From Sporomusa acidovorans (GTDB lineage Bacteria; Bacillota; Negativicutes; Sporomusales; Sporomusaceae), in contig NZ_FNAM01000004.1 in NCBI RefSeq assembly GCF_900101845.1, positions 1-64,000 of the forward strand: a stretch of 64,000 nt of DNA. Direction: 5' to 3'. Position 1 is the first letter of the stretch. The number at the start of each line of letters is the position of its first letter. The notes beneath the pieces are model-generated. The model worked only from the letters and a program-made list of their open reading frames with translations. It did no database searches and was not told where the DNA came from. This document shows, piece after piece, positions 1-64,000 of the stretch. The position numbers were made by a program, and so were the translations under genes.

Positions 1-251
1 AATCTGGCTCTCCCACGATTTAAACTATCATAGCCGATGGCTACAAAAATTTTATATGTCTTTGGTGAAAAATAATCTGTTATGCTTTCCAACTCAACAA
101 TAGGTAACCCTAAAAAAGTATTATCCTTTATATAACTACTCTCAGCACTAAATGCCACAACTTTATAAGGTGAATCATAGGAAAAATAGTCCATTGCAAT
201 TTCGGCAATTTCACCAAGTCCCACAATTACAATATCTTCCCTACTTTGCAT
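1..251 (-). CDS. PglD-like sugar O/N-acyltransferase, N-terminal part only
   Basis: The gene runs off the left edge, so only about 83 N-terminal residues are visible. They form a small Rossmann-like unit: a beta strand with the glycine-rich turn IVGLGEIAEIA, then conserved stretches resembling VAIGYDSLNRGRAR, as in the substrate-binding N-terminal domain of PglD/NeuD-type acetyltransferases that acylate UDP-amino sugars. The left-handed beta-helix catalytic domain would lie outside the window. The ATG overlaps the stop codon of the upstream acyl carrier protein gene (TAATG), so the two are translationally coupled. Together with the ACP and the KAS III-like gene it suggests acylation of a sugar, plausibly one used on flagellin. 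Family call is fair, substrate unknown. Confidence 0.6.
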   Translation of the reverse strand, partial: MQSREDIVIVGLGEIAEIAMDYFSYDSPYKVVAFSAESSYIKDNTFLGLPIVELESITDYFSPKTYKIFVAIGYDSLNRGRAR

Positions 252-496
252 TATATGTCCGCCTTTTTACTTGTTTCCATTTGTACAAGAGCCAAGATAT
301 CTCCAGCTGTTTGACATTGTGATAATTTTTTCCCAGGAACGGTTACATTATAAATATCATCTATCATCGCAATAGTCGCCATTACCGCCAATGAATCCCA
401 ACTAGTATCTTTTAATACCAGACCTTCATTAACCTTTGCTGGAGAGATTTCTAGCATCTCTGCAAATTTTTCATAAAATGCTTTATTTTCTATCAC
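251..496 (-). CDS. Acyl carrier protein (specialised)
   Basis: An 81-residue acidic helical protein with the phosphopantetheine attachment context WDSLAVM; Ser35 would carry the 4'-phosphopantetheine arm. The size and the DSL motif fit the ACP family, but the partners are a KAS III-like gene just upstream (gap of 22 bases) and a PglD-like acyltransferase just downstream (overlapping by one base), not the fatty-acid synthesis genes. This points to an ACP dedicated to making or delivering an acyl group to a sugar. Similar ACP/FabH-like pairs sit in the flagellin glycosylation island of Campylobacter jejuni (known context). The role here is inferred. Confidence 0.8.
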   Translation of the reverse strand: MIENKAFYEKFAEMLEISPAKVNEGLVLKDTSWDSLAVMATIAMIDDIYNVTVPGKKLSQCQTAGDILALVQMETSKKADI

Positions 497-518
497 AAAA
501 AAACACTCCCATCAATTG

Positions 519-1535
519 CTATATTTCAATCAAACAGGCCCCCCATGAATAGCCTACCCCAAAACCTACCAACATAACTTGATCCCCTGCCTTAATCTTC
601 CCAGCATCAAGTGCCATTTTTATCGCAATTGGGATGCTGGCCGATACAGTATTACCGCACTCACTAAGATCAATCCAAAACTTTTCTTCAGCTATCTTCA
701 GCTTTTTGCGCAAATGGTCAAGTATAAACTTGTTTGCCTGATGAAAAATAAAATAATCAATTTGATCAATTGTTTTGTTTTCTCTATCCAAAATGTCTTG
801 TACAACCTTAGGCACTACCCGCAACGTAAAATTAAAAATTTCCGGCCCGTTCATATACAAATTGGCCTTACTGCGAATGTTGCCGTTCTCATCAGCCTGT
901 TCAATAAGTTGTTCATTTCTTATAGGATTTCTAGCACCTCCGGCAGGAACAATTAAATTCTCCGCTCCAACGCCGTCAGTCCCAACTACAACAGATCCCA
1001 GACCGCTAGAGGACGATGCCACCAATAAGACAGCTGCCGCTCCGTCGCCAAAAATAGTTCTTGTCGAACGATCTTGTGAATTAATATACTTTGAATAAGT
1101 CTCAGCCGCAAGCAGTAATACCTTCCTGGCCATGCCGGATTCAATCAATCCTTTTGCAATAGCCAAACCATAAATAAAACCGGAACATCCTTGATTAAAA
1201 TCAACCGCTCCACAATCGGCGCGCAATTTTAATTGATGATGAATCAAACACGCCGAAGCTGGCAAAAAATAGTCTGGACTTTGCGTACAAAACAACAAAA
1301 AGTCAACATCATCAGCTCTACATATACCTGCCGATAATAGTTGCTGTGCAGCTTTAATACCTAAGTCTGTAGAAGTTTCAAACGCATCTGCTATGTGCCT
1401 ACTGCTGATACCTGTCTTTCTATAAATTTCTTCAGATGACCATTGCAAATTCATTTCTTCTATTAAATTTTCGTTACTTAAGGTATTTTTTGGCAAATAA
1501 TACTCAATTGCCTCAATTTTTGTTTGAAATCTCAT
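519..1535 (-). CDS. Beta-ketoacyl-ACP synthase III-like protein
   Basis: A 338-residue thiolase-fold enzyme of the FabH type. Counting from the chosen start, the catalytic Cys117 is in FNQGCSGF, His265 in FIFHQANKF and Asn295 in ECGNTVSAS, so the Cys-His-Asn triad is intact. The start is the ATG at 1535, with GGAGG seven bases upstream. It lies beside an ACP and a PglD-like acyltransferase, so it probably extends or condenses an acyl chain on that ACP for a surface sugar rather than initiating membrane fatty acids. A short open-frame remnant upstream ends in an ATGA overlap with this start, suggesting a once-coupled gene that has been lost. Confidence 0.85.
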   Translation of the reverse strand: MRFQTKIEAIEYYLPKNTLSNENLIEEMNLQWSSEEIYRKTGISSRHIADAFETSTDLGIKAAQQLLSAGICRADDVDFLLFCTQSPDYFLPASACLIHHQLKLRADCGAVDFNQGCSGFIYGLAIAKGLIESGMARKVLLLAAETYSKYINSQDRSTRTIFGDGAAAVLLVASSSSGLGSVVVGTDGVGAENLIVPAGGARNPIRNEQLIEQADENGNIRSKANLYMNGPEIFNFTLRVVPKVVQDILDRENKTIDQIDYFIFHQANKFILDHLRKKLKIAEEKFWIDLSECGNTVSASIPIAIKMALDAGKIKAGDQVMLVGFGVGYSWGACLIEI

Positions 1536-1657
1536 ATATTCCTCCAAACAATTTCACTATCTACATCTTTAACCTGTAAGATCTCGGTCTTCATACCCCT
1601 GAAATGCGTTCCAAAATTCAGTAGTTTTGCCAATTCACCTTCCTGCTCATCAACGGT
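1532..1657 (-). pseudogene. C-terminal remnant of an unidentified gene
   Basis: A 41-codon stop-free stretch ends at a TGA that overlaps the KAS III start (ATGA), the usual layout of coupled genes. It contains plausible protein sequence (ELAKLLNFGTHFRGMKTEI, then QVKDVDSEIVWRNI) but has no start codon with a ribosome binding site. A stop codon cuts the frame just upstream; before it, 1658-1810 holds short fragments in another frame. I read it as the tail of a degraded gene of the sugar-acylation operon; the family is not recognised. Confidence 0.35.
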
Positions 1658-1878
1658 TTAAAATATGCTTCTTGACAGTATTAATGCCAACAACTCTTTT
1701 TGAATTACAAAATCTTCTCATTTTTATGAAACACATCCTTAGTATTTTTTTGGTAATTTCTTCCTTTGATTCAGTACATTACCATTTAATTGCTTGGAAT
1801 TTTTCAAGGTTCTTCATATAAGACTATCGTGGATTAATCGATTTCTGAAAGCATTTACCTTATTTATAATAAATTCTC
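1658..1878. other. Gene-free AT-rich stretch
   Basis: Between the glycosyltransferase stop and the remnant ORF there is no supported gene. Short open pieces on the minus strand, such as one beginning MKNLEKFQAIKW and closed by TAA, are compatible with further remains of the decayed gene at 1532-1657. No clear terminator or promoter was recognised. Confidence 0.3.
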
Positions 1879-3462
1879 CTAATCTATTGATAAAAGCGTC
1901 TTAGCAGTATTAATACAATATAAATATTTATGAACTGTTTCTTCATCATAAAGTTTATTAGTTTGATTAGCGGATAACTCAAGCATAAAATGTGAATTAG
2001 CTTCCAGCCATGTACTCAAAATTTTCTTATATTCATTCTCTGTTTCAATAAAGCAGTTATGTTTATATGAGTCATTGATATAACCATAGCTATCAATTGC
2101 ATTTTTTATTTTCAAGTAATCGTTATTAGTATTTTGTCCATTATGTTGTCGAAAAAAGCTCAGAGTATCACTAATATAAATAGCATTTCCTTTTCTTAAT
2201 AATTCCAGCCATTGTGTTATATCACCTAAAGCTTCATATGGCTTGTCAAAATATACGCCAAACATACCAGCAGTATATTCTTTTTTTATTAGAACAGTAG
2301 TACCTTCTCCTATAACATTTAAAAAATTAGTCAAAATAAATTTACCTAGACTTTTTCCATTTATAATTGTAGTTTGGTCAAACAACTTTTGTGTTGCTGC
2401 ACGATCTGGTAAAAATTCTCCTTTTTCATTAATTAATTGTCGATACGAAGTAACTAGTGTTATATTTTCTAATTCAATATAATAGTTCATCATTATTTCA
2501 ATTTTTTTAGGATGAAAAATATCATCATGCAAAAGAATATTATAATATTCTCCATTACTTAGATGATATATATTTTTCAAATTATTATATCCATATTTTC
2601 CTAATTGACCATTATTATTTATATATTTAATATTTTTATTCTTCTTTAAATATAATTCCATCAAGTTTCTAGTACGATTATCCGTGCTATCGTCACCAAC
2701 AACAATTTCTATATTCCTATAGGTTTGATTAATAGCACTCTCTAATGCAATTTTAAAATATTCTGGCTCGTTATAGGTTGGTATCAAAATACTAACTAAA
2801 GGATAAATATCTCTCGAGTACTCATTTAAAAAAATTTCTTTATCGCGTTCAAACTCTGCTTTGTTGTCATCTGCAATATTATCATATAAACACCAGGGTT
2901 TTTCTTGATTAACAACAGCTATCTTATATTCTTTTTTCCTGAACTCAACACATTGACCAACATCGTGGTAATACTTGCTGCAAAATATGTCTTCACGCCA
3001 CTGAACATCATATTGTGTAACCATTATGCAACCATCTAATACTTTTACTTCTTCGCAAATCTCTTTCATTGTATTAAATGTTACTAACTCTACTTTCGCG
3101 TTATTTCCTATATATTTCTTGCCTATCTTGTGCCGTGATTCCTGCCAAATTCCACTTGTTGGTATGGTTTTTGCACCTAATATACCTAAAATACCAATTT
3201 GAGGATTTTGTAAAATACTAAGAATATCATTAAGAAAATTCTTATTGAAAATAAACAAACTATCCTGTAAATAAACCTTATATTTCGCATTAGTTTTAGC
3301 TATAGCCTGATTATAAGCTTTAGCATAGTTTTTATTACTCACTACTACTTTATCAACTTGAAATCCGCGAGGTATTATAAGATTATCTATATATTTAGCT
3401 GACTCCTGATAATATTCTTCATTTTGAACATTCCAAATGAAACATATTTTTTTATCATCCAT
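1879..3462 (-). CDS. Two-domain glycosyltransferase (GT2-type C-terminal domain)
   Basis: About 527 residues from the ATG at 3462, which follows GAGGGT. The N-terminal 200 residues (KICFIWNVQNEEYYQESA, later YKVYLQDSLFIFNKNF) resemble a nucleotide-sugar transferase-like domain found at the head of many cell-surface glycosyltransferases. From about residue 225 a GT-A domain follows, with VSILIPTYNEPEYFKIALES, the IVVGDDSTDNRT segment and an HDD motif near LLHDDIFHP that would bind the metal-sugar nucleotide. It is cytoplasmic, with no membrane segments. It overlaps nothing but starts 11 bases after the preceding gene's stop. Its place behind flagellin suggests flagellin glycan assembly. A short paralogous N-terminal fragment occurs at 56818. 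Confidence 0.75.
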   Translation of the reverse strand: MDDKKICFIWNVQNEEYYQESAKYIDNLIIPRGFQVDKVVVSNKNYAKAYNQAIAKTNAKYKVYLQDSLFIFNKNFLNDILSILQNPQIGILGILGAKTIPTSGIWQESRHKIGKKYIGNNAKVELVTFNTMKEICEEVKVLDGCIMVTQYDVQWREDIFCSKYYHDVGQCVEFRKKEYKIAVVNQEKPWCLYDNIADDNKAEFERDKEIFLNEYSRDIYPLVSILIPTYNEPEYFKIALESAINQTYRNIEIVVGDDSTDNRTRNLMELYLKKNKNIKYINNNGQLGKYGYNNLKNIYHLSNGEYYNILLHDDIFHPKKIEIMMNYYIELENITLVTSYRQLINEKGEFLPDRAATQKLFDQTTIINGKSLGKFILTNFLNVIGEGTTVLIKKEYTAGMFGVYFDKPYEALGDITQWLELLRKGNAIYISDTLSFFRQHNGQNTNNDYLKIKNAIDSYGYINDSYKHNCFIETENEYKKILSTWLEANSHFMLELSANQTNKLYDEETVHKYLYCINTAKTLLSID

Positions 3463-3472
3463 CAAAAGACCC

Positions 3473-6247
3473 TCACACTTCAATTTGTTGCAGTATTTGA
3501 ATTATGTTATCAGTTTTGTACTTTAGTTTAGTTAAATGTTCTTTTGCTTTTACTTTATCACCTAGCATAAAGTAAATAATTCCCAAATTCATAAGCACAT
3601 CTTGATTTTCAGAATTTATATTAAATGCATACCGAAATACCTTTATCGCGTCTTCTACATAGTTTTTATTATAAAGAACGGCTCCAATATCATTCAATAC
3701 TTGATCTACCGAAACGGTACATTGCTTGGTTTGGAGAATAAGCGAAGAAATTGACATTGCGTTATGAGTTAATAATTCAATAATCTGCTGTACACTAGAA
3801 TCTACATCAATGCAATTTTCTATTCTACGCAATAAAAACTTCAGTCTCGTATTTTCTTGACATATAGTCATTATTGCTGCAGAAGATGAAGCAATATTAT
3901 AAATATGGGTTAAATATTCACGTATAGCATTTAGTTCTTGGTTATAGCAATCTGTATTAATTATTTTTTGGCTATAAGACATAATTAAATTCCTTAGGGG
4001 AATTAAATATTCTTTTATCTTTTCACTTTCTTGGGGAGCGTTACCATCTTCCCACGGTTTCCAGTTTCCTTCGTAGTATTGTTTAAACACATGATAATAT
4101 AGTTGCGTAATTAGGTAATATTTATTAGTTTCCCGATTAATTTTATTATACTTATCCCAACTTGAGTCGGAAAAATAAACTTTCTCATCAAAGTTAGCTA
4201 CAATATATTCTAATACAGCAACAATTGAATCAATTCTCTTTTTCATATCAAAGGTAAAATTGTTCTGGTGCTGACGATACGCAATTAGGGGCTCACTCAA
4301 ATACTTTATTTTCATACCTTTTTGCATGCATAAAAGGGAAGTTAATGTATCGCCAGCAGTACCATTACTTAAATATGGAATATTATTATCTTTAAAAAAT
4401 TTTGTTTTAAATAACCCTTTCATAGTTAGAATTCCTGACCCACCACGTCTAAATGTTTCAAGTACAATTTGCTCCGCATTGTATTGCTGGAACTGCCATT
4501 CATTTATTTTAATACTCTGCTCATTTACAATACTCAAATCACAATATACATAATCAATACAGACATCCTCTTTCGCTTTTCGTACTAACTTTTCAATAGC
4601 AGCATTATCCGCAAAAAAATCATCTGAATCAAATAGCATAAAATACTGGCCCTTAGCACTATCAATAATTTCTTGACGAGCCAAATCTGGGCTTCCACTA
4701 TTTTGGCTATGTTGAATTACCTTAATATTTTTATGTTTTCTAGCGAATTTCTGCAACTTTTTAAATGATTTATCTGTTGAAACATCGTCAACCACAATTA
4801 TTTCGAGATTTGTGTAGGTTTGATTTAGCATCGAAGTAATACATTCATCTATATATCTTTCAGCGTTATAGTTAGTTACACCAATTGTGACTAAAGGATT
4901 CTTTTTTTTACACGTTTCTTTCGCATTCAAGAGCTCATAAATTTCGTGTATTTGCTTTGTTAGCGAATAATGATCAATCACAAATTGCCGATAACATTCA
5001 GGTTCATATGAATTATCCAAAATAATTTTTCTAAACTCAAAACTATTTTTAAAAATAAATTCACTAGGCCAAATATCTCTACTTTCTCTCCAAGCAAAAA
5101 TGACAGGTTTTAATCCTGCCAACATGCCTTCTCCAACCGAGTAGTGGAAGGATTCTTCAATTGATGAAGACACTATAAAACTCATATTTTTTAGCCAATT
5201 ATTAAGATTATCCACTCTGTCAACAAATATAACCTTATCTTGTAACTGTAATTCCTGGAGCATTGTATCTATAGCCATTTGATACCGCAAATCCTGATAA
5301 TCTCCCCGAATAAACAATCTATATTCAGAATCATTTTGAATTAACTCATAAAAAAATTGCAACAAAAGATCTATGCCCTTGCGATAATTAATATTGCCAA
5401 TACATGCTATATTTTTATTTTTCTCTTTACCTTTAGTAAAATTAAACTTATCAATATCTATCCCATTACGAATAACGCATGTTTTTTCTTTAGAAATACT
5501 CATTCCAAATCGTTGAAAAAACACTTCTCGTTTATGTTCAGCAACAAATATTAACTTATTCACTACAGACCAATTAATTTTTGCCGGCATGTCTGTAAAC
5601 ACTTCATATCCATGAATCCGAACAAACACTTTTTTATTTTTTATTCCCGGATATTGTGTGGCAACGATAGTTGACTCATTTCCCCACTCAAGCCATATAA
5701 TGTCTGCCCAATCAATGGCAGCATGAATTTCTTGATCATTCTCTATAATATACTTTTTAACAACATATCTTTTAGAGAGTTCACGGCTTATATCATGTAT
5801 AAAGCTGTCCAATCCCTTTATACAAATAATTGCTAATTTATCAGTGGAAATTAAAGGCATCATAACGGCAATTCGTTCGCAAGCAGCTTGAATTATTTCT
5901 ATTTGTTGATTGGCTTTTGCGTTTTTTTGCGCCTTAGTATAAAAGTTATATGCTGCTTCTATTTCACTTTTCATCTCTGCGATATATCCCAGATTATATA
6001 GTAAATCAAAATATTGGGGATTTATCTCTAATCCCTGTTCTGCAGCTTTCTGTGCCGCTTCAATATTTCCATGTTTTAAATGAAGCACACACTGTATTGA
6101 ATAAACTTCCGCATCGTTATTTACCATCTTCATATATTCATTCAATAAACTTTGCGCTTCTTGGAATTTTTCAATATTGATAAGCTTTAATATATTGTCT
6201 TTCACCTGCAAATTGATCATCTCAAGGTTTTCCGTCATAACATCCAC
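3473..6247 (-). CDS. Multidomain TPR - GT4 - GT2 - TPR glycosyltransferase
   Basis: A 924-residue protein with four visible parts. Residues 1-110 form TPR-like helical repeats (AEVYSIQCVLHLKHGNIEAA, FDLLYNLGYIAEM). Residues about 130-440 form a GT-B/GT4-like domain with NIACIGNINYRKGIDLLLQFF and a SSSIEESFHYSVGEGMLAG donor-binding segment. Residues about 450-690 form a GT2 GT-A domain with VTIGVTNYNAERYIDECI, VVDDVSTDKSF and the DSDD motif. The C terminus (about 860-920) returns to TPR (YNKNYVEDAIKVFRYAF). Two different catalytic folds in one chain, bracketed by TPRs, suit processive modification of a protein substrate such as flagellin. The first of two close ATGs (6247 or 6238) is used. Confidence 0.75.
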   Translation of the reverse strand: MDVMTENLEMINLQVKDNILKLINIEKFQEAQSLLNEYMKMVNNDAEVYSIQCVLHLKHGNIEAAQKAAEQGLEINPQYFDLLYNLGYIAEMKSEIEAAYNFYTKAQKNAKANQQIEIIQAACERIAVMMPLISTDKLAIICIKGLDSFIHDISRELSKRYVVKKYIIENDQEIHAAIDWADIIWLEWGNESTIVATQYPGIKNKKVFVRIHGYEVFTDMPAKINWSVVNKLIFVAEHKREVFFQRFGMSISKEKTCVIRNGIDIDKFNFTKGKEKNKNIACIGNINYRKGIDLLLQFFYELIQNDSEYRLFIRGDYQDLRYQMAIDTMLQELQLQDKVIFVDRVDNLNNWLKNMSFIVSSSIEESFHYSVGEGMLAGLKPVIFAWRESRDIWPSEFIFKNSFEFRKIILDNSYEPECYRQFVIDHYSLTKQIHEIYELLNAKETCKKKNPLVTIGVTNYNAERYIDECITSMLNQTYTNLEIIVVDDVSTDKSFKKLQKFARKHKNIKVIQHSQNSGSPDLARQEIIDSAKGQYFMLFDSDDFFADNAAIEKLVRKAKEDVCIDYVYCDLSIVNEQSIKINEWQFQQYNAEQIVLETFRRGGSGILTMKGLFKTKFFKDNNIPYLSNGTAGDTLTSLLCMQKGMKIKYLSEPLIAYRQHQNNFTFDMKKRIDSIVAVLEYIVANFDEKVYFSDSSWDKYNKINRETNKYYLITQLYYHVFKQYYEGNWKPWEDGNAPQESEKIKEYLIPLRNLIMSYSQKIINTDCYNQELNAIREYLTHIYNIASSSAAIMTICQENTRLKFLLRRIENCIDVDSSVQQIIELLTHNAMSISSLILQTKQCTVSVDQVLNDIGAVLYNKNYVEDAIKVFRYAFNINSENQDVLMNLGIIYFMLGDKVKAKEHLTKLKYKTDNIIQILQQIEV

Positions 6248-6280
6248 ACTTTCTTAGCAAATGTAACCTATTGCTTAGAC

Positions 6281-6311
6281 AAAAGGAGTTCTGCTGTGTC
6301 GAACTCCTTTT
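6281..6311 (-). terminator. Rho-independent terminator after the TPR glycosyltransferase
   Basis: An 11-bp perfect inverted repeat AAAAGGAGTTC / GAACTCCTTTT with a 9-base loop lies just downstream of the gene ending at 6342. The trailing T-rich flank is provided by the stem itself. It may partly separate this gene from the next glycosyltransferase. Confidence 0.7.
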
Positions 6312-6341
6312 AGTCAATTTTGAGCATCTATTCGATATTTA

Positions 6342-8390
6342 TTAATTTAAAAGAATTCTTGATTCTAATAATATAGCTTCCATATCATTAGGCACAATAT
6401 TTTTGTATTCATTCAGAATAGTTTTAGCCTCGTCCATTTTTCCGCTATCAATAAGCTGACAAATAGTGGATTTGACTTGGGTTTTATATTCATCAAACTC
6501 ATTTTTCTGTACTGTAATGGCGTTTTGCATTTCTTTTAGCAGCATCTGAATGCCACGATTCATGGCTGGGAAAGCCGCTAAAGCCATGCGAAGATATTTA
6601 GCATATTCATTTTGATTGTTTTTTCGATTAATTTGAGCATAATACATATACAATAAAAATACTTCTTCATCATTCTTTAGTTCATAAACCATTTCATTAT
6701 CAAATACATAGGTACTATACACCGTTTGTAGATAATTAATACCTTCTTGCAGGTACTTGTTAAATACATTTCTATATTGTTCATCATCCAGTTTATTTAG
6801 TAGTAATGCATACCGGGCTAATGTCTTATTTAACTTGTAATCGCAAAACTGTCTACTATCATCATGCTTTTGCAAATAGGTATACAAATACTCACTCAAA
6901 TCCTCGTGGTGTTTTGCAATATAATCAAATGCGCAGCTTAACCATACCTCTTTAAAATTAGTTATTAAGTTAGTTAACGGACAATCCCATTTTAATAGAT
7001 AAAAAAGTATATCACTGCAATAAACGGGGATATTGACTAACTCCAATTGTTCTACAGCAAACTGCGTATCTGGTGAAATATAACCGTTATGGTCTTCTTC
7101 TATTAACCCACATAATAAACCAAACTCGGAATTAATATTAGAGAAAATATGAGCAATTGCAATTTTCATTGATTTTTCAACTTTTTCCATTGCTTTTGCT
7201 AATTGCTCAAAAAAAGCAGCTTGATGCCTATCGCTGATGCGTGTTTTAAAATAGGTATACATTTCGTTAATTTTATCGGTAGCTATATATAGTTCAATAA
7301 TCGTCAATATATTGTCACCAAGATACTGTTCATCAGTTATTTTTTCCGCATAATATAAAGCTTGGTCATAAAGCCTTTCACGCTTTGCCATTCGCGACAT
7401 ATTATAATAAACCAATTGCACAAAAGTTAAAGAATATTCAATAACCGTAACGTCTCGCTCTTGCTGCTGTTCTCGCACCTCCAGTAAGTGAAGATATTTT
7501 TCAAAGTAGCGCATGGCTTCCGGATAATTATCAAGCATAGCTTGTGATTCGGCATAATAGTAATATACATCCAAATAGCCTTCTTTGATCGATAGAGATT
7601 CCCGGCAAAACTGAGCTACTTTGTCGTACTGATTTTGATGTTGATAGACTAAAATCAGTTGCAAAAGCACAAACATATAGTTGTGAGTCCTAATTTCGGG
7701 TAATAAAGAATAAGCTCTTTCGGCATATTCAATTGCTTTTGTATAATCACTATGCATAGCATAAGTGACTGATAATTGCGTCCAATAATAGATATTCTCT
7801 GGGTCTTTTTCCAGTTCTTTGTGTAAAATAGCACTGGTACGTAAAAACTTGCGTTCCATCAATTCTTTATCATTTGCTACATAACCATAGTGAAGTACAG
7901 ATACTTCCGGTATGGCAAGCGTCTCACCCTTAAATACTGCCTGATTGTGCACGGCTCCTTCATAATGAAAATAGCCGTCGTTTTTAAACAACCTAAAACC
8001 AACTTGAGATGAATATGCACCTGTTTCCAAATCAACGATATTTTTTCCGGTGATAGCCATTGCGCCATATTGATTTCTTTTAGGCGAGTGTAAAAAATCG
8101 ATCAGTGGCTGGAACACTTCTAAAATTTCATCGCCATCTGTAATATAAATCCATTCACCTTTTGCATAACTAAGTGTTATGTTGCGCATAGCCGAAAAAT
8201 CATTATTCCAAGGATGGAAGTGAATTTTATCTGTAAAATGTTTGGCTATTTCTACGGTTGAATCTGTTGAACCCGTATCTACGACAATTAGTTCGGATTC
8301 AACAGCATCCCTGAGTGGTTGGAGGCTTACCAGACAACGTTCAAAATACTTCTCTTCATTTTTTACCATTATACATATACTTAATCTCAT
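6342..8390 (-). CDS. GT2 glycosyltransferase with TPR repeats
   Basis: 682 residues from the ATG at 8390, preceded by GGGAGG. The N terminus is a GT-A domain (LSICIMVKNEEKYFERCLVS, ELIVVDTGSTDSTVEIA, and YITDGDEIL carrying the DGDE metal-binding motif). After about residue 200 the protein becomes helical with TPR motifs (DPENIYYWTQLSVTYAMHSD, LDVYYYYAESQAMLDNYPEA) for the rest of its length. This architecture is typical of SunS/flagellar-type transferases that act on peptides. It is the first gene after flagellin, separated from it by a terminator, which makes flagellin or a nearby surface protein the most likely acceptor (inference). Confidence 0.8.
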   Translation of the reverse strand: MRLSICIMVKNEEKYFERCLVSLQPLRDAVESELIVVDTGSTDSTVEIAKHFTDKIHFHPWNNDFSAMRNITLSYAKGEWIYITDGDEILEVFQPLIDFLHSPKRNQYGAMAITGKNIVDLETGAYSSQVGFRLFKNDGYFHYEGAVHNQAVFKGETLAIPEVSVLHYGYVANDKELMERKFLRTSAILHKELEKDPENIYYWTQLSVTYAMHSDYTKAIEYAERAYSLLPEIRTHNYMFVLLQLILVYQHQNQYDKVAQFCRESLSIKEGYLDVYYYYAESQAMLDNYPEAMRYFEKYLHLLEVREQQQERDVTVIEYSLTFVQLVYYNMSRMAKRERLYDQALYYAEKITDEQYLGDNILTIIELYIATDKINEMYTYFKTRISDRHQAAFFEQLAKAMEKVEKSMKIAIAHIFSNINSEFGLLCGLIEEDHNGYISPDTQFAVEQLELVNIPVYCSDILFYLLKWDCPLTNLITNFKEVWLSCAFDYIAKHHEDLSEYLYTYLQKHDDSRQFCDYKLNKTLARYALLLNKLDDEQYRNVFNKYLQEGINYLQTVYSTYVFDNEMVYELKNDEEVFLLYMYYAQINRKNNQNEYAKYLRMALAAFPAMNRGIQMLLKEMQNAITVQKNEFDEYKTQVKSTICQLIDSGKMDEAKTILNEYKNIVPNDMEAILLESRILLN

Positions 8391-8515
8391 AGGAAGGCCT
8401 CCCTTGAATGTTAGCAAACTTTAAATTATCATAAATAATAGGCTATAGACAAAATTCTTCTAAAAAAATTTTCTATATAACCTATAATCTACTATTTTTT
8501 CTGTAAAATGATTTT

Positions 8516-8548
8516 AAAAGAGACTCTGGAAGTTCCAGAGTCTCTTTT
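8516..8548 (-). terminator. Terminator after the flagellin gene
   Basis: A 14-bp perfect stem AAAAGAGACTCTGG / CCAGAGTCTCTTTT with a five-base loop lies 22 bases past the flagellin stop. It is strong enough to confine abundant flagellin mRNA and would leave the downstream glycosyltransferases weakly expressed or dependent on their own promoter. Confidence 0.9.
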
Positions 8549-8569
8549 AAGTTGTAACAACTTAACAAA

Positions 8570-10045
8570 TCAACCTTGCAGTAATTGCAATACAGTTTGC
8601 GGCTGTTGATTAGCTTTAGCCAGCATAGCGTTAGCAGCCTGCTGTAGAATGCTGTTTTTCTGATAAGTCGTCATTTCTTCCGACATATCTACATCACGAA
8701 TACGGGATTCAGAGGATGTGATATTTTCGTTAGAAGTATTCAAGTTATCAATTGTGTTAGTTAAGCGGTTTTGATAAGCACCTAAGGCAGACCTTTGTTT
8801 AGATACAGCATTGATAGCCTTATCAATAGCAGTGATTGCTTTATTGGCATTAGCCTGTGTGCTTACATTGATGCCTGCTACTACAGTTGCATTGGCAGCC
8901 ACATCTTTATTATTTAATACAGCCGCCGTAGAATCAATTGATTTAGAAACAAAGGTTGTCGTCACGCCAGTAGCAGCTAGTTTACTATAGTCAAAGGAAA
9001 GACTTACTGTCTTATCTAAATTACTGTCACCAACAGTTGCAGAGGTATCGCCTTTGTGAACGGTTACTGAAGAGCCAACATTACCCGAAGCATCAGTTAG
9101 TTGAAGAGTGGTTTGTGATGCTTTAACTCCAAAACTCCAAGTGTCGCCAGCTTTAATGGCAGCATTAGAGAATTTCATCTGCATACCATCAATCGTTACA
9201 CCAGTGGTAAAGTCACCATTTACCGTAGTCCAACTAGTACCATTGTCTGTAGAATAGGTAATGCTGTTTACAGCAGTACCAGCAGTACTTGTACTAGCAA
9301 CTTTTACTAAGTAATTAGCATTACTAGTTCCCGTATAGTTACTTACTGCGGTAATGCTGAAAGTAGCTGATGAACCACTATCCTTATAAGTCTGCGTTAC
9401 AGCGCTAGTGTACGTAGCAGCTGTATGGCTGGCAATCTTTACAGTATAAGTAGTCTTGTCATCCAAGCTTCTCGATACACTGGAAATATTTAAGCCAGAA
9501 GAGTTTTGTTTAACGGAAGCAGCCGTAATAATGTTGTCGGCTACGCCCAAAGACTGAGCATCCATAGCGCTTACAGAAATGGCCATGTTTTGGTTGGCAT
9601 TGGCACCGATATGGAAGGTGTCGCTCAGGCCGCCTGCCAGCAGGTTCTGGGTGTTGAATTCCGTGGTATTGGAGATACGGCTGATTTCTTTGGCCAGTTG
9701 GTCAACTTCAGCTTGGATTTTTTGACGGTCATCAGTGGTATTGGTATCGTTGGCTGACTGTACAGCCAGTTCGCGCATTCTTTGAAGAATGCTATGAGTT
9801 TGATCCAAACCGCCTTCTGCTGTCTGTAATAAAGAAATGCCGTCTTGCGCATTAGCGGAAGCTTGTTTCAAGCCGCTGATCTGACCTCTCATTTTTTCCG
9901 AGATAGCAAGACCAGCAGCGTCGTCAGAAGCGCCGTTGATGCGGTAGCCAGTGGACAGTTTTTTCAGTGAAGCGTTGGCAGCGCTGCTGTTTTTGTTCAG
10001 CGCATTAAGGGTATTCATTGCGGAAAGATTGTGATTAATGATCAT
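8570..10045 (-). CDS. fliC: Flagellin
   Basis: A 491-residue filament subunit. The D0/D1 ends are canonical: MIINHNLSAMNTLNALNKN and the GASDDAAGLAISEKMRGQI stretch at the N terminus, and SRIRDVDMSEEMT followed by ANQQPQTVLQLLQG at the C terminus. The central part (about 165-400) is a Thr/Ser-rich surface region and includes the Asp-box-like motif YSTDNGTSW, also present in FlgK and FlgL here. The ATG follows GGGAGGAAC. The leader carries a strong hairpin and a CsrA-type site. It is the last gene of the flagellar cluster, ahead of three glycosyltransferases, so its exposed Ser/Thr residues are probable glycosylation targets. Confidence 0.95.
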   Translation of the reverse strand: MIINHNLSAMNTLNALNKNSSAANASLKKLSTGYRINGASDDAAGLAISEKMRGQISGLKQASANAQDGISLLQTAEGGLDQTHSILQRMRELAVQSANDTNTTDDRQKIQAEVDQLAKEISRISNTTEFNTQNLLAGGLSDTFHIGANANQNMAISVSAMDAQSLGVADNIITAASVKQNSSGLNISSVSRSLDDKTTYTVKIASHTAATYTSAVTQTYKDSGSSATFSITAVSNYTGTSNANYLVKVASTSTAGTAVNSITYSTDNGTSWTTVNGDFTTGVTIDGMQMKFSNAAIKAGDTWSFGVKASQTTLQLTDASGNVGSSVTVHKGDTSATVGDSNLDKTVSLSFDYSKLAATGVTTTFVSKSIDSTAAVLNNKDVAANATVVAGINVSTQANANKAITAIDKAINAVSKQRSALGAYQNRLTNTIDNLNTSNENITSSESRIRDVDMSEEMTTYQKNSILQQAANAMLAKANQQPQTVLQLLQG

Positions 10046-10076
10046 TAGTTATGTTCCTCCCTGATTGTAATATTCA

Positions 10077-10088
10077 GGCATCCTTGCC
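10077..10088 (-). promoter_or_regulatory. Predicted CsrA-binding hairpin in the flagellin leader
   Basis: Read on the transcript, GGCAAGGATGCC forms a 3-bp stem that presents AAGGAU in the loop, matching the CsrA consensus core ACARGGAUG. It lies about 30 bases upstream of the flagellin start, and the Shine-Dalgarno GGGAGGA gives a second GGA. In Bacillus, CsrA dimers bridge two such sites to block hag translation until FliW removes CsrA. Both csrA and fliW are encoded in this cluster. Confidence 0.6.
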
Positions 10089-10107
10089 CAAATGTATTTG
10101 TTGCGGC

Positions 10108-10147
10108 ACACTCTTGCTCACCCCGGCCGGTTGTGAACTAAGAGTGT
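10108..10147 (-). promoter_or_regulatory. Long hairpin in the flagellin 5' leader
   Basis: In the transcript ACACUCUU pairs perfectly with AAGAGUGU, and an inner GUUCAC/GUGAGC segment adds six pairs (one G-U) with one bulged A; the loop is GC-rich (AACCGGCCGG). No U tract follows, so it is not a terminator. A 5' stabilising hairpin on flagellin mRNA, or part of the CsrA-controlled leader fold, fits best. Confidence 0.55.
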
Positions 10148-10166
10148 TTTTGTCCCTACAATACTA

Positions 10167-10174
10167 ATATCGTA
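10167..10174 (-). promoter_or_regulatory. Candidate sigma-28 (SigD/FliA) -10 element for flagellin
   Basis: On the minus strand TACGATAT matches six of eight bases of the GCCGATAT-type -10 used by motility sigma factors. The -35 TAAA match at the expected 15-base spacing is poor (TTAT), so the call is tentative. A start near 10160 would place the long leader hairpin at the 5' end of the mRNA. Confidence 0.35.
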
Positions 10175-10367
10175 GAAATTAATAAAATAATAAGAGGTTA
10201 TTTAATATTTTTCCAACATTTTTTGGCGATATTTAATTCAATGTTGTATTATCTGACAGTTTTTTCAACTTTGTAAGCTTCCTAAAGTTAAACATTGTTA
10301 TTACATAAATAAATTAGAGCCAATTCACTTTACGATTGGCCCTAATTTCAAAGTTGGTATTTTTTAG
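10175..10367. other. AT-rich gene-free region upstream of flagellin
   Basis: No gene is seen between fliT and the flagellin leader. The region contains a hairpin-like pair GCCAATTC / GATTGGC near 10318-10342, just past the fliT stop, which could terminate the upstream operon (reading GGGCCAATCGTAAAG... on the transcript). Other sequence is AT-rich and may hold flagellin promoter upstream elements. Confidence 0.35.
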
Positions 10368-10700
10368 TTATGTACTGCTATTTAAATAATTTCCCACAAA
10401 ATTTATCTTGCTTTCGTAATGTTTCGCAACATTCTCCCGCTGTTTCATGGAGTTAAAGACTTTATGAAAATTCTGCAGCATGGCCGCATTTGTTTTTTTT
10501 ATCACTTGCAGCAGCATTTTTCCGTCATCCGAATTATAATACGCCTCATCAGGCATAGTTTCGATCTGCTGCTGCAGATCACCCCGCTGGTCGACTAAGG
10601 AATGAAATAAATCTAAATCATTCAGCAGCAGAAATTTATTCATTTCCCGGGTCAAAAATAAATAATCCTGCCACTTTTGTTGTAGTTCTTGATTACTCAT
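10368..10700 (-). CDS. fliT: FliT-like flagellar export chaperone
   Basis: A 110-residue helical protein starting at MSNQELQQKWQDYLFLTREM, preceded by GCGGAAGC. It has no signal or membrane segment and its size and charged coiled-coil character fit FliT, the chaperone of the FliD cap in Gram-negative systems; sequence similarity in this family is weak, so position carries much of the call. It starts two bases after the fliS stop and is followed by flagellin. Confidence 0.6.
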   Translation of the reverse strand: MSNQELQQKWQDYLFLTREMNKFLLLNDLDLFHSLVDQRGDLQQQIETMPDEAYYNSDDGKMLLQVIKKTNAAMLQNFHKVFNSMKQRENVAKHYESKINFVGNYLNSST

Positions 10701-10701
10701 T

Positions 10702-11094
10702 TTATTTCGCTTCCGCCCGCTCACGGCGCACTTGCTTGATGACTTGCACCCACGTATCGCGGAATTCTGTCAGCAGTTTTTTGGCTTGTTCCAGCGGCGC
10801 TTTCTCTTTGTTGATATTCCCCTGCACCAAACAGTGCAGAATATATTCCTCAATAATTAACCAGTTTTTTGAAATTTCATAATCAGTATCCGTTGTCACC
10901 ATAAGCTCATGCACTATATTTTGCGCTCGCATGTTTTTGTGGTGGGCTTTTTCAAGATCCTTTTCTTCCAGGGCATGCAGGCTTTCTGTAATAAACCGGA
11001 TTGCGCCGTTATACAGCATCAAGGTCAGTTCTTCCGGCGGCGCCGTCATAATTTGCTGTTGTTTGTAAACATTCGCTGTGGTTGCGGCATCCAT
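10702..11094 (-). CDS. fliS: Flagellar chaperone FliS
   Basis: 130 residues with the family signature near the N terminus (VYKQQQIMTAPPEELTLMLY, then NGAIRFITESLHALEEKD). FliS binds the disordered C-terminal end of flagellin in the cytoplasm and hands it to the export gate protein FlhA. It follows fliD and precedes fliT and flagellin, the standard order. In Bacillus FliS also cooperates with FliW at flagellin, and fliW is encoded 3 kb upstream here. Confidence 0.92.
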   Translation of the reverse strand: MDAATTANVYKQQQIMTAPPEELTLMLYNGAIRFITESLHALEEKDLEKAHHKNMRAQNIVHELMVTTDTDYEISKNWLIIEEYILHCLVQGNINKEKAPLEQAKKLLTEFRDTWVQVIKQVRRERAEAK

Positions 11095-11150
11095 GACAAT
11101 ATCCCCCTTATTATTGGTTCAACCTTTCCAAACCATAGGAAACTGTCAAA

Positions 11151-13346
11151 TTACGAACCAAGCATAGCGCTTAATTGGCTGGTCTGTTGGTTCAGCTTCG
11201 CCAATGCTTCTTCCATCTTGCTATATTTATTATAATATTGGGTTTCCAAAGTCTGTAATTTCTTACTCATAGTCGAAATTTTATCAGCATATTCTTTATT
11301 TTGTTTGCCGAGTACACTTGTTAAATCACCGGCAGTAGCGGACTTAGTGCCAGCTTCGTCGACAATATCATTTATGGCAGTATTTGTATATTTATACAAC
11401 CGCGTCGCAATCCCATTGCGGCTGGCATTAAAGCTGGAGTCAGAGGTACTACTGCTGCTATTGTCAGTTGTGCCAAAGATTTTGTAAACAGCATCGGGAT
11501 CGTCTTCTAATGCAGCCCGCAGCTTGGTTTCGTCCACATACAGCTTGCCTTCTTCTGTCCAGTCGGAACTTGTCGTAATCCCAATGCTTGACGCGCTTTT
11601 ATACTTGCCGTCAATACCGGATACAGCATCTGTAAAAGCGCTGCGCATAGAATCGCGCAAGGTTTTTAAAATAGAATCATTATGCAAAAGGCCAGTTTTT
11701 GCCTTCGTCGTCCAGAGAGTAACATCATCGTCCTTCATAGCGTCTTTTTGATCATCGGTCAGGGGCAGATAATTTCTGTCATATTTTTCATCAAGCTTAG
11801 TATTTATGGATGCCAGCATAGTGTTGTAATCATTAACAAAGGTTTTAACGCTGCTGATTACTTTTTCTGTATCGTTTTGCACCATAATACTGGCATTGCC
11901 CGTTGATTGCAGGTTATAGGTAACACCGGCCATGGTAAAGGAATTTTTCGATTGGTTAGTTAGAACCCCATCAATTTTTACCTGCGCATCTTGTCCTTTT
12001 TGTGAAGTAAGCAGCAACCCGTTTGTTAGAAAATTCTGGGCAGTAGCATCACTGCCGCTTAAATCCAAAATAGCACCGCTATTTTTGGCTTTTAGCGAGA
12101 ACTTGCCGTGTTCGAACGTAGCCGTGGCTAAACCGGTTGCATTAATCGCATTTAAAATTTCTTGCATGGAATTATTATAATGAAGTGTAACGGATTGTGT
12201 ATTCGTACCGTCGGAAATTTTTATTTCAAAAGCAGTGTCGTTGCCCGGAAAAATAGCAGCATTTAAATCTGTGCCCACCCGTTCCGAACTGCTTACGCCG
12301 GTACTGCCAATCACTGCAGTATCATCCACCACCGAAGTGAGCTTCAACTGATTATTCAAAAAAGAAATAGCTGCCGCGTCGCTGCCGGTTAGCTGAATGG
12401 GATTGGCGTCATCTTTTGCTTTAAGAATAAATTTGCCGCTGCTGTCCATACTGGCAAAAGCGGCTTGGTTGCCACTAGCATCTTTTATATTGTTAATCTG
12501 ATTAATAATATCACTCAGTGAAGTCTTGGTGGTATCCACCGCAATATTAGCAACAGTACCATCACCCATAGTGAGCTTTAGGTTAAAACTTCCGGCCAAA
12601 CCGGCAAATTGGCCTGCTAAATTGGCGGTATCGGAAAAACCAATGGCGGAACTGCTCGTAACGCCACTAGTCGTAACATTGTTAAGTGCACTCAGTTTTA
12701 ATTTATTCGTAATAAAATCCAACCCTTGCGTGCTGCTGCCACTGTAATCAATACCGGTACTGGCGCCAATCCCATTAGTATAAATAACAAAACGGTCTTG
12801 ATTCGCATCATAAGTAGCTGAAACACCGGCGCCTGCTTTATTAATTGAACTAACTAATTCATTAATACTTTTGGAAGAATCAACGGTGATGGTTTTGCCG
12901 TTAATTTGCATAGAAAACGTGCCGCTTACACCAAATTGTTTAGCTATCGTGCTTTTATCCGTGCCTGTTGTAATCTTATCTGTGCTGGTTTGCGTTACGC
13001 CACTGGCCAGTTGCAGCACATTAACGCTATGATTAATGGGCGCGGCATCGCCATTGGCGGTAGCCGTTACGGCTGAGCTGTTACTGGAAACTACGGTTTT
13101 GGCCGCCAGCGTACTCTTCATCTGAAAGTTGTAAATCTTATCGTTACGAAAACTGCCAATACTGGTATAAAAAGAATTATAGGCTTCCTTTCGCCAGCTT
13201 ACCAGGGTCTGCTGCTGTGTCAGTTTATTATAGGGCTGCCGTGCGGCAGTCATCAGTTTTTCTACCATGGAATCTACATCTATGCCGGAACCGCTTAAGC
13301 CATATGTACGCATTAAACTATTCGTACTATTTATACTGCTTGTCAT
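11151..13346 (-). CDS. fliD: Flagellar cap protein FliD, enlarged
   Basis: 731 residues, much longer than typical FliD (about 450-550). The N terminus (GLSGSGIDVDSMVEKLMTAA, RQPYNKLTQQQTLVSWRKEAYNSF) and C terminus (KLQTLETQYYNKYSKMEEAL, NQQTSQLSAMLGS) are canonical coiled-coil ends. The extra length is a tandem repeat in the middle: three related units of a helix (SINELVSSIN, SLSDIINQIN, SMQEILNAIN), a beta segment (FVIYT, FILKAKDD, FSLKAKNSG) and a GSDAxxxxFLxNxLxLTS tail. Such repeats probably widen the outer rim of the cap. Start ATG follows GGGAGGG. Confidence 0.92.
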   Translation of the reverse strand: MTSSINSTNSLMRTYGLSGSGIDVDSMVEKLMTAARQPYNKLTQQQTLVSWRKEAYNSFYTSIGSFRNDKIYNFQMKSTLAAKTVVSSNSSAVTATANGDAAPINHSVNVLQLASGVTQTSTDKITTGTDKSTIAKQFGVSGTFSMQINGKTITVDSSKSINELVSSINKAGAGVSATYDANQDRFVIYTNGIGASTGIDYSGSSTQGLDFITNKLKLSALNNVTTSGVTSSSAIGFSDTANLAGQFAGLAGSFNLKLTMGDGTVANIAVDTTKTSLSDIINQINNIKDASGNQAAFASMDSSGKFILKAKDDANPIQLTGSDAAAISFLNNQLKLTSVVDDTAVIGSTGVSSSERVGTDLNAAIFPGNDTAFEIKISDGTNTQSVTLHYNNSMQEILNAINATGLATATFEHGKFSLKAKNSGAILDLSGSDATAQNFLTNGLLLTSQKGQDAQVKIDGVLTNQSKNSFTMAGVTYNLQSTGNASIMVQNDTEKVISSVKTFVNDYNTMLASINTKLDEKYDRNYLPLTDDQKDAMKDDDVTLWTTKAKTGLLHNDSILKTLRDSMRSAFTDAVSGIDGKYKSASSIGITTSSDWTEEGKLYVDETKLRAALEDDPDAVYKIFGTTDNSSSSTSDSSFNASRNGIATRLYKYTNTAINDIVDEAGTKSATAGDLTSVLGKQNKEYADKISTMSKKLQTLETQYYNKYSKMEEALAKLNQQTSQLSAMLGS

Positions 13347-13375
13347 ACTAAACCCTCCCTTAAATCAAAATTATT

Positions 13376-13744
13376 TTATACTTTTTTATCCAGCAACGCT
13401 CCGACAAATTCATGAAGCCTTGCTAAACTATCCAGAAAATCCCTTGGAGGCGCCTCACGAAGTACTTTATTTTTAGCCACATCCACAACCTGAACCATCA
13501 ATGTTTCCGTCTTCTGATGTAAAACAAATCTTATGTCGGTGTTAATGTACTCCATAAAATCATTTAGCTCATCAGTCATATCTTGGACTTCGTTTTCTGG
13601 CAACAGCTTTGTTTCATCTTTTTTTTCAAGGTCTTGCTGCTCGCCAATATTGTCCTGATGGGAAACTATTTCAAACTGAGTCGATGCTGACTTTGGAATT
13701 ATTACTCTTCCGGTTGGGTAAGTGGCCACAGTTTGTATATCCAT
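13376..13744 (-). CDS. flaG: FlaG family flagellar protein
   Basis: 122 residues with the FlaG hallmark in the second half: LNDFMEYINTDIRFVLHQKT followed by MVQVVDVAKNKVLREAPPRD and an FLDSLARLHEFVGALLDKK end. FlaG proteins influence filament length in several species, by an unsettled mechanism. The ATG follows GGAGGCG. It sits between csrA and fliD, as often in Firmicutes. Confidence 0.85.
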   Translation of the reverse strand: MDIQTVATYPTGRVIIPKSASTQFEIVSHQDNIGEQQDLEKKDETKLLPENEVQDMTDELNDFMEYINTDIRFVLHQKTETLMVQVVDVAKNKVLREAPPRDFLDSLARLHEFVGALLDKKV

Positions 13745-13822
13745 GAAAATCGCCTCCGTGCTTTTTACTATGCTTTTATAGATACATCTGTCGCCGCCTC
13801 CCTGGCAACGAAACAGGATGTA

Positions 13823-14059
13823 TTATGGCCTGTTAATTTTGATATCTTTCAAAACTTCTATAACACCAGCTTGAGCTGGTGCAGCCGCTTGTTTATTTTC
13901 CTTAACAATGGCATCATAGATTTCTCCACGGTAAATCTTTATCTCTTGGGGAGCTTCAATGGCAAGGCGAATATTCTCACCTTTAATATCAACAACCGTG
14001 ATTACAATGTCATCACGTATGACAATTCTTTCGCCCACTTTTCTCGTAAGCGCCAGCAT
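13823..14059 (-). CDS. csrA: Carbon storage/translation regulator CsrA
   Basis: 78 residues starting MLALTRKVGERIVIRDDI, with the conserved GENIRLAIEAPQEIKIYRGEI core that forms the interlocked beta dimer and binds GGA motifs in mRNA leaders. The start at 14059 is chosen because the family begins MLxLTRK and AAGGGGGG precedes it. It follows fliW by one base. FliW-bound CsrA is inactive; free CsrA represses flagellin translation. The flagellin leader in this window carries a fitting CsrA site. The C-terminal tail after about residue 60 is a little longer than in Bacillus. Confidence 0.95.
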   Translation of the reverse strand: MLALTRKVGERIVIRDDIVITVVDIKGENIRLAIEAPQEIKIYRGEIYDAIVKENKQAAAPAQAGVIEVLKDIKINRP

Positions 14060-14060
14060 A

Positions 14061-14519
14061 TCATTTGCCCCCCTTGCCCGGTTGCTTATCAAACCCATTG
14101 GGAAACAAGCGATGACGGGTAGTATAGGCAGTTTTTTCCAGAATCATCTGGATAGCTTTTCTGCTTTCGGTATTAATAATAAGCGGCGCCAGCAGGTTTG
14201 CCGTCATTTCTTCCGGATTGGCCGGTACGCTGACGATATTGTAAATACGAGGAAGATTCGTAGCAGTTAGTCCGATTTCCTTGGCAACCTGGTCGTCAAG
14301 ACTAAACTCATAGTCTTGAAAAAAAGCAAATGGGTCTACTAAAGTAAAAGTCAAATTCGGTTCATTCACCGATTGCAAAAAAGCAAAAGGATTATTCTCT
14401 TCTACAGGCAGACAAGCAAACTCTCGTTCGTCCGGAAAACCTGGCAAACCATGGGGGAACTGTAATAACATGTCCTCAGACACTTCTATATCGCCAAACC
14501 GGGTTGTATGAATTAACAT
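14061..14519 (-). CDS. fliW: Flagellar assembly factor FliW
   Basis: 152 residues. The family pattern is visible: TTRFGDIEVSEDMLLQFPHG, LPGFPDEREFACLPVEEN, PFAFLQSVNEPNLTFTLVDP and VSVPANPEEMTANLLAPL, IINTESRKAIQMIL. FliW binds either flagellin or, allosterically, CsrA, so it senses cytoplasmic flagellin and couples secretion to translation. It starts after GAGGAG and lies directly before csrA. Confidence 0.95.
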   Translation of the reverse strand: MLIHTTRFGDIEVSEDMLLQFPHGLPGFPDEREFACLPVEENNPFAFLQSVNEPNLTFTLVDPFAFFQDYEFSLDDQVAKEIGLTATNLPRIYNIVSVPANPEEMTANLLAPLIINTESRKAIQMILEKTAYTTRHRLFPNGFDKQPGKGGK

Positions 14520-14542
14520 AATGTACTCCTCGCTCTAATTTG

Positions 14543-15100
14543 CTAAGTCTGAATATCAACGCTGCTGTCAACAACTTGATAATATATTTGCGGATATTGC
14601 ACCATGGTCACATGAACCGATCCTTGCCGCAAGTCTCCGGTAACCGAGCCTGGTTTCAAGTTAATATTCTGACGTCCGGGAATCACTTTAATCTCCGCTT
14701 CATGCGTTGTCACCTGGAGCGTCGGCTCCGCAACACTGCCCACATTAATCTCTACGGTTTTGGGATTCATTGCTTCCTTTGCCAATTGAGCAAGCGTACC
14801 TTTGTTTTCTATTCTGGCTAGCCTTGCTCCGTCGCTGGCAATCTTCCCCACAGCTTCATAAGCATTTTCCATAGCTTTGCGGGCGTTATCCCGTTCAAAA
14901 TCCATAAAGTTTTTTATCCCCCGGGAATAATCACTGGGGTAATTATCAATAATTACTTCGGCTGCCGGTTGATGAATTTCCAGTTGCAAGGGTTCGGAAG
15001 ATATCTCCACTTTAGGGTCAGCAATATGAAGATACAGTAAGGGATCCGTTGTAGCCATCCGTATCTTTGCATCCTGTTGATGTATCTTAACTAGAAGCAT
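14543..15100 (-). CDS. DUF6470 (YviE-like) protein of the flagellar operon
   Basis: 185 residues, no signal peptide or membrane helix. It contains a beta-rich N-terminal part (LLYLHIADPKVEISSEPLQL), a charged helical centre with DNARKAMENAYEAVGKIASD and a beta-rich end. In Bacillus the equivalent gene yviE sits between flgL and fliW, as here, and its function is unknown. GGAGGATG precedes the start. Confidence 0.75.
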   Translation of the reverse strand: MLLVKIHQQDAKIRMATTDPLLYLHIADPKVEISSEPLQLEIHQPAAEVIIDNYPSDYSRGIKNFMDFERDNARKAMENAYEAVGKIASDGARLARIENKGTLAQLAKEAMNPKTVEINVGSVAEPTLQVTTHEAEIKVIPGRQNINLKPGSVTGDLRQGSVHVTMVQYPQIYYQVVDSSVDIQT

Positions 15101-15116
15101 GGCAGATCATCCTCCT

Positions 15117-17015
15117 TTAACTTAGGAAGTCAACCAACGAAGTCGGCATAATTTTTCCGCCTACAGCCAACGCGCTGCGGTAGATATTCTGGGCGGTATT
15201 AAAGTCAGTAATAGCCTTAGCCAAATCAATGTCTTCCGTATTGGCAATATCGGTATTAATAACGACGTTCTGATTTTCCAGCATGTTATAAGCCATTTCA
15301 TACATGGACATGCGCGCACCCAAGTTTGTCTGGGCTTTAAGCTGCATGTTGTGATCGTCATCCACATACTGGGTAGCCACACTGGATAACCAGTTGACGT
15401 CAGGACCTTTGCCCTGGGGCAAATCGAAGGAATAAGTATCATTGACCTTATTGTCTGAATCCGCGTTGATGGTCATAGTCAAGCCACTAATATTTGACCC
15501 ATTTGGCAGATTAATTACGGTAGCAGTGCCGGTCGTTTTTATAAAGTCATTGGCTTTAGCCGTAACCGTGTAGGCATCGCCGGTTGTATTGGCCAAATTT
15601 GTTGGTATATGTAATACCTCGCCTGTTGATAATTGGATATTGGCTACTGTGGAAGTGCTGCCGGTAGTAGAATTGGTAGCAACATCATAGGTGATAGCAC
15701 TAACTGTAAGGCCGCTTGGTATTGCCCCGGCCGCAACAGTGGCACCGGTTATTTTACCGGTTGCATCCACGCCGGTAATATTGACCGTGTAGGTAGAACC
15801 CGCCGTGCGATTGCCTGTCACTGTAGCGGGAGAGCCGGAGGAGTTGGTTTGGGTCACATCATAGTTGCTCAGGCTGGTCCAGGTATTGCCGCCGTCACTG
15901 GAGTACGATGCCGTCAAAACTTGACCTGAGCTGTCAACACTATCAATGCGAATATTGTTAGGTATCGTGCCCGTACTTGATAATGTACCGGTAATCGCCG
16001 CGTCACCGCCTAAAGCATTATTCTTGGCAACAGTAAAAGCCTCCTGCGGCACACGGAACGAATAGACGTTGCCAACATGGTTCCCGGGGTTAGCCGGTAA
16101 ACTCTCCTGCTTATCGGCAATATTAAACGTAACGCCATCAGTCAACGTAATGACAGCGGGATTATTACTGCTATCAACCGCAGTACTTTTCCAAGTGTTA
16201 TTGTCGCTATCATAGTAGGATGCCGCCGTGACACGGCCAGTACCATCCACATTATCAATCCGGACATCAAAATTTTTATAACCGGCACCGGTATACTTGC
16301 CACCGACTGTGCCAATTCCACCATTAGCGTTAGTCTGGGTTACACTCGAAGTCTTGGCCAGTTCGTTTTTGATTTCCAGCAAATGATTGAGCACACTCAT
16401 TGTTTGCTGTCCGTATATAGTCTCAGTTGGGCCAAATACTTCCGAACCGGTCAAATTCACACTGTCTTGCGTAGGATTGACGGCACCGGCTTGTATCGGC
16501 ATGGAAATTTTACTGTCATCGCCATTATAGACAATCACTTCTCTGGTTAAGTCCGAATCAGGATCTTTAATCGTTTTGCGCACAAACGGCTGTGTCGAAT
16601 CATTTTGCCCGCCAAATAAATACCGGTCGCCGATTTTGGTATTGCCCAGCGACACCATTTGGTTAATCAAACCGTCAATCTGGGTACCAATGGTGTTTAA
16701 CGCGTCTGTCGGCTTGGTATCATCGGCACTGACTACCAGTTCTTTGATTTTAATCATTACGGAACTCAGGTCTGACATGACCCCGTCAGTATTTTCCATC
16801 CAGGACTTGGCATCCTGCAAATTCTGCGTATATTGCTCATTGAGTGTCAGACTGGTCTTAAATGTTAAATTCCGTACAGCCTTGACCGGATCATCGGACG
16901 GACGATGCAGTGATTTTCCGTCAGAAAGCTGCTCCTGGAGTTTATTTTGCGTTTCCATAGAATTATTGAGGCTACGCAAAAAATTATATCGCATCATATT
17001 GCTAGATATTCGCAA
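15117..17015 (-). CDS. flgL: Hook-filament junction protein FlgL with a large insertion
   Basis: About 632 residues, roughly twice the usual 300. The N terminus (MRISSNMMRYNFLRSLNNS, LSDGKSLHRPSDDPVKAVRN) and C terminus (NLGARMSMYEMAYNMLENQN, EDIDLAKAITDFNTAQNIYR) are canonical. The extra 300+ residues include two related beta modules, one with SYSSDGGNTW and one with YYDSDNNTW, the same Asp-box-like module found in FlgK and flagellin. The TTG at 17015 is chosen because GAGGTG precedes it and the family begins MRIS; a GTG at 17024 is the alternative. Confidence 0.9.
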   Translation of the reverse strand: MRISSNMMRYNFLRSLNNSMETQNKLQEQLSDGKSLHRPSDDPVKAVRNLTFKTSLTLNEQYTQNLQDAKSWMENTDGVMSDLSSVMIKIKELVVSADDTKPTDALNTIGTQIDGLINQMVSLGNTKIGDRYLFGGQNDSTQPFVRKTIKDPDSDLTREVIVYNGDDSKISMPIQAGAVNPTQDSVNLTGSEVFGPTETIYGQQTMSVLNHLLEIKNELAKTSSVTQTNANGGIGTVGGKYTGAGYKNFDVRIDNVDGTGRVTAASYYDSDNNTWKSTAVDSSNNPAVITLTDGVTFNIADKQESLPANPGNHVGNVYSFRVPQEAFTVAKNNALGGDAAITGTLSSTGTIPNNIRIDSVDSSGQVLTASYSSDGGNTWTSLSNYDVTQTNSSGSPATVTGNRTAGSTYTVNITGVDATGKITGATVAAGAIPSGLTVSAITYDVATNSTTGSTSTVANIQLSTGEVLHIPTNLANTTGDAYTVTAKANDFIKTTGTATVINLPNGSNISGLTMTINADSDNKVNDTYSFDLPQGKGPDVNWLSSVATQYVDDDHNMQLKAQTNLGARMSMYEMAYNMLENQNVVINTDIANTEDIDLAKAITDFNTAQNIYRSALAVGGKIMPTSLVDFLS

Positions 17016-17029
17016 AATTTTCACCTCGT

Positions 17030-19165
17030 TTATCGGCCGACAACGCCGGTGCCGTTGATCAATTTATCCAGCATCTCATCCATCGTTGTGAGGACTCTGG
17101 CTGCCGCACTATAGCCTTTTTGGAATTTAATCATATTGGTCATTTCTTCGTCAAGGTTAACGCCGGAAACAGATTCACGCCAGTTATTAATCTGATCAAC
17201 CAGTGTCTGCTGGTTGTCAACCGTGCGCTGGGCGTTTTGACCTTGAACGCCAAGCGTGCCGATTAAAGAATTGTAATAGCCGTCAAGTGATGAATTACCA
17301 AGAGTTGAAGAAGTGTCGGTCTTCAAACGTTTTCCTAACAGCACGGCATTGTCACCGCTCGCCACATTGCCTTTTGAGAGAGTAAAGGAATATTGGTCTG
17401 TAGCTTTATTGCCAACTTTAGCCGCAATTTTCATTGTCAAAGTAACTCCGTTAACAAGAAAAGAAAATGTTCCGGTTGTGGAGTTAACGGCAACCGGCGT
17501 GGTTGACCAGGTAGTGCCGCCATCTGTGGAGTATTTAATTTGTTTAATCGTGCCGGTAGCCGTATCAATACTGGCAGTCGTACTATCATAAGGCTGGACG
17601 ACAATCGAAGTAGCCGTATCGCCGTTCGTATAGGTTCCGGTTGCGCTGACAATATTGGCAGCGCCGCCGCCGGCATTGCTTTGCGAAATGACAAAATTGC
17701 TGTCGGCGCTGTGATTGGTTAAAGAGAAACTATAGGTATCGCCGCTCACATTATTGGTATTGGCGGAAAAATATAAATCCACGGAAAGACCGTTAATCGG
17801 TACTTGCGCATGATGGTTGGCATCTAGCGCAATATCCGTGCCATTCCAAGTGTGCCCGCCATCTGTGGAGTATTGTATTGTGTTGATACTTCCCGGAGTT
17901 GCGGGATTGGTTACTTTAACCATCACCGCTGTAGGCGTTGTTCCCATGGTATATTTGCCTGTAGCAAAAACCGTGGCTGTACTGCCGCTGGCATTAGTCT
18001 GGGTAACGCCAATACCGCCGCCGGATGATTTAGCTGCAATTTTAGCGTTACCGCCATCTACAAGTATATCCGGATTTACCTCAAGTGCTTTAATCCAGTC
18101 ATTTTTTGTATAAGAACTGGTGGCGTTGGATGCATAGTCAGTTGTTGACTTACCAAAAAAGTTATTATTTGTAGAATTATCAGTTCCATAGCCGCTACGG
18201 TGTACAGCGTTAAAATCCTGCAACAAAAACTGGCTCATCGTGCTGAGACTATTTAAATACATTTTCAAACCGGTTTGATCAGATTGTTGCATATCCAGCA
18301 GGCTTTTGATCTCCCCGTTTGTAAATTTCAATGACTGGCCTGGCATTCCATCTACATAAATCTTGCTGGTAATTTCATAATCATTATAGTCAGTATCCTG
18401 AACTTTCTCGGTTTTTAAGGTAGCACTGCTGTTGCCGTTAACCAAGGTCGTCCCACCTGATTGAACGGTGTAGCTGCCATTGGCTTCTTCATATACCCGG
18501 GTATCCACTAAAGCGGAAAGCTGATCAACCAAGAGGTCGCGTTTATCCCGCAAATCGTTGGCATGATCAGTACCACCAGCCTCAACATTGACAATTTGTT
18601 TATTTAAGCTGGCCATTTCGGCAGTAATTTGATTAATTTTATTAATTTTCAAATCAACAGCCGAATTGATATCGTTACCCGCATTTTTCAGTTGCTTGGC
18701 CGCCAGTTGTATGGCATTGGCCAATTCAACGCCGCGCTCGCGCACTGTGGTGCGGGTGCCATCATCAGATGCATTGGTCGATAGAGTCTGCCAGGAACTC
18801 CAGAAGGAGTTCAACACCGATTGCATGCCGGTAGTACTGTTCTCGCCAAAAATACTCTCGATCTTGGATAAATAGGTCTCGTTGCTCTGGGCATTATTCA
18901 GTGTGGAAATTTCCTTCCACATTTGTTTGTCGATATAAATATCCCGGGCCCGTATGACAGACTGAACCTGTACGCCGCTGCCTATTTGATAACTCCTGCC
19001 ATTGGCATAGATAGTCTGTGGATCAGTCGCGGACAGATTGACAGTTTGCCGGGAGTATCCTTCCGTACTGGCATTGGAAACATTATGTCCCACTGTGTCA
19101 AGACCGGTTTGCTGCGCATAAAGCCCGAGCAGCATAGTGTTTAAACCGCCAAAAGTAGATCGCAT
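17030..19165 (-). CDS. flgK: Hook-filament junction protein FlgK with inserted modules
   Basis: 711 residues. The rod/hook-type N terminus is clear (MRSTFGGLNTMLLGLYAQQT, VGHNVSNASTEGYSRQTVNL) and so is the C terminus (VSGVNLDEEMTNMIKFQKGY, LTTMDEMLDKLINGTG). Between about residues 395 and 600 two tandem beta modules carry YSTDGGHTW and YSTDGGTTW and end in DTYSFSL or DQYSFTL. FlgK and FlgL together join hook to filament. AGGAG precedes the ATG; flgL follows with a 14-base gap. Confidence 0.93.
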   Translation of the reverse strand: MRSTFGGLNTMLLGLYAQQTGLDTVGHNVSNASTEGYSRQTVNLSATDPQTIYANGRSYQIGSGVQVQSVIRARDIYIDKQMWKEISTLNNAQSNETYLSKIESIFGENSTTGMQSVLNSFWSSWQTLSTNASDDGTRTTVRERGVELANAIQLAAKQLKNAGNDINSAVDLKINKINQITAEMASLNKQIVNVEAGGTDHANDLRDKRDLLVDQLSALVDTRVYEEANGSYTVQSGGTTLVNGNSSATLKTEKVQDTDYNDYEITSKIYVDGMPGQSLKFTNGEIKSLLDMQQSDQTGLKMYLNSLSTMSQFLLQDFNAVHRSGYGTDNSTNNNFFGKSTTDYASNATSSYTKNDWIKALEVNPDILVDGGNAKIAAKSSGGGIGVTQTNASGSTATVFATGKYTMGTTPTAVMVKVTNPATPGSINTIQYSTDGGHTWNGTDIALDANHHAQVPINGLSVDLYFSANTNNVSGDTYSFSLTNHSADSNFVISQSNAGGGAANIVSATGTYTNGDTATSIVVQPYDSTTASIDTATGTIKQIKYSTDGGTTWSTTPVAVNSTTGTFSFLVNGVTLTMKIAAKVGNKATDQYSFTLSKGNVASGDNAVLLGKRLKTDTSSTLGNSSLDGYYNSLIGTLGVQGQNAQRTVDNQQTLVDQINNWRESVSGVNLDEEMTNMIKFQKGYSAAARVLTTMDEMLDKLINGTGVVGR

Positions 19166-19176
19166 TGTATCAACTC

Positions 19177-19677
19177 CTATACTTTCTGATCAAAAAAAGT
19201 TCTGGCCTGCGCCGGTTTATTTTCCTGACCCTGTGGAGCATAAGTGGGGTCAGCGGCATGTTGTGCCAGCATATTAATATTAAAATTGATAAAATTCATT
19301 GCTTGTTGCAGGAGACGGGTATTGATCTCATTCAGGGATGCAATTTCATTTACGACTGTTTTTAGATTTTCGGTAACCTGTTCAAAGCGCCCACTTGCAT
19401 CCACACTGGCCAGTTGCCTGATTTGCGACAGCGTCAACTGCTTCCCGCCCGCATTATTGGCAGTTGTTATTTCCTGAACCACAGTTTCACGCATTTTTTC
19501 CATTTTCCCAATTTGCAGAATCAAAACCTCTTCTTGCTTAGTGATCATTTCAAGTTCTTGAGGTTTGCCGCCTGCAGTCAGAATTTCACGTTTTTTCTTA
19601 CCCAATTCTAAGATGCCTTGATACAAAGCAAGCAGTTTTGCTAACAGATTAAACAACCTGTCGAGTTTTTCTTTCAC
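19177..19677 (-). CDS. flgN: FlgN-like export chaperone for FlgK/FlgL
   Basis: 166 residues, helical, with the FlgN pattern of long amphipathic helices (LFNLLAKLLALYQGILELGK, IGKMEKMRETVVQEITTANN). FlgN binds FlgK and FlgL before export. It begins with GTG after GGAGGAC, lies 11 bases after flgM and directly upstream of flgK, the conserved order. Confidence 0.8.
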   Translation of the reverse strand: MKEKLDRLFNLLAKLLALYQGILELGKKKREILTAGGKPQELEMITKQEEVLILQIGKMEKMRETVVQEITTANNAGGKQLTLSQIRQLASVDASGRFEQVTENLKTVVNEIASLNEINTRLLQQAMNFINFNINMLAQHAADPTYAPQGQENKPAQARTFFDQKV

Positions 19678-19688
19678 AATGTCCTCCT

Positions 19689-19988
19689 CTAATACGTGTT
19701 AGTCGGTCGTGAATAGCTTATGATTTTTTCAGCAATTTTCCCTGAATCAACCTGATAGTTTCCCGCAGCAATTTTGTCGGTTAGTTCTTTTACCTTGTCC
19801 TCACGCGCTTCCGGCATTGCCTTGATTTTCTGTAAATATTGCCCGAATTCCTGAGCCTGGCTGGATAGAACAACTTCATCAGGCTGCTGCTTGGAAACCG
19901 TCTTTTCGACCTTATTGCTTTTAGCCAATATATTTTGGTCACCATAGGCCTTAACAATGTTTTTCACGCCCTGGCTTGGGTTAATCAT
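19689..19988 (-). CDS. flgM: Anti-sigma-28 factor FlgM
   Basis: About 99 residues. The C-terminal half holds the sigma-binding region (DEVVLSSQAQEFGQYLQKIK, then VKELTDKIAAGNYQVDSGKI and AEKIISY), the typical FlgM signature. FlgM holds the motility sigma factor until it is exported or inactivated after hook completion. The ATG at 19988 follows GAGGTG. A candidate sigma-28 promoter lies 40-65 bases upstream, which would give the usual feedback loop. Confidence 0.9.
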   Translation of the reverse strand: MINPSQGVKNIVKAYGDQNILAKSNKVEKTVSKQQPDEVVLSSQAQEFGQYLQKIKAMPEAREDKVKELTDKIAAGNYQVDSGKIAEKIISYSRPTNTY

Positions 19989-20028
19989 TTTTCCGCACCT
20001 CACAAACTCTTACATTTCTTCTAGTATT

Positions 20029-20055
20029 ATATCGAAAAAAATAGCAAGGATATTA
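20029..20055 (-). promoter_or_regulatory. Candidate sigma-28 promoter upstream of flgM
   Basis: On the minus strand TAAT - 15 bases - TTCGATAT matches the TAAA-N15-GCCGATAT pattern of SigD/FliA promoters at 3 of 4 and 5 of 8 positions. A SigD promoter precedes flgM in Bacillus subtilis too. The -35 lies inside the loop of the upstream terminator hairpin. Confidence 0.45.
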
Positions 20056-20065
20056 AATCCTTGCT
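20035..20065 (-). terminator. Terminator after the YvyF-like gene
   Basis: An 8-bp perfect stem AGCAAGGA / TCCTTGCT with a 7-base loop is followed in the minus direction by A and seven T residues. It separates the YvyF-like gene from flgM. Confidence 0.9.
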
Positions 20066-20094
20066 GCAAATATTATAAATTTATTTTCTTTTTT

Positions 20095-20502
20095 TTATTT
20101 AAAATGATCTTTTTCCAAATTTCCATACATCCGGGAACGGGTTTTTATCGTTGGCGACTGCGGCTCTTGCTCTTGCTTTCGCTCTTCCGGCTTCATCTGT
20201 TCCAAAATATTTTTGCTGCATTTATCACACAGGCGGCCCTGGTCAATCAAGGTGCCGCAGGTTTCACAAGGATAAGAAATCGCAGTGCCCATGATGCGGC
20301 CGCTATGAAGCAGGCGCAGGATGATTTTGTGCTTTACGCCGGTGGCTTGATGAATTTCTTCCAGAGTCGCCTTATCTACGTCACGCAGATATTCAACCAC
20401 TTTTTCTGCGTCATCTTCTTGTTTGCGGTAGCATTCCGGACAAATTCCCGCCGCATTTTCAACATAAAGCTTACCGCATTCCGGACAATTGGCTAGTCCC
20501 AT
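20095..20502 (-). CDS. yvyF: YvyF-like flagellar operon protein (TIGR03826 type)
   Basis: 135 residues with two zinc-ribbon-like cysteine pairs at each end of the core: CPEC...CPEC at residues 6-24 and CETC...CDKC at about 78-95. Between them is a helix-turn-helix-like stretch (ATLEEIHQATGVKHKIILRL). The protein is conserved upstream of flgM in Firmicutes but its role is unproven; a DNA- or RNA-binding regulator is plausible. AAAGGGGGG precedes the start. Confidence 0.8.
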   Translation of the reverse strand: MGLANCPECGKLYVENAAGICPECYRKQEDDAEKVVEYLRDVDKATLEEIHQATGVKHKIILRLLHSGRIMGTAISYPCETCGTLIDQGRLCDKCSKNILEQMKPEERKQEQEPQSPTIKTRSRMYGNLEKDHFK

Positions 20503-20822
20503 GAGTTGGCCCCCCTTTATCTAGTTAACGTTATTGTTATTATATAGTATTTTTGTATTCTAGCCTAGGGCTTTAGACTCATTTCTCAATAAATCGAGAT
20601 TTTTTTATTTTGACAGGCAGGATTATGACGGTTTTTAGCTAATTAACAATATTGCCTATTTTATATCGTCTTTTAGCTAAATTGTTAACAAACAATTAAA
20701 GGAGTCTCTGTGTCTGTGTCAAAACAGCTCCTTGTAAATAAATGTAATACATTGCAAGAAAAACTTCATGTGATTAAATTACGGAGGCCAGCCAACTGGC
20801 CTCTAACGAAAGGCAGTTTGTC
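20503..20822. other. Divergent intergenic region between yvyF and the HD-GYP gene
   Basis: AT-rich, no gene. On the minus strand a TATAAT at about 20537-20542 lies upstream of yvyF without a clear -35. On the plus strand the HD-GYP leader has a small nested hairpin (AAGGAG ... CTCCTT with inner CTGT/ACAG, about 20699-20735) and an 8-bp perfect hairpin GAGGCCAG / CTGGCCTC at 20784-20803 just before GAAAGG. No known c-di-GMP riboswitch pattern was recognised. Confidence 0.4.
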
Positions 20823-21425
20823 GTGTGTATGCTAACGCTGATGCAGGACCCAGAGATTTATGCCGGTGATTCGGAAACCTTGAACGGCATCATTGCCAAT
20901 TTCATGCAACTGATTCAATTGAAAAACGCCAAGCTCTCTTTACACAGTCATCAGGTAGCCAACTATGCAGTGAGCGTCGCCGCCAAGATGCGTTTGCCCA
21001 GAGAGGAAATTGACCGCATCCGGTTGGCTGCCCTGCTGCATGATGTCGGCCAGATAACGGTACCCAACCAAGTGCTGGCCAAAGTCCCCTATCTGTCAAC
21101 CCGGGAAATGAGTACGTACAAAAATCATTGTAACGCCGGCAGCTACATGTTGGAAAATATCCCCTCCTGTCAGGAGCTTATTCCTTATATCCGCTTTCAC
21201 CATGAGCGGTTTGACGGCAAGGGCTACCCCAAACGGCTGAAGGGGGTAAATATCCCGCTCGGCGCCCGGATTATCGCCGTCGCCAACCATTATGACCGGT
21301 TTATTAATCCTTGTACACAAAATTGGGTGAAAACCAAGGATGAAGCTGTCGGTGAGCTCTTGAGCCTGTCCGGCATGGCGTTTGACCCCGAGGTTGTCCG
21401 GGCATTTATTGACGCGTTGGGATAA
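20823..21425 (+). CDS. Stand-alone HD-GYP domain protein
   Basis: 200 residues, almost entirely one HD-GYP domain. Metal and catalytic motifs are present: HSHQVANYAV, LLHDVGQITVP (HD), HCNAGSYML, then HHERFDGKGYP (the GYP signature) and ARIIAVANHYD. Such domains hydrolyse cyclic di-GMP to pGpG or GMP, or bind it. There is no receiver or membrane domain. It is placed opposite the flagellar cluster, where c-di-GMP control of motility would make sense (inference). The start is GTG at 20823 or ATG at 20829; GAAAGG precedes them. Confidence 0.85.
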   Translation: MCMLTLMQDPEIYAGDSETLNGIIANFMQLIQLKNAKLSLHSHQVANYAVSVAAKMRLPREEIDRIRLAALLHDVGQITVPNQVLAKVPYLSTREMSTYKNHCNAGSYMLENIPSCQELIPYIRFHHERFDGKGYPKRLKGVNIPLGARIIAVANHYDRFINPCTQNWVKTKDEAVGELLSLSGMAFDPEVVRAFIDALG

Positions 21426-21439
21426 GGGAGACACGCGGC

Positions 21440-22096
21440 TTACCGTGCCCCGCTCGCCAGGGCTAACCCTTTTACCGTAACTGCGCCGGCCTGTTTCAAC
21501 ACCTTGGCACACTCCTCCATGGTCTGCCCGCTGGTAAAAATATCGTCAACCAACAGAATACGTTTTTCTTGTATCAGTTCAGGGCGCGTTACGGCAAACG
21601 CGCCTTTTATGTTTTTGCGGCGCTGTTTTAGGTCGAGCTGCCATTGCGGCGCAGTAGGCCTTGTACGAATAAGCGCTTCGCGCCATACCAGAGCGCAGTC
21701 TGACGACCAGGGTTTGAAAATCCGCTCCGTTTGATTAAATCCCCGTTCCCGGAGGCGCTCCGCGTGCAGCGGCACCGGCACAACATAGTCAATATCGCCA
21801 TACCGGTCGGCAGCGATTGCGCAGCGCAGCAATTGACTGAGCTTGGCCGCCTGCCTGGTCATACGCCGGAATTTGATATCCCGGATAAGACGTTGCACCG
21901 AACCGGTATAGTCGGTTACTGTCAAACATTCGTCCAGCCATCTGAGCTTGTGAAGAAGCAAAGCCACCTGGCGTGGTTTCGCAATTTGGGCAATACAGGC
22001 CGGACACCAGCCGGGAACGTCCGTCCAGCGATTGCAGGCCGGGCACCGTGCGGGAAAAATGAGGGCAAGCAGAGCCTGCCACCATGCTTTTACCAT
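21440..22096 (-). CDS. comFC: ComFC-like phosphoribosyltransferase-fold protein
   Basis: 218 residues. An N-terminal zinc finger (FPARCPACNRW ... WCPACIAQ) is followed by a PRTase fold with IDYVVPVPLHAERLRERGFN, RRKNIKGAFAV and the PRPP loop ILLVDDIFTSGQTM. ComFC/GntX proteins help natural transformation in several bacteria. It starts inside the last codons of recD2, so the two are coupled, and it lies near yvyF-flgM as in the Bacillus comF-flgM region, although here the HD-GYP gene intervenes on the other strand and comFA is absent. Confidence 0.88.
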   Translation of the reverse strand: MVKAWWQALLALIFPARCPACNRWTDVPGWCPACIAQIAKPRQVALLLHKLRWLDECLTVTDYTGSVQRLIRDIKFRRMTRQAAKLSQLLRCAIAADRYGDIDYVVPVPLHAERLRERGFNQTERIFKPWSSDCALVWREALIRTRPTAPQWQLDLKQRRKNIKGAFAVTRPELIQEKRILLVDDIFTSGQTMEECAKVLKQAGAVTVKGLALASGAR

Positions 22097-24264
22097 AATG
22101 ACTCGCCCCGCAGGCGTTCAGCCAGCAGGGAGTAACGGCGGCGGGTCCTGTCACTCAGGACAGCCGTGTTCAGCGCCGCCCGCGTTCCCAGTAAAATAAC
22201 CCGCTCTTTGGCCCGGGTGACAGCCGTATACAGCAGATTGCGCTGCAACATGATATGATGGCCGGGCGTCAGCGGCATCACAACAACAGGATACTCGCTT
22301 CCCTGGCTTTTGTGGACACTCATCGCATAGGCCAGTGTCAGTTCATCATACTCGCCTTTTTCATACACCACGTCGTCTTCGGGATAGCGGACCATGACTT
22401 TGCCGTCCGCAATGGCCAGAATATAACCGATATCGCCGTTAAAAACCCGCTTGATATAGTTATTGCGAATTTGCATCACTTTATCGCCTTCGCGCAATAC
22501 CTGATTGACACTCTGCAGGTAGTCTTTGCCGTCAACCGGCGGATTCAGCGCCGCCTGCAGCAAACGGTTAAGATTTTCCACACCGCACGGCTGACGGTGC
22601 ATGGGCGACAGCACCTGGACATCGCGCCAGATGTCAAAGCCCTCCTGCGCCAGTTCATGCTGGCACAGCTCGACAATGGCCTGCGCCGCCGCCTCGCTGC
22701 CCTCAATCTCCCGAAACTGAAAATCTCTCGTTCCGTATTCAGGCAATCGTCCGTGATTGATGCGGTGAGCATTCAGCACAATCATGCTTTCACCGGTCTG
22801 ACGGAACACTTCGGTTAACCGCACGACCGGAATAACCCCCGAACGGATAATATCTTTGAGTACCGAGCCCGGACCAACCGCCGGCAACTGATCGACATCG
22901 CCGACCAGCACCACCCGGCAGCCGTCCGGCACCGCCTGCAAAAAGCAGCTCATCAGCAGCATATCCATCATCGAGGTTTCATCAACGATAACAACGTCGG
23001 CATCCAGCGGATTGAGCTCGTCTCTGGCGAACATCGGCTCTTCTTCTACGCCGCCCCCGGCTTCCAGCAGCCGGTGAATGGTGGAAGCCTCCCGCCCGGT
23101 TGTCTCGGCCAATCGCTTGGCCGCCCGTCCGGTAGGCGCTCCCAGCACAATTTTAAAGCCGTGTTGTTCCAATAACGCTAAAATACCTTTTACGGTTGTC
23201 GTCTTGCCGGTTCCCGGTCCGCCGGTCAGCACCAGCACACCATGATTCAAAGCTGCTGCCAAGGCTTCCCGCTGGGCAGCAGCCAACGGTACACCCGTCA
23301 AAGCCTCCCAGTCATTAACGAGTGTCTCGCTGTCAACGCCACTGATCGGCTTGGCCTTGTCCTTAAGCGTGAGCAGCCGTTCAGCCACCTGCTTTTCCGC
23401 CCGGAATAAATACCGGGGATAGACAAGGGTCATACCGTGGAAATCCTCAGTGTATAGCTTACCCAACCGGATTTGCTCACTGACTACTCCCGCAATCTCC
23501 GCCGCATCTATCGTTAACAGTTTGGCCGTTTCGGCAGTCAGCGTTTCGGCGGGCACACAGCAATGCCCCGCCTGGCCGGTCATCAGCAGGGCAAACTGCA
23601 CCCCGGCTGCCAGCCGCGCCGGCTGCCGCTTATCAAAGCCAATCGCCATAGCAATCTGGTCGGCAATCCGAAAGCCAATGCCTTTTACCTCTTCCGCCAG
23701 CCGGTAGGGTTCGGCCTCCAAAACGGCTATCGAATCAGATCCGTAGCAGGCAAAAATCCGGGCCGCATACGCACCGGTGACGCCGCGCATCTCTAAATAC
23801 AGCATAACTTCCTTCAGTTCGGCCTGTTCCGCAAAAGACTGGCGAATCTGCTCCGCCTTTTTGCTGCCTATTCCCTCAACTTCGGCAAGCCGGTGGGGAA
23901 ATAGCTCAATCACCTCAAGGGTGCGGGCCCCAAAATGGTTGACAAGCCGGGCCGCCATAGCCGGGCCGATCCCTTTAATGGCACCTGACGCCAAAAAACG
24001 TTCGATCCCCTTTTCCGAGGTTGGCGCAATCCGCCGGCAGCTCGCGGCCTTAAACTGACGGCCATAACGGGCATGCTCCACCCAGTCTCCGGTCAAACTA
24101 ACCTGTTCGCCGACAAGCGGCGGCGGAAAGTTGCCGGTCACCGCCACGCTGCCGACTTCATTGCCGGGCTTGAGACGAAATACGGTGAAGCTGCCGTCAG
24201 GCGCCTGGAATGTTATATTTTCAACTGTACCTTCCAGTTTGTTTTCCACTGCAGCAACTCCCAT
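22090..24264 (-). CDS. recD2: RecD2-type SF1B DNA helicase
   Basis: About 724 residues from ATG 24264. An N-terminal OB-like and helix-hairpin-helix part (KGIGPAMAARLVNHFG, VEGIGSKKAEQIRQSF, VKGIGFRIADQIAMAI) precedes the SF1 motor: Walker A LTGGPGTGKTTTVK, Walker B VIVDETSMMD, LVGDVDQLPAVGPGSVLKDI, VFRQT and the motif VI region AYAMSVHKSQGSEYP with YTAVTRAKE. RecD2 acts in recombination and repair independently of RecBC. The chosen start has GGGAG upstream and gives family-typical length; an in-frame start at 24363 lacks a ribosome site. Confidence 0.92.
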   Translation of the reverse strand: MGVAAVENKLEGTVENITFQAPDGSFTVFRLKPGNEVGSVAVTGNFPPPLVGEQVSLTGDWVEHARYGRQFKAASCRRIAPTSEKGIERFLASGAIKGIGPAMAARLVNHFGARTLEVIELFPHRLAEVEGIGSKKAEQIRQSFAEQAELKEVMLYLEMRGVTGAYAARIFACYGSDSIAVLEAEPYRLAEEVKGIGFRIADQIAMAIGFDKRQPARLAAGVQFALLMTGQAGHCCVPAETLTAETAKLLTIDAAEIAGVVSEQIRLGKLYTEDFHGMTLVYPRYLFRAEKQVAERLLTLKDKAKPISGVDSETLVNDWEALTGVPLAAAQREALAAALNHGVLVLTGGPGTGKTTTVKGILALLEQHGFKIVLGAPTGRAAKRLAETTGREASTIHRLLEAGGGVEEEPMFARDELNPLDADVVIVDETSMMDMLLMSCFLQAVPDGCRVVLVGDVDQLPAVGPGSVLKDIIRSGVIPVVRLTEVFRQTGESMIVLNAHRINHGRLPEYGTRDFQFREIEGSEAAAQAIVELCQHELAQEGFDIWRDVQVLSPMHRQPCGVENLNRLLQAALNPPVDGKDYLQSVNQVLREGDKVMQIRNNYIKRVFNGDIGYILAIADGKVMVRYPEDDVVYEKGEYDELTLAYAMSVHKSQGSEYPVVVMPLTPGHHIMLQRNLLYTAVTRAKERVILLGTRAALNTAVLSDRTRRRYSLLAERLRGESLW

Positions 24265-24434
24265 ACTCAATATACTCCCAAACGTAAGTTCTTTTTCCTC
24301 TATTCGCAGCCCTGCCGCAAAAATCCTGCAATTTTTTACTATGCCGGCAGGATTTTCCGACATATGCAGAGTATTATATATTGACTGATTGTATATAGTA
24401 TTATATCAAATTACAAATTGTGAGGCATGCAGTC

Positions 24435-24578
24435 ATGAAAGAAAATATGTACACGTATCATTATTTCCAAAATCGTGCGCTCAAACGCCCCAATCACATG
24501 GGAAATCTGATCTTTCCGCTAGCGATTCTGTCTGCCTGTGTTTACATCACTGCTATGTTTCTTTCTCTCATTAAGTAA
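24435..24578 (+). CDS. Putative 47-residue single-pass membrane protein
   Basis: An ATG at 24435 opens 47 codons: a basic N-terminal half (MKENMYTYHYFQNRALKRP) and a hydrophobic C-terminal helix (LIFPLAILSACVYITAMFL) ending SLIK. GAGG lies 9 bases upstream. It sits alone on the plus strand between recD2 and a bidirectional terminator at 24619-24655. The topology looks real, but conservation cannot be judged here. No family recognised. Confidence 0.4.
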   Translation: MKENMYTYHYFQNRALKRPNHMGNLIFPLAILSACVYITAMFLSLIK

Positions 24579-24618
24579 AGTAGCAACTATCACTCTCCTT
24601 AAACGGATACCACACGCA

Positions 24619-24655
24619 AAAGCCCTGTTTGCCATTATCTAGCAAACAGGGCTTT
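24619..24655. terminator. Bidirectional terminator
   Basis: A 14-bp perfect stem AAAGCCCTGTTTGC / GCAAACAGGGCTTT with a 9-base loop follows the YvrJ-like gene on the minus strand and the 47-residue ORF on the plus strand. The A/T ends of the stem serve both directions. Confidence 0.85.
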
Positions 24656-24666
24656 CATTGTTAACG

Positions 24667-24810
24667 CTACAGCCTCTCGGCAAGGATCTTGGCCAAATCG
24701 TTAATACTGGCTGCCAGATTTTCCAGCCGTCCCTCGATGCGCACCAAAAGATAGGCGGCGACAACCATAGGGAAGCCATAACTGGAAGCATAGCTAAGCA
24801 ACTGCTCCAT
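24667..24810 (-). CDS. YvrJ family small membrane protein
   Basis: 47 residues: MEQLLSYASSYGFPMVVAAY, LLVRIEGRLENLAASINDLA, KILAERL. This is the YvrJ pattern: a short N-terminal helix that spans the membrane (GFPMVVAAYLLVRIE) then an amphipathic helix. GGAGTG precedes the ATG. Other overlapping frames here are shadows. It closes a set with DUF2922, DUF1659 and a sigma factor. In Bacillus subtilis yvrJ lies near the SigO (yvrI/yvrHa) genes; the function of YvrJ is not known. Confidence 0.8.
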   Translation of the reverse strand: MEQLLSYASSYGFPMVVAAYLLVRIEGRLENLAASINDLAKILAERL

Positions 24811-24888
24811 ACCGGCTCACTCCTTTCGATATTTTCTTGGCGTTCGTAGCGCAAAGCGCCCCGGCCCAGGCCGGAGCGCTTTGTGGTC

Positions 24889-25101
24889 TTAGGTTAATGC
24901 TACCGTTTCGCGGCTGCGGATACGGGCTTCAACCCGTTCGGCCAGTTCACTGCCTTTGACGGCAAAAATATTCTTGGCGATCATATCCTGCATAACGGTC
25001 TGCGCCTGTGCCAGCGTGATATCGTCCTTAGGATCAGGCAGACTGATCACCGCTTCCTTGCCTGCACTGGTCCGGAAAACCAGTTCCAATGTCTTGGTCA
25101 T
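24889..25101 (-). CDS. DUF2922 family small protein
   Basis: 70 residues: MTKTLELVFRTSAGKEAVIS, LPDPKDDITLAQAQTVMQDM, then IAKNIFAVKGSELAERVEAR and a short tail. The length, the beta-hairpin start and the DPK-D-T-A-VM-M-I-N-F pattern match DUF2922. Proteins of this kind often sit beside DUF1659 and YvrJ in spore-forming Firmicutes. Function unknown. GGAGG precedes the start and DUF1659 lies 37 bases upstream. Confidence 0.8.
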   Translation of the reverse strand: MTKTLELVFRTSAGKEAVISLPDPKDDITLAQAQTVMQDMIAKNIFAVKGSELAERVEARIRSRETVALT

Positions 25102-25138
25102 GGCTTACCTCCTCCTTTCCCCATTTTTCGTACTGTGT

Positions 25139-25363
25139 TTACTGATTGACCAGACTGTTCAAGTCCTGGCGAACCGTGTCGACCAGTGTGTGTTTTTGCA
25201 GCCCGGCTAACCCCTGGGCTACGGCAAACACATCGGCGTCCGCCGCACTTGCTTTGATATTATTAAACGTGCGGAGACGGAATACCGGGTTGCCGGCGGC
25301 ATTTACGCCGGTCTGCACTTTGAGAATCATTTTGCCGCTTTGCGGCATTTTTACTACTGCCAT
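25139..25363 (-). CDS. DUF1659 family small protein
   Basis: About 74 residues: MAVVKMPQSGKMILKVQTGV, then GNPVFRLRTFNNIKASAADA, DVFAVAQGLAGLQKHTLVDT. The beta-strand start and the R-F-N-I-K-A-D--F-A--L--LQ pattern match DUF1659. The ATG at 25363 is preferred, since GGGGGTG precedes it; a GTG at 25372 is the alternative. Part of the sigma - DUF1659 - DUF2922 - YvrJ set. Confidence 0.78.
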   Translation of the reverse strand: MAVVKMPQSGKMILKVQTGVNAAGNPVFRLRTFNNIKASAADADVFAVAQGLAGLQKHTLVDTVRQDLNSLVNQ

Positions 25364-25431
25364 CTTGCTCACCCCCTTACACTCTCATACATTCCGGAGG
25401 GGGCGATTTTTAAACGGGGCAAAAAGAAAAA

Positions 25432-26019
25432 CTATCGTAATTCCTTTTTTATACGGGCTAATCCCCGCTGCCGCAAATTGCAGACTGCCTGGGACGATAT
25501 TCCCAGTTCGGCGGCCACGTCGGACAGCCGCGCATCTTCAAGCAAAGTTCTCACTACCGCCACGCGCTGCTTAGCCGGCAAGGTACCGATTGCCTGTTGA
25601 ACGGCTTTGACCGTAAAACTGTTCTCTACAAGTTCTTCCACATTTTGATCATCGGCCAACGTTTCCAGCCAACTCGTATTCTCCCGTTCCTCGTCCCCGC
25701 TACCACCTCCGCTTACTGGCAGTTCCTGCTGCCAACGCCGCCGCTCCCTTTTAAACAAGTTCCATACCGCATATTTCACCCGGCTTTCCACAAACCCTGC
25801 AAAGCGGACACCGGTATGCTGATCATAACTTTGTACGGCTTCCGCCACTGCCAGCCAGCCTTCGGCCAGGGCTTCCTCCCTGACAGCAGCCACATGCGGC
25901 TGGTTGGCATACTTTTTCACCAGGCCGGTAAACCGCCGGCAAATCTCGGCAAAAGCGTCCTCGCCATCCTGTCTGCCTTGAGCTTTGTTAACCAGTTGTT
26001 CCAAATTCACTATCCTCAC
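25432..26019 (-). CDS. Sigma-70 family RNA polymerase sigma factor
   Basis: 195 residues with region 2 (EEALAEGWLAVAEAVQSYDQ, FAGFVESRVKYAVWNLFKRE) and region 4 (IGTLPAKQRVAVVRTLLEDA, LSDVAAELGISSQAVCNLRQ, RGLARIKKEL). Region 3 is replaced by a short acidic linker. It resembles alternative sigma factors of the SigO/YvrI or sporulation-like group. The start is GTG at 26019 or, better placed behind AGGTGAGG, GTG at 26010. It heads the DUF1659-DUF2922-YvrJ set with a 60-base gap and may drive their expression (inference). Confidence 0.82.
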   Translation of the reverse strand: MRIVNLEQLVNKAQGRQDGEDAFAEICRRFTGLVKKYANQPHVAAVREEALAEGWLAVAEAVQSYDQHTGVRFAGFVESRVKYAVWNLFKRERRRWQQELPVSGGGSGDEERENTSWLETLADDQNVEELVENSFTVKAVQQAIGTLPAKQRVAVVRTLLEDARLSDVAAELGISSQAVCNLRQRGLARIKKELR

Positions 26020-26140
26020 CTAACGGCGAGGAACCGGTCCCTCTAAATTAGCGCCTGGCAACAGAATAGCATGCTAGGTAAACGAAAAACAAAAGCCGAC
26101 CTGGCTTAAGTTGACCCCCAAACCAAGGCGGCTAAACAAA

Positions 26141-26166
26141 ACCGGACGCTCACTTAAGCGTCCGGT
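26141..26166 (-). terminator. Terminator after the ABC-F gene
   Basis: A 9-bp GC-rich perfect stem ACCGGACGC / GCGTCCGGT, loop TCACTTAA, followed on the minus strand by TTTTGTTT. It lies 53 bases past the ABC-F stop. Confidence 0.9.
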
Positions 26167-26218
26167 CATTGATGATTAAAACCAAACTACCCCTTACTTG
26201 CAAATACGAAGTTACTGG

Positions 26219-28141
26219 CTATCCCTCTGTCAACTCCAGCCAGGCACTGTATTTTTCATCAAGCTCGGCTTGCCTGGCCGCATATTCATCAGCCAGTTCC
26301 CGGCTGAGTTCAACATCGGCATGGCTGGCCGGATCATTTAACCTGACCTCAAGGGCAGCCAGTTCGTGTTCCAGCATGGCAATTTCCGCTTCCAGCTTTT
26401 TGGCCTGTTTTGCCGTATCCGGCTTGCGCCAGCCCCCGTTTTTATTAACCCCAGCCGGCGTTTGTACCGTCTTTTCCTGCTTGCCGTTTTGTTTTTTCCC
26501 GGCAGCGGCATGCCGGCTGGCCGCTTGCGTCGCCTCACTGGCTATGGCCGCCTTCTTTTCCCGGTAATAACTATAATTGCCGGCATACTCGCTTAACTGG
26601 CCATTCTCTAATTCCAGTATACGATTGGCCACCTTATCCAAAAAATAGCGGTCATGCGATACGGTCAAAAAAGTGCCGGGAAAATTCATGATGGCTTCTT
26701 CCACTGCCTCCCGTGCGGCAATATCCAGATGGTTGGTCGGTTCGTCGAGGATAAGAAAATTAGCGCCGGTCAGCATAAGTTTTAATAAAGCCAGCCGCGC
26801 TTTTTCCCCGCCGGACAAATCGCCAACCAGCTTATAGACATCCTCGCCCCGGAACAGGAAAGCTCCCAAATAATGCCGCGCCCGTTCCTCGCTAAAGGCA
26901 AATTCGCGCATAATCTCGTCCAGTACACTATTGCTGTCAGTGAGTGTTTCATGCTCCTGAGCAAAATATCCCAGTTTTACCCGGCTGCCCAGTTTTACTT
27001 TGCCGCTATTTGCCATAAGTTCCCCGGTTAACAGCTTAAGCAGTGTCGTCTTCCCGGCTCCGTTGGGTCCAATCAGGGCCACGCCGTCGCCGCGACGGAC
27101 TAAAAACGATACGCCGTTCAGCACAATTTTATCCCGATAGCCGGCCTTAACCTCGCCCAGCTCGGCTACCCGTTCGGCACACTCCGCCGGCGGATTAAAG
27201 GCAAAGAAGTCGAAGCCTTTACTGTCTTCCGGCCGGGCCAGGCGTTCCAAGCGGCTGAGCTGACTCTGCCGCCCGCGGGCCTGTTTAGATTTTATGCCTG
27301 CCCGGTAGCGGTCAATATACTCTTCGGTTTTGGCAATAAAGGCCTGTTGTTTGGCATAAGCCTTTTCCTGGGCGGCCAACTTTTGCGCCTTTTTCTCCAG
27401 ATATTCGCTGTAGTTGCCGGCGTACTCGGCAAGCGTGCCATTTTCCACGGCTAAAATCCGTTCCGCTACGGTATCCAGGAAATAGCGGTCATGGGAAATA
27501 ACCAGCACGGCGCCGGCATAGCCTGTCAAAAAGTCCTCCAGCCACTCCACCATTCCCAAATCAAGATGGTTCGTCGGTTCATCCAGGAATAGATAATCGG
27601 GCTGGCGAATCAGCGCCCGCGCCAGACAAATCCGTGTCTTTTGCCCGCCGGAAAACTCACCTGTGCGGCGCGCCAGATCTTCTTCCGAGAAACCTAACCC
27701 AAACGCCACCCGGCGTACGGTATTCTCATATTCATAGCCGCCGCCCCGTTCAAAACGCTCGACAGCCTGAGCATATTCCTTCATGCATTTTTCCAGCCTG
27801 CCGGTATCCTGTTCGCCGGCAATCTCATCTTCCAGGCGGCGCATGTCCTGCTGCCAGCCCAACACATCGCCATAAGCGCCTACTAATTCGTCGTAGAGCG
27901 TACTGCCGCCCAGGCCGGTATCCTGTTCCACATAGCCGATCCGCTCACCCGGCGTAAGCACAACATGGCCGCTGTCCGGTTTTTCAAACCCCAGTATGCA
28001 GCGCACCAAGGTGGTCTTACCTGCACCGTTGGGCCCGATCAAGCCTACCTTTTCACCACGCCGAATTTGAAAATTGATTTCTGTAAAAATATTTTGTATG
28101 CCATAGGCCTTGCTCAGGCCTCGAACTTCCAGTAAACTCAT
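26219..28141 (-). CDS. ABC-F family ATPase (Uup/YfmR-like)
   Basis: 640 residues from ATG 28141, preceded by GGGAGGG. Two ATP-binding cassettes are present: Walker A GLIGPNGAGKTTLVR with signature FSGGQKTRICLARAL and Walker B YLFLDEPTNHLDLG, then Walker A ALIGPNGAGKTTLLK with signature LSGGEKARLALLKLM and LILDEPTNHLDIA. The P-site linker between them is charged and helical (YAKQQAFIAKTEEYIDRYRA). A C-terminal coiled coil (KKLEAEIAMLEHELAALEVR) follows. No membrane domain. ABC-F proteins act on the ribosome; whether this one resolves stalls or gives drug resistance cannot be told. Confidence 0.92.
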   Translation of the reverse strand: MSLLEVRGLSKAYGIQNIFTEINFQIRRGEKVGLIGPNGAGKTTLVRCILGFEKPDSGHVVLTPGERIGYVEQDTGLGGSTLYDELVGAYGDVLGWQQDMRRLEDEIAGEQDTGRLEKCMKEYAQAVERFERGGGYEYENTVRRVAFGLGFSEEDLARRTGEFSGGQKTRICLARALIRQPDYLFLDEPTNHLDLGMVEWLEDFLTGYAGAVLVISHDRYFLDTVAERILAVENGTLAEYAGNYSEYLEKKAQKLAAQEKAYAKQQAFIAKTEEYIDRYRAGIKSKQARGRQSQLSRLERLARPEDSKGFDFFAFNPPAECAERVAELGEVKAGYRDKIVLNGVSFLVRRGDGVALIGPNGAGKTTLLKLLTGELMANSGKVKLGSRVKLGYFAQEHETLTDSNSVLDEIMREFAFSEERARHYLGAFLFRGEDVYKLVGDLSGGEKARLALLKLMLTGANFLILDEPTNHLDIAAREAVEEAIMNFPGTFLTVSHDRYFLDKVANRILELENGQLSEYAGNYSYYREKKAAIASEATQAASRHAAAGKKQNGKQEKTVQTPAGVNKNGGWRKPDTAKQAKKLEAEIAMLEHELAALEVRLNDPASHADVELSRELADEYAARQAELDEKYSAWLELTEG

Positions 28142-28302
28142 GTGTTCCCTCCCTGTCTGCCACCTACTATTGTAACGATTAATGACGGCAGATACAAGTA
28201 GGCGATTGCCGCCGGCATCGCCACTTGCCAATATATTCCTTTTCTGTTACTATAGGAAGTAAGAACGGAACATATGTTCCTGATAAGCAGGGGGTAGTAT
28301 GC

Positions 28303-28944
28303 ATGTCTCAATTTTTTCCCGCTTACGCACAGATCGCGGCCATCGTGCCATACTATGACGACGCAGGCGACACAACCGCCCTCGTCTCTGCCGACGGCAG
28401 CACAACCACCGTGCAGTCCCGTATCCGTACCGTCATTCAACGGCTGGCCAAGAGCCGGGCCATTGACCTGGCCGTACTCAGGACCCAAACCCGCGAAATT
28501 ACGAAACGGACAAACCTGGAACCGCTGCCGCTCGCGCCCGGACTTGTCCTCGTGCCGGTAAAAGTCCGTCAGCCCCGGGTAGCTGGCGATGCAACCACCG
28601 GCTACATCAACTATCATGCCGTTACCGCCGTCGCTGCCAGCACAAACAAGCCTTACCAGACGACAGTTACACTGTCTGGCAAGGCCACACTCCCGGTGCT
28701 ATGGACAGTCGCTACGGTTAATCACCAGTTAGCCCTGGCGCATCTGGTCGCCAATACGCCTCCCGCCAACCAGACAGCTTCTGCAGCCGGCGTCCTGCGG
28801 GAAGCCTTTCCCGGCTATGCGCCCGAGCTTTTGACTCTGGCCGTAAAATTAATCGACGTTTTTAATGACATTCTGAGCATCAAACAATATCAGGCAGCAA
28901 ACACTACCGTGCAAACGACTGCTAACCGTCTGCCCCCCCTTTGA
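28303..28944 (+). CDS. ComK-like protein (weak similarity)
   Basis: 213 residues from ATG 28303, behind GGGGGT. There is no signal or membrane segment. The order of features resembles ComK of Bacillus: an early segment AAIVPYYDDAGDTTALVSAD, a TKRTNLEPLPLAPGLVLVPV region, GYINYHAVTAVAA, then TTVTLSGKATLPVLWTVATV and NHQLALAHLV. Alignment by eye with the ComK core (KISHKPPIMVDP, CGWISHVHVK, TVTFSNGKTMELPISYNS, ENQVYRTAWL) is suggestive, not decisive. If correct it would be a DNA-binding regulator, perhaps of competence. The last bases overlap the opposite-strand gene ending at 28922. Confidence 0.4.
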   Translation: MSQFFPAYAQIAAIVPYYDDAGDTTALVSADGSTTTVQSRIRTVIQRLAKSRAIDLAVLRTQTREITKRTNLEPLPLAPGLVLVPVKVRQPRVAGDATTGYINYHAVTAVAASTNKPYQTTVTLSGKATLPVLWTVATVNHQLALAHLVANTPPANQTASAAGVLREAFPGYAPELLTLAVKLIDVFNDILSIKQYQAANTTVQTTANRLPPL

Positions 28945-29404
28945 CCGCAACCTCCCGTTGATTCTTCCGTAACAACGACGACACCACAGCCATAAACTGC
29001 TTGCTTTTCAGCCGGCTGGTCAAATCCAGCACATGAACCACAGCACCGCGGCACAGGGGCAAAGCTTCCGCAACCGGGCGCGCCATAGATACAGAATTAA
29101 CCACGGTTAAGGCCGGCATTTCTCCGGCCAGTCGCCGTAAAATCGTAGGCGTCAAGTCGTCAGAGCCACAGTCCACCACCACAACATCTATCTCGTGACC
29201 GCCTTCCGCCATTTCTTTGATCAAAAACCGCATCAAGTCTTCCACTTCGTATTCCATATTATGAACCAAAATCACGAAGCTGGCAGTCGGCAGCCGTACA
29301 AACTCCAAGGTAGTGAACCAGCCCCAAGCATCTTTAAGGATATACCATAAACCATACAGCGCCAGCGAAAGCAGGATTACCGTTGCAGAATATGATAAAA
29401 ACAA
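28922..29404 (-). CDS. Membrane-anchored GT2-like small protein
   Basis: 160 residues with an N-terminal membrane helix (YSATVILLSLALYGLWYIL) and a GT-A-like fold: ASFVILVHNMEYEVEDLMRF, IDVVVVDCGSDDLTPTILRR, then GAVVHVLDL. The VVDCGSDD segment resembles the first sugar-nucleotide-binding motif, but the acceptor half is missing, so activity is doubtful. Starts with TTG behind AGGA, divergent from nothing and 60 bases after the response regulator stop. Function unknown. Confidence 0.55.
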   Translation of the reverse strand: MFLSYSATVILLSLALYGLWYILKDAWGWFTTLEFVRLPTASFVILVHNMEYEVEDLMRFLIKEMAEGGHEIDVVVVDCGSDDLTPTILRRLAGEMPALTVVNSVSMARPVAEALPLCRGAVVHVLDLTSRLKSKQFMAVVSSLLRKNQREVAVKGGADG

Positions 29405-29464
29405 ACGATCCTACCCCCTTTGTTCCGGGATAGGATAGTATATGCACAACCTGCGAAAATGCTA

Positions 29465-30136
29465 TTATTCCAACACGACAATCTTATGTTTAATCGCGTA
29501 CAAAACGGCCTGCGTACGATCGACAACATTGATCTTGCGAAAAATATTGGTCAAATGATTTTTGACTGTTTTCTCACTCAAGAAAAGCTTATGGGCTATT
29601 TCCTGATTGCTCATTCCCTGGCCAATCAGTTGCAACACTTCCACTTCACGGTAAGTCAGCCGCTCTTCCCGGCGTCGCGCCATACCTGCCGGTGTTTCAT
29701 GGCGGCGCTCTTCCTGGCGGGAAAACTCGCCAAACAGCCGCTGGGCCAGCGTCGGATAAATAAAAGACTGCCCTTCATAAACAATGCGGATGGCCTTGAC
29801 CAGCATGCCCGGCTCAATATCCTTGAGAAGGTAGCCCACCGCCCCGGACTTAATGACTTCCAGCACATAATTTTCATCATCATGCATGGTTAAGATAATA
29901 ACCTTCACAGCCGCGTGAGCGTCCTTAAGCCGCCGCGTCACTTCCAATCCGTTCATACGCGGCATATTCACATCAAGCAACAATATGTCAGGTTTGAGGT
30001 TCTCAACCGCGTGGATGGCTTCGTCGCCATCTGCAGCCTCGCCAACCACATCCAAATCCGACTCTAGCGACAACACATTTTTAATTCCCTGCCTAAGAAG
30101 CGCATGGTCATCGGCAATAACCAGTCTAATGGGCAA
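29465..30136 (-). CDS. NarL/DegU-type response regulator
   Basis: 223 residues. Receiver domain: VIADDHALLRQGIKNVLS, phospho-acceptor Asp in LLLDVNMPRMNGLEV, Thr in IILTMHDDENYV and Lys in GYLLKDIEPG. A linker leads to a LuxR-type HTH (LTYREVEVLQLIGQGMSNQE, FLSEKTVKNHLTNIFRKINV). No histidine kinase lies next to it, so it is an orphan like DegU homologues in this group. Start TTG follows GGAGGCG. Confidence 0.88.
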   Translation of the reverse strand: MPIRLVIADDHALLRQGIKNVLSLESDLDVVGEAADGDEAIHAVENLKPDILLLDVNMPRMNGLEVTRRLKDAHAAVKVIILTMHDDENYVLEVIKSGAVGYLLKDIEPGMLVKAIRIVYEGQSFIYPTLAQRLFGEFSRQEERRHETPAGMARRREERLTYREVEVLQLIGQGMSNQEIAHKLFLSEKTVKNHLTNIFRKINVVDRTQAVLYAIKHKIVVLE

Positions 30137-30258
30137 AAGGCTCGCCTCCTACTAGGTATAGTGCAAAAAAATCGTCAATTACAACTATATAAAATTACGT
30201 ATTATGTTTACTATTCGACTTTATTAACGATTCTCCTGCAAGCCTTAGCCCCAAGTAT

Positions 30259-31725
30259 TCACTTGCCGTGCAACTGCTTTAGCATTGGTCCCAGCAGCCT
30301 TTTATAGGCTTCCACCCCCGGCTGGTCAAAAGCATCCACATCGGCCAGCTCGCCTTCATAGGCCACCGATAAGGCTAAAAGATATAAGAGTTCACCCAGA
30401 TGATAGGCATTCATCGCCGGCAGGATAAAGGTGGCATTAAAGCGGCCATCCTGGCTGAGGGCCTCCGCATTGGCCTCGCGGGCGGCATCCAGCGCCTGAC
30501 TAAGGCGCAGGCCGGCCATCTGGGAAAGCTTGGCGGCGGCGGGAAATGCATCCGGGATAACCGGGTCTGTTTGCCAGTTGGCGATCTTGATAAACTGTAC
30601 CACTTTATCCCGTTGGCCGTCCTGATGCTGCTGCGTCTGGGCATGCATGTCGGTTGTGCCTACGGCAACAAGCGGCGTCCGGCCATACAGCACCTCACGG
30701 CCTGACCGGTCAGTCCGTTTGCCCAGTGATTCGGCCAGCAACTGCACATACCACTCCGCGACCGACTTAAGATAATCGCCATAAGGCATGAATACTTCAA
30801 TATTGCGTCCGTAACGGGCAGCCGCCAGGTACTTGAGCGCCGCATTGAGCATCGCCGGGTTGGACCAGATGTCATCTGTCCGGCAGGCCTCATCCATCGC
30901 CCGCGCGCCCGCCAAAAAAGCGTCAATATCAAAACCGGTGCCTACGGCCGTCACCAGCCCCACTTCGGAAAATACGCTAAAACGGCCGCCTACGCCGTCA
31001 GGCACGCTGAATAGCGGCCAGCCCTGTTCAACCGCCAGTTTGTGCAGCAACGTTTCTGCCGCACCGGCAGCCGGATCGGTAACAGCGGCTACCTGGACCT
31101 CAATCGCCGGGTTCGCTTTTTTCAAGGCATCGTAAACCACCATAAAGGTGGACATGGTGTCCAGCGTAGAACCCGACTTGGAGATAACCAGCAGCAGAAC
31201 GCGATAGGTCCCGTGGCATGCCGTAGTCCTTGCCTCATAGGTAATATGCTCGATCAGTTCCGCCGTCCGGCGAGGATCCATATTGTTGCCGCTAAAATAC
31301 AGCTTGGGATATCCCCGCCGCTCCTCCGTGCCTTTGCTGTTCCAAAATTCGCCGCAGCCAATATCAAACAATACCTTGTTGCCAAGGTAAGACCCGCCGA
31401 TGCCAAAGGATATTATAGCATGGACGTTGTTTTGCAGCGATTGGCCGAACTCTTTCAGCCGGGCGATGGAAGCCGGACTATTCAGATTGCCTGGCCGCAC
31501 ATACGGCAACTGAGTAAATAACACCCTTTCCGGCTGACCGTCCTTAGACAAATGCCCGCGTACCTCGCCGGTCGCCCGCATGTGCTTAACAGCTGCATGA
31601 GCAGCCGCTAACCGCTCACTGATCGCGGCGATATCCCGGGAGTTAACCATCTGTTCACCATACAAATGACGATAGTCAAACGAAAAACCTGATGGCAAAG
31701 TAATTTCCCCGGCTTGTTTACTCAA
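30259..31725 (-). CDS. pgi: Glucose-6-phosphate isomerase
   Basis: 488 residues from the TTG at 31725, preceded by GGGAGG. SIS-type sugar isomerase features: ISFGIGGSYLGNKVLFDIG, LLVISKSGSTLDTMSTFMVV, FSVPDGVGGRFSVFSEVGLV and KRTDRSGREVLYGRTPL, MHAQTQQHQDG. It interconverts glucose-6-P and fructose-6-P. It sits next to GalU and phosphomannomutase/phosphoglucomutase genes, feeding nucleotide-sugar synthesis for surface glycans. Confidence 0.95.
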   Translation of the reverse strand: MSKQAGEITLPSGFSFDYRHLYGEQMVNSRDIAAISERLAAAHAAVKHMRATGEVRGHLSKDGQPERVLFTQLPYVRPGNLNSPASIARLKEFGQSLQNNVHAIISFGIGGSYLGNKVLFDIGCGEFWNSKGTEERRGYPKLYFSGNNMDPRRTAELIEHITYEARTTACHGTYRVLLLVISKSGSTLDTMSTFMVVYDALKKANPAIEVQVAAVTDPAAGAAETLLHKLAVEQGWPLFSVPDGVGGRFSVFSEVGLVTAVGTGFDIDAFLAGARAMDEACRTDDIWSNPAMLNAALKYLAAARYGRNIEVFMPYGDYLKSVAEWYVQLLAESLGKRTDRSGREVLYGRTPLVAVGTTDMHAQTQQHQDGQRDKVVQFIKIANWQTDPVIPDAFPAAAKLSQMAGLRLSQALDAAREANAEALSQDGRFNATFILPAMNAYHLGELLYLLALSVAYEGELADVDAFDQPGVEAYKRLLGPMLKQLHGK

Positions 31726-31776
31726 TGTATTACCTCCCACAACAGATTTGTCTATGAAGTATGGGTCGTTTTTCGC

Positions 31777-32691
31777 TTATTCCGGGTTGGCGGCAGCGAC
31801 GGCTTCTTTCCCTAACTGCCCTACGGTCTTAAGCAAATAGCGTAAAAACTTGTCTCTAAGGTCAGGACGTTTCAAAGCATACTCGACCGTTGCCTCCAAA
31901 TAGCCCTGCTTATCACCAATATCGTAGCGTCTGCCGTCGAAGTTGTAGGCGTAGACCGGTTTAAAGGCCGCCAGACGGCGCAACGCGTCCGTCAGTTGAA
32001 TCTCCCCGCCGCGGCCTGGCGGCGTATCTTCCAACAGATAAAAGATTTCCGGTTCGATGACGTACCGGCCCAGGACAGCAAGCTGCGACGGCGCTTCCGC
32101 AAGCGACGGCTTTTCCACCAGATCAACAGCCCGCCACAGATTCTCCTTCACCGGCTCAGGCTTGACAATGCCGTAGCTTGACACCCTGTCCCGGGGCACC
32201 TCCTGCACGCCCAGAATGCTTCCCTGGCAATCGTCGTAGGCATCCATCAGTTGCCGCAGACAAGGCACATTTGCATCGATAATATCATCACCCAGCAATA
32301 CGGCAAACGGTTCATTGCCGACAAACTGCTTGGCGCACAACACCGCATGTCCCAGCCCTTTAGCCTCTTTCTGGCGTATATAGTGAATGGTAACCTCCGA
32401 TAACTCCTCCACCAGCCCGAGGAGCTCGTATTTTCCCTGCGCCTTCAAGGTCATTTCCAGTTCAATCGCCCGGTCGAAATGATCCTCGATGGCCCGCTTG
32501 TTCCGCCCGGTTATAATCAGGATTTCCTCAATTCCCGATTGAATAGCTTCTTCAATAATAAACTGAATGGCCGGCTTATCGACAATCGGCAGCATTTCCT
32601 TGGGCTGCGCCTTAGTAGCCGGCAAAAAGCGGGTGCCAAGGCCGGCGGCCGGAATAACAGCCTTTTTGATTTTTTGTTGCGACTTAGACAA
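31777..32691 (-). CDS. galU: UTP-glucose-1-phosphate uridylyltransferase
   Basis: 304 residues. N-terminal signature VIPAAGLGTRFLPATKAQPK, EMLPIVDKPAIQFIIEEAI, then FAVLLGDDIIDA and GIVKPEP, DLVEKPSLAEAPSQLA with GRYVIEPEIF. It makes UDP-glucose, the substrate of the two GalE epimerases in this window. TTG start behind AGGACTG. Its short spacing to the phosphomutase gene upstream suggests one transcript. Confidence 0.95.
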   Translation of the reverse strand: MSKSQQKIKKAVIPAAGLGTRFLPATKAQPKEMLPIVDKPAIQFIIEEAIQSGIEEILIITGRNKRAIEDHFDRAIELEMTLKAQGKYELLGLVEELSEVTIHYIRQKEAKGLGHAVLCAKQFVGNEPFAVLLGDDIIDANVPCLRQLMDAYDDCQGSILGVQEVPRDRVSSYGIVKPEPVKENLWRAVDLVEKPSLAEAPSQLAVLGRYVIEPEIFYLLEDTPPGRGGEIQLTDALRRLAAFKPVYAYNFDGRRYDIGDKQGYLEATVEYALKRPDLRDKFLRYLLKTVGQLGKEAVAAANPE

Positions 32692-32724
32692 TAAACTCAG
32701 TCCTTTCTATAAGTTTGCCCTGCA

Positions 32725-34086
32725 TTACGCATGTATCAGAGCCAACAATTCTTCCGTTTTCTCCTTCATCAGCTTGACATCACACTTTGACTCCACATTC
32801 AGCCGCAGTACCGGCTCGGTATTTGACATGCGGACATTAAACCGCCAGGTATCAAATTCAACACTCAGGCCATCCACTTTTTCAACCTTGCGGGCCCCCG
32901 ATGCATACTTTTCCTCCAGCTGCCGGATGACTGCCCTGGCATCTGCCACTGTACTGTTGATTTCCCCGCTTACCGGATAACAGGCCACCCGTTCCCGCAT
33001 GAGTCTAGACAAGGGTTTGCCCTCGCGGCAAAGAATCTCGAGCACCAGCAGCCAGGGAATCATGCCGCTGTCACAGTATGAAAACTCCTTAAAATAATGG
33101 TGGGCCGACATTTCACCGCCATAGACGGCATCCTCCCTGCGCATCCGTTCCTTGATAAAGGCGTGGCCACTCTTGGACAACACCGGAATGCCGCCCGCCT
33201 TGGTCACCAGCTCCACGGTATTCCAGGTTAGGCGCGGGTCATAAATAATTTTAGCTCCCGGATAACGCCGCAAAAAGGCCTGTGCCAAAAAGCCGACAAG
33301 ATAATAGCCTTCAATAAAGGCGCCATTTTCATCAAACAGGAAGCACCGGTCAAAATCGCCGTCCCAGGCAATACCGACATCAGCCTTGTTTTCCCGTACT
33401 GCCTTGGCAGTAACTTCCCGGTTCTCAATCAACAAAGGATTGGGCACTCCGTTAGGAAAATTGCCGTCCGGCTGATGGTTGATTTTGACCAACTCAAACG
33501 GCAAATGCGGCGCCAGCGCGTCAAGTACGGCCCCGGCAGCACCATTGCCGGCATTCACCACGACCTTGAACGGTGTAAGCGCTTCCCTGTCCACATAGGT
33601 CAGTAAATGCGCCACATAAGCCTGCATGATATCTGCATAGGTAACGGTACCGGCCGGCTTATTCCCGACAACAGGCGAAAAATCACCGGTAACAACCTTT
33701 TCTTCAATATCCTTAAGGCCGGTATCGCTGCTGATCGGTTTGGACTCTTCCCGCACCAGCTTCATCCCGTTATAGTCTTTCGGATTATGACTGGCCGTAA
33801 TCATAATCCCGCCATCCAGTTTAAGATGCGCGGTCGCAAAATAAATTTGCTCTGTCCCGCACAGCCCGATATCCACAACATCACAGCCAGCTTCGTTCAG
33901 TCCCTTAACCAGCGCATTCCTCAGCGCCGGACCTGACAGCCGGATATCATGACCAACAGCCACCTTTTTCGCGCCAATAACATCCACATAGGCCCGTCCA
34001 ATCCGGTAGGCCATTTCTTCATTTAGTTCTTCGGGAATCTTCCCGCGAATATCGTACGCTTTAAATGCATCACGTTTAATCTGCAC
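32725..34086 (-). CDS. Phosphomannomutase/phosphoglucomutase
   Basis: 453 residues of the alpha-D-phosphohexomutase family. Catalytic serine loop [19 protein letters not shown], metal loop [15 protein letters not shown], sugar loop [19 protein letters not shown] and phosphate loop [15 protein letters not shown]. Of the AlgC/ManB type, it converts mannose-6-P or glucose-6-P to the 1-phosphates used by the adjacent ManC and GalU. Start GTG behind AGGAGGAG. Confidence 0.93.
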
Positions 34087-34294
34087 ACTGTCACGCTCCT
34101 CCTGTTATCAACCCTATACTATATACTACATCGTTGAAAAGTATTCCTGTAAAACAGGGAATCTTCTCCCAGTATTTTATCGAGCTTAATCCTGCTCATT
34201 CGCCAATTTTTTATTTCTTTTTTACCGCTTTTATTCTACAATAGAGATAAAGGAATTAGACCGGCAGATTTGAAGTTTAGAATGGGGTGAGAGG

Positions 34295-34672
34295 ATGAAA
34301 CTAAGAGAGCAGCTTGACCAAATGCAAACCCTCATGGAACAGCTTGTCAAAATGGTAGGACACAACAATGCCGTAACCGAAGAACTAAGTCAACGAATGG
34401 ATTCTTTGGAAACCAAAGTGGATAAGCTGGAAGTGAGATTTCTCAATCAGGAAAACAAATTGCTTAACCTGGAGAACAAGATAATCGCCCTGGAAAACAG
34501 GGTAACCGATCTGGGTAACAGAATGGAAAAAGGATTTAACGATGTCATCCAGATGATTACCGTCCTGGGTAAAAGATGCGACCGCATGGAAAACACCCAG
34601 GCTCTCCATTCTGAGATGTTGAGAAAACTAGCCGCCGATACCGCCCAGCATGAGGCTGAAATCCTGCGCTGA
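34295..34672 (+). CDS. Coiled-coil protein with a GHNxAVTE motif
   Basis: 125 residues, almost all heptad coiled coil (MDSLETKVDKLEVRFLNQEN, LLNLENKIIALENRVTDLGN). An N-terminal VKMVGHNNAVTEELSQRMDS and a C-terminal MEKGFNDVIQMITVLGKR are shared with the 71-residue protein at 50512, so both belong to one small family. Cytoplasmic, no cysteines of note apart from one. GGGGTGAGAGG precedes the ATG. Function unknown; regulators and scaffold adaptors look like this. Confidence 0.65.
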   Translation: MKLREQLDQMQTLMEQLVKMVGHNNAVTEELSQRMDSLETKVDKLEVRFLNQENKLLNLENKIIALENRVTDLGNRMEKGFNDVIQMITVLGKRCDRMENTQALHSEMLRKLAADTAQHEAEILR

Positions 34673-34696
34673 AGCGGGCCCAGTAAGAATGTACAC

Positions 34697-34729
34697 GGTA
34701 AAAGCCGCAGCATATGCTGCGGCTTTACC
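34697..34729. terminator. Bidirectional terminator
   Basis: A long near-perfect palindrome (GGTAAA-GCCGCAGCAT / ATGCTGCGGCTTTACC, one extra A on the left arm) sits between the converging coiled-coil gene and manC, almost touching the manC stop. Confidence 0.8.
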
Positions 34730-34730
34730 A

Positions 34731-36113
34731 TTAGGCCCGTCCGTATACATCGTCAAACCTGACTATGTCATCTTCCTCCAGATAACTGCCGTTTTGCACT
34801 TCAATGATCTCCAGCGGTATCTTGCCGGGATTCTCCAGACGATGTTTGGTGGAAGGCGGAATATAGACACTTTCATTCCCATGCACCATTTGCTGCTGTT
34901 CACCGATGGTAACCCGGGCTGTCCCGCAAATGACAATCCAATGCTCACTGCGGTGGTAGTGCAATTGAAGACTAAGCTGCTGACCGGGCGTTACTATAAT
35001 TTTTTTCAGCTTATAGCCGGTGCCCTCGCCTAATACCGTATAGCTTCCCCAAGGCCGGTACATGGTCGTGTGCTCGTCAACTTCACGCCTGCCGCGCGCC
35101 TTAAGCTCCGCAACAACATCTTTGACCTTCTGCGACTCGCCGCGCTTGGCGACCACAATCACATCATTGGTTTCAACCACCAGTACATCCTCAAGTCCGA
35201 TGCCGGCAATCAGGCGGTCTCCTCCCAGCATCAGCGTGTTGGCACAATCAAGGGGCAGGCAATCGCCCTTAATGGCATTGCCGGCATAGTCTTTATCGAG
35301 GACATCATAGATCGCGTCCCAGGAACCGATATCGTTCCAATAAGCAGTCAACGGCGCCATGACAACCCGCGCCGATTTTTCCGCAACCGCATAATCGATG
35401 GAAATATTCGGCATGTTGTCAAATTGGTTGACTACTTCTTTAAAGGAAGCGGACATAAGCTGATAAATCTCCGGCGCATGCTCACGGAATTCTTCCGTAA
35501 TGCAGCCGCAAGTAAAGGCAAACATACCGGAGTTCCAGTAATAATTTTCTGCCGCCAAATATTGTTCCGCCGTTTCCCTATCCGGTTTTTCCCGGAAAGA
35601 AGCTACCTGGTAACCTGTACCCACTACCTGGCCTGCCTGAATGTACCCGTAACCAGTCTCGGGTTTGTCCGGCTTAACCCCCAAGGTAACAACTCTGTCC
35701 TGTGCCGCCAGGTCTGCTGCTTGCCGCACATTCTTGATAAAAATATCAATGGGATGGATAATATGGTCGGCAGGAGTCACAAACATAACTTCATCGTCCC
35801 CTGCCCCTAATTCATCCTGGCAAAATTTTGTCGCCAGCGCAATCGCCGGCGCCGTATTGCGAGCGACAGGCTCTAAGAGTATGTGGGCGCTGCCGGCGCC
35901 ACAGGCCGTCAATTCGGTCTTTACATGGTGAATATATTCCTTGTTGGTTACAATAAGCATCTCGTCAGGTTTAATAAGTGGCAAAAATCGCTTGACGGTC
36001 TGCGTCAGCAGTGAGTCCGAATTGCCAAGTTTCAAAAATTGTTTTGGCATGCAGGTTCTGGACAGCGGGAACAGACGTGAGCCGCCGCCACCTGCCAAAA
36101 TAATGAGTTTCAT
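34731..36113 (-). CDS. manC: Mannose-1-phosphate guanylyltransferase / mannose-6-phosphate isomerase
   Basis: 460 residues. The nucleotidyltransferase domain starts IILAGGGGSRLFPLSRTCMP, with FVTPADHIIHP and the sugar site VASFREKPDRETA, YYWNSGMFAF. A C-terminal cupin (from about residue 345) has the type II PMI pattern YRPWGSYTVLGEGTGYKLKK, LQLHYHRSEHWIVICGTARV, VYIPPSTKHRLENPGK. It supplies GDP-mannose for surface polysaccharide or flagellin glycans. Confidence 0.95.
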   Translation of the reverse strand: MKLIILAGGGGSRLFPLSRTCMPKQFLKLGNSDSLLTQTVKRFLPLIKPDEMLIVTNKEYIHHVKTELTACGAGSAHILLEPVARNTAPAIALATKFCQDELGAGDDEVMFVTPADHIIHPIDIFIKNVRQAADLAAQDRVVTLGVKPDKPETGYGYIQAGQVVGTGYQVASFREKPDRETAEQYLAAENYYWNSGMFAFTCGCITEEFREHAPEIYQLMSASFKEVVNQFDNMPNISIDYAVAEKSARVVMAPLTAYWNDIGSWDAIYDVLDKDYAGNAIKGDCLPLDCANTLMLGGDRLIAGIGLEDVLVVETNDVIVVAKRGESQKVKDVVAELKARGRREVDEHTTMYRPWGSYTVLGEGTGYKLKKIIVTPGQQLSLQLHYHRSEHWIVICGTARVTIGEQQQMVHGNESVYIPPSTKHRLENPGKIPLEIIEVQNGSYLEEDDIVRFDDVYGRA

Positions 36114-36239
36114 TAGGTTCCCCCTTTTACTACTAGAAGCTATATTTAATTGTACTCTGCCCGAATAGCCAATTCAAGTCAATCTTTAGCTCAATTATCG
36201 CTTCTGTTTAATATACTACACTACCAGTATACTTTCCGC

Positions 36240-36268
36240 TTGTGACATTTTTCATGATACGCTATTAT
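36240..36268 (+). promoter_or_regulatory. Candidate sigma-A promoter for the 36326 membrane gene
   Basis: TTGTGA - 17 bases - TATTAT, about 58 bases upstream of the ATG. Both hexamers match the consensus at 4-5 of 6 positions. Confidence 0.45.
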
Positions 36269-36325
36269 ATATAGAGAAATATAGATAATATTTGGTTACG
36301 CATTGCTCGAAACGGAGGAATTCTA

Positions 36326-36973
36326 ATGGAAAAATGGAGGCATCGCTGCTGTGGATTTACACCGGCAACCGTTCTTAGCCTGGCCGCGCTGCTGTTTGCC
36401 GTCAGCTTTGGCTGGCAACTGCCGCCGGAGTATGGAACTGAAAATGGGCCGCTGGAATTTTTTCAGGTCGGGATATTTGTTGTTACGGCAGTTGTAGCAG
36501 TCAGCGCATTATGGCAGACCAAACTCTCTCCAGACCGCCGCCGGCTATTCGCCCTGACAAGTGTCGTCTGGCTGATGTGTGCTGCCAGAGAACTTAGCTG
36601 GGGGCGCGTTTTTTACGCTGTGGGTCCGGACAAAATACCGCCCCTGAAAACGCTGTGGTTCGGCCCTTATGTCTATCCGGTTATAGCCGTCATTCTTCTC
36701 AGCGCCGGTACCTATTTCCTGGCAACAGGTTTGCATAAGGAATTATGGCGCTGGTTGAAGCAGGAAAACCTTCCCGCCCTTGATTTTTGCCTGTTCGTTG
36801 TTTTCCTGGTTCTGGCCGACCTGTTTGAGCACCACAGTCACGGCCTCTTGGGCGCCAAAAACGAATTATTTGAAGAACTGGCGGAATTAATCTCCTATGT
36901 AAGTTGTCTCAGTTTTATGATTAACGTCATCTATAATAAACGGTTTCGCGCTAACCAGGAACCGCCTACCTGA
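36326..36973 (+). CDS. Integral membrane protein of unknown function
   Basis: 215 residues with about five membrane helices (VLSLAALLFAVSFGWQL, FFQVGIFVVTAVVAVSALW, LFALTSVVWLMCAARE, YVYPVIAVILLSAGTYFLA, FCLFVVFLVLADLF) and a polar, conserved-looking ARELSWGRVFYAVGP loop plus an EHHSHGLLGAKNELFEE segment rich in His and Glu. It resembles small bacterial membrane proteins without assigned role. AACGGAGGA precedes the ATG. It lies alone on the plus strand. Confidence 0.7.
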   Translation: MEKWRHRCCGFTPATVLSLAALLFAVSFGWQLPPEYGTENGPLEFFQVGIFVVTAVVAVSALWQTKLSPDRRRLFALTSVVWLMCAARELSWGRVFYAVGPDKIPPLKTLWFGPYVYPVIAVILLSAGTYFLATGLHKELWRWLKQENLPALDFCLFVVFLVLADLFEHHSHGLLGAKNELFEELAELISYVSCLSFMINVIYNKRFRANQEPPT

Positions 36974-37015
36974 CCTGCCCCTTTTCACCTGTCACTTTTT
37001 CCGCAATGAAAAAAA

Positions 37016-37036
37016 GAGCCTTCCCGGCTCAATTTT
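37016..37036. terminator. Bidirectional terminator
   Basis: GAGCC - TTCCC - GGCTC with AATTTT on the plus side and a run of seven A (T on the minus strand) on the other; it serves the plus-strand membrane gene and the cheX operon. Confidence 0.85.
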
Positions 37037-37055
37037 ATATTAGCCAAAACAAGAT

Positions 37056-37514
37056 CTATTTTGCCTCGCTAAGAGAAATATAGATATTCATATCCCCGAT
37101 ACTGGTATGTAAGGGAATTCCCAATGCCTCCCGGGAAAACTGCGGGGATACCGCCCTAGCGGCCACCTCAATTTGCGGCGGCATAATATCACAGTGATAA
37201 TTAAGCTTGGACAAATAGCTGGCTGCATTGCCACTAATAATATTAGATATTTCCCCCATGGCGGAAGTAACGAAGCCGTCTAATTCTTTTATTTCCATGC
37301 CTGACATGATTTGCACAATATTTAATGTTGTTTCCTGGGGAAATTGAAACAAAATGGAACCTGCAACATCTCCCGTCACCTTAATCTGGATTTCCACCTC
37401 CGGCTTCCCGCCGGCTAACGTCTTGGCTGCGCCCCGACTGACTTCAAGATCTAACATCGCTTTAAAAACTTCGGTAACAGCCTTAAAGACCGGATTGACA
37501 TATTCTGCCTTCAT
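37056..37514 (-). CDS. cheX: CheX-like CheY-P phosphatase
   Basis: 152 residues with the family start MKAEYVNPVFKAVTEVFKAM, IKVTGDVAGSILFQFPQETT and the catalytic helix VTSAMGEISNIISGNAASYL, which carries the E-x-x-N pair used to dephosphorylate CheY-P. A glutamate-asparagine motif and the domain length are typical. Its ATG overlaps the upstream hemerythrin stop by four bases, so the two are translationally coupled; this links chemotaxis with an oxygen- or NO-binding protein (inference). Confidence 0.88.
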   Translation of the reverse strand: MKAEYVNPVFKAVTEVFKAMLDLEVSRGAAKTLAGGKPEVEIQIKVTGDVAGSILFQFPQETTLNIVQIMSGMEIKELDGFVTSAMGEISNIISGNAASYLSKLNYHCDIMPPQIEVAARAVSPQFSREALGIPLHTSIGDMNIYISLSEAK

Positions 37515-37933
37515 ATCTTTTCCAACCCCTGTTCTGTCACATATTGCGCCATTTTCTGATCGGCCGCAACTACATGATTAATCAACCAGGCCAGTAATTT
37601 GCCCGCTAATTTTTGCACGGCATCCTCATGATAGCCGGCGGCCGCGAATTCTTGCGCCATATTTTGGACATCGGCCTTAAAAGCTTCATGAATCTTACGA
37701 TGTTCTTCCCAGTCCGGATACCCCAACTTTTGTTGATACTTTTCTTCATAATTGAAATGAGTTACCACATACTCCTGGAGAAACGCCATGGTATCCTTCA
37801 CCTTGTCTATTTTTTCTTCCCAGCGGCCTTCCTGACGAATCGCCTGCACAAAATCAGCGACACGTCTAAACAGTTCTTCATGCTGCCGGTCAATGGCCGG
37901 AATGCCGATTTTGTATTTCTCTTTCCATATCAT
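37511..37933 (-). CDS. Bacteriohemerythrin
   Basis: 140 residues, four-helix bundle with the diiron ligands in order: IPAIDRQHEELF (His), VTHFNYEEKYQ (His, Glu), WEEHRKIHEAF (two His) and LLAWLINHVVAADQKM (His, Asp). The pattern H-x3-E, H-x4-H, H-x4-D is complete. It binds O2 reversibly or senses it; with cheX overlapping downstream, aerotactic adjustment of motility is plausible in an anaerobe. Confidence 0.92.
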   Translation of the reverse strand: MIWKEKYKIGIPAIDRQHEELFRRVADFVQAIRQEGRWEEKIDKVKDTMAFLQEYVVTHFNYEEKYQQKLGYPDWEEHRKIHEAFKADVQNMAQEFAAAGYHEDAVQKLAGKLLAWLINHVVAADQKMAQYVTEQGLEKI

Positions 37934-38040
37934 AGGACATCTCCCTTTATACGTTAATAGTCATTATTTATTAATTATTATAATCTATCATATGGAAATA
38001 GTCTAGGTAAAATTACCCAAAACGATAACTTGCGATGAAA

Positions 38041-38077
38041 CAGTAAGAGCATTGCCTGTTGGACAATGCTCTTACTG
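38041..38077 (-). terminator. Terminator of coat-like gene copy 1
   Basis: A 14-bp perfect stem CAGTAAGAGCATTG / CAATGCTCTTACTG with a 9-base loop, immediately after the coat-like stop; TTTC follows on the minus strand. Confidence 0.85.
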
Positions 38078-38078
38078 C

Positions 38079-38564
38079 TTAACCGTTGTATGCGCCTTTG
38101 CTATTCAAATAGTTGTAAATTCCCTCGCCATGCTGCTGCTCTTCCTTTTGAATATGATTCAGAGCCTGGCGTACGTTGGCGTCGGCAAACTCAAAAATCG
38201 CGGTATCATAAGCGCCGGATACATATTTTTCGGTCATCAGCATATCGTTGCATAGCGTTGTGTCTTTTTGGTTAGCCGTTGAGGAAGTACCCGCGGTTGC
38301 CTGAATGCTGCCGGTTTGCTGCGACTGTTGCATTTGCTGCCTTTGCTGCTGGCCTTGGTTCATGCTGGGTACTTGACCGCTCAGGATAGAGTTAATCGTA
38401 CTCAAATGCTGCTGTTCCTGCTGGGCATAGGATTGGAATAATTGTTTCAGCTGCGAGTCGGTAGCCTGCTGGGCATAACTTTGGTATTTTTCAATACAAA
38501 CCCTCTCATGAGACTGTTGATCCTGCAATAACTGCTTTTCCTTTTGGCTAAGTTGTAACGCCAT
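38079..38564 (-). CDS. Spore-coat-like (CotF-type) protein, copy 1
   Basis: 161 residues from ATG 38564 behind GGAGGAGATG. The N-terminal two helices (ALQLSQKEKQLLQDQQSHER, VCIEKYQSYAQQATDSQLKQ) and the C-terminal pair (LCNDMLMTEKYVSGAYDTAI, ALNHIQKEEQQHGEGIYNYL) form a ferritin-like four-helix pattern joined by a Gln-rich linker (QGQQQRQQMQQSQQTGS). This matches the small coat proteins of endospore formers. An almost identical but frameshifted copy lies at 53923-54412. No promoter was recognised, but the gene would be expected in the sporulation regulon. Confidence 0.75.
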   Translation of the reverse strand: MALQLSQKEKQLLQDQQSHERVCIEKYQSYAQQATDSQLKQLFQSYAQQEQQHLSTINSILSGQVPSMNQGQQQRQQMQQSQQTGSIQATAGTSSTANQKDTTLCNDMLMTEKYVSGAYDTAIFEFADANVRQALNHIQKEEQQHGEGIYNYLNSKGAYNG

Positions 38565-38705
38565 ATATCCATCTCCTCCAATTTTTTCATAGCTTTCCCA
38601 GCAATGCTTAAAAACATTCAGCAATATGCCGGCAACTTGAAAAAACTGAAGCTCCTTCAGTAGCGCTCTTTGTACATCAACATACTCATGCCGGTCAAAA
38701 TCTTA

Positions 38706-38748
38706 GATCCGCCTCATCGGTCACGTCGATCTTATAAAACGTCACTTT
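38706..38748 (-). repeat. galE remnant (third copy fragment)
   Basis: About 40 bases here match galE codons in the middle of both full galE copies (34 of 36 identical across CGCCTCATCGGTCACGTC and the next 18 bases). The reading frame is broken on both sides. It shows that a galE copy once followed the coat-like gene directly, as in copy 2, before the MNT/HEPN pair was inserted or the copy was deleted. Confidence 0.65.
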
Positions 38749-38796
38749 TCAGCTTGTTATATTCACAATCAAGCAACCGTCTTTCCGGCAATGATA

Positions 38797-39147
38797 TCAA
38801 CTTTTTTCGTGCTTGCCTAACGTCTGTCCCTTCGTGCATTTATGGCGGTCAAAAATAGTCTTTCCATTCCGATCAATATGCTCTTTCAGTTCTTTGTGAG
38901 TAGAATGCGTATAATCTACAATATCAAAGAAGTATGGTAATGGTCCTTCCTCTTCCAACATTGAATGAAGGCGTGCTATTGTAGAAAAAGAAATATCAGT
39001 ACCAAATATAGCGATATCTACATCGGAGGCAATCTTGTAGTTTCCTTTGGCTCTCGATCCAAAAATAACGGCTTTCTCTATTTCATTAAAATCTTCTATC
39101 ACCGAAATGATGTAGGCTAAATCTGTATTATTAAGGCCATAACCCAT
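38797..39147 (-). CDS. MNT-type nucleotidyltransferase of an MNT/HEPN pair
   Basis: 116 residues with the minimal nucleotidyltransferase motif KAVIFGSRAKGNYKIASDVD (GSRAxG...SDxD) and the third acidic segment near PYFFDIVDYT. Such MNT proteins, paired with a HEPN partner, act as antitoxins that AMPylate and neutralise a HEPN RNase. The HEPN gene is 23 bases upstream. GGAGGC precedes the ATG. The pair lies between galE pieces, so it arrived as an insertion. Confidence 0.8.
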   Translation of the reverse strand: MGYGLNNTDLAYIISVIEDFNEIEKAVIFGSRAKGNYKIASDVDIAIFGTDISFSTIARLHSMLEEEGPLPYFFDIVDYTHSTHKELKEHIDRNGKTIFDRHKCTKGQTLGKHEKS

Positions 39148-39170
39148 AATCTGCCTCCATTTTCCAAAAG

Positions 39171-39569
39171 CTAGTGCATATTTTCCAATTTTTTCTGCAG
39201 CGCTTTCAATATGGGATAATACCTTCTTCGGATAAGCCTTTCGGCTTCTTGCGCCACACTCTCATCATAGGTATGAGCCATTAAATTTCTCTTTTCCAGA
39301 GCATCGATCCATGTGTGACCATCGTGCACTAATTCTGCTTGAAACGCCGTTTGTAACGTCTGACGGGGACTTTTTACACTAAACCCTTCCGCCTCCAAAT
39401 AATCTTTGGCAGTTTTCCAAGCAAGTTCAAATGTGTATTCAAAACATTGTATCAGCCCTTGCACTTCAAACTTATTTAAATCAGGCTTTTCAACAAACTC
39501 TGTCAGCTGTCCCATTGCCTTCTTATAGTTACTATACCGTTGTTTCCAGCGAACATCCTTTGAGTCCAT
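39171..39569 (-). CDS. HI0074-like HEPN partner of the MNT
   Basis: About 132 helical residues: KKAMGQLTEFVEKPDLNKFE, QGLIQCFEYTFELAWKTAKD, and a C-terminal KRNLMAHTYDESVAQE carrying the R-x4-H of HEPN domains. It resembles the nucleotidyltransferase-substrate-binding partner family. As RNase toxin or regulatory subunit it would be controlled by the MNT product encoded next. The ATG at 39569 has GGGGA nine bases upstream; ATG 39578 is possible. Confidence 0.78.
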   Translation of the reverse strand: MDSKDVRWKQRYSNYKKAMGQLTEFVEKPDLNKFEVQGLIQCFEYTFELAWKTAKDYLEAEGFSVKSPRQTLQTAFQAELVHDGHTWIDALEKRNLMAHTYDESVAQEAERLIRRRYYPILKALQKKLENMH

Positions 39570-39661
39570 CTGACACATTCCCCATCCCCCTTCTGCTCTT
39601 CTCGCATATTTTTTCAGCCACAGTCCCGCTCTCCTCTTGACCTTATTATATCAACAATCCC

Positions 39662-40660
39662 TTATAAATCAAATAGCTGGCTCTCAAACCGCCAAGCGTC
39701 CCGGCACATTGCCACTATGTCCCGTTTCGCCTTCCATTGTAACTTCTTCTCAGCTTTTGTCGCATCCGCATAACATTCGGCAATGTCTCCCGGCCTGCGG
39801 TTAACAATCTCATACGGCACTGCAATATCATTGGCCTCTTCAAAAGCTCTCACCAGTTGCAGCACGGAAGTACCCCGGCTTGTCCCCAAATTATAAATAT
39901 GCACACCTGCCGTGAGGTGGTCAAGTGCGGCCACATGCCCTTCGGCCAAATCCATGACATGAATATAATCCCGGACCCCTGTACCATCGATTGTCGGATA
40001 GTCATTGCCAAAAATCCGCAGCTTAGTTAGTTTGCCTTTAGCCACCTGAGTAATATACGGCATCAGGTTGTTCGGGATGCCGTTGGGCGACTCACCGATC
40101 AGGCCGCTCTCATGGGCGCCCACAGGATTGAAATACCGTAGAAGGGACACAGAAAAGTCCGGATTGGCTTTGGCTATGTCGGTCAGAATTCTTTCACTCA
40201 TAACTTTTGTTTCGCCATACGGGTTGGTAGTCGGCAAAAGTTTCATGGTTTCCACAAAAGGAACCTTATTTTCACCGTATACGGTAGCCGATGAACTGAA
40301 AATAAATTTCTGCACTCCATACTTCTGGCAGGCTTTTGCCAAAACCATAATGCCTGCCAAATTGTTATAGTAGTAGGCAAGCGGTTTTTCAACAGACTCC
40401 CCCACTGCTTTCAGCCCGGCAAAATGAATCACACCGTCTAGGCTGTGACTGGAAAAGACATGATCCACCGCCGCCTCATCGGTCACGTCGATCTGATAAA
40501 ACGTTACTTTCCGGCCTGCTATCTTTCTGACCTTGTCCAGGGTCTCCGCTTTGCTGTTGCACAGATTATCAGCCACAATTACCTCATGGCCTGCCGCCAG
40601 CAAAGCAACACAGGTATGGGAACCTATATAGCCGGCACCGCCTGTTACCAGTATGTTCAT
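39662..40660 (-). CDS. galE: UDP-glucose 4-epimerase, copy 1
   Basis: About 332 residues, SDR-extended fold: NILVTGGAGYIGSHTCVALL (NAD-binding glycine motif), SSSATVYGENKVPFVE and the catalytic NPYGETKVMSERI (YxxxK), with VSLLRYFNPVGAHESGLIG. It interconverts UDP-glucose and UDP-galactose for surface glycans. The start at 40660 is two bases after the stop of a Y1 transposase gene; the native ribosome site seen at copy 2 (GCAGGAGAGG) is missing and only GGGAAG remains. Copy 2 lies at 54537-55529 in the same orientation. Confidence 0.95.
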   Translation of the reverse strand: MNILVTGGAGYIGSHTCVALLAAGHEVIVADNLCNSKAETLDKVRKIAGRKVTFYQIDVTDEAAVDHVFSSHSLDGVIHFAGLKAVGESVEKPLAYYYNNLAGIMVLAKACQKYGVQKFIFSSSATVYGENKVPFVETMKLLPTTNPYGETKVMSERILTDIAKANPDFSVSLLRYFNPVGAHESGLIGESPNGIPNNLMPYITQVAKGKLTKLRIFGNDYPTIDGTGVRDYIHVMDLAEGHVAALDHLTAGVHIYNLGTSRGTSVLQLVRAFEEANDIAVPYEIVNRRPGDIAECYADATKAEKKLQWKAKRDIVAMCRDAWRFESQLFDL

Positions 40661-40662
40661 AA

Positions 40663-41148
40663 TCAATCTACTTCCCTTTTTAGTAAAATATCGGAAATTT
40701 CTCCGCCCTCTGCTATTACCTTTATGAATGATTTCAAACAACTATACGCTTCCTTTCCGGCTATGCCGGCCTTTTCGGGATTCTGGTGAACATAGCGGAT
40801 AACCGTCAAAAAATAGGTGTTATTCTCTATATTCTCACTTTTATAACGGTCTTGAAACAGATGCCCAACCCGCTGGTATTTTTGATTAAAGTACTTTACA
40901 TAGCTTGTGCCAATACGTTTCATCAGTTTAGCAATGCCACTGCCCCCTTCTTTTATTACCAAGTGAACATGATTATCCATGAGACAATAGGCATATAACA
41001 AGCAGCCCTCATCAGATTTCTTCGAGTACAAGAAATCTATGAAGGTCAATTTATCTTCATCATCAAGAAATATATCTCTTCGTTCATTACCACGTATCAT
41101 TACGTGGTAAATGCCTGTTTTACTAAGTTGCCTTGCATTTCGCGGCAT
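40663..41148 (-). mobile_element. REP-associated Y1 transposase gene, copy abutting galE 1
   Basis: 161 residues from MPRNARQLSKTGIYHVMIRG, an ATG preceded by GGGTGA. HUH metal site MDNHVHLVIKEGG and nucleophilic Tyr in IGTSYVKYFNQKYQ, with LFQDRYKSENIENNTYF and VIRYVHQNPEKAGI. It is a complete TnpA_REP/IS200-like catalytic domain. Upstream (41190-41225) is the sequence CTGTCCCCAATGCTTCTTC typical of the flanks of such genes. It displaced the 5' region of galE copy 1. Confidence 0.88.
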
Positions 41149-41233
41149 AGAAATCACCCAAAAACATAATATACCGGCAAAAATCAACTGCCAATCATAA
41201 CTGTCCCCAATGCTTCTTCTGTCCCTTTGTCTT

Positions 41234-41848
41234 TCACTCCAAACCGTCTCCGTTGGTATTTAGTATTTCTTGAAATATATCTTTAAGATCTATTTGGAGG
41301 TCTGGAAAAATTATGGGATGTATTGTGTCGTCCTTGCTAAAATACTCTGCTTCTCTATATTTGGATAACTCTGCATTTATATAAAATCTGGTTATTATCT
41401 GGTGTACCGGATCTACTATCCAATACTCTAAAACGCCGTTCTGTTCATAAAGTCCGCGTTTTTTAATCACATCGAAACTGGCGGTAGATGGCGATAATAT
41501 TTCAATAATAAGGTCCGGACTACCCTTACACCCTCTCTTATCAAGCTTATTGGAATCACAAACTATTGTTATATCCGGCTGTACCACAGTGGATGCAGCA
41601 TCATCTGTTTCCCCTTTTCGCGGTAATCTAACGTCGAATGGAGCTGGATACACTTTACAGGTTTTATTTTTAAGATATCCTGTAAAATGAAACATAAGTT
41701 CGCGCAATATTTCCTGATGCAGCCGATTTGGTGCGGGACTCATAGCGTAAGCAGTACCGTCAATAAGTTCCCAACGCTCACCCTCAGGCCATGTTAAATA
41801 GTCCTTATAAGTATAAATTTTGACATTTTTTATAGCGTTACTACTCAC
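41234..41848 (-). CDS. Uma2 family nuclease-like protein
   Basis: About 204 residues. It shows the DUF820/Uma2 pattern: YLTWPEGERWELIDGTAYAM, SPAPNRLHQEILRELMFHFT, PFDVRLPRKGE, VVQPDITIVCD, GSPDLIIEILSPSTASFDVI and KRGLYEQNGVLEYWIVDPVH. The D/E-x-K-like restriction endonuclease core is present (PDLIIEILS, YWIV). These genes are frequent in accessory islands and their targets are unknown. The GTG at 41848 has AGGAG nine bases upstream. Confidence 0.8.
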   Translation of the reverse strand: MSSNAIKNVKIYTYKDYLTWPEGERWELIDGTAYAMSPAPNRLHQEILRELMFHFTGYLKNKTCKVYPAPFDVRLPRKGETDDAASTVVQPDITIVCDSNKLDKRGCKGSPDLIIEILSPSTASFDVIKKRGLYEQNGVLEYWIVDPVHQIITRFYINAELSKYREAEYFSKDDTIHPIIFPDLQIDLKDIFQEILNTNGDGLE

Positions 41849-42003
41849 AATACTCAACTCCTAATACGGCTTTTCCTTCAGTATATCATATTGGTATAAA
41901 AAGTAAAAATAGCAGTAGCTTTCAAAACTGTCCCAGCGGCCTGTCATTACCTTATGAATCATGCTCCTATTCGATTCGCTTGTTTTTACATTATATTCCA
42001 TTT

Positions 42004-42062
42004 CAAGTCTGTTGTCAATCGGAACCGTCCCCAGTGGCTTTGGAACCGTCCCCAGTGGCTTT
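42004..42062. repeat. 38-bp direct repeat plus tandem 21-mer, left end of the ATPase/SNF2 segment
   Basis: Bases 42004-42041 are identical to 52209-52246. The last 21 bases of the unit, which include ACCGTCCCCAGTGGCTTT, are repeated again in tandem at 42042-42062. A related piece (CCGTCCCCAGTGG) occurs at 42385-42397. Similar GGGGACGGT sequences accompany REP-type transposases in Firmicutes. Confidence 0.85.
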
Positions 42063-42375
42063 CAATCTTATTCTTTTGTAAAAAGTTAGCCGTTTGCGTA
42101 CTGCAAACGGCATTTAGTTCTTCCTGGAAATGATGTGACCAGCCACATTCCGCGCTAAGAATAGCATCATTATCGCCAGGATGAACCATAACCTCGCTGA
42201 CACCTTGCGGCAGATTCCGGATAATATCCAGCAAGCATTCTTCCCGCAGGCAACCGCCTGCGACTATTCCCAAAAAATGATTGGGAAAATTAAAACTCTT
42301 TCTTTTCGCCTTAGCAGCAGCCAGCTTTGCCAAAAATACCGCTGCTTCCAGCGAATGTCCAGAGAATTCACCTGC
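42009..42375 (-). pseudogene. C-terminal fragment of a YdjC/ChbG-type carbohydrate deacetylase
   Basis: A stop-free frame encodes HSLEAAVFLAKLAAAKAKRK and FPNHFLGIVAGGCLREECLL, then LPQGVSEVMVHPGDNDAIL, the late conserved part of YdjC-like deacetylases (the GxxExMxHPG segment). The N-terminal two thirds with the metal site are absent. Both ends run into GGGGACGG repeats, so the end of the frame (SHWGRFQSHWGRF) is repeat-derived. It is a decapitated, non-functional gene caught between repeats. Confidence 0.75.
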
Positions 42376-42395
42376 TGCCCCCCGTCCCCAGTGGT

Positions 42396-43631
42396 TTATA
42401 AAACATCATCGGCAGCATCAGCTAAAAAATCGGTCTCTTCTTCCAGTCTTTGTTCTGTTAATTCTGCTGCCGTCATTTTTACTGTTTCATTGTAAATATA
42501 CATTATATCCAACGATTCCAAGGCTGCCCGGACATAGGTACGGATGGGCTGCGATCCGAGTTCATCCACCAGCACCCGCACATCAAGCACCGGAATCCAG
42601 TCGTAGGCAATACCATGAATATCAGCCAGCGTTTCCAGCATTTCTATTAAAACATCACTGCCAACAGGCGCCACCACCGGACTATCACTGCCAATCGCCC
42701 GCTCAAAGAAAACCTCCATTTCCCGCCTGGCCACCTCGCCAAAACGTTCCTCTGCCATCGCAGGCATAATCGTTCGGTCATCTTTGCCACCGCCGTACCA
42801 AATATCATCTTGCAGGCGGGTAGCAGCAGCTGCCAAAGTATAAATGGGATACTGCATCGACTCCGCCCAGTTAAGCAGCCAAGCCAAATTGCGATATGCC
42901 TTAAGCCTGCCAAGTGCACCTAAGCGACCGACTAGTTCCAGTTCATCAATCAGAATCACCCAGCCATTGTAGCCGCACAGCCGGATAGCATCTGCCATTA
43001 CCCCGAAATACGCACCCGCATGCTCACCAACCCGGAACGGAGGCAGCTTAGGAAAATTCGCCTGGCGGGCCGCCCGATGGATTCGTTTTAACTCAGGCAT
43101 CGGCAACCTAATCCCTGTCAGATCGCCATACAATAGGTTTTGCTCTTCGCCGCTGGTATGGAAAAAATTCTCCAACACCAAGGCAGGCAAGGGATGTGTA
43201 TAGCGTTCCGGTTCAACTACCAGACTATTCTCTAAGTCCTCGATACTGCCTGCACTCAGCGCCCGTTCAATCCCCATAATCGTCGAATCCGGTGTCCTGA
43301 CTCTTGGAGCTACCCTGCTGAAAAACTGCAGCAAATTATGGCAGGATACCTCGCGGCTTAAAGAAACCATGCTGACTGCAAACCCCATATCAAGCGCAAT
43401 ATGCTCGATTGTTGTCAATGCATGCGTCTTCCCTTGACCATACTGTCCCCAGACAATTCGCCCCCGTGGAATACGGCCTTCGGAAAAAGTAAGCAAATCC
43501 GAACGGATAGAGTCTGTAAGATTTGGTCGCAAATCCGGCAAACGTCGTGTCGAAATCCGGGTGGGTACACCGGCTCTCAGTGATTCTACCACCCGCACAG
43601 CATTCAGTCTGCTTACATCATATTGTTCCAT
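42396..43631 (-). CDS. BrxD-like (DUF2791) P-loop ATPase, second of a tandem pair
   Basis: 411 residues. N-terminal segment DVSRLNAVRVVESLRAGVPT precedes Walker A at residues 62-69 (WGQYGQGKTHAL); Walker B is WVILIDELELVG at 224-231. The arrangement (VxSLRxGVPxR, then G-rGRIVWGxYGxGKTH) matches the BREX BrxD family. A C-terminal winged-helix-like region follows (LIEMLETLADIHGIAYDWIP). It begins inside the last 14 bases of the preceding ATPase gene and so is coupled to it. ATG 43631 has AGGAGTGAGG upstream. Predicted motor acting on DNA with the adjacent SNF2 helicase (inference). Confidence 0.7.
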   Translation of the reverse strand: MEQYDVSRLNAVRVVESLRAGVPTRISTRRLPDLRPNLTDSIRSDLLTFSEGRIPRGRIVWGQYGQGKTHALTTIEHIALDMGFAVSMVSLSREVSCHNLLQFFSRVAPRVRTPDSTIMGIERALSAGSIEDLENSLVVEPERYTHPLPALVLENFFHTSGEEQNLLYGDLTGIRLPMPELKRIHRAARQANFPKLPPFRVGEHAGAYFGVMADAIRLCGYNGWVILIDELELVGRLGALGRLKAYRNLAWLLNWAESMQYPIYTLAAAATRLQDDIWYGGGKDDRTIMPAMAEERFGEVARREMEVFFERAIGSDSPVVAPVGSDVLIEMLETLADIHGIAYDWIPVLDVRVLVDELGSQPIRTYVRAALESLDIMYIYNETVKMTAAELTEQRLEEETDFLADAADDVL

Positions 43632-44832
43632 GGCTTTCCTCACTCCTTGCCGCCAGCAGCGCGTTCTCCATCACCGCTCTCCTGAGTACACTTTCCTGTG
43701 AAGTATCCGGCATACCCTCCCGGTAACGCCGCTCAAATCCTTTTTGCTTAAAGAACTGCGACAAGCGAGCTGATAACCGTTCGGGAAAATCGTCGCCAAC
43801 TGCGTCATAATGAGCATCCACATCCACAATATCAGCAAATGGATTAAACCGCGTTGACGGCACCAGTCCGGTCTGCAGGCGCATCCAGAGCGCTTCATAG
43901 CTTTTGAATCCGCGCCGTTCATTGTCAATTATCGCTCGCTGCCCTGACAAAACCACCAATAGGCCATTTAAGAGCTCCACATCGTCAATCATCTGGCGAA
44001 ACAACTCACAGGTATCTTTAATGGCATTCGGTGTATAGCGAAACCTACCCGTTTCCGGCACTCGCTCGGTAATCGCCTCAAGATCGTCAATCAACACGAC
44101 TAGTCCCGGCATACCCGCCTGTTCCAATAGCCGAATCAATGAATTCAGCCAATACCGGGCATTTACCCGTTTTAGCTGCTCCAGCAATCCTGTCTCCTGC
44201 TGTTCCTGCTTATCCAGTTTTTCACCAGACAGCCATTTTAGACGCAATTGAAACAAATCACTGTCCATCCCGGCCGTCAGTCCATCATACGCCGTAGTAT
44301 ATGCAAAGGTAACAAATGACGGACCAAAGTCAATTTCCCGGAAAGTCCTGACTGCCGCATTCCGGATTTCCCGCTCGGCATCATAGCGGGCGAACCCATC
44401 TTCAATCAAAAGCGGCAGCAGCCTGCCTTCTCCCTGATAACGCTCCTTGCCGTAACCCAGCCTTTCCGCTACTTTAAGACACAAGCCTTTTACCAGCGCT
44501 GTAAGATTCAAACCTTGAAAGATACTCCGATACAAATTAGGCAAATCATTAATCCTGCATTCCATTTCCCTCACCGATAAGTATACCGCGGCATATCCCA
44601 GACTGCGGGCATCAGCTTCCACACAGCGCAGCAGATGGGTCTTGCCAATCCCCTCGCTGCCCACCAGCACCTTAACTTTACTGCCGCCGCTGGCAATATA
44701 ATTCTGCAGATAGTGCCGTTTAAAGGTGTCCAGCCACACTTCACGCCCCAGGGTTAATCCCTGCAGCCACTCCGGACTGTAGGGAGGTTCCCCTGCCTGC
44801 AGTGCCGCCAAGTCCCGGTCATAAAAAAGCAT
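43618..44832 (-). CDS. BrxD-like P-loop ATPase, first of a tandem pair
   Basis: 404 residues. Walker A GSEGIGKTHLLR at 58-65 and Walker B LVVLIDDLEAI at 244-251; an EWLQGLTLGREVWLDTFKRH start precedes them. It resembles BrxC/BrxD-type AAA ATPases more than cell-cycle or replication AAA proteins, but diverges from the second ATPase (only the P-loop and the ordering are shared). Distinct paralogous motors could form a hetero-oligomer. It follows the coiled-coil gene by two bases and overlaps the second ATPase gene. Confidence 0.65.
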   Translation of the reverse strand: MLFYDRDLAALQAGEPPYSPEWLQGLTLGREVWLDTFKRHYLQNYIASGGSKVKVLVGSEGIGKTHLLRCVEADARSLGYAAVYLSVREMECRINDLPNLYRSIFQGLNLTALVKGLCLKVAERLGYGKERYQGEGRLLPLLIEDGFARYDAEREIRNAAVRTFREIDFGPSFVTFAYTTAYDGLTAGMDSDLFQLRLKWLSGEKLDKQEQQETGLLEQLKRVNARYWLNSLIRLLEQAGMPGLVVLIDDLEAITERVPETGRFRYTPNAIKDTCELFRQMIDDVELLNGLLVVLSGQRAIIDNERRGFKSYEALWMRLQTGLVPSTRFNPFADIVDVDAHYDAVGDDFPERLSARLSQFFKQKGFERRYREGMPDTSQESVLRRAVMENALLAARSEESHGTI

Positions 44833-44834
44833 AG

Positions 44835-45638
44835 CTATTCAACCACCTTATGGACAGTGAGACTGCTGACCCGGCTCTCCCGTCCCCGGCTGTCAACAAT
44901 CGTCACCGCCTTTTCCTGCTTGCGGGGAAAACCAAATTCAAACTGGTACTCATCCAGCTTCATTTCAAACTGCTCCTTTAGCCGCCCCAATTCAAACAAA
45001 AACAACGGCTTCGGGTACTCCTGCCGCGAACCGCGTTTCAAGGTCAACAACTCATACAGTTCTTCCAGCGCCACTGCCCGTCCCCAGAGTACATTACCTT
45101 CCCGGTAGGCAAGCCTGTTAGCTACCTTGTAGGCGCCTAATAGTTCGCGCATAAAGCCTGTCCCGTCAAAGCGTTTGCCGATCAGTTTCTGATACCTGAC
45201 CCCAACCCATTTCGTCACCTGTTTAGGCTGCATTGCCACCGTTTTTTCCTGCTTACGTCCAATGGCCAGACGAATTTCCTTTTCTTCAACAGCCACCGTC
45301 AATTTAAAGGGGACAAACTCATACTGCGGAAACGATCCCTGCAGCGGTATCCCCGCGGCAAGCAGTGCTTGTTCCAACTCCTGGCGGTACTCTTCACTCT
45401 CAACATACCGGCCGTTTTGCTCCATTTCCTGCACTAAGTCCTGTCTATAAATCGACCAAGATTGCGTCAATTCCTCCACTCTGCCGGAATAAACGGCCAG
45501 CGCCTTGTCAAAACTACGAAAATCCCAGGCACTTCCCGCATTTTTTACCGCTGCCCAATTTTTCGACAATTGCTTTGCCAAACCATCCACTTTTTCCACA
45601 GTCGACTTTTCCCGAATTTCCTTACTGATTTCCTCCAT
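44835..45638 (-). CDS. Coiled-coil protein heading the ATPase operon, family not recognised
   Basis: About 267 residues from ATG 45638 behind GAGGAG. The N-terminal 110 residues are helical and charged (MEEISKEIREKSTVEKVDGL, YRQDLVQEMEQNGRYVESEE). A beta-rich core follows (QYEFVPFKLTVAVEEKEIRL, then AIGRKQEKTVAMQPKQVT). A helical C-terminal part ends in a short beta element (KAVTIVDSRGRESRVSS). No catalytic motif, signal or membrane helix was seen. Its position recalls the TerB-like genes placed before BrxD-like ATPases in other Firmicutes; it could be the DNA- or partner-binding subunit. Confidence 0.5.
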   Translation of the reverse strand: MEEISKEIREKSTVEKVDGLAKQLSKNWAAVKNAGSAWDFRSFDKALAVYSGRVEELTQSWSIYRQDLVQEMEQNGRYVESEEYRQELEQALLAAGIPLQGSFPQYEFVPFKLTVAVEEKEIRLAIGRKQEKTVAMQPKQVTKWVGVRYQKLIGKRFDGTGFMRELLGAYKVANRLAYREGNVLWGRAVALEELYELLTLKRGSRQEYPKPLFLFELGRLKEQFEMKLDEYQFEFGFPRKQEKAVTIVDSRGRESRVSSLTVHKVVE

Positions 45639-45694
45639 CAATATCCACTCCTCAAACAATTAAGGACTTATATCCCATTTTTTCTCTATAATAT

Positions 45695-45723
45695 ATTGTA
45701 CCCGGCTGTTATAGCAAGGTCAA
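45695..45723 (-). promoter_or_regulatory. Sigma-A promoter for the ATPase operon
   Basis: On the minus strand TTGACC - 17 bases - TACAAT, with the predicted start near 45688 and a roughly 50-base leader before the coiled-coil gene. Both hexamers are close to consensus. On the plus strand TATAAT at 45852-45857 precedes the SNF2 gene without a clear -35. Confidence 0.65.
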
Positions 45724-45890
45724 TAACCGTTCTGACCAAAACAACCCGCTTTATCCTTTCCGGCACAGGGGGCTGAATTAGAAAAGATGCCACACGGCAG
45801 GATATTTTCCTGTACTAAGCGAAACCACCTTTAGATAACTTTTTCTGTATCTATAATCAACCGTTCATAAAAAGGAGCAATAAAGCCTTC

Positions 45891-48800
45891 ATGCTAATCC
45901 TACATGCTGCCTGGATCAAGGAAAAAAATGACGGCGCCATTCCCCGGCTATTTCTCTGGGCGGAAGACACAGCAATTCTCGCCGCTTTCCAAGAAAAAAA
46001 ATTGTCCACAGACACCGGAAAAACCCGCTTCCACCCCTTCGCCGCACCGGTCAACGAACTTCGCAACCTCTTTAACCATTATACCGACGACCAGGGCACT
46101 CACGTTATCTACCGCAGCCTGGCTACAGTATCCATACTCTTTCTTCCTTCCGGCATAACCGGTCCCTTCCCTTCGCCACAATGCCTTGCCGCCTGCGTCC
46201 AGAAGACTGAGCCTACAGAGGCAGCCTTTCACCCCTGGAAGCTCTCCGGGCTTTCCTTTCCCCCGTCCGAAGCAGCGGCATTACTCCCGCTGCTTGCCAA
46301 AATCGGTACTGCACCGCCCCCAAAGGCCCTACCCGGAGCCGACTTTACTTACCTTGTAATCCTCTTGACGCTAACCCGCCGTCTAATCCTGGAACAACAA
46401 TATGTGCCCATGCTAGCCAAGCACACCTACCGCACAACGACCTGGTATCAAGCCTGCTGGCAGCCTTATCTTGAAGAAGCAGCCGGCACGCTTGACCGCA
46501 TCGTCCAGGCAATGCCTGAATCCTTTTGCCATATTAAAGAATATACCCCCTCTGCCAATCTGCATTATTTCCGTCCGGACAAAAAACAAACTGTTACCAG
46601 TTTTTTCAATGCGATGGTTAACAGCTGTGTAAAGGAAGCGCTTGCTATTTATGATCACCATGACTTAAAAAATGCTTATGCTGCATTATCCGCTCCCATG
46701 AACAATTGGCTGCAGCTACTGACGCTGAACAATAACCTTAGTCTGCAGCTTCCTCCCAAACAGGCCGAACAGTTTCATCAGTCACTGCTGCGCTGGCAGC
46801 AAAATCTTTGGCCTGCCTCAGAACAAAACAAGCTGTTTCGCACTTGTCTCCGGTTGGAAGAACCCTCTAATTCCGGTTGGCGGCTCAACTTTTTCCTTCA
46901 GCCCGCCGATGACCTCAGCCTGCTCGTTCCGGCTGAAGCCGTTTGGGCAGACCAGCAAAACCCCGGCTTGCAGCAAATATTACTGTGCGATTTGGCTGCA
47001 GCCGCCAAAATCTTTGCACCAATTACTGCCGTCTTACACGAACCCTGCCCCACCGGGGTTGACCTAACCACTGAAAATGCCTATGCCTTTTTATCCGAAA
47101 GCACCGGATTTCTTAAGCAGTCAGGCTTTGGCATTATTGTCCCCAATTGGTGGCACAAAGAAACCACCCCCATTAAACTGACGGTCGAGGCTGAAGATTT
47201 CCCCGCAAATTCTTTTTTAGGACTAAATGCACTGGCTGCCTATAAACTGGAGGCCACGATCGGCGACCAACAAGTAAGTTTGGCTGAACTGGAAAATATC
47301 GTCGCATACAAGCTTCCCCTGGTACAAATGGCAGGCCGCTGGCTGGAAATATCCCCGGCCCAAGCCGCTGCCGCGCTTGCCATGCTGCGCAACAGGCAAA
47401 ATAACAACAGACTTATCTCCCTCAGCAGCTTGCTGCATTGCAGCCTCAATGACGGCGATTTTGACCCTGATGAACAAACAGAGCCTGACACTTCCCCCTT
47501 AATCACGGTAAAGGCCACCGGGCACCTGCAAACCCTCCTGCAGCGCCTGAGCGGGCAGCAAACGCTCCCCGAACTTGCTGCACCGACTGCCTTTCAGGGC
47601 ACCCTGCGCCCCTATCAATTGCGAGGCATGAGCTGGCTCTGCTTCCTGCGAGGCTTGGGGCTGGGCGCCTGTTTGGCTGATGACATGGGACTCGGCAAAA
47701 CCATTCAAATCATCGCCTATCTGCTGCACAATAAGCAAACCGGGAGCAAGCAAGCACCCACCCTCATCATCTGCCCAACCTCAGTTATTGGCAACTGGCG
47801 GCGGGAAATTGCCAAATTCGCCCCTAACCTCACATTGATCGTCCATCACGGCAGCAACCGCCTGTCAGGCGGCCAATTTCTGCAAGCGGCACAAACCGCC
47901 GATGTTGTCATCAGCACCTACACCCTGGCCCTCCGGGACGAAGAACTGTTTACTTCGTTTACCTGGGATAACGTCATTCTGGATGAAGCCCAAAACATTA
48001 AAAATCCGTCAACCAAACAAACCCTCAGTATCAATCAACTCAAAGCCACTTCCCGGATTGCCCTGACAGGAACGCCTGTCGAAAATCGGTTAAGCGAGCT
48101 ATGGTCGATCTTGCATTTCATCAATCCCGGCTACCTGGGAACATTGATCCAATTCAAGCAGCGCTATGCCACTCCTATCGAACGCACTGGCGACCAAGAA
48201 CGCCAACATTCCTTGCAGCGCCTTATTAAACCCTTCCTGCTGCGCCGGCTTAAAACTGATAAAACCATCATTCACGATCTGCCGGAAAAACAGGAAACAA
48301 AAATTTACTGCCCACTAACCAAGGAACAGGCCACACTTTATGCCGCTGTCCTTGAGGTAATGCTGCCGCAAATTGAAGCTGCCACGATCTTTACCCGCAA
48401 AGCCCTAATTGCCGCCACCCTGACCAAGCTCAAGCAAGTGTGCAACCACCCGGCGCATTTTTTAAAAGACGGCAGCCTTCTCGACAACCGTTCCGGCAAA
48501 CTAACCCGTCTTATAGAAATGCTGGAAGAACTTTGCGAAGAAAACCGCCGCGCCCTCATTTTCACCCAGTATACCCAGATGGGCGAACTGCTGCGGCAAT
48601 ACCTGGAACAAATATTCCCTGTAACGGTTCCCTTTTTGCATGGCGGCCTCAAACAAAGCGAGCGGGATCAGCTTGTCACCGCTTTCTGTGACGAACAGGC
48701 TGCGCAACCTTTTTTTATTCTATCCTTAAAAGCGGGCGGCGTAGGCCTCAACTTAACCCGGGCAGACACTGTATTCCATTTTGACCGCTGGTGGAACCCG

Positions 48801-49037
48801 GCGGTAGAGAACCAAGCCACCGACCGCGCTTTCCGGATTGGCCAAACAAAAAATGTCCAAGTATACAAATTCATTTGTCCGGGAACGCTGGAAGAACGCA
48901 TTGATGCCATGATCGAAAGCAAAAAAAGCCTGGCCGAAACCATCATCGGTACAGGCGAATCCTGGCTAAATCAACTATCCACAAGTGAACTCAAAGACAT
49001 CCTGACTTTGCGCGAAGCAGAATTGGAAGGAGAATAA
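45891..49037 (+). CDS. SNF2 family DNA helicase/translocase
   Basis: 1048 residues. The first 580 or so residues have no obvious motif and carry the SNF2-associated region. The motor follows: motif I LADDMGLGKTIQII, II WDNVILDEAQNIKNP (DEAQ), III SRIALTGTPVENRLSELWSI, LVIF-type LSLKAGGVGLNLTRADTVF and motif VI ATDRAFRIGQTKNVQVYKF. Rad54/HepA-like translocases remodel protein-DNA complexes. It is followed one base later by a SWIM zinc-finger gene, a pairing known from many bacteria. It diverges from the tandem ATPase operon across a 250-base region with both promoters. AAAGGAG precedes the ATG. Confidence 0.92.
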   Translation: MLILHAAWIKEKNDGAIPRLFLWAEDTAILAAFQEKKLSTDTGKTRFHPFAAPVNELRNLFNHYTDDQGTHVIYRSLATVSILFLPSGITGPFPSPQCLAACVQKTEPTEAAFHPWKLSGLSFPPSEAAALLPLLAKIGTAPPPKALPGADFTYLVILLTLTRRLILEQQYVPMLAKHTYRTTTWYQACWQPYLEEAAGTLDRIVQAMPESFCHIKEYTPSANLHYFRPDKKQTVTSFFNAMVNSCVKEALAIYDHHDLKNAYAALSAPMNNWLQLLTLNNNLSLQLPPKQAEQFHQSLLRWQQNLWPASEQNKLFRTCLRLEEPSNSGWRLNFFLQPADDLSLLVPAEAVWADQQNPGLQQILLCDLAAAAKIFAPITAVLHEPCPTGVDLTTENAYAFLSESTGFLKQSGFGIIVPNWWHKETTPIKLTVEAEDFPANSFLGLNALAAYKLEATIGDQQVSLAELENIVAYKLPLVQMAGRWLEISPAQAAAALAMLRNRQNNNRLISLSSLLHCSLNDGDFDPDEQTEPDTSPLITVKATGHLQTLLQRLSGQQTLPELAAPTAFQGTLRPYQLRGMSWLCFLRGLGLGACLADDMGLGKTIQIIAYLLHNKQTGSKQAPTLIICPTSVIGNWRREIAKFAPNLTLIVHHGSNRLSGGQFLQAAQTADVVISTYTLALRDEELFTSFTWDNVILDEAQNIKNPSTKQTLSINQLKATSRIALTGTPVENRLSELWSILHFINPGYLGTLIQFKQRYATPIERTGDQERQHSLQRLIKPFLLRRLKTDKTIIHDLPEKQETKIYCPLTKEQATLYAAVLEVMLPQIEAATIFTRKALIAATLTKLKQVCNHPAHFLKDGSLLDNRSGKLTRLIEMLEELCEENRRALIFTQYTQMGELLRQYLEQIFPVTVPFLHGGLKQSERDQLVTAFCDEQAAQPFFILSLKAGGVGLNLTRADTVFHFDRWWNPAVENQATDRAFRIGQTKNVQVYKFICPGTLEERIDAMIESKKSLAETIIGTGESWLNQLSTSELKDILTLREAELEGE

Positions 49038-49038
49038 T

Positions 49039-49800
49039 ATGGACCACTGGACAAAGTTTCTGGCAGCGCAAGGACTGGAAAACCGCCTGCAGCGAGGCCT
49101 ACGTTACGCCCGTCAGGGACACGTGCTAAACATCGAAATCAGCAAAAGCCGGATTACCGCCCGGGTGCAAGGCTCGCGTGCCAGACCCTACCGGGTGGAA
49201 ATCCGGCTAAAAGCATTCCCACCTGAAATATGGGACAGTATCATCACAATCATCGCCAGTCAGGCCGCTCTTTCCGCTGCTATCATAACCGGCGAAATGC
49301 CGGAAGATATTGAAAACATCTTCCACAAGGCCGGGTTTTCGCTCTTCCCGCAATCACTAAAAGAAATTGCCGCCGAATGCTCTTGTCCCGACATAGCCAA
49401 TCCCTGCAAACACATTGCTGCCATCTTCTACATCCTGGGTCAGGAGTTGACAAAAGACCCCTTCGTCATCTTTCTGCTGCGCGGCAAAACAAAAGACTCC
49501 TTGCTAGCCGACCTGACGAAAAAAAGATCTTCGTTGCAACAAGCGCTCTTGTCACCAGCACCGGATAACTCACTGCGAATAGAAAATTCACCGCAAGCCC
49601 CTAATCTTGCACATATCATCAAAAACTATTGGCAAACTGGCGACAATCTCGCCGACCTTCCCCTTGCCACCAATCCCCCCCAGTCCCCTTGCCTGCTGCT
49701 GCACCGTCTCGGCAAACCGCCGGACTGGCCGGACGAACCGGACTTTATCGAAGTAATGGCACCCCTGTATGAGCATGTCAGCAGACAGTTTCGCTCCTGA
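49039..49800 (+). CDS. SWIM zinc-finger protein
   Basis: 253 residues. The SWIM signature C-x-C-x(n)-C-x-H is in AAECSCPDIANPCKHIAAIF, preceded by a helical-beta region (NRLQRGLRYARQGHVLNIEI). SWIM domains bind zinc and are thought to contact DNA or proteins next to SNF2 motors. The gene starts one base after the SNF2 stop, so the two products probably work together. Confidence 0.85.
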   Translation: MDHWTKFLAAQGLENRLQRGLRYARQGHVLNIEISKSRITARVQGSRARPYRVEIRLKAFPPEIWDSIITIIASQAALSAAIITGEMPEDIENIFHKAGFSLFPQSLKEIAAECSCPDIANPCKHIAAIFYILGQELTKDPFVIFLLRGKTKDSLLADLTKKRSSLQQALLSPAPDNSLRIENSPQAPNLAHIIKNYWQTGDNLADLPLATNPPQSPCLLLHRLGKPPDWPDEPDFIEVMAPLYEHVSRQFRS

Positions 49801-49835
49801 CGATGACTTATTATACCATATTGCCTGGAAAACTT

Positions 49836-50475
49836 TTAGGACGCCTTCCTCAGGGAACTCGTCATCTCGGTTTCGAAATCGGCTAAATTCACTCCAAAGC
49901 TATGATAAAAAGCATTTTCCGCACTCTCGCCTTTACCTATAATCCATGCGGTCTACCACCTGCGCCCCAGCCGTTTCCACCATTCCTTCCAGCAGCCATT
50001 TCACAGCAGCCGCCTGATTGCCGGCAAGGTTGCGCTGTACCTGATGGGTGGTTTCATGGGCAGTCAAAAAAGTCTTTTGCCTGTCGGACGGAACTCCGTC
50101 CATATTAATAATAATCCGTCCCGGCTCGGCAACCGCATCAGTGCCTTTAATAGCCCTGGCCGCCTCGATCTCACTAATGTGAAACCTTGCCATCACTTTC
50201 GACAGATAGGCCTGCCGGTTGCGTACCAGAATAATCTGAATAAGTGATTTCGTGTTCAGACCGGCCTCCTGAAAAAAGCGCATCGTTTCCCCTGCCACCC
50301 GTTCAATCACCGCGGCTTCCGTCTCCGACACATCAGCTTGGCACTCAATCGTAATTGCCGCTTGCCTGCCGGCGGATACAGGCGGGACATTCGCCTGAGC
50401 GCAGGCAGTTAAGGAAGCAGCAGCTATCATCAATAAGACGAAACAACCAATGAGCAAGTTAATTTTATTTTTCAT
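49836..50475 (-). pseudogene. HExxH lipoprotein (gluzincin-like peptidase) with a frameshift near the C terminus
   Basis: The chosen ATG (50475) opens a lipoprotein signal with lipobox LTAC (Cys25). A zinc site HETTH lies at residues 140-144 and the third ligand Glu163 in WLLEGMVE. After ...VVDRMDYR a TAA stops the frame at about 49933. Shifting by one base restores a natural continuation (ENAFYHSFGVNLADFETEMT, ending SSLRKAS) to 49836, which resembles the usual C-terminal segment of such peptidases. One base is therefore missing around 49935-49947. The active site is complete, so a shortened protein may still be made. Confidence 0.7.
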
Positions 50476-50511
50476 AACCAGAAAAGGAATCATTGACGTC
50501 ATTGTGTGGCA

Positions 50512-50727
50512 CTACGTCAATGATTCCTCTAATTTTTCTCCAAGTAAATGTACCATATTAATAATATCCGTAAAACCCTTCTCCATCTTAACTTCAAGAG
50601 CTGCCATATTCTGCTTTAGGCCGCTGACGTCCTGGCGCAGCCCTTCTGTAACGGCACTATTGTGGCCTACGATTTGAATCAGCTGAACCATCATTTTTTC
50701 AATATGGTCAAAACGTTCCTCACTCAT
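50512..50727 (-). CDS. Small coiled-coil protein with a GHNxAVTE motif
   Basis: 71 residues: MSEERFDHIEKMMVQLIQIV, then GHNSAVTEGLRQDVSGLKQN, MAALEVKMEKGFTDIINMVH and LLGEKLEESLT. The GHNxAVTE and MEKGFxDxIxM motifs are shared with the 125-residue protein at 34295, which has an added coiled coil between them. AAGGAGG precedes the ATG. Role unknown. Confidence 0.6.
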   Translation of the reverse strand: MSEERFDHIEKMMVQLIQIVGHNSAVTEGLRQDVSGLKQNMAALEVKMEKGFTDIINMVHLLGEKLEESLT

Positions 50728-50796
50728 AGGCAGCCTCCTTACTTCAATGCATTATAATTATACCATAACTATTTTTCCTGCCCTATAGCTTTTTGA

Positions 50797-50900
50797 ATAA
50801 AAAGATTATACTCAACAACATCTCTTTGCAACCGAGTGACCAATAAACTCAGCATATGACAATACTTTATAATAACGGTGCCTAGTATTTCTTGGCATAG
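50797..50900. repeat. Decayed mobile-element pieces
   Basis: Bases 50797-50840 match 58355-58396 over about 42 bases (42-bp imperfect repeat). On the minus strand from ATG 50898, MPRNTRHRY and the preceding GGGTGATATCT match the 5' end of the Y1 transposase gene at 41148. No intact gene remains between the coiled-coil gene and the element at 50974. Confidence 0.55.
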
Positions 50901-50973
50901 ATATCACCCAAGATATTTTATTCCAGAATTATAATGCCCTGCGAAGCTCTCTGATTTCGTTGTCAGCAGGGAT

Positions 50974-51958
50974 CGGGGTCAGGCTTGAGTTATATGTTTT
51001 TTGACTTATTTCTTTTTTTCTTAACTGTCTGTTAACTCTTGCCAAATCCTTGTAATATTGGCTGGATCAATTTGGAGTATTTGGGCTAACTGTGTTCTTG
51101 TCATTAAATTTCTCTTTATTGCTTCATAAATCAAGCGTTTTCTTGCTGCCACCACCTGCCGTATCCGGCACTTTCCTACCAACTGTTCTTGATTTACTTT
51201 TTCCTCTACAACAATCTTCTCAATTAGCTGTTCCCAGGTTAGCTCCATCTGTCTTTTTTCCATTTCTGTTCTGAGGAAAGTTTTCTGTTCTTCTTTCTCT
51301 TCCTCGTTTCCACTTTTATATTCCGGTTTATCAATAACTGTCCCTACTAAATTCAGATATTGATCTGTTGCCTTCTCTGAATCTGAATTTAATATATTCA
51401 ATATGAATTCTACATTTACTAATCCATACATTCTTCTAACATAGTATTGATGGCTGCTCCACCTATAGTCGATTCCCTCTGCTATCTTTGCCCGTACTGG
51501 ATTCTGATGTATATAACATAGCAGAGTCATTATATAGCTCTCTTTATCACATAAAAACGCCTTATAGCGTTGTTCAAATACGTGCCCGCTGTGTTTACGA
51601 TGCCAATTGTAATACTGCGTATATCTCTGTTGAATGCCTTGCATAATTTTTGCCAATGGAGTTTCACCTACTTGGAGCAGTAGGTGTACGTGATTGTCCA
51701 TAATCACATATGCGTACAATCGAAAACCATATCGTTCTTTATAGTCTGCTAATATCTCTAGATATTTTGTCTTTTCTTCATCTGTTTCAAATACATATGC
51801 CCTATTATTTCCTCGGGCTATTACGTGATAGACTGCATCCTCGTAGTGTATCCTTGGTTTTCTTGCCATCCTTCTCACCTGCCAACCTTACTTTGCTTCA
51901 GTTTAGCAGACTGATTGTAAATAAGTCAATTTTTTTGTATAACTCAAGCCTGACCCCG
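50974..51958 (-). mobile_element. Complete TnpA_REP-type insertion element
   Basis: Bounded by a perfect 21-bp inverted repeat (CGGGGTCAGGCTTGAGTT... at 50974-50994 and its reverse complement at 51938-51958). It contains one Y1 transposase gene read on the minus strand. The element is about 985 bp. GCATGTTCCTCCAA follows its right end. Confidence 0.85.
51021..51869 (-). CDS. REP-associated Y1 transposase
   Basis: 282 residues from ATG 51869 (AGGTGAG upstream). N terminus MARKPRIHYEDAVYHVIARG, HUH site MDNHVHLLLQVGETPL and nucleophilic Tyr in QQRYTQYYNWHRKHSGHVFE, then LLCYIHQNPVRAKI. Unlike the copy at 40663 it has a long C-terminal extension ending in a helix-turn-helix-like stretch (RTQLAQILQIDPANITRIWQ). 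The gene lies inside the 21-bp inverted-repeat element. Confidence 0.9.
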   Translation of the reverse strand: MARKPRIHYEDAVYHVIARGNNRAYVFETDEEKTKYLEILADYKERYGFRLYAYVIMDNHVHLLLQVGETPLAKIMQGIQQRYTQYYNWHRKHSGHVFEQRYKAFLCDKESYIMTLLCYIHQNPVRAKIAEGIDYRWSSHQYYVRRMYGLVNVEFILNILNSDSEKATDQYLNLVGTVIDKPEYKSGNEEEKEEQKTFLRTEMEKRQMELTWEQLIEKIVVEEKVNQEQLVGKCRIRQVVAARKRLIYEAIKRNLMTRTQLAQILQIDPANITRIWQELTDS

Positions 51959-52211
51959 CATGTTCCTCCAAATGCTTTCGAAAAAGCTCATCTTCATCCT
52001 GCTGCATGAGAAACTAAACTATCTTAAGAGTCATTCGTTTTTTTTCGCTTAATTCGTGTCTATGCAACCGAGAAGGCCGCAGTGTATCCTTGATTTTCTT
52101 GCCAGCCATCCTTCTCACCTGCCAACCTTACTTTGCTTCAGTTTAGCAGACTGACTGTAAATAAGTCAATTTTTTTGTTTAACTCAAGCCTGACCCCGCA
52201 TGTTCCTCCAA
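51845..52211. repeat. Right-end duplication of the TnpA_REP element
   Basis: The 127 bases 51845-51971 (transposase 5' end, leader, right inverted repeat and TGTTCCTCCAA) recur with few changes at 52081-52211. The second copy lacks the rest of the element, so it is a truncated solo end. The 52012-52080 gap is unique sequence. Confidence 0.85.
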
Positions 52212-52246
52212 GTCTGTTGTCAATCGGAACCGTCCCCAGTGGCTTT
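52209..52246. repeat. 38-bp direct repeat, right end of the ATPase/SNF2 segment
   Basis: Identical to 42004-42041. Together they bracket about 10.2 kb that includes the ATPase operon, SNF2/SWIM, the lipoprotein and the insertion element. From 52247 to 52449 the sequence is AT-rich and gene-free, with the leader of the capsule gene. Confidence 0.85.
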
Positions 52247-52449
52247 CAGTTGCGAAAACCCGACTGCATCTCAAATGTTAATGGAAGGAATTTTACCGGT
52301 AAATAACGAATAAGGATAAAATATTGAATATGGAAATAAAGTGCCGTATTCATTAAATTCCTTAAAAGACAAGAGTATTTTGATATTAAGGGAATTTTGC
52401 ATAAACGAATACAGGCATAAAAAAATTCGACACCGGCATGAGGAATAAA

Positions 52450-53745
52450 ATGTTTGATGTAATGCATTCGCCAGAATCTGTTACTGACCACAGGGGGAAA
52501 CTAAAAATAAATAACAAAAAAAATATACTTTTTATTTATCTGGGCAAAAGGCAGCGTGAATATTTCGGACAAGTAGGAGCTATACTTACCGATGAATTTA
52601 ACGTCCACTACTTAAAACTTAGAGAAACTATCAAATTAAAGGATATCTTTAAAAATGTATCGCGATTACAGGGATTAACCATTAGCGATGCTGATTTAGA
52701 GGTACTTATTAAATACTATGTTAATTTGAGGAAATATAGCAAAAAGTTAAGTCTTAGACGGCGATTTTTGATGAATTCCTATTTGCTAAAAAAACATGCA
52801 TTATCTATAGCAGATAAAGTAAACAATTACATGCAATTTCACTCTATTGACTTGGTTTGTATGTGGAATGGTGCAAGGGTGCCACTGGCAGTTACTGGAT
52901 ATATTGCCAAATTGATGGGAATCCGGACTTTATATTTTGAAAACGGAGTTCTACCTAATACAACTACAATAGATTCCAAAGGCGTAAATTTCGGTAACAG
53001 TCTGGTTGGTTTGCCACTAACTTTTTGGGAAAGTGTTACTATCGATCAAGCCAAACTCCAATTATTAACTACGCAGTCCTTAAATGTTAGGGAAAAACGA
53101 CAAAATAAATCGAAATTCACCAAGCTCTCTTCCCTGCTAAATAGACGGGAAATATGTAATAAAATATCATTACCGGAGAATTATATATTTGTACCATTTC
53201 AAGTACATGATGATACACAGGTATTGTTATTTTCACCGCGAATAATGACAATGGAGCAATTACTTAAATATGTGTGTCATGCCGTTGAACAATTTAATCA
53301 GAAAACGACTGTGCCATTAAGGATAGTGGTAAAAGAGCACCCCAGTGATTATAGCCGGGTAGATTATACTGAGTTAAGACGACAATACCGTGAGTGCAAT
53401 GTTGTTTTTGCCAATGATTATTTGACTGAAGACTTGATTAAGCAAAGCAAAGGGGTCATTACTCTTAACTCTTCAGTAGGAATTGAAGCATTGCTTTATC
53501 ATAAACCTGTTATTACCCTAGGCAATGCATTTTATAACATTCCTGGGTTAGTAACAAACGTAACAGATCCCAATACATTAGCAGAATACCTTGACGTTAT
53601 TGATAAACCTGTAAATATTAACCTAATTAATAAGTTTCTGTATTATCTCCGTTATATGTATTTAACAGAGGGTTCCTGGCGTAACCCGGACGAGCGGCAT
53701 TTTGCATGCGTGAAAGAGCAAATATTGAATGAATTAGGAATGTAA
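52450..53745 (+). CDS. Capsule polysaccharide biosynthesis protein, KpsS/KpsC-like
   Basis: About 431 residues from ATG 52450, which has TGAGGA five bases upstream (an in-frame ATG at 52438 is possible). The N-terminal half has a Rossmann-like start (NILFIYLGKRQREYFGQVGA). The second half has LYFENGVLPNTTTIDSKGVN, HPSDYSRVDYTELRRQYRE, VITLNSSVGIEALLYHKPVI and the LGNAFYNIPGLV segment, matching the Capsule_synth family (KpsS/LipB, GT99-type). It belongs to the surface polysaccharide locus and is AT-rich compared with galE. Confidence 0.82.
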   Translation: MFDVMHSPESVTDHRGKLKINNKKNILFIYLGKRQREYFGQVGAILTDEFNVHYLKLRETIKLKDIFKNVSRLQGLTISDADLEVLIKYYVNLRKYSKKLSLRRRFLMNSYLLKKHALSIADKVNNYMQFHSIDLVCMWNGARVPLAVTGYIAKLMGIRTLYFENGVLPNTTTIDSKGVNFGNSLVGLPLTFWESVTIDQAKLQLLTTQSLNVREKRQNKSKFTKLSSLLNRREICNKISLPENYIFVPFQVHDDTQVLLFSPRIMTMEQLLKYVCHAVEQFNQKTTVPLRIVVKEHPSDYSRVDYTELRRQYRECNVVFANDYLTEDLIKQSKGVITLNSSVGIEALLYHKPVITLGNAFYNIPGLVTNVTDPNTLAEYLDVIDKPVNINLINKFLYYLRYMYLTEGSWRNPDERHFACVKEQILNELGM

Positions 53746-53854
53746 GTTAAATATCTTTAAGCCAGTTTTAAGTTTATAGTTAATTTTGTTTGGTAACCTG
53801 TACCGAAACCAGGATGTATCATCGGAGTCCGCAGGTTTCAAATAAAATACAGAC

Positions 53855-53901
53855 AGAGCCAAACTCGATTATCATTATACATCAAGTTTGGCTCTATTTT
53901 T
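53855..53901. terminator. Terminator of the capsule gene
   Basis: An 11-bp perfect stem AGAGCCAAACT / AGTTTGGCTCT with a 19-base loop, followed by ATTTTT on the plus strand. On the minus strand it also lies after coat-like copy 2, where T residues follow. Confidence 0.8.
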
Positions 53902-53922
53902 ATGCACGTTCTTGTTTGACGG

Positions 53923-54412
53923 TTACCCTATGTTGTATGCGCCTTTGCTGCTCAGATAGTTATAAATTCCCTCGCCGTGCTGCTGCTCTTCCTTTTGAAT
54001 ATGATTCAGGGCCTGGCGCACGTTCGAATCGGCAAACTCAAATATCGCGGAATCATAAGCGCCGGACACATATTTTTCGGTCATCAGCATATCGTTGCAT
54101 AGCGTTGTGTCTTTCTGATTGGCCGTTGAAGAAGTACCCGCGGTTGCCTGAGTGTTGCCGGTTTGCTGCGACTGTTGCATTTGCTGCCCTTGCTGCTGGC
54201 CTTGGTTCATGCTGGGTACCTGACCGCTCAGTATAGAGTTAATCGTACTCAAATGCTGCTGTTCCTGCTGGGCATAGGATTGGAATAATTGTTTCAGTTG
54301 CGTATCAGTATCCTGCTGGGCGTAAGCTCTGGTACTTTTCAATACAAACCTTCTCATGAGACTGTTGATCCTGCAATAACTGTTTTTCCTTTTGGCTAAG
54401 TTGTAATGTCAT
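53923..54412 (-). pseudogene. Spore-coat-like protein, copy 2, frameshifted
   Basis: The ATG at 54412 (same GGAGGAGATG site as copy 1) begins MTLQLSQKEKQLLQDQQSHE, KVCIEKYQS as in copy 1, then reads LRPAGY and stops. At about 54325 there is one extra base (AGCTTACGCCCAGCAG against AGTTATGCCCAGCAG in copy 1). The rest, in the shifted frame, matches copy 1 closely through NYLSSKGAYN. A shorter protein from a later start (MRRFVLK...) is possible, but the structure of the duplicate indicates inactivation. Confidence 0.85.
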
Positions 54413-54536
54413 ATATCCATCTCCTCCAATTTTTTCATAGCTTTCCAGCAATGCTTAAAAACATTCAGCAATATGCCGGCAACTTGAAAAAACGGAAGCT
54501 TCATTCAGTAGCTAAGCTTGTTACCCCTAAGCCTCT

Positions 54537-55529
54537 TTAGCTTTCCTGGCACTCAAACCGCCAAGCGTCCCGGCACATTGCCACTATGTCCCGTTTCACC
54601 TTCCATTGTAACTCCTTCTCAGCTTTTGTCGCATCCGCATAACATTCGGCAATGTCCCCCGGTCTACGGTTAACAATCTCATACGGCACTGTAATGTTAT
54701 TGGCCTCTTCAAAGGCCTTCACCAGTTGCAGCACAGAAGTACCCCGGCTTGTTCCCAAATTATAAATATGCACACCTGCCGTCAGGTGATCAAGTGCGGC
54801 CACATGCCCCTCGGCCAGATCCATAACATGAATATAATCCCGGACTCCTGTACCATCAATTGTTGGATAGTCATTTCCGAAAATCCGCAGCTTAGTTAGT
54901 TTGCCTTTGGCCACCTGAGTAATATACGGCATCAGATTGTTCGGTATGCCGTTGGGCGACTCGCCGATCAGGCCGCTCTCATGGGCGCCTACAGGATTGA
55001 AATACCGTAGTAGAGATACTGAGAAGCCGGAATCTGCTTTAGCTATGTCAGTTAGAATTCTTTCGCTCATAGCTTTTGTCTCTCCGTATGGATTTGTAGC
55101 TGGTAAAAGCTTCATAGTTTCAACAAATGGAACATTATTCTCACCATATACGGTAGCTGATGAACTAAAGATAAATTTATTGACTCCATACTTCTGGCAG
55201 GCTTTTGCCAAAACCATTATGCCTACCAGATTGTTATAGTAATAGGCAAGCGGTTTTTCAACCGATTCCCCCACTGCTTTCAGCCCGGCAAAATGAATCA
55301 CACCGTCTAGGCTGTGACTGGAAAAGACATGATCCACCGCCGCCTCATCGGTCACGTCGATCTGATAAAACGTTACTTTCCGGCCTGCTATCTTTCTGAC
55401 CTTGTCCAGGGTCTCCGCTTTGCTGTTGCACAGATTATCAGCCACAATTACCTCATGGCCTGCCGCCAGCAAAGCAACACAGGTATGGGAACCTATATAA
55501 CCGGCACCGCCAGTTACCAATATATTCAT
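54537..55529 (-). CDS. galE: UDP-glucose 4-epimerase, copy 2
   Basis: About 330 residues with the same SDR motifs as copy 1 and roughly 95% identical in protein. It keeps the native ribosome site (AGGAGAGG before ATG 55529). DNA identity is uneven: bases near 55310-55500 are almost identical to copy 1, while 55010-55190 differ at perhaps a quarter of positions and are more AT-rich, so the gene is a mosaic. The C terminus (FECQES) differs from copy 1 (ESQLFDL). Confidence 0.95.
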   Translation of the reverse strand: MNILVTGGAGYIGSHTCVALLAAGHEVIVADNLCNSKAETLDKVRKIAGRKVTFYQIDVTDEAAVDHVFSSHSLDGVIHFAGLKAVGESVEKPLAYYYNNLVGIMVLAKACQKYGVNKFIFSSSATVYGENNVPFVETMKLLPATNPYGETKAMSERILTDIAKADSGFSVSLLRYFNPVGAHESGLIGESPNGIPNNLMPYITQVAKGKLTKLRIFGNDYPTIDGTGVRDYIHVMDLAEGHVAALDHLTAGVHIYNLGTSRGTSVLQLVKAFEEANNITVPYEIVNRRPGDIAECYADATKAEKELQWKVKRDIVAMCRDAWRFECQES

Positions 55530-55645
55530 AATCATTTAACCGCCTCTCCTGCAATCGTTTTCAGCCTTCCAATACTGCCTACTGCCTGACTACCGGCACC
55601 GCTTTTGCCGGCATGTTATTCTACCGGCAAATTCTATAGTTTCTC

Positions 55646-56677
55646 TCAAATTGCTTTAATTATATTCCAAACTCGATTTACCGTAGTATTGATATCGTAT
55701 TTATCGCGAACATACAAATAGCCATCTTCCATAATTTTTTCCCGTATATCTGTATTTTCAAGGTAATAATCAATCTTTTCCAGCAGATCATTTTTATTAC
55801 AATATGTTGCCAGATGTTTTCCCATCTCAAAATGCTGTGACAATTCGGGTTTATCATCAACAAGGGCAAAAGACCGCGTCCCCAGAATTTCAAAGGTTCT
55901 GGGATTAAGCCCGTCGTGTTCGGCAATGTGAATGTTCAAGCAAATCTTACTACGTCGATAGAGATCGGCTAGATTCTCGGGACTAATCATTGTGTTCACA
56001 ACAAAAGAAGCCAAGGGACCATATCTTCTTTTAAATAGATATTTCTTCCAATAATGCCGGGTACTCCAATAATTGCCATAGGTAACGAAAGAGCGATTCT
56101 TCGCTTTAGCGTACTCCGCTACCGCTTTTAAAATTTCCAGCCGTTTAGGTGTTGTTTTACCAATAAAACAAATATCAATATCTCTGTTGTTTTGTTTAGG
56201 GTAATAAATAGCCGGATCATAACTGCTAACAAGATGGGTACAGGGAATATCATATTTTTGCGTAACATAAGCAACATCCTGTTGGTCATAAACAAAACAC
56301 TGGTCATATAGCTTAAGATTGTTCTCGAAAACGGCGTTGCGTCTCAGGCCGTCCAATAGCCATAATACTAATTCTGCATTACCCTGTTTGATATTTTGGA
56401 GAGTTTGGGTTGTTAAAATCATTCCATTGCACACAATACATACGTCAGGTTTAAAATCTCGCGCAGTTTTACTTATATGCTCGTTCCATTCTCTCAGACG
56501 GGCTGCTTTCCAGTTAGTTACTCCCAGTTGATCTAACTTTTTTTGTAGGTGATTGCATTCTTGATAAACATCGTTGTAATATTGAATAGTAACAACCGTT
56601 ACATTTAATTTTTTTAAAGCTCTTGCAATGCTGCTTACATAATTGAAATAATTTGGACCTAGCAAAAGAACTTTCAA
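55646..56677 (-). CDS. CgeB-type glycosyltransferase
   Basis: 343 residues with a GT-B fold. N-terminal MKVLLLGPNYFNYVSSIARA, a DICFIGKTTPKRLEILKAVA segment that begins the donor domain, then ICLNIHIAEHDGLNPRTFEI (the E/GLNPRTFEILG donor motif of the Glyco_trans_1_2/CgeB type). No membrane segment. It belongs to the polysaccharide locus after galE copy 2; the acceptor is unknown. Confidence 0.8.
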   Translation of the reverse strand: MKVLLLGPNYFNYVSSIARALKKLNVTVVTIQYYNDVYQECNHLQKKLDQLGVTNWKAARLREWNEHISKTARDFKPDVCIVCNGMILTTQTLQNIKQGNAELVLWLLDGLRRNAVFENNLKLYDQCFVYDQQDVAYVTQKYDIPCTHLVSSYDPAIYYPKQNNRDIDICFIGKTTPKRLEILKAVAEYAKAKNRSFVTYGNYWSTRHYWKKYLFKRRYGPLASFVVNTMISPENLADLYRRSKICLNIHIAEHDGLNPRTFEILGTRSFALVDDKPELSQHFEMGKHLATYCNKNDLLEKIDYYLENTDIREKIMEDGYLYVRDKYDINTTVNRVWNIIKAI

Positions 56678-56817
56678 AGCAGTAGGGCCTCCTTATACAA
56701 TATTCTGCAATACGTTCTATATTTTAATGATGCAAAATATGCTTCTCTCTCTGAATAATATATCATCTTACTAAATTTATTAATGATGCTATGTCACAAC
56801 TAAAGGAGTGATTCATA

Positions 56818-57081
56818 ATGAACAATCAGCAAATTGCGTTTATATCTTGTGTGAATGATGAAGACATGTATGCTAAATGCCTGCAATATATTAATCACCT
56901 TGAACTTCCTAAAGGATACAACTATGAAAAAATAGCTATACGGGGTGCCAAAGCCCTGCTAGCGGATATAATAAAATCCAGTGCCAAGAAGCCGGCAGTA
57001 AAAAGATTTTTCGATCTCAGCCATAGCAATCGCGTGCTAAAGTACACCCTCATCCTTGCCCTTTCACTAGGTCCTCACTAG
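56818..57081 (+). pseudogene. N-terminal fragment of a glycosyltransferase
   Basis: 87 residues. The first 45-50 (IAFISCVNDEDMYAKCLQYI, LPKGYNYEKIAIRGAK) match the N-terminal domain of the glycosyltransferase at 1879-3462 (KICFIWNVQNEEYYQESA, IIPRGFQ...). After about residue 50 the similarity ends and the rest (SHSNRVLKYTLILALSLGPH) is unrelated. The gene is truncated by rearrangement. AAGGAG precedes the ATG, so a short peptide may be made. Confidence 0.65.
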
Positions 57082-57130
57082 CTGATCTAAGTCAGCTTTA
57101 TTGACTCGATAAATGTTGCCAAAATTTTTC

Positions 57131-58120
57131 CTAAAATTCAATGAAATCCTTTAACGCCATACTATTCGACCCGGAATATTGTTTATAGCGGCCAAGTCTT
57201 ATCTCTTCCCTAATTGTTGCCAATCTATTGAGCGGACTTCCCTTCAAGGAAATTCGGCTTTTCCAATGTGCCAATTGATTTTGTAAATGAGATAAACTGT
57301 CTGGATTAAGCAAATAAGCTTGCAGTGTTCCGATATATAGCAAAGCCTCATCCATGTGCCTTATCCGCTTGCTGCATTTGCGCCGGTGTCCTTCCGGAAA
57401 TATGACCTTACGTAAACGAGTAAAAATACTGTGCTGGGAACTGCGTATATTTACACCTATTTGCTGTTTTGGATGTAATCTATAATACATGAGCTTGTCC
57501 GCTAAAAAGTCAAAAGGACACACCAATGATAAAACGAAGGCAAACCATTCATCATGCACCCAAAGGTTAGGGATAGGGGGAAATATATCCTTCCACTTGG
57601 CTCTAAATGCCATTGTCGCACCTGTTACAATACTTTTTCTACTAAAAACCAGCCATGGCTCTTCAGCCCATAAAAGCTTTTGATAATGTAAGTCAAAACC
57701 GACGTTTTCCCACAATCCACAAGAGTAAGGATATGGCCTCAGGTTTTTATCCGTTACTATTGCATCAGTAAAAACCATCCCTATTTCAGGGTTGTTTTGA
57801 AACGCCTTGACTATTGTTTCCGTTTTTTGAGGCAGCCAATAATCATCCTGGTCGGCTAGAAATATAAGATCGCCAGAACACTGTTGTATGGCCTTGGCAA
57901 AATTTGCGTTTGATCCTATATTTTTTTCATTTCTGAGCAGAGTAACCGTAAATTCCGCTTTATTCTTAAACTTTTTGAGAATGGTAAATGTTCCATCTTG
58001 CGAAGCATCATCACACACAATTAATTCGTCCGGCAAGCGGGTTTGGTGCCTGATGCTGTCCAGTTGTTCCTCCAAATAAAGTTCCCCGTTATAAGTACAC
58101 ATAGCAATCGAGATGTTCAT
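57131..58120 (-). CDS. GT2 glycosyltransferase (rhamnosyltransferase-like)
   Basis: 329 residues with a GT-A fold: ISIAMCTYNGELYLEEQLDS, LIVCDDASQDGTFTILKKF, DLIFLADQDDYWLPQKTETI (DQDD metal motif), later VHDEWFAFVLSLVCP. The DQDDYWxPxK arrangement is common in rhamnosyl and related transferases, and dTDP-rhamnose genes follow at 61.8-64 kb (inference). Confidence 0.82.
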   Translation of the reverse strand: MNISIAMCTYNGELYLEEQLDSIRHQTRLPDELIVCDDASQDGTFTILKKFKNKAEFTVTLLRNEKNIGSNANFAKAIQQCSGDLIFLADQDDYWLPQKTETIVKAFQNNPEIGMVFTDAIVTDKNLRPYPYSCGLWENVGFDLHYQKLLWAEEPWLVFSRKSIVTGATMAFRAKWKDIFPPIPNLWVHDEWFAFVLSLVCPFDFLADKLMYYRLHPKQQIGVNIRSSQHSIFTRLRKVIFPEGHRRKCSKRIRHMDEALLYIGTLQAYLLNPDSLSHLQNQLAHWKSRISLKGSPLNRLATIREEIRLGRYKQYSGSNSMALKDFIEF

Positions 58121-58557
58121 CCAATAATCACCACAATTTCATCATTTATAATCGCTTCTCCTGAAGGTTTTCAATATTCGTCATGATTCTTTTCATGATA
58201 GGTTTCTACGCTTCCTCATGACTTCTCCCTGGGCAGCTGTTTTGACCTCTTTCAATATTCTTTGATGTAGTGGCGAAGGAGTATGTCCACTGACTTGACC
58301 TAAATCATCATCGAAACAATATAATTAACCATATTAATTATACAGTTAATTATGATAAAAAGATTATACTTAACAACATCTCTTGCAACGGAGTGAAATT
58401 TAACAATCTATCTCCGTTTAGCCAAAATCAGTAATTGCCCCCACCCTTTGCCTATTACCTTATTATATTATATCAACAATCTCTTATAATCAATAGCTGC
58501 CGCCTCTAGCCAACAGCTATATTGTCCCGGTAAAACTGATTACAAATTAAGATAAAC
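58121..58557. other. Gene-free region with fragments and repeats
   Basis: Minus-strand bases 58193-58325 contain a stop-free 43-codon tail (FDDDLGQVSGHTPSPLHQRI, LKEVKTAAQGEVMRKRRNLS) that looks like the C-terminal end of a lost gene. Bases 58355-58396 repeat 50797-50840. Bases 58456-58500 resemble the 3' end of galE copy 1 and its flank at 39639-39681, so another decayed galE-end piece may lie here. No intact gene. Confidence 0.5.
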
Positions 58558-58588
58558 AAAGATTCTACCTGGTAATAGTAGAATCTTT
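58558..58588 (-). terminator. Terminator of the Wzi-like gene
   Basis: An 11-bp perfect stem AAAGATTCTAC / GTAGAATCTTT with a 9-base loop, 39 bases past the stop codon, followed by TTTG on the minus strand. Confidence 0.8.
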
Positions 58589-58627
58589 TGCCAACATATA
58601 TAATTAACTACTTTTGATGTAACACAT

Positions 58628-60156
58628 TTAATACAGCCACCGCAGACTAACTCCGGCAAAATGGTTAGTTTCACCACGGCCACTACTGAAATCAGCATTA
58701 CTTATTTTTGCAATACCTAATTTGCCATCCAAAAACATGTTATCCTGCAGTTTGGTCTGATAAGCCAGCCAGCCGGATTTTATAGTCTGTGAAATAGCAG
58801 CCGTCCTCTCCATAGTAACATAATTTGCATTAAAGGACAGTCGGCTGTTTTTGTCCAAATAATGGCCAATATTTACATAATATTGCCTAGCATCATGTCC
58901 TAATGGATCGCCGATAATATTATCCTTGTATACATAACCATTGGTATATAATTGATGAATGTACCAGACATTACTGGTGTTCGCGCATTCTACCTTCATA
59001 TCCCAGGCACCATCGTCGCTGAGCCGGGGAATATACACGCCCACTCGCCTGGCAGTCTTTGCCGGTTTATAGTGGACCTGATCTTCACCATAGTATTCGG
59101 CATACAACTGAACATTATTCCATTTCGGCAGCCGCACTTTCATATCAAATCCGGCAATATCATTCCATTTATCATTAGCAACATCATCATTGATCGCCGG
59201 AAACCAATGCTTCCAATCACTGTGATTCAGGCTATTTCCTTTTCCGCCGAGCATTGAGGTTAACGTTAGTCCGAAAGTAAGATTCTGCTGCGGCGTAAAA
59301 GTTCCCCGCATGGCCACAAACGATGGACTGTCCACTTCATTTGCACTCATTTTCGTCCGATTACTCTCCAGTTCACTATACATAGCCGTAAAATTCATTT
59401 CTCCCAAAAAACGGAAGAATCCTTTACTTGTATAAGGTTCAAGATTGGAAAACTTAATGGAAGTAAGTGGCTGCATATTGTTGCCAAGAATTAAGGATCC
59501 GCTAGCACCATGCCCCCAAAAAACCGGATCTTTGCCTAATTGAACAGATATCCCGTTTATTCTGGTTTTAACATACCCGCTGGTTAGGGCAATATCCCCT
59601 TTTTGATCGTCATCATAGCTAAAACGTGGTTCTAAGGCAACAACTACATCCCGGCCAAGTTTACCTGATATCTGCGCCGTAGCAATCAGATTGCCATCCT
59701 GCCCGTAACGATAACCGTTATTATTGCCATTAAGCGGCTGATAGCTAGCCCGTGGACCAGAATACTTCACCGTATTACCATCGTAGGCACCCAATTCCAA
59801 CCCGACTTCCTTCAATTTAAAGGACAAATCCGCCTGTTTCCCGGACAAAAGCTTTACTTCCTCTGCCAATTCCTGTTCAAGCTCTTTCATCATATCTGTC
59901 AGATATTGCGGCAAGGGACGTTTTTGTGCTTCCGCTTCAATTTCGGTCAACCACTGAGCCATCTGCATCCGGGTATAAGGCTTAGTCCCGGTCGGCATCG
60001 ATTTAAGATAACCCATCCGTCAAACTTTTCGATATATCCATACAGCGGACTTGACAAAGGTACGTTAGGCGAAACAAAATCGGACGGTGCTGCCTGAACG
60101 CTTGCTGTCAAAGCCCCAAGCAGCAAACCAACTGCCAACGCTCTCTTCCATAACAT
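58628..60156 (-). pseudogene. Wzi-like outer-membrane beta-barrel protein with a frameshift near the N terminus
   Basis: A signal peptide is present from ATG 60156 (MLWKRALAVGLLLGALTASV, QAAPSDFVSP), followed by LSSPLYGYIEKFDG. The frame then breaks: GACGGATGGG lacks one base relative to GACGGAATGGG, which would give FDG-MGYLKSMPTGTKPYTRMQ. The rest is an intact 462-residue frame with an alternating hydrophilic/hydrophobic beta-barrel pattern and strand ends such as YAEYYGEDQVHYK and a C-terminal aromatic (LRWLY), typical of outer-membrane proteins. It fits the capsule assembly Wzi family. The diderm cell envelope of Negativicutes needs such porins. An internal start (60016) lacks a signal peptide. 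Confidence 0.8.
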
Positions 60157-60194
60157 TGCATATCACGCTCCCACAAATCATTAAAACAAAAAAT

Positions 60195-60223
60195 GCCCAC
60201 TGTCAAGCTATCCAACAGTGAGC
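60195..60223 (-). terminator. Terminator of the VanZ-like gene
   Basis: A 9-bp stem with one G-U pair (GCUCACUGU / ACAGUGGGC in the transcript) followed by AUUUUUUG, between the VanZ-like gene and the Wzi-like gene. Confidence 0.75.
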
Positions 60224-60316
60224 TTCTACCAATTCGGTAACATGCTGGCTTCTTCTGCCAAATTATAGCATATTTTGTTTAATAAAACAATTCATTCCAG
60301 ACTATTTTACATATTT

Positions 60317-60814
60317 CTACAGCAACTCTTTATTTCTGTTTCCGCTAAACAACCAGTATATGCCTATCCCCATAGTCGCACCGGCAGTATCCAGCAGCAC
60401 GTCAGATATTTGCCCGCTTCGCCCCGCTGCCACAAACACCTGATGCAGCTCGTCTGAGACTGCATATGCCAAAGAAAACAACAACGCAAAAAAATATATC
60501 TTTTTCCCTTTTATACCACTTAGTTTAAGAGTCCTAGTCAGCAATAATCCTAACAGAAAATATATCATACTATGTGCGATCTTCCGTACACGTCCATTAT
60601 ATTTTACTGCTAACCGCTCAATCGTTCCTGCATCCCGCTGAATCGGCATCACAAAGGCTGCCGCCGTGATGATAACCTTAGTCACCTTCAGACTTAAGCC
60701 ATTAGAGTTTCTTGCCGGCTGGGCCGAAAAAGAAAAAATACATGATATCCAGATCAATATGAGAATCCAATGCAACATCAAATATTTTGTTTTACCATTT
60801 CTGTTTTGCTCCAT
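60317..60814 (-). CDS. VanZ-like membrane protein
   Basis: About 165 residues from ATG 60814 (AGGAAAAAGG upstream). Four membrane helices (LHWILILIWISCIFSFSA, VIITAAAFVMPI, SMIYFLLGLLLTRTL, FFALLFSLAYAV) and the VanZ signature: RVRKIAHSMIYFLLG with an early FSAQP and DELHQVFVAAGRSGQISDVL, LDTAGATMG. VanZ-like proteins confer low-level glycopeptide or lysis resistance in some species; the function here is unknown. Confidence 0.82.
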   Translation of the reverse strand: MEQNRNGKTKYLMLHWILILIWISCIFSFSAQPARNSNGLSLKVTKVIITAAAFVMPIQRDAGTIERLAVKYNGRVRKIAHSMIYFLLGLLLTRTLKLSGIKGKKIYFFALLFSLAYAVSDELHQVFVAAGRSGQISDVLLDTAGATMGIGIYWLFSGNRNKELL

Positions 60815-60957
60815 ACGACCTTTTTCCTGCACCTTTTTATTGATTTTTCTCGCCTACCACTGATCGCCAAGGCCTGGCTGATCTCTTGCAGTAATCCATT
60901 CAGAAGCCAAAAATCGCGGCGCATTATTATTTCCAAATTTCCTTGACGGCACAACTC

Positions 60958-61713
60958 TTAATGAAGAAATTCCAACGCTATCATTCCCAGATATTCCCGT
61001 AAAGCAGTACAAGTATTATATATTGCACCATCACTTGGCAAAAATTTGAACAAGGATGCACTACTATTCGCATTTACTTTGTAATCCGCTGGATATGGCT
61101 CCACCGCAAGCCCCACTTTATGAAAATTTATCACGGACCTTGGCATATGAAAAGCAGATGTCACCAATATCGGCTGTTCATAGTGCCTTTGTTCTATAAT
61201 CTGTTTCACGTACAGAGCGTTTTGTGTAGTGTTCAGGCTCTGATCTTCGATAATAATCTTGTCTTGCGGTATTCCCAAACTCAACAACATTCGCTGAGCA
61301 ATCAAGGCCTCTGTGCCAGTATCCTCAAAAACCTTGCCGCCGGAAACAATTACCGGCACATTAAGTCTTTTCTGCAGTCTGGCGGCTGTCAACAACCGAT
61401 TGGCCGCACTGCCGGATAAATGGCCGATCCCGTCTATGTCAGGCGTATCGCCTGTTGCCCCGCCCCCCAGCATAATAATGACATCGCCGGTTGGATTCTG
61501 AATTGGCCTATATTGCGATTCGAGACTTCTTATCAAACCATCACTAACATATGGTGTCGTCATGAGATAAAATACAGCAACGACCAAGCTCAAAATTTTT
61601 GCAAAAAAATATTTCCTTCTATAGAACCCAATATTCAGCCATCCGAGCAACACTAGAATTAATCCTGGCGGCAGTAGAAACGACGCTATGATTTTGTTGA
61701 GATAGATTAACAT
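60958..61713 (-). CDS. YdcF/SanA-like DUF218 protein
   Basis: 251 residues with two N-terminal membrane helices (IIASFLLPPGLILVLLGWL, ILSLVVAVFYLMTTPYVS) and the DUF218 core DVIIMLGGGATGD, TAARLQKRLNVPVIVSGGKV, IPQDKIIIEDQSLNTTQNAL and LVTSAFHMPRSVINFHKVGL. The conserved ED-x-S-NT-N and SAFHMPR elements are complete. Proteins of this kind have been linked to envelope barrier or late cell-wall steps. Adjacent to the rhamnose genes. Confidence 0.85.
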   Translation of the reverse strand: MLIYLNKIIASFLLPPGLILVLLGWLNIGFYRRKYFFAKILSLVVAVFYLMTTPYVSDGLIRSLESQYRPIQNPTGDVIIMLGGGATGDTPDIDGIGHLSGSAANRLLTAARLQKRLNVPVIVSGGKVFEDTGTEALIAQRMLLSLGIPQDKIIIEDQSLNTTQNALYVKQIIEQRHYEQPILVTSAFHMPRSVINFHKVGLAVEPYPADYKVNANSSASLFKFLPSDGAIYNTCTALREYLGMIALEFLH

Positions 61714-61778
61714 ACAAACCCCCTCACTCCTCCATCAGTCTGTTCGTATAGGCAGCAACAGATCTAACTAAACCACAC

Positions 61779-62618
61779 TTAGCAACTACTATGATTCTTC
61801 AAATATACCTGAAGTGCCTCCTGCCATCCCCTGACCGGATCACCGATAGTCATCCGCAACATATAATTATCCAGCACCGAATAGGCCGGGCGCTTGGCCG
61901 GGCGGGGAAATTCCGCGGTTGTTACCGGCTCAACTTTTACCTGTTTGCCTGCTTGTCGGAAGATTTCGCAGGCAAAATCATACCAAGAGCAATGTCCTTG
62001 GCAGGTGGCGTGATAAGTGCCATACCCATCTGTTTGCAGCAACTTAAATATAACTGTCGCCAAATCCACAGTGGACGTGGGCGAACCTATTTGATCATTG
62101 ACAACCCGCAAGGTATTTTGCTCGTTTGCCAATCTCAGCATGGTACGCACAAAATTATTGCCCTCGCCATACAGCCAAGCGGTACGTACAATATAATGCC
62201 GACTGAGGATTTGCCGCACCATTTCCTCTCCCTGCCATTTTGTCCGGCCATATACCGTCTGCGGATTAACCATATCAAATTCGCGGTATGCTTTTCTGCC
62301 TGTTCCGTCAAATACATAGTCAGTGCTGACATATACCATCCGCGCTCCGGTTTCTAAACAGCCGGCAGCTAAATTCTGAGCACCAACAACATTCACCCGA
62401 AAAGCGGCGTCTTCATCAGTCTCCGCTCCGTCTACGTTGGTATATGCCGCACAATGAATCACTGCGTCAGGCTTAATGTCCCGCATACACTTGGCTACTG
62501 CTATTCCATCAGTAATATTGAGTGTATCACAGTCAGTCAAAACCAACTCCTGTTCGCGTCCCTGCTTTGCCACTTCGCAGCCAAGTTGACCATTAGCACC
62601 GGTTACCAATATTTTCAT
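61779..62618 (-). CDS. rfbD: dTDP-4-dehydrorhamnose reductase
   Basis: 279 residues, SDR fold. GANGQLGCEVAKQG at the N terminus, VYVSTDYVFDGTGRKAYREF, and YGRTKWQGEEMVRQ with catalytic YxxxK, then RTAWLYGEGNNFVRTMLRL. It performs the last step of dTDP-L-rhamnose synthesis. It follows rfbC, which follows rfbA, all on the minus strand, and supplies rhamnose for the neighbouring glycosyltransferases. Confidence 0.95.
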   Translation of the reverse strand: MKILVTGANGQLGCEVAKQGREQELVLTDCDTLNITDGIAVAKCMRDIKPDAVIHCAAYTNVDGAETDEDAAFRVNVVGAQNLAAGCLETGARMVYVSTDYVFDGTGRKAYREFDMVNPQTVYGRTKWQGEEMVRQILSRHYIVRTAWLYGEGNNFVRTMLRLANEQNTLRVVNDQIGSPTSTVDLATVIFKLLQTDGYGTYHATCQGHCSWYDFACEIFRQAGKQVKVEPVTTAEFPRPAKRPAYSVLDNYMLRMTIGDPVRGWQEALQVYLKNHSSC

Positions 62619-62674
62619 AATATCATCCTTTCACCCCATATATAAAGACGGGGCGGTTAACAAACCGCCCTCAT

Positions 62675-63232
62675 TCATCTCTGGTAAACAGGCAGCTTAT
62701 CAGCTGCTATATTTTTTAACCTCGGATACACCTGATCCTTATCCGAAAGCACCGCATCGCCGATTGGCCACTGAATACCGATATCCGGATCATTCCAGAT
62801 AATGCCCCCCTCTGCCGCCGGTGTGTACACATCCGTACATTTATAAGTAAAATACGCAGTATCACTTAGTACGCAAAAACCATGAGCCAATCCTGGCGGA
62901 ATCCAAAATTGACGATGATTATCACCTGATAACTCAACCCCTACCCACTGGCCGAAAGTCGGCGAACCAACCCGGATGTCAACCGCTACATCATATACTG
63001 CCCCTTGCACGACTGATACCAATTTTCCCTGAGAATGTGGATTCTGGTAATGCAGCCCTCTTAGAACCCCACGAGTGGAATAGGACAAATTATCCTGAAC
63101 AAACTCTTCTTTTATACCAAGAACTTCATATTTCGGTTTACTCCATGTTTCCTGAAAAAAGCCCCGACTATCACCAAATACTCTGGGTTCAATAATAAGT
63201 ACTTCATTGAGCTTGGTTTTTATCACATTCAT
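62675..63232 (-). CDS. rfbC: dTDP-4-dehydrorhamnose 3,5-epimerase
   Basis: 185 residues from ATG 63232 behind GGAGAG. The cupin signature is complete: FGDSRGFFQETWSKPKYEVL, VQDNLSYSTRGVLRGLHYQN, LVSVVQGAVYDVAVDIRVGS, FWIPPGLAHGFCVLSDTAYF, TYKCTDVYTPAAEGGIIWND, DIGIQWPIGD. The catalytic His and Asp (LHYQ, VAVDIR) are present. It sits between rfbA and rfbD. Confidence 0.95.
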   Translation of the reverse strand: MNVIKTKLNEVLIIEPRVFGDSRGFFQETWSKPKYEVLGIKEEFVQDNLSYSTRGVLRGLHYQNPHSQGKLVSVVQGAVYDVAVDIRVGSPTFGQWVGVELSGDNHRQFWIPPGLAHGFCVLSDTAYFTYKCTDVYTPAAEGGIIWNDPDIGIQWPIGDAVLSDKDQVYPRLKNIAADKLPVYQR

Positions 63233-63252
63233 ATGCACACACTCTCCTGAAT

Positions 63253-64000
63253 CTACTTCTCTTCGCCAGCAATCTGAAGTAAATACTTGCCGTATCCGTT
63301 TTTCTTCATCAAATCACCCTGAGCGGCCAATTGCTCCCGGGAAATATACCCCATTCGATAGGCAATTTCTTCCGGACAGGCTACCATGAGCCCTTGACGC
63401 TCCTGAATGGTCGCAATATAATTGGAAGCTTGCAAAAGTGATTCATGAGTTCCCGTATCCAGCCAGGCATAGCCCCGGCCTAACGTCTCTACCCGAAGTT
63501 TATTCTGTTCTAAATACAGCCGGTTTAAATCAGTAATTTCCAGTTCTCCCCTAGCCGATGGTTTCACAGCTTTTGCTAGTTCCACAACCTGATTATCGTA
63601 GAAATACAGTCCAGTGACCGCATAATTGGACTTCGGTTTTTGCGGCTTTTCTTCCAGACTAACGGCCTTGCCTGCTGCAGCAAACTCCACCACTCCATAC
63701 CGTTCCGGGTCTTTCACCCAATAGGCGAAAACTGTAGCCCCTTGCTCTTGTTGTGTCGCCTTTTGCAGCTTTTCGCTAAAGCCATAGCCATAAAAAATAT
63801 TATCCCCTAGTACCAGGGCGCAAGCCTCACCGGCAATAAAGGATTCCCCTATGAGAAAAGCCTGCGCCAATCCATCCGGGCTGGGCTGAACTGCGTAAGA
63901 CAGATTAATTCCCCATTGCTCGCCTGTTCCCAATAACTGTTGAAAACTTTCCTGATCCTGCGGCGTCGTAATCACCAAAATATCCTGAATCCCGGCTAAC
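63253..64000 (-). CDS. rfbA: Glucose-1-phosphate thymidylyltransferase, 5' end cut by window
   Basis: About 249 C-terminal residues are visible, starting [20 protein letters not shown], with the substrate segment [77 protein letters not shown] and [20 protein letters not shown]. The N-terminal GxGTRLxPxT motif lies beyond the right edge. It makes dTDP-glucose, the first step of the pathway completed by rfbC and rfbD (rfbB not seen). Confidence 0.95.

Follow-up and report, generated by a model that had tools for sequence, protein, structure and literature searches.

A Widespread Three-Gene Module Encoding a Coiled-Coil Protein and Two BrxD-Like AAA+ ATPases, Found Beside an SNF2–SWIM Gene Pair in Sporomusa acidovorans

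Gene Organization of the Locus

The segment considered here lies in a stretch of 64,000 nucleotides of Sporomusa acidovorans DNA (called the window hereafter) and harbors all five open reading frames (ORFs) that the original prediction had described (Table 1). Three of them, referred to as the triad, encode a coiled-coil protein (CC) and two P-loop ATPases (ATP2 and ATP1), and they diverge from genes for an SNF2 translocase and a SWIM zinc-finger protein that are separated by a single base, as had been claimed. The Walker A motifs previously read in the ATPases were also recovered, GQYGQGKT belonging to ATP1 and GSEGIGKT to ATP2. The ATG at 43631, preceded by AAGGAG, appears to be a better start for ATP1 than the listed GTG and yields the 14-base overlap with ATP2 noted earlier. 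Similarly, the likelier start of CC is the ATG at 45638, since GAGGAG is found upstream and the gene of a second species of the genus (genome G123) begins there too. The island features reported around the segment (MNT/HEPN, Uma2 and direct repeats) hold in Pfam searches and repeat comparison, and the repeats contain cotF-like and galE-like genes.

Table 1. Features of the segment at 42396–49800 and its surroundings in the window
Feature	Position	Strand	Description
ATP1	42396–43631 (listed ORF 42396–43643, from GTG)	-	Second BrxD-like AAA+; Walker A and Walker B (DE) intact
ATP2	43618–44832	-	BrxD-like AAA+; Walker A kept, Walker B glutamate missing (IDD)
CC	44835–45659 as listed, from TTG	-	Coiled-coil hairpin at residues 1–86, then alpha/beta part; unnamed family
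Intergenic region	45660–45890; promoter-like sites 45723–45695 (-) and 45830–45857 (+)	both	Consensus matches only
SNF2 translocase with DUF3670	45891–49037	+	Candidate motor partner of the triad
SWIM zinc-finger protein (CSCPDIANPCKH)	49039–49800	+	Pfam SWIM and motif
MNT gene	38797–39147		Pfam
NTase_sub_bind/HEPN-like gene	39171–39578		Pfam
Uma2 gene	41234–41857		Pfam
ORFs that look like Y1 transposases	40663–41187; 51021–51878		Motif resemblance
Direct repeat	38085–38664 = 53932–54512		93% identity
Direct repeat	39677–40665 = 54546–55534		92% identity

Protein Families and the ATPase Pair

The HMM searches proposed in the original prediction confirmed that both ATPases are BrxD-like: Pfam BrxC_BrxD (PF10923) matches ATP1 with 58 bits and ATP2 with 88 bits, above the gathering cut-off of 22.2, and BrxD and SngB are the best PADLOC matches of both proteins. 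SngB scores (32.5 and 42.1 bits) are lower than the PADLOC BrxD scores of the two ATPases. With the BrxD equivalog of NCBIfam (NF033438; cut-off 350 bits), the ATPases reach only 40.4 and 84.3 bits. ATP1 and ATP2 are homologous to each other and show a weak profile resemblance to DnaI (E 0.0021) and DnaA (E 4e-6) in the PDB. In ATP1, the Walker A lysine, the Walker B D-E and R246 are kept in 48 of 48 homologues. ATP2 homologues retain the Walker A lysine (36/36) and never the Walker B D-E (0/36), the residue after the Walker B aspartate being D in 27, N in seven, Q and G in one each, and E in none of the 36. Judged from these residues, the two proteins form an active/inactive AAA+ pair in which only ATP1 looks able to hydrolyse ATP.

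CC has no Pfam match above cut-off and falls into none of the Pfam, PADLOC or NCBIfam families; it is an additional, unnamed marker for finding such loci. The TerB model gave no match for CC or the other four proteins (Pfam, PADLOC), and TerB is absent among the families listed for 63 CC members. PglX methyltransferase and BrxC were not found among the nine window proteins scanned, the remaining ORFs being judged by eye. PglZ is not on the window contig (C34), as originally stated; the only match of the genome, a 206-aa open frame, is on contig C46.

The SNF2 protein carries the Pfam domains SNF2-rel_dom, DUF3670 and Helicase_C and stays below the curated cut-offs of ZorD from Zorya (288 of 1500 bits), DrmD from DISARM (101 of 950) and DpdE (54 of 500); SngC is not among the 25 listed of its 44 PADLOC matches. 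The SWIM protein reaches 24.6 bits with Pfam SWIM (cut-off 19.6) and has the CxCxnCxH motif. Both genes have the domain content of the YwqA/sll1366/SCO1167-like SNF2 (DUF3670) and SWIM pair, and in Bacillus subtilis a SWIM gene presumably adjoins ywqA. The window SNF2 differs from the SCO1167 kind in that it adjoins the triad and lies below the NCBIfam cut-off of the SCO1167/SCO6262 family helicase (675.5 of 1200 bits, over residues 338–1041).

Distribution and Conservation

The neighborhood survey that had been called for showed that the triad recurs. Among 80 named loci (the best 80 of 263, selected by ATP2 patterns), the gene order CC-ATP2-ATP1 was found in 78, the other two being cut by contig ends, and these loci come from Bacillota, Cyanobacteriota, Spirochaetota, Atribacterota and others. 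In 398 Bacillota genomes, 17 of the 18 places other than the window's own show the same order. The distribution is patchy, with the triad in 16 of 397 other Bacillota genomes and CC in two of nine genus members. The evidence for a three-gene module, for which no name was found, is thus strong; the operon stands as a system-like unit, although the conserved unit is smaller and far more widespread than originally thought.

The larger proposal, in which the triad, SNF2 and SWIM genes form one system, fared differently: the triad was seen next to the SNF2–SWIM pair only in the window genome and G123. No SWIM match lies close to the triad at any of the 18 other Bacillota places, the SNF2-like matches at three of them (L062, L063 and L064) are other SNF2 kinds, and the window SWIM protein has no match in the best 80 of 263 loci. 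Additionally, DUF3670-SNF2 proteins occur in 4 of 16 further genomes with a triad vs. 71 of 381 remaining Bacillota genomes, which is no clear enrichment. Since the five genes are not found together in unrelated genomes, an outcome that the original prediction itself had named as contrary to it, the weak five-gene claim fails whereas the three-gene claim stands.

Identities between the window and G123 are 87% for CC, 74% for SNF2, 68% for SWIM, 91% for ATP2 (residues 1–281) and 82% for ATP1 (residues 264–410); in G123 a deletion spans the junction of ATP2 and ATP1, removing the end of the former and the start of the latter, and the SNF2 and SWIM genes remain open. The dN/dS values of the five genes are 0.05–0.22 (0.05–0.14 for the triad, 0.07 for pgm). 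These identities, the low dN/dS and the recurrence of the triad in many phyla indicate that the segment is conserved beyond chance. The block sits at different places in the two genomes, and the pgm-manC site is empty in eight of eight relatives examined. The dS values are similar in all five genes (0.80–0.96) and below those of pgm (1.39) and manC (2.52); together with the different places, this suggests that the block behaves as if it had moved as a single piece.

Neighboring Motors

A DNA motor lies at most three genes from the triad in 49 of the best 80 of 263 loci (SF2 in 29, SF1 in 13, SNF2 in four, BrxL in two and HerA in one). Motor types follow the ATP2 tree, with 53 labelled rows requiring six label changes, the minimum for seven labels (22.3 in shuffles), where the SNF2 label pools different SNF2 kinds. 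The queries used detected no motor in the other 31 of the 80 loci; 15 of these have short flanks and 16 have at least two genes per side, the latter including the majority of the clade to which the window triad belongs (Cyanobacteriota, Peptococcaceae). Four sister-clade loci among the 80 harbor a different SNF2 gene upstream on the opposite strand, with an internal SWIM motif in three of them, a partial parallel to the window. This recurring neighborhood agrees with the earlier suggestion of ATPases that load or regulate a motor, and motor loading by the triad is plausible.

Possible Function and Alternatives

We give an even chance to the reading that CC, ATP2 and ATP1 work as a single conserved machine to load or license a distinct DNA motor, likely against invading DNA. 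Together, the three proteins would make up a heteromeric AAA+ complex of the DnaA/DnaI/ORC-Cdc6 type. ATP1 would be the subunit hydrolysing ATP; ATP2 would bind ATP, hydrolyse it poorly and have a structural or regulatory part; and CC would be an adaptor that connects the complex with DNA or with a partner. On sensing some DNA state, the complex would load or license a motor that differs between lineages (SF2, SF1, SNF2, BrxL or CRISPR-Cas machinery), the most likely one in the window being the divergent SNF2 with the SWIM protein. Its likely purpose would be action on invading DNA.

A precedent is the BrxD-BrxHI dyad of BREX type 2, where BrxD, characterized as an AAA+ protein of the ORC-Cdc6 type, adjoins a helicase and may load it (PMC12839542). 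The triad differs from this dyad by a pair of diverged ATPases, one of which lacks the catalytic glutamate, and by CC, several motor families and a contig without PglZ; its clear active/inactive pair and lineage-specific motors would make the helicase-loading idea from BREX directly testable. An Orc/Cdc6 pair in predicted defense loci is also alike by description, its second Orc/CDC6 being reported with an intact Walker A and a disrupted Walker B (PMC10853773); it is accompanied by a KAP NTPase, whereas the triad has CC and a motor. In PbeABCD, PbeC is given as an ABC ATPase and PbeB and PbeD as small proteins (PMC10853773; PMC6459918). The triad proteins match no Pbe model of PADLOC; the SF2 helicase beside one triad (L112) matches the PbeA models.

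Somewhat short of even are the chances that the triad is real and the SNF2 and SWIM genes are an independent two-gene unit merely adjoining it. The triad would then act by itself or with a motor whose gene lies elsewhere, and the SNF2–SWIM pair would work in repair or on RNA polymerase that has stalled, as has been suggested for YwqA-like SNF2 proteins. The absence of a clear genome-level link between DUF3670-SNF2 and the triad agrees with this, as do the nearest relatives of the window triad, which have no adjoining SNF2, and the survival of both genes beyond the triad in G123. Genome G139 (58% complete) likewise has, at the edge of a contig, an SNF2 end and a SWIM gene, with CC and ATP2 unmatched, and for the Swi2/Snf2 protein YwqA of B. 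subtilis an interaction with RNA polymerase has been reported (PMC7385302). Conversely, the joint relocation of the five genes with similar dS and the divergent SNF2 of the four sister-clade loci point to a partnership.

It is also conceivable, although unlikely, that the module serves its own chromosome (repair, replication restart or transcription-replication conflicts) and not defense. The DnaA/DnaI-like ATPases, the repair-type motors and the strong purifying selection on the triad are in line with such a role. Additionally, three cyanobacterial loci (L082, L083 and L086) share the genes after the triad, as in a settled chromosome region, and neither CC nor ATP1 matched any of 50,697 phage records, nor ATP1 any of 72,556 plasmid records. 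However, the patchy distribution, the empty pgm-manC site, the kinship of the ATPases with BrxD and SngB and the five triad loci within CRISPR-cas argue against it.

A divergent Shango or BREX system is improbable. Shango (SngABC), whose antiphage activity was demonstrated (PMC10250203), is likewise a three-gene set with a BrxD-like ATPase (SngB) and a helicase, and the top PADLOC matches of both ATPases as well as the helicase close by could be read in this way. Nevertheless, the triad has two ATPases, no TerB was found, its motor is variable and often on the opposite strand, the BrxD score is far under the curated cut-off, and PglZ, lacking on the contig, is above cut-off in 8 and absent in 10 of 18 triad genomes searched. 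In the least probable reading, the triad has no host function and is carried by a mobile element or belongs to one, as a transposon-type AAA+ target selector. The different places in two species, the surrounding Uma2, duplicated flanks and transposase-like ORFs and the weak contact of the ATP2 profile with IstB-type ATPases favor this reading, but they are countered by strong purifying selection and by the lack of a recurring integrase or transposase among the commonest neighbor clusters, which are partly annotated.

Returning to the motor-loading reading, its defense side is suggested by the neighborhood, and the triad perhaps acts against invading DNA. PADLOC families number 125 in triad flanks (134 proteins) vs. 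58 in control stretches of the same genomes (134 proteins); 24 of the 25 families listed for the flanks are Cas families, so enrichment outside CRISPR loci is not demonstrated. More tentatively, CC-ATP2-ATP1 could be a general "motor licensing" complex, heteromeric with an active and an inactive AAA+ subunit, that is found in many phyla with interchangeable DNA motors, and that in one branch, by cas1/cas4 in type I CRISPR-Cas loci and with a second ATPase without even Walker A, may feed DNA to spacer acquisition. If true, this branch would connect such machinery with adaptive immunity. Five loci have CRISPR-cas genes on the flanks of the triad, and a subclade is located within type I CRISPR-cas loci.

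Gene content and distribution of the triad

The five reading frames of the original prediction are real and lie at the positions claimed, and the tight minus-strand operon of a coiled-coil protein (CC) and two ATPases (ATP2 and ATP1) was confirmed; the SNF2 and SWIM genes begin 231 bases off and run in the opposite direction. The BrxD-like nature proposed for the ATPases held in a Pfam check, in which both matched BrxC_BrxD (58 bits for ATP1, 88 bits for ATP2); their best PADLOC matches, BrxD and SngB, are weak, and against the NCBIfam BrxD model they reach 40 and 84 bits, respectively, where the cut-off is 350. The window SNF2 protein comprises SNF2-rel_dom, DUF3670 and Helicase_C, the SWIM protein matches Pfam SWIM, and the Pfam scan gave no family for CC.

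Coordinates of the window genes and of triads linked to CRISPR-cas loci
Feature	Position	Strand	Description
CC	44835-45659	-	open reading frame, in operon with ATP2 and ATP1
ATP2	43618-44832	-	open reading frame
ATP1	42396-43631	-	counted from the better start
SNF2	45891-49037	+	open reading frame
SWIM	49039-49800	+	open reading frame
CRISPR-linked triad	L057:8078-18053		Cas3, Cas7-like gene, short Cas1 match only
CRISPR-linked triad	L058:4664-19097		type I-D (Csc1, Csc2, Cas3'); array of 58 repeats
CRISPR-linked triad	L059:392-13547		Cas5b, Cas3, Cas1
CRISPR-linked triad	L215:6396-12638		matches on the adaptation side only
CRISPR-linked triad	L217:3743-17998		effector genes match those of L059

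At E <= 1e-12, ATP2 gave 19 matches in 18 of 398 Bacillota genomes, the window's own included, and CC-ATP2-ATP1 occurs at 17 of the 18 other places; the weakest match (genome G319) has two ATPases, with no CC match found beside them. A pattern scan of 84,980 species, one genome each, returned 263 relatives, the best 80 of which were taken as loci. Profiles of the three proteins recovered the order CC, ATP2, ATP1 on one strand in 78 of these best 80, the two exceptions (L113 and L152) being truncated by contig ends. Read from record titles, with many loci coming from metagenome-assembled genomes, the phyla include Bacillota, Cyanobacteriota, Atribacterota, Coprothermobacterota, Spirochaetota, Cloacimonadota, Thermodesulfobacteriota, Armatimonadota and others. 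Since loci were chosen by ATP2 patterns, the frequency of CC or ATP1 without ATP2 is not readable from them.

Genome G369 has both a stand-alone triad (L047) and a CRISPR-linked one (L059); about 15 kb from the former, on the same contig, is a PglZ gene. L064:2839-11127 holds two tandem BrxD-like ATPases and a coiled-coil gene without a CC match, close to a PLD + SNF2 protein, and is perhaps a further, more distant version.

The ATPase pair and the CC protein

By hhalign (99.2%) the two ATPases are homologous. ATP1 keeps G-x4-GK[TS], D-E and R246 in all 48 sequences. The Walker A lysine is present in 36/36 ATP2 sequences, and the position after their Walker B aspartate is D in 27, N in 7, Q in 1, G in 1 and never E. 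In PDB profile searches ATP1 resembled DnaI (E 0.0021) and ATP2 DnaA (E 4e-6). Judged by its residues, the pair has the pattern of AAA+ initiator/loader assemblies in which one subunit hydrolyses ATP and another does not, as in ORC and RFC. A confident structure prediction of CC (mean pLDDT 94.5) shows a long hairpin of helices and, after it, an alpha/beta part; no convincing known relative was found, and any single Pfam, PADLOC or NCBIfam family matches at most 3 of 63 members.

Motors beside the triad

The original prediction named coiled coil, ATPase, ATPase, SNF2, SWIM as the order to look for in other genomes. In the neighbourhood survey the triad order recurred, and SNF2 lay within three genes of the triad in 4 of the best 80 of 263 loci (L089, L092, L096 and L097; SWIM motif in three). 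By the same measure an SF2 (ResIII-type) helicase, mostly divergent, is present in 29, an SF1 helicase (AAA_11/AAA_12, zinc ribbon) in 13, BrxL in 2 and a HerA-like protein in 1; 31 gave no motor match, 15 of them with short flanks. The other 18 Bacillota places include SF2 in L052-L055, SNF2 in L062 and L063, and BrxL in L060.

On the ATP2 tree (85 rows, 53 with a motor label) the labels require 6 changes, the minimum, versus 22.3 in shuffles, with unlabelled rows left out and the SNF2 label merging the window's DUF3670 kind with another. SF1 rows form one clade (99); the HerA locus falls among the SF2 rows, which for that reason need 2 changes, and BrxL also needs 2. The window ATP2 falls in a 15-row set (96) with Cyanobacteriota, Atribacterota and Peptococcaceae, whose rows have no neighbouring motor by the queries used.

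BrxL, a Lon-like BREX protein, lies immediately 3' of ATP1 in the same direction at L060:1155-3200, L103:12445-13923 and L105:4512-6002. Between ATP1 and SNF2, and in one operon with them, two genomes have a 190-aa gene that belongs to no Pfam family (L062:11899-12480 and L063:11858-12418).

A CRISPR-linked branch and the proposed role

One triad branch lies inside CRISPR-cas loci that are of type I but differ in subtype; in L057, L058, L059 and L217 the triad is sandwiched by cas effector genes and cas1/cas4-type genes. Among its other members, L218 (genome G551) gave no cas match, the matches in L220 are limited to ATP1 and a distant Cas3-like one, and the contigs of L216 and L219 are too short to judge. 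Walker A is missing from 8/8 of the branch's ATP2 sequences looked at; the motif is present in two SF1-type controls. In the part of the 2025 CRISPR classification text covered (PMC12669027), neither 'BREX' nor 'AAA' occurs.

CC, ATP1 and ATP2 would form a heteromeric AAA+ complex, CC acting as adaptor, that may load or license a DNA motor. Its most probable use would be defence, given that it is akin to BrxD and SngB, that its distribution is patchy and that some triads lie in CRISPR loci. In PMC12839542 (section 24) BrxD is called an ORC-Cdc6 AAA+ and a possible loader of BrxHI; a passage of PMC10250203 presents Shango as an antiphage set of TerB, ATPase and helicase. The triad, of which the literature searched gave no description, is classed here as a variant of the BrxD-type ATPase-plus-motor kind rather than as a member of BREX or Shango.

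Probable relocation of the block, and its SNF2-SWIM pair

A second species of the genus (G123) carries all five genes, with protein identities to the window of 87% (CC), 91% (ATP2, residues 1-281), 82% (ATP1, residues 264-410), 74% (SNF2) and 68% (SWIM). Its block sits between pgm and manC, genes that are adjacent without it in the window and in 8/8 other relatives fetched; the window block lies about 8 kb beyond them, between duplicated cotF-like and galE-like genes. Between the two species, the five genes have dS values of 0.80-0.96, compared with 1.39 in pgm and 2.52 in manC; dN/dS lies at 0.05-0.14 in the triad genes and at 0.18-0.22 in SNF2 and SWIM. Because the sites differ and the dS values are alike and below those of pgm and manC, the block seems, by sequence comparison, to have relocated as a unit. 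CC is present in 2 of 60 relatives, both in the genus (2 of 9 members). A contig of G139 ends with the last 64 residues of SNF2 (84%) and a SWIM gene (59%); this genome, 58% complete, gave no CC or ATP2 match.

That SNF2-SWIM is the partner of the window triad we hold to be about evenly balanced. Joint relocation with equal dS argues for it, as do SNF2 genes that lie upstream of triads in a neighbouring clade. However, among genomes other than the window's, DUF3670 occurs in 4 of 16 with a triad versus 71 of the remaining 381, G123 keeps SNF2-SWIM intact beside a triad broken by a deletion of about 1.1 kb (end of ATP2 and start of ATP1), and YwqA, an SNF2 protein of B. subtilis, is reported in a passage of PMC7385302 to interact with RNA polymerase.

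The cotF-like and galE-like pair (38085-40665 and 53932-55534, 92-93%) flanks the island on both sides, the first copy holding an MNT/HEPN-like pair between its two genes. An identical 38-base repeat (42004-42041 and 52209-52246) lies close to both transposase-like ORFs; one copy falls within a perfect promoter-like match, and the repeat is possibly an element end.
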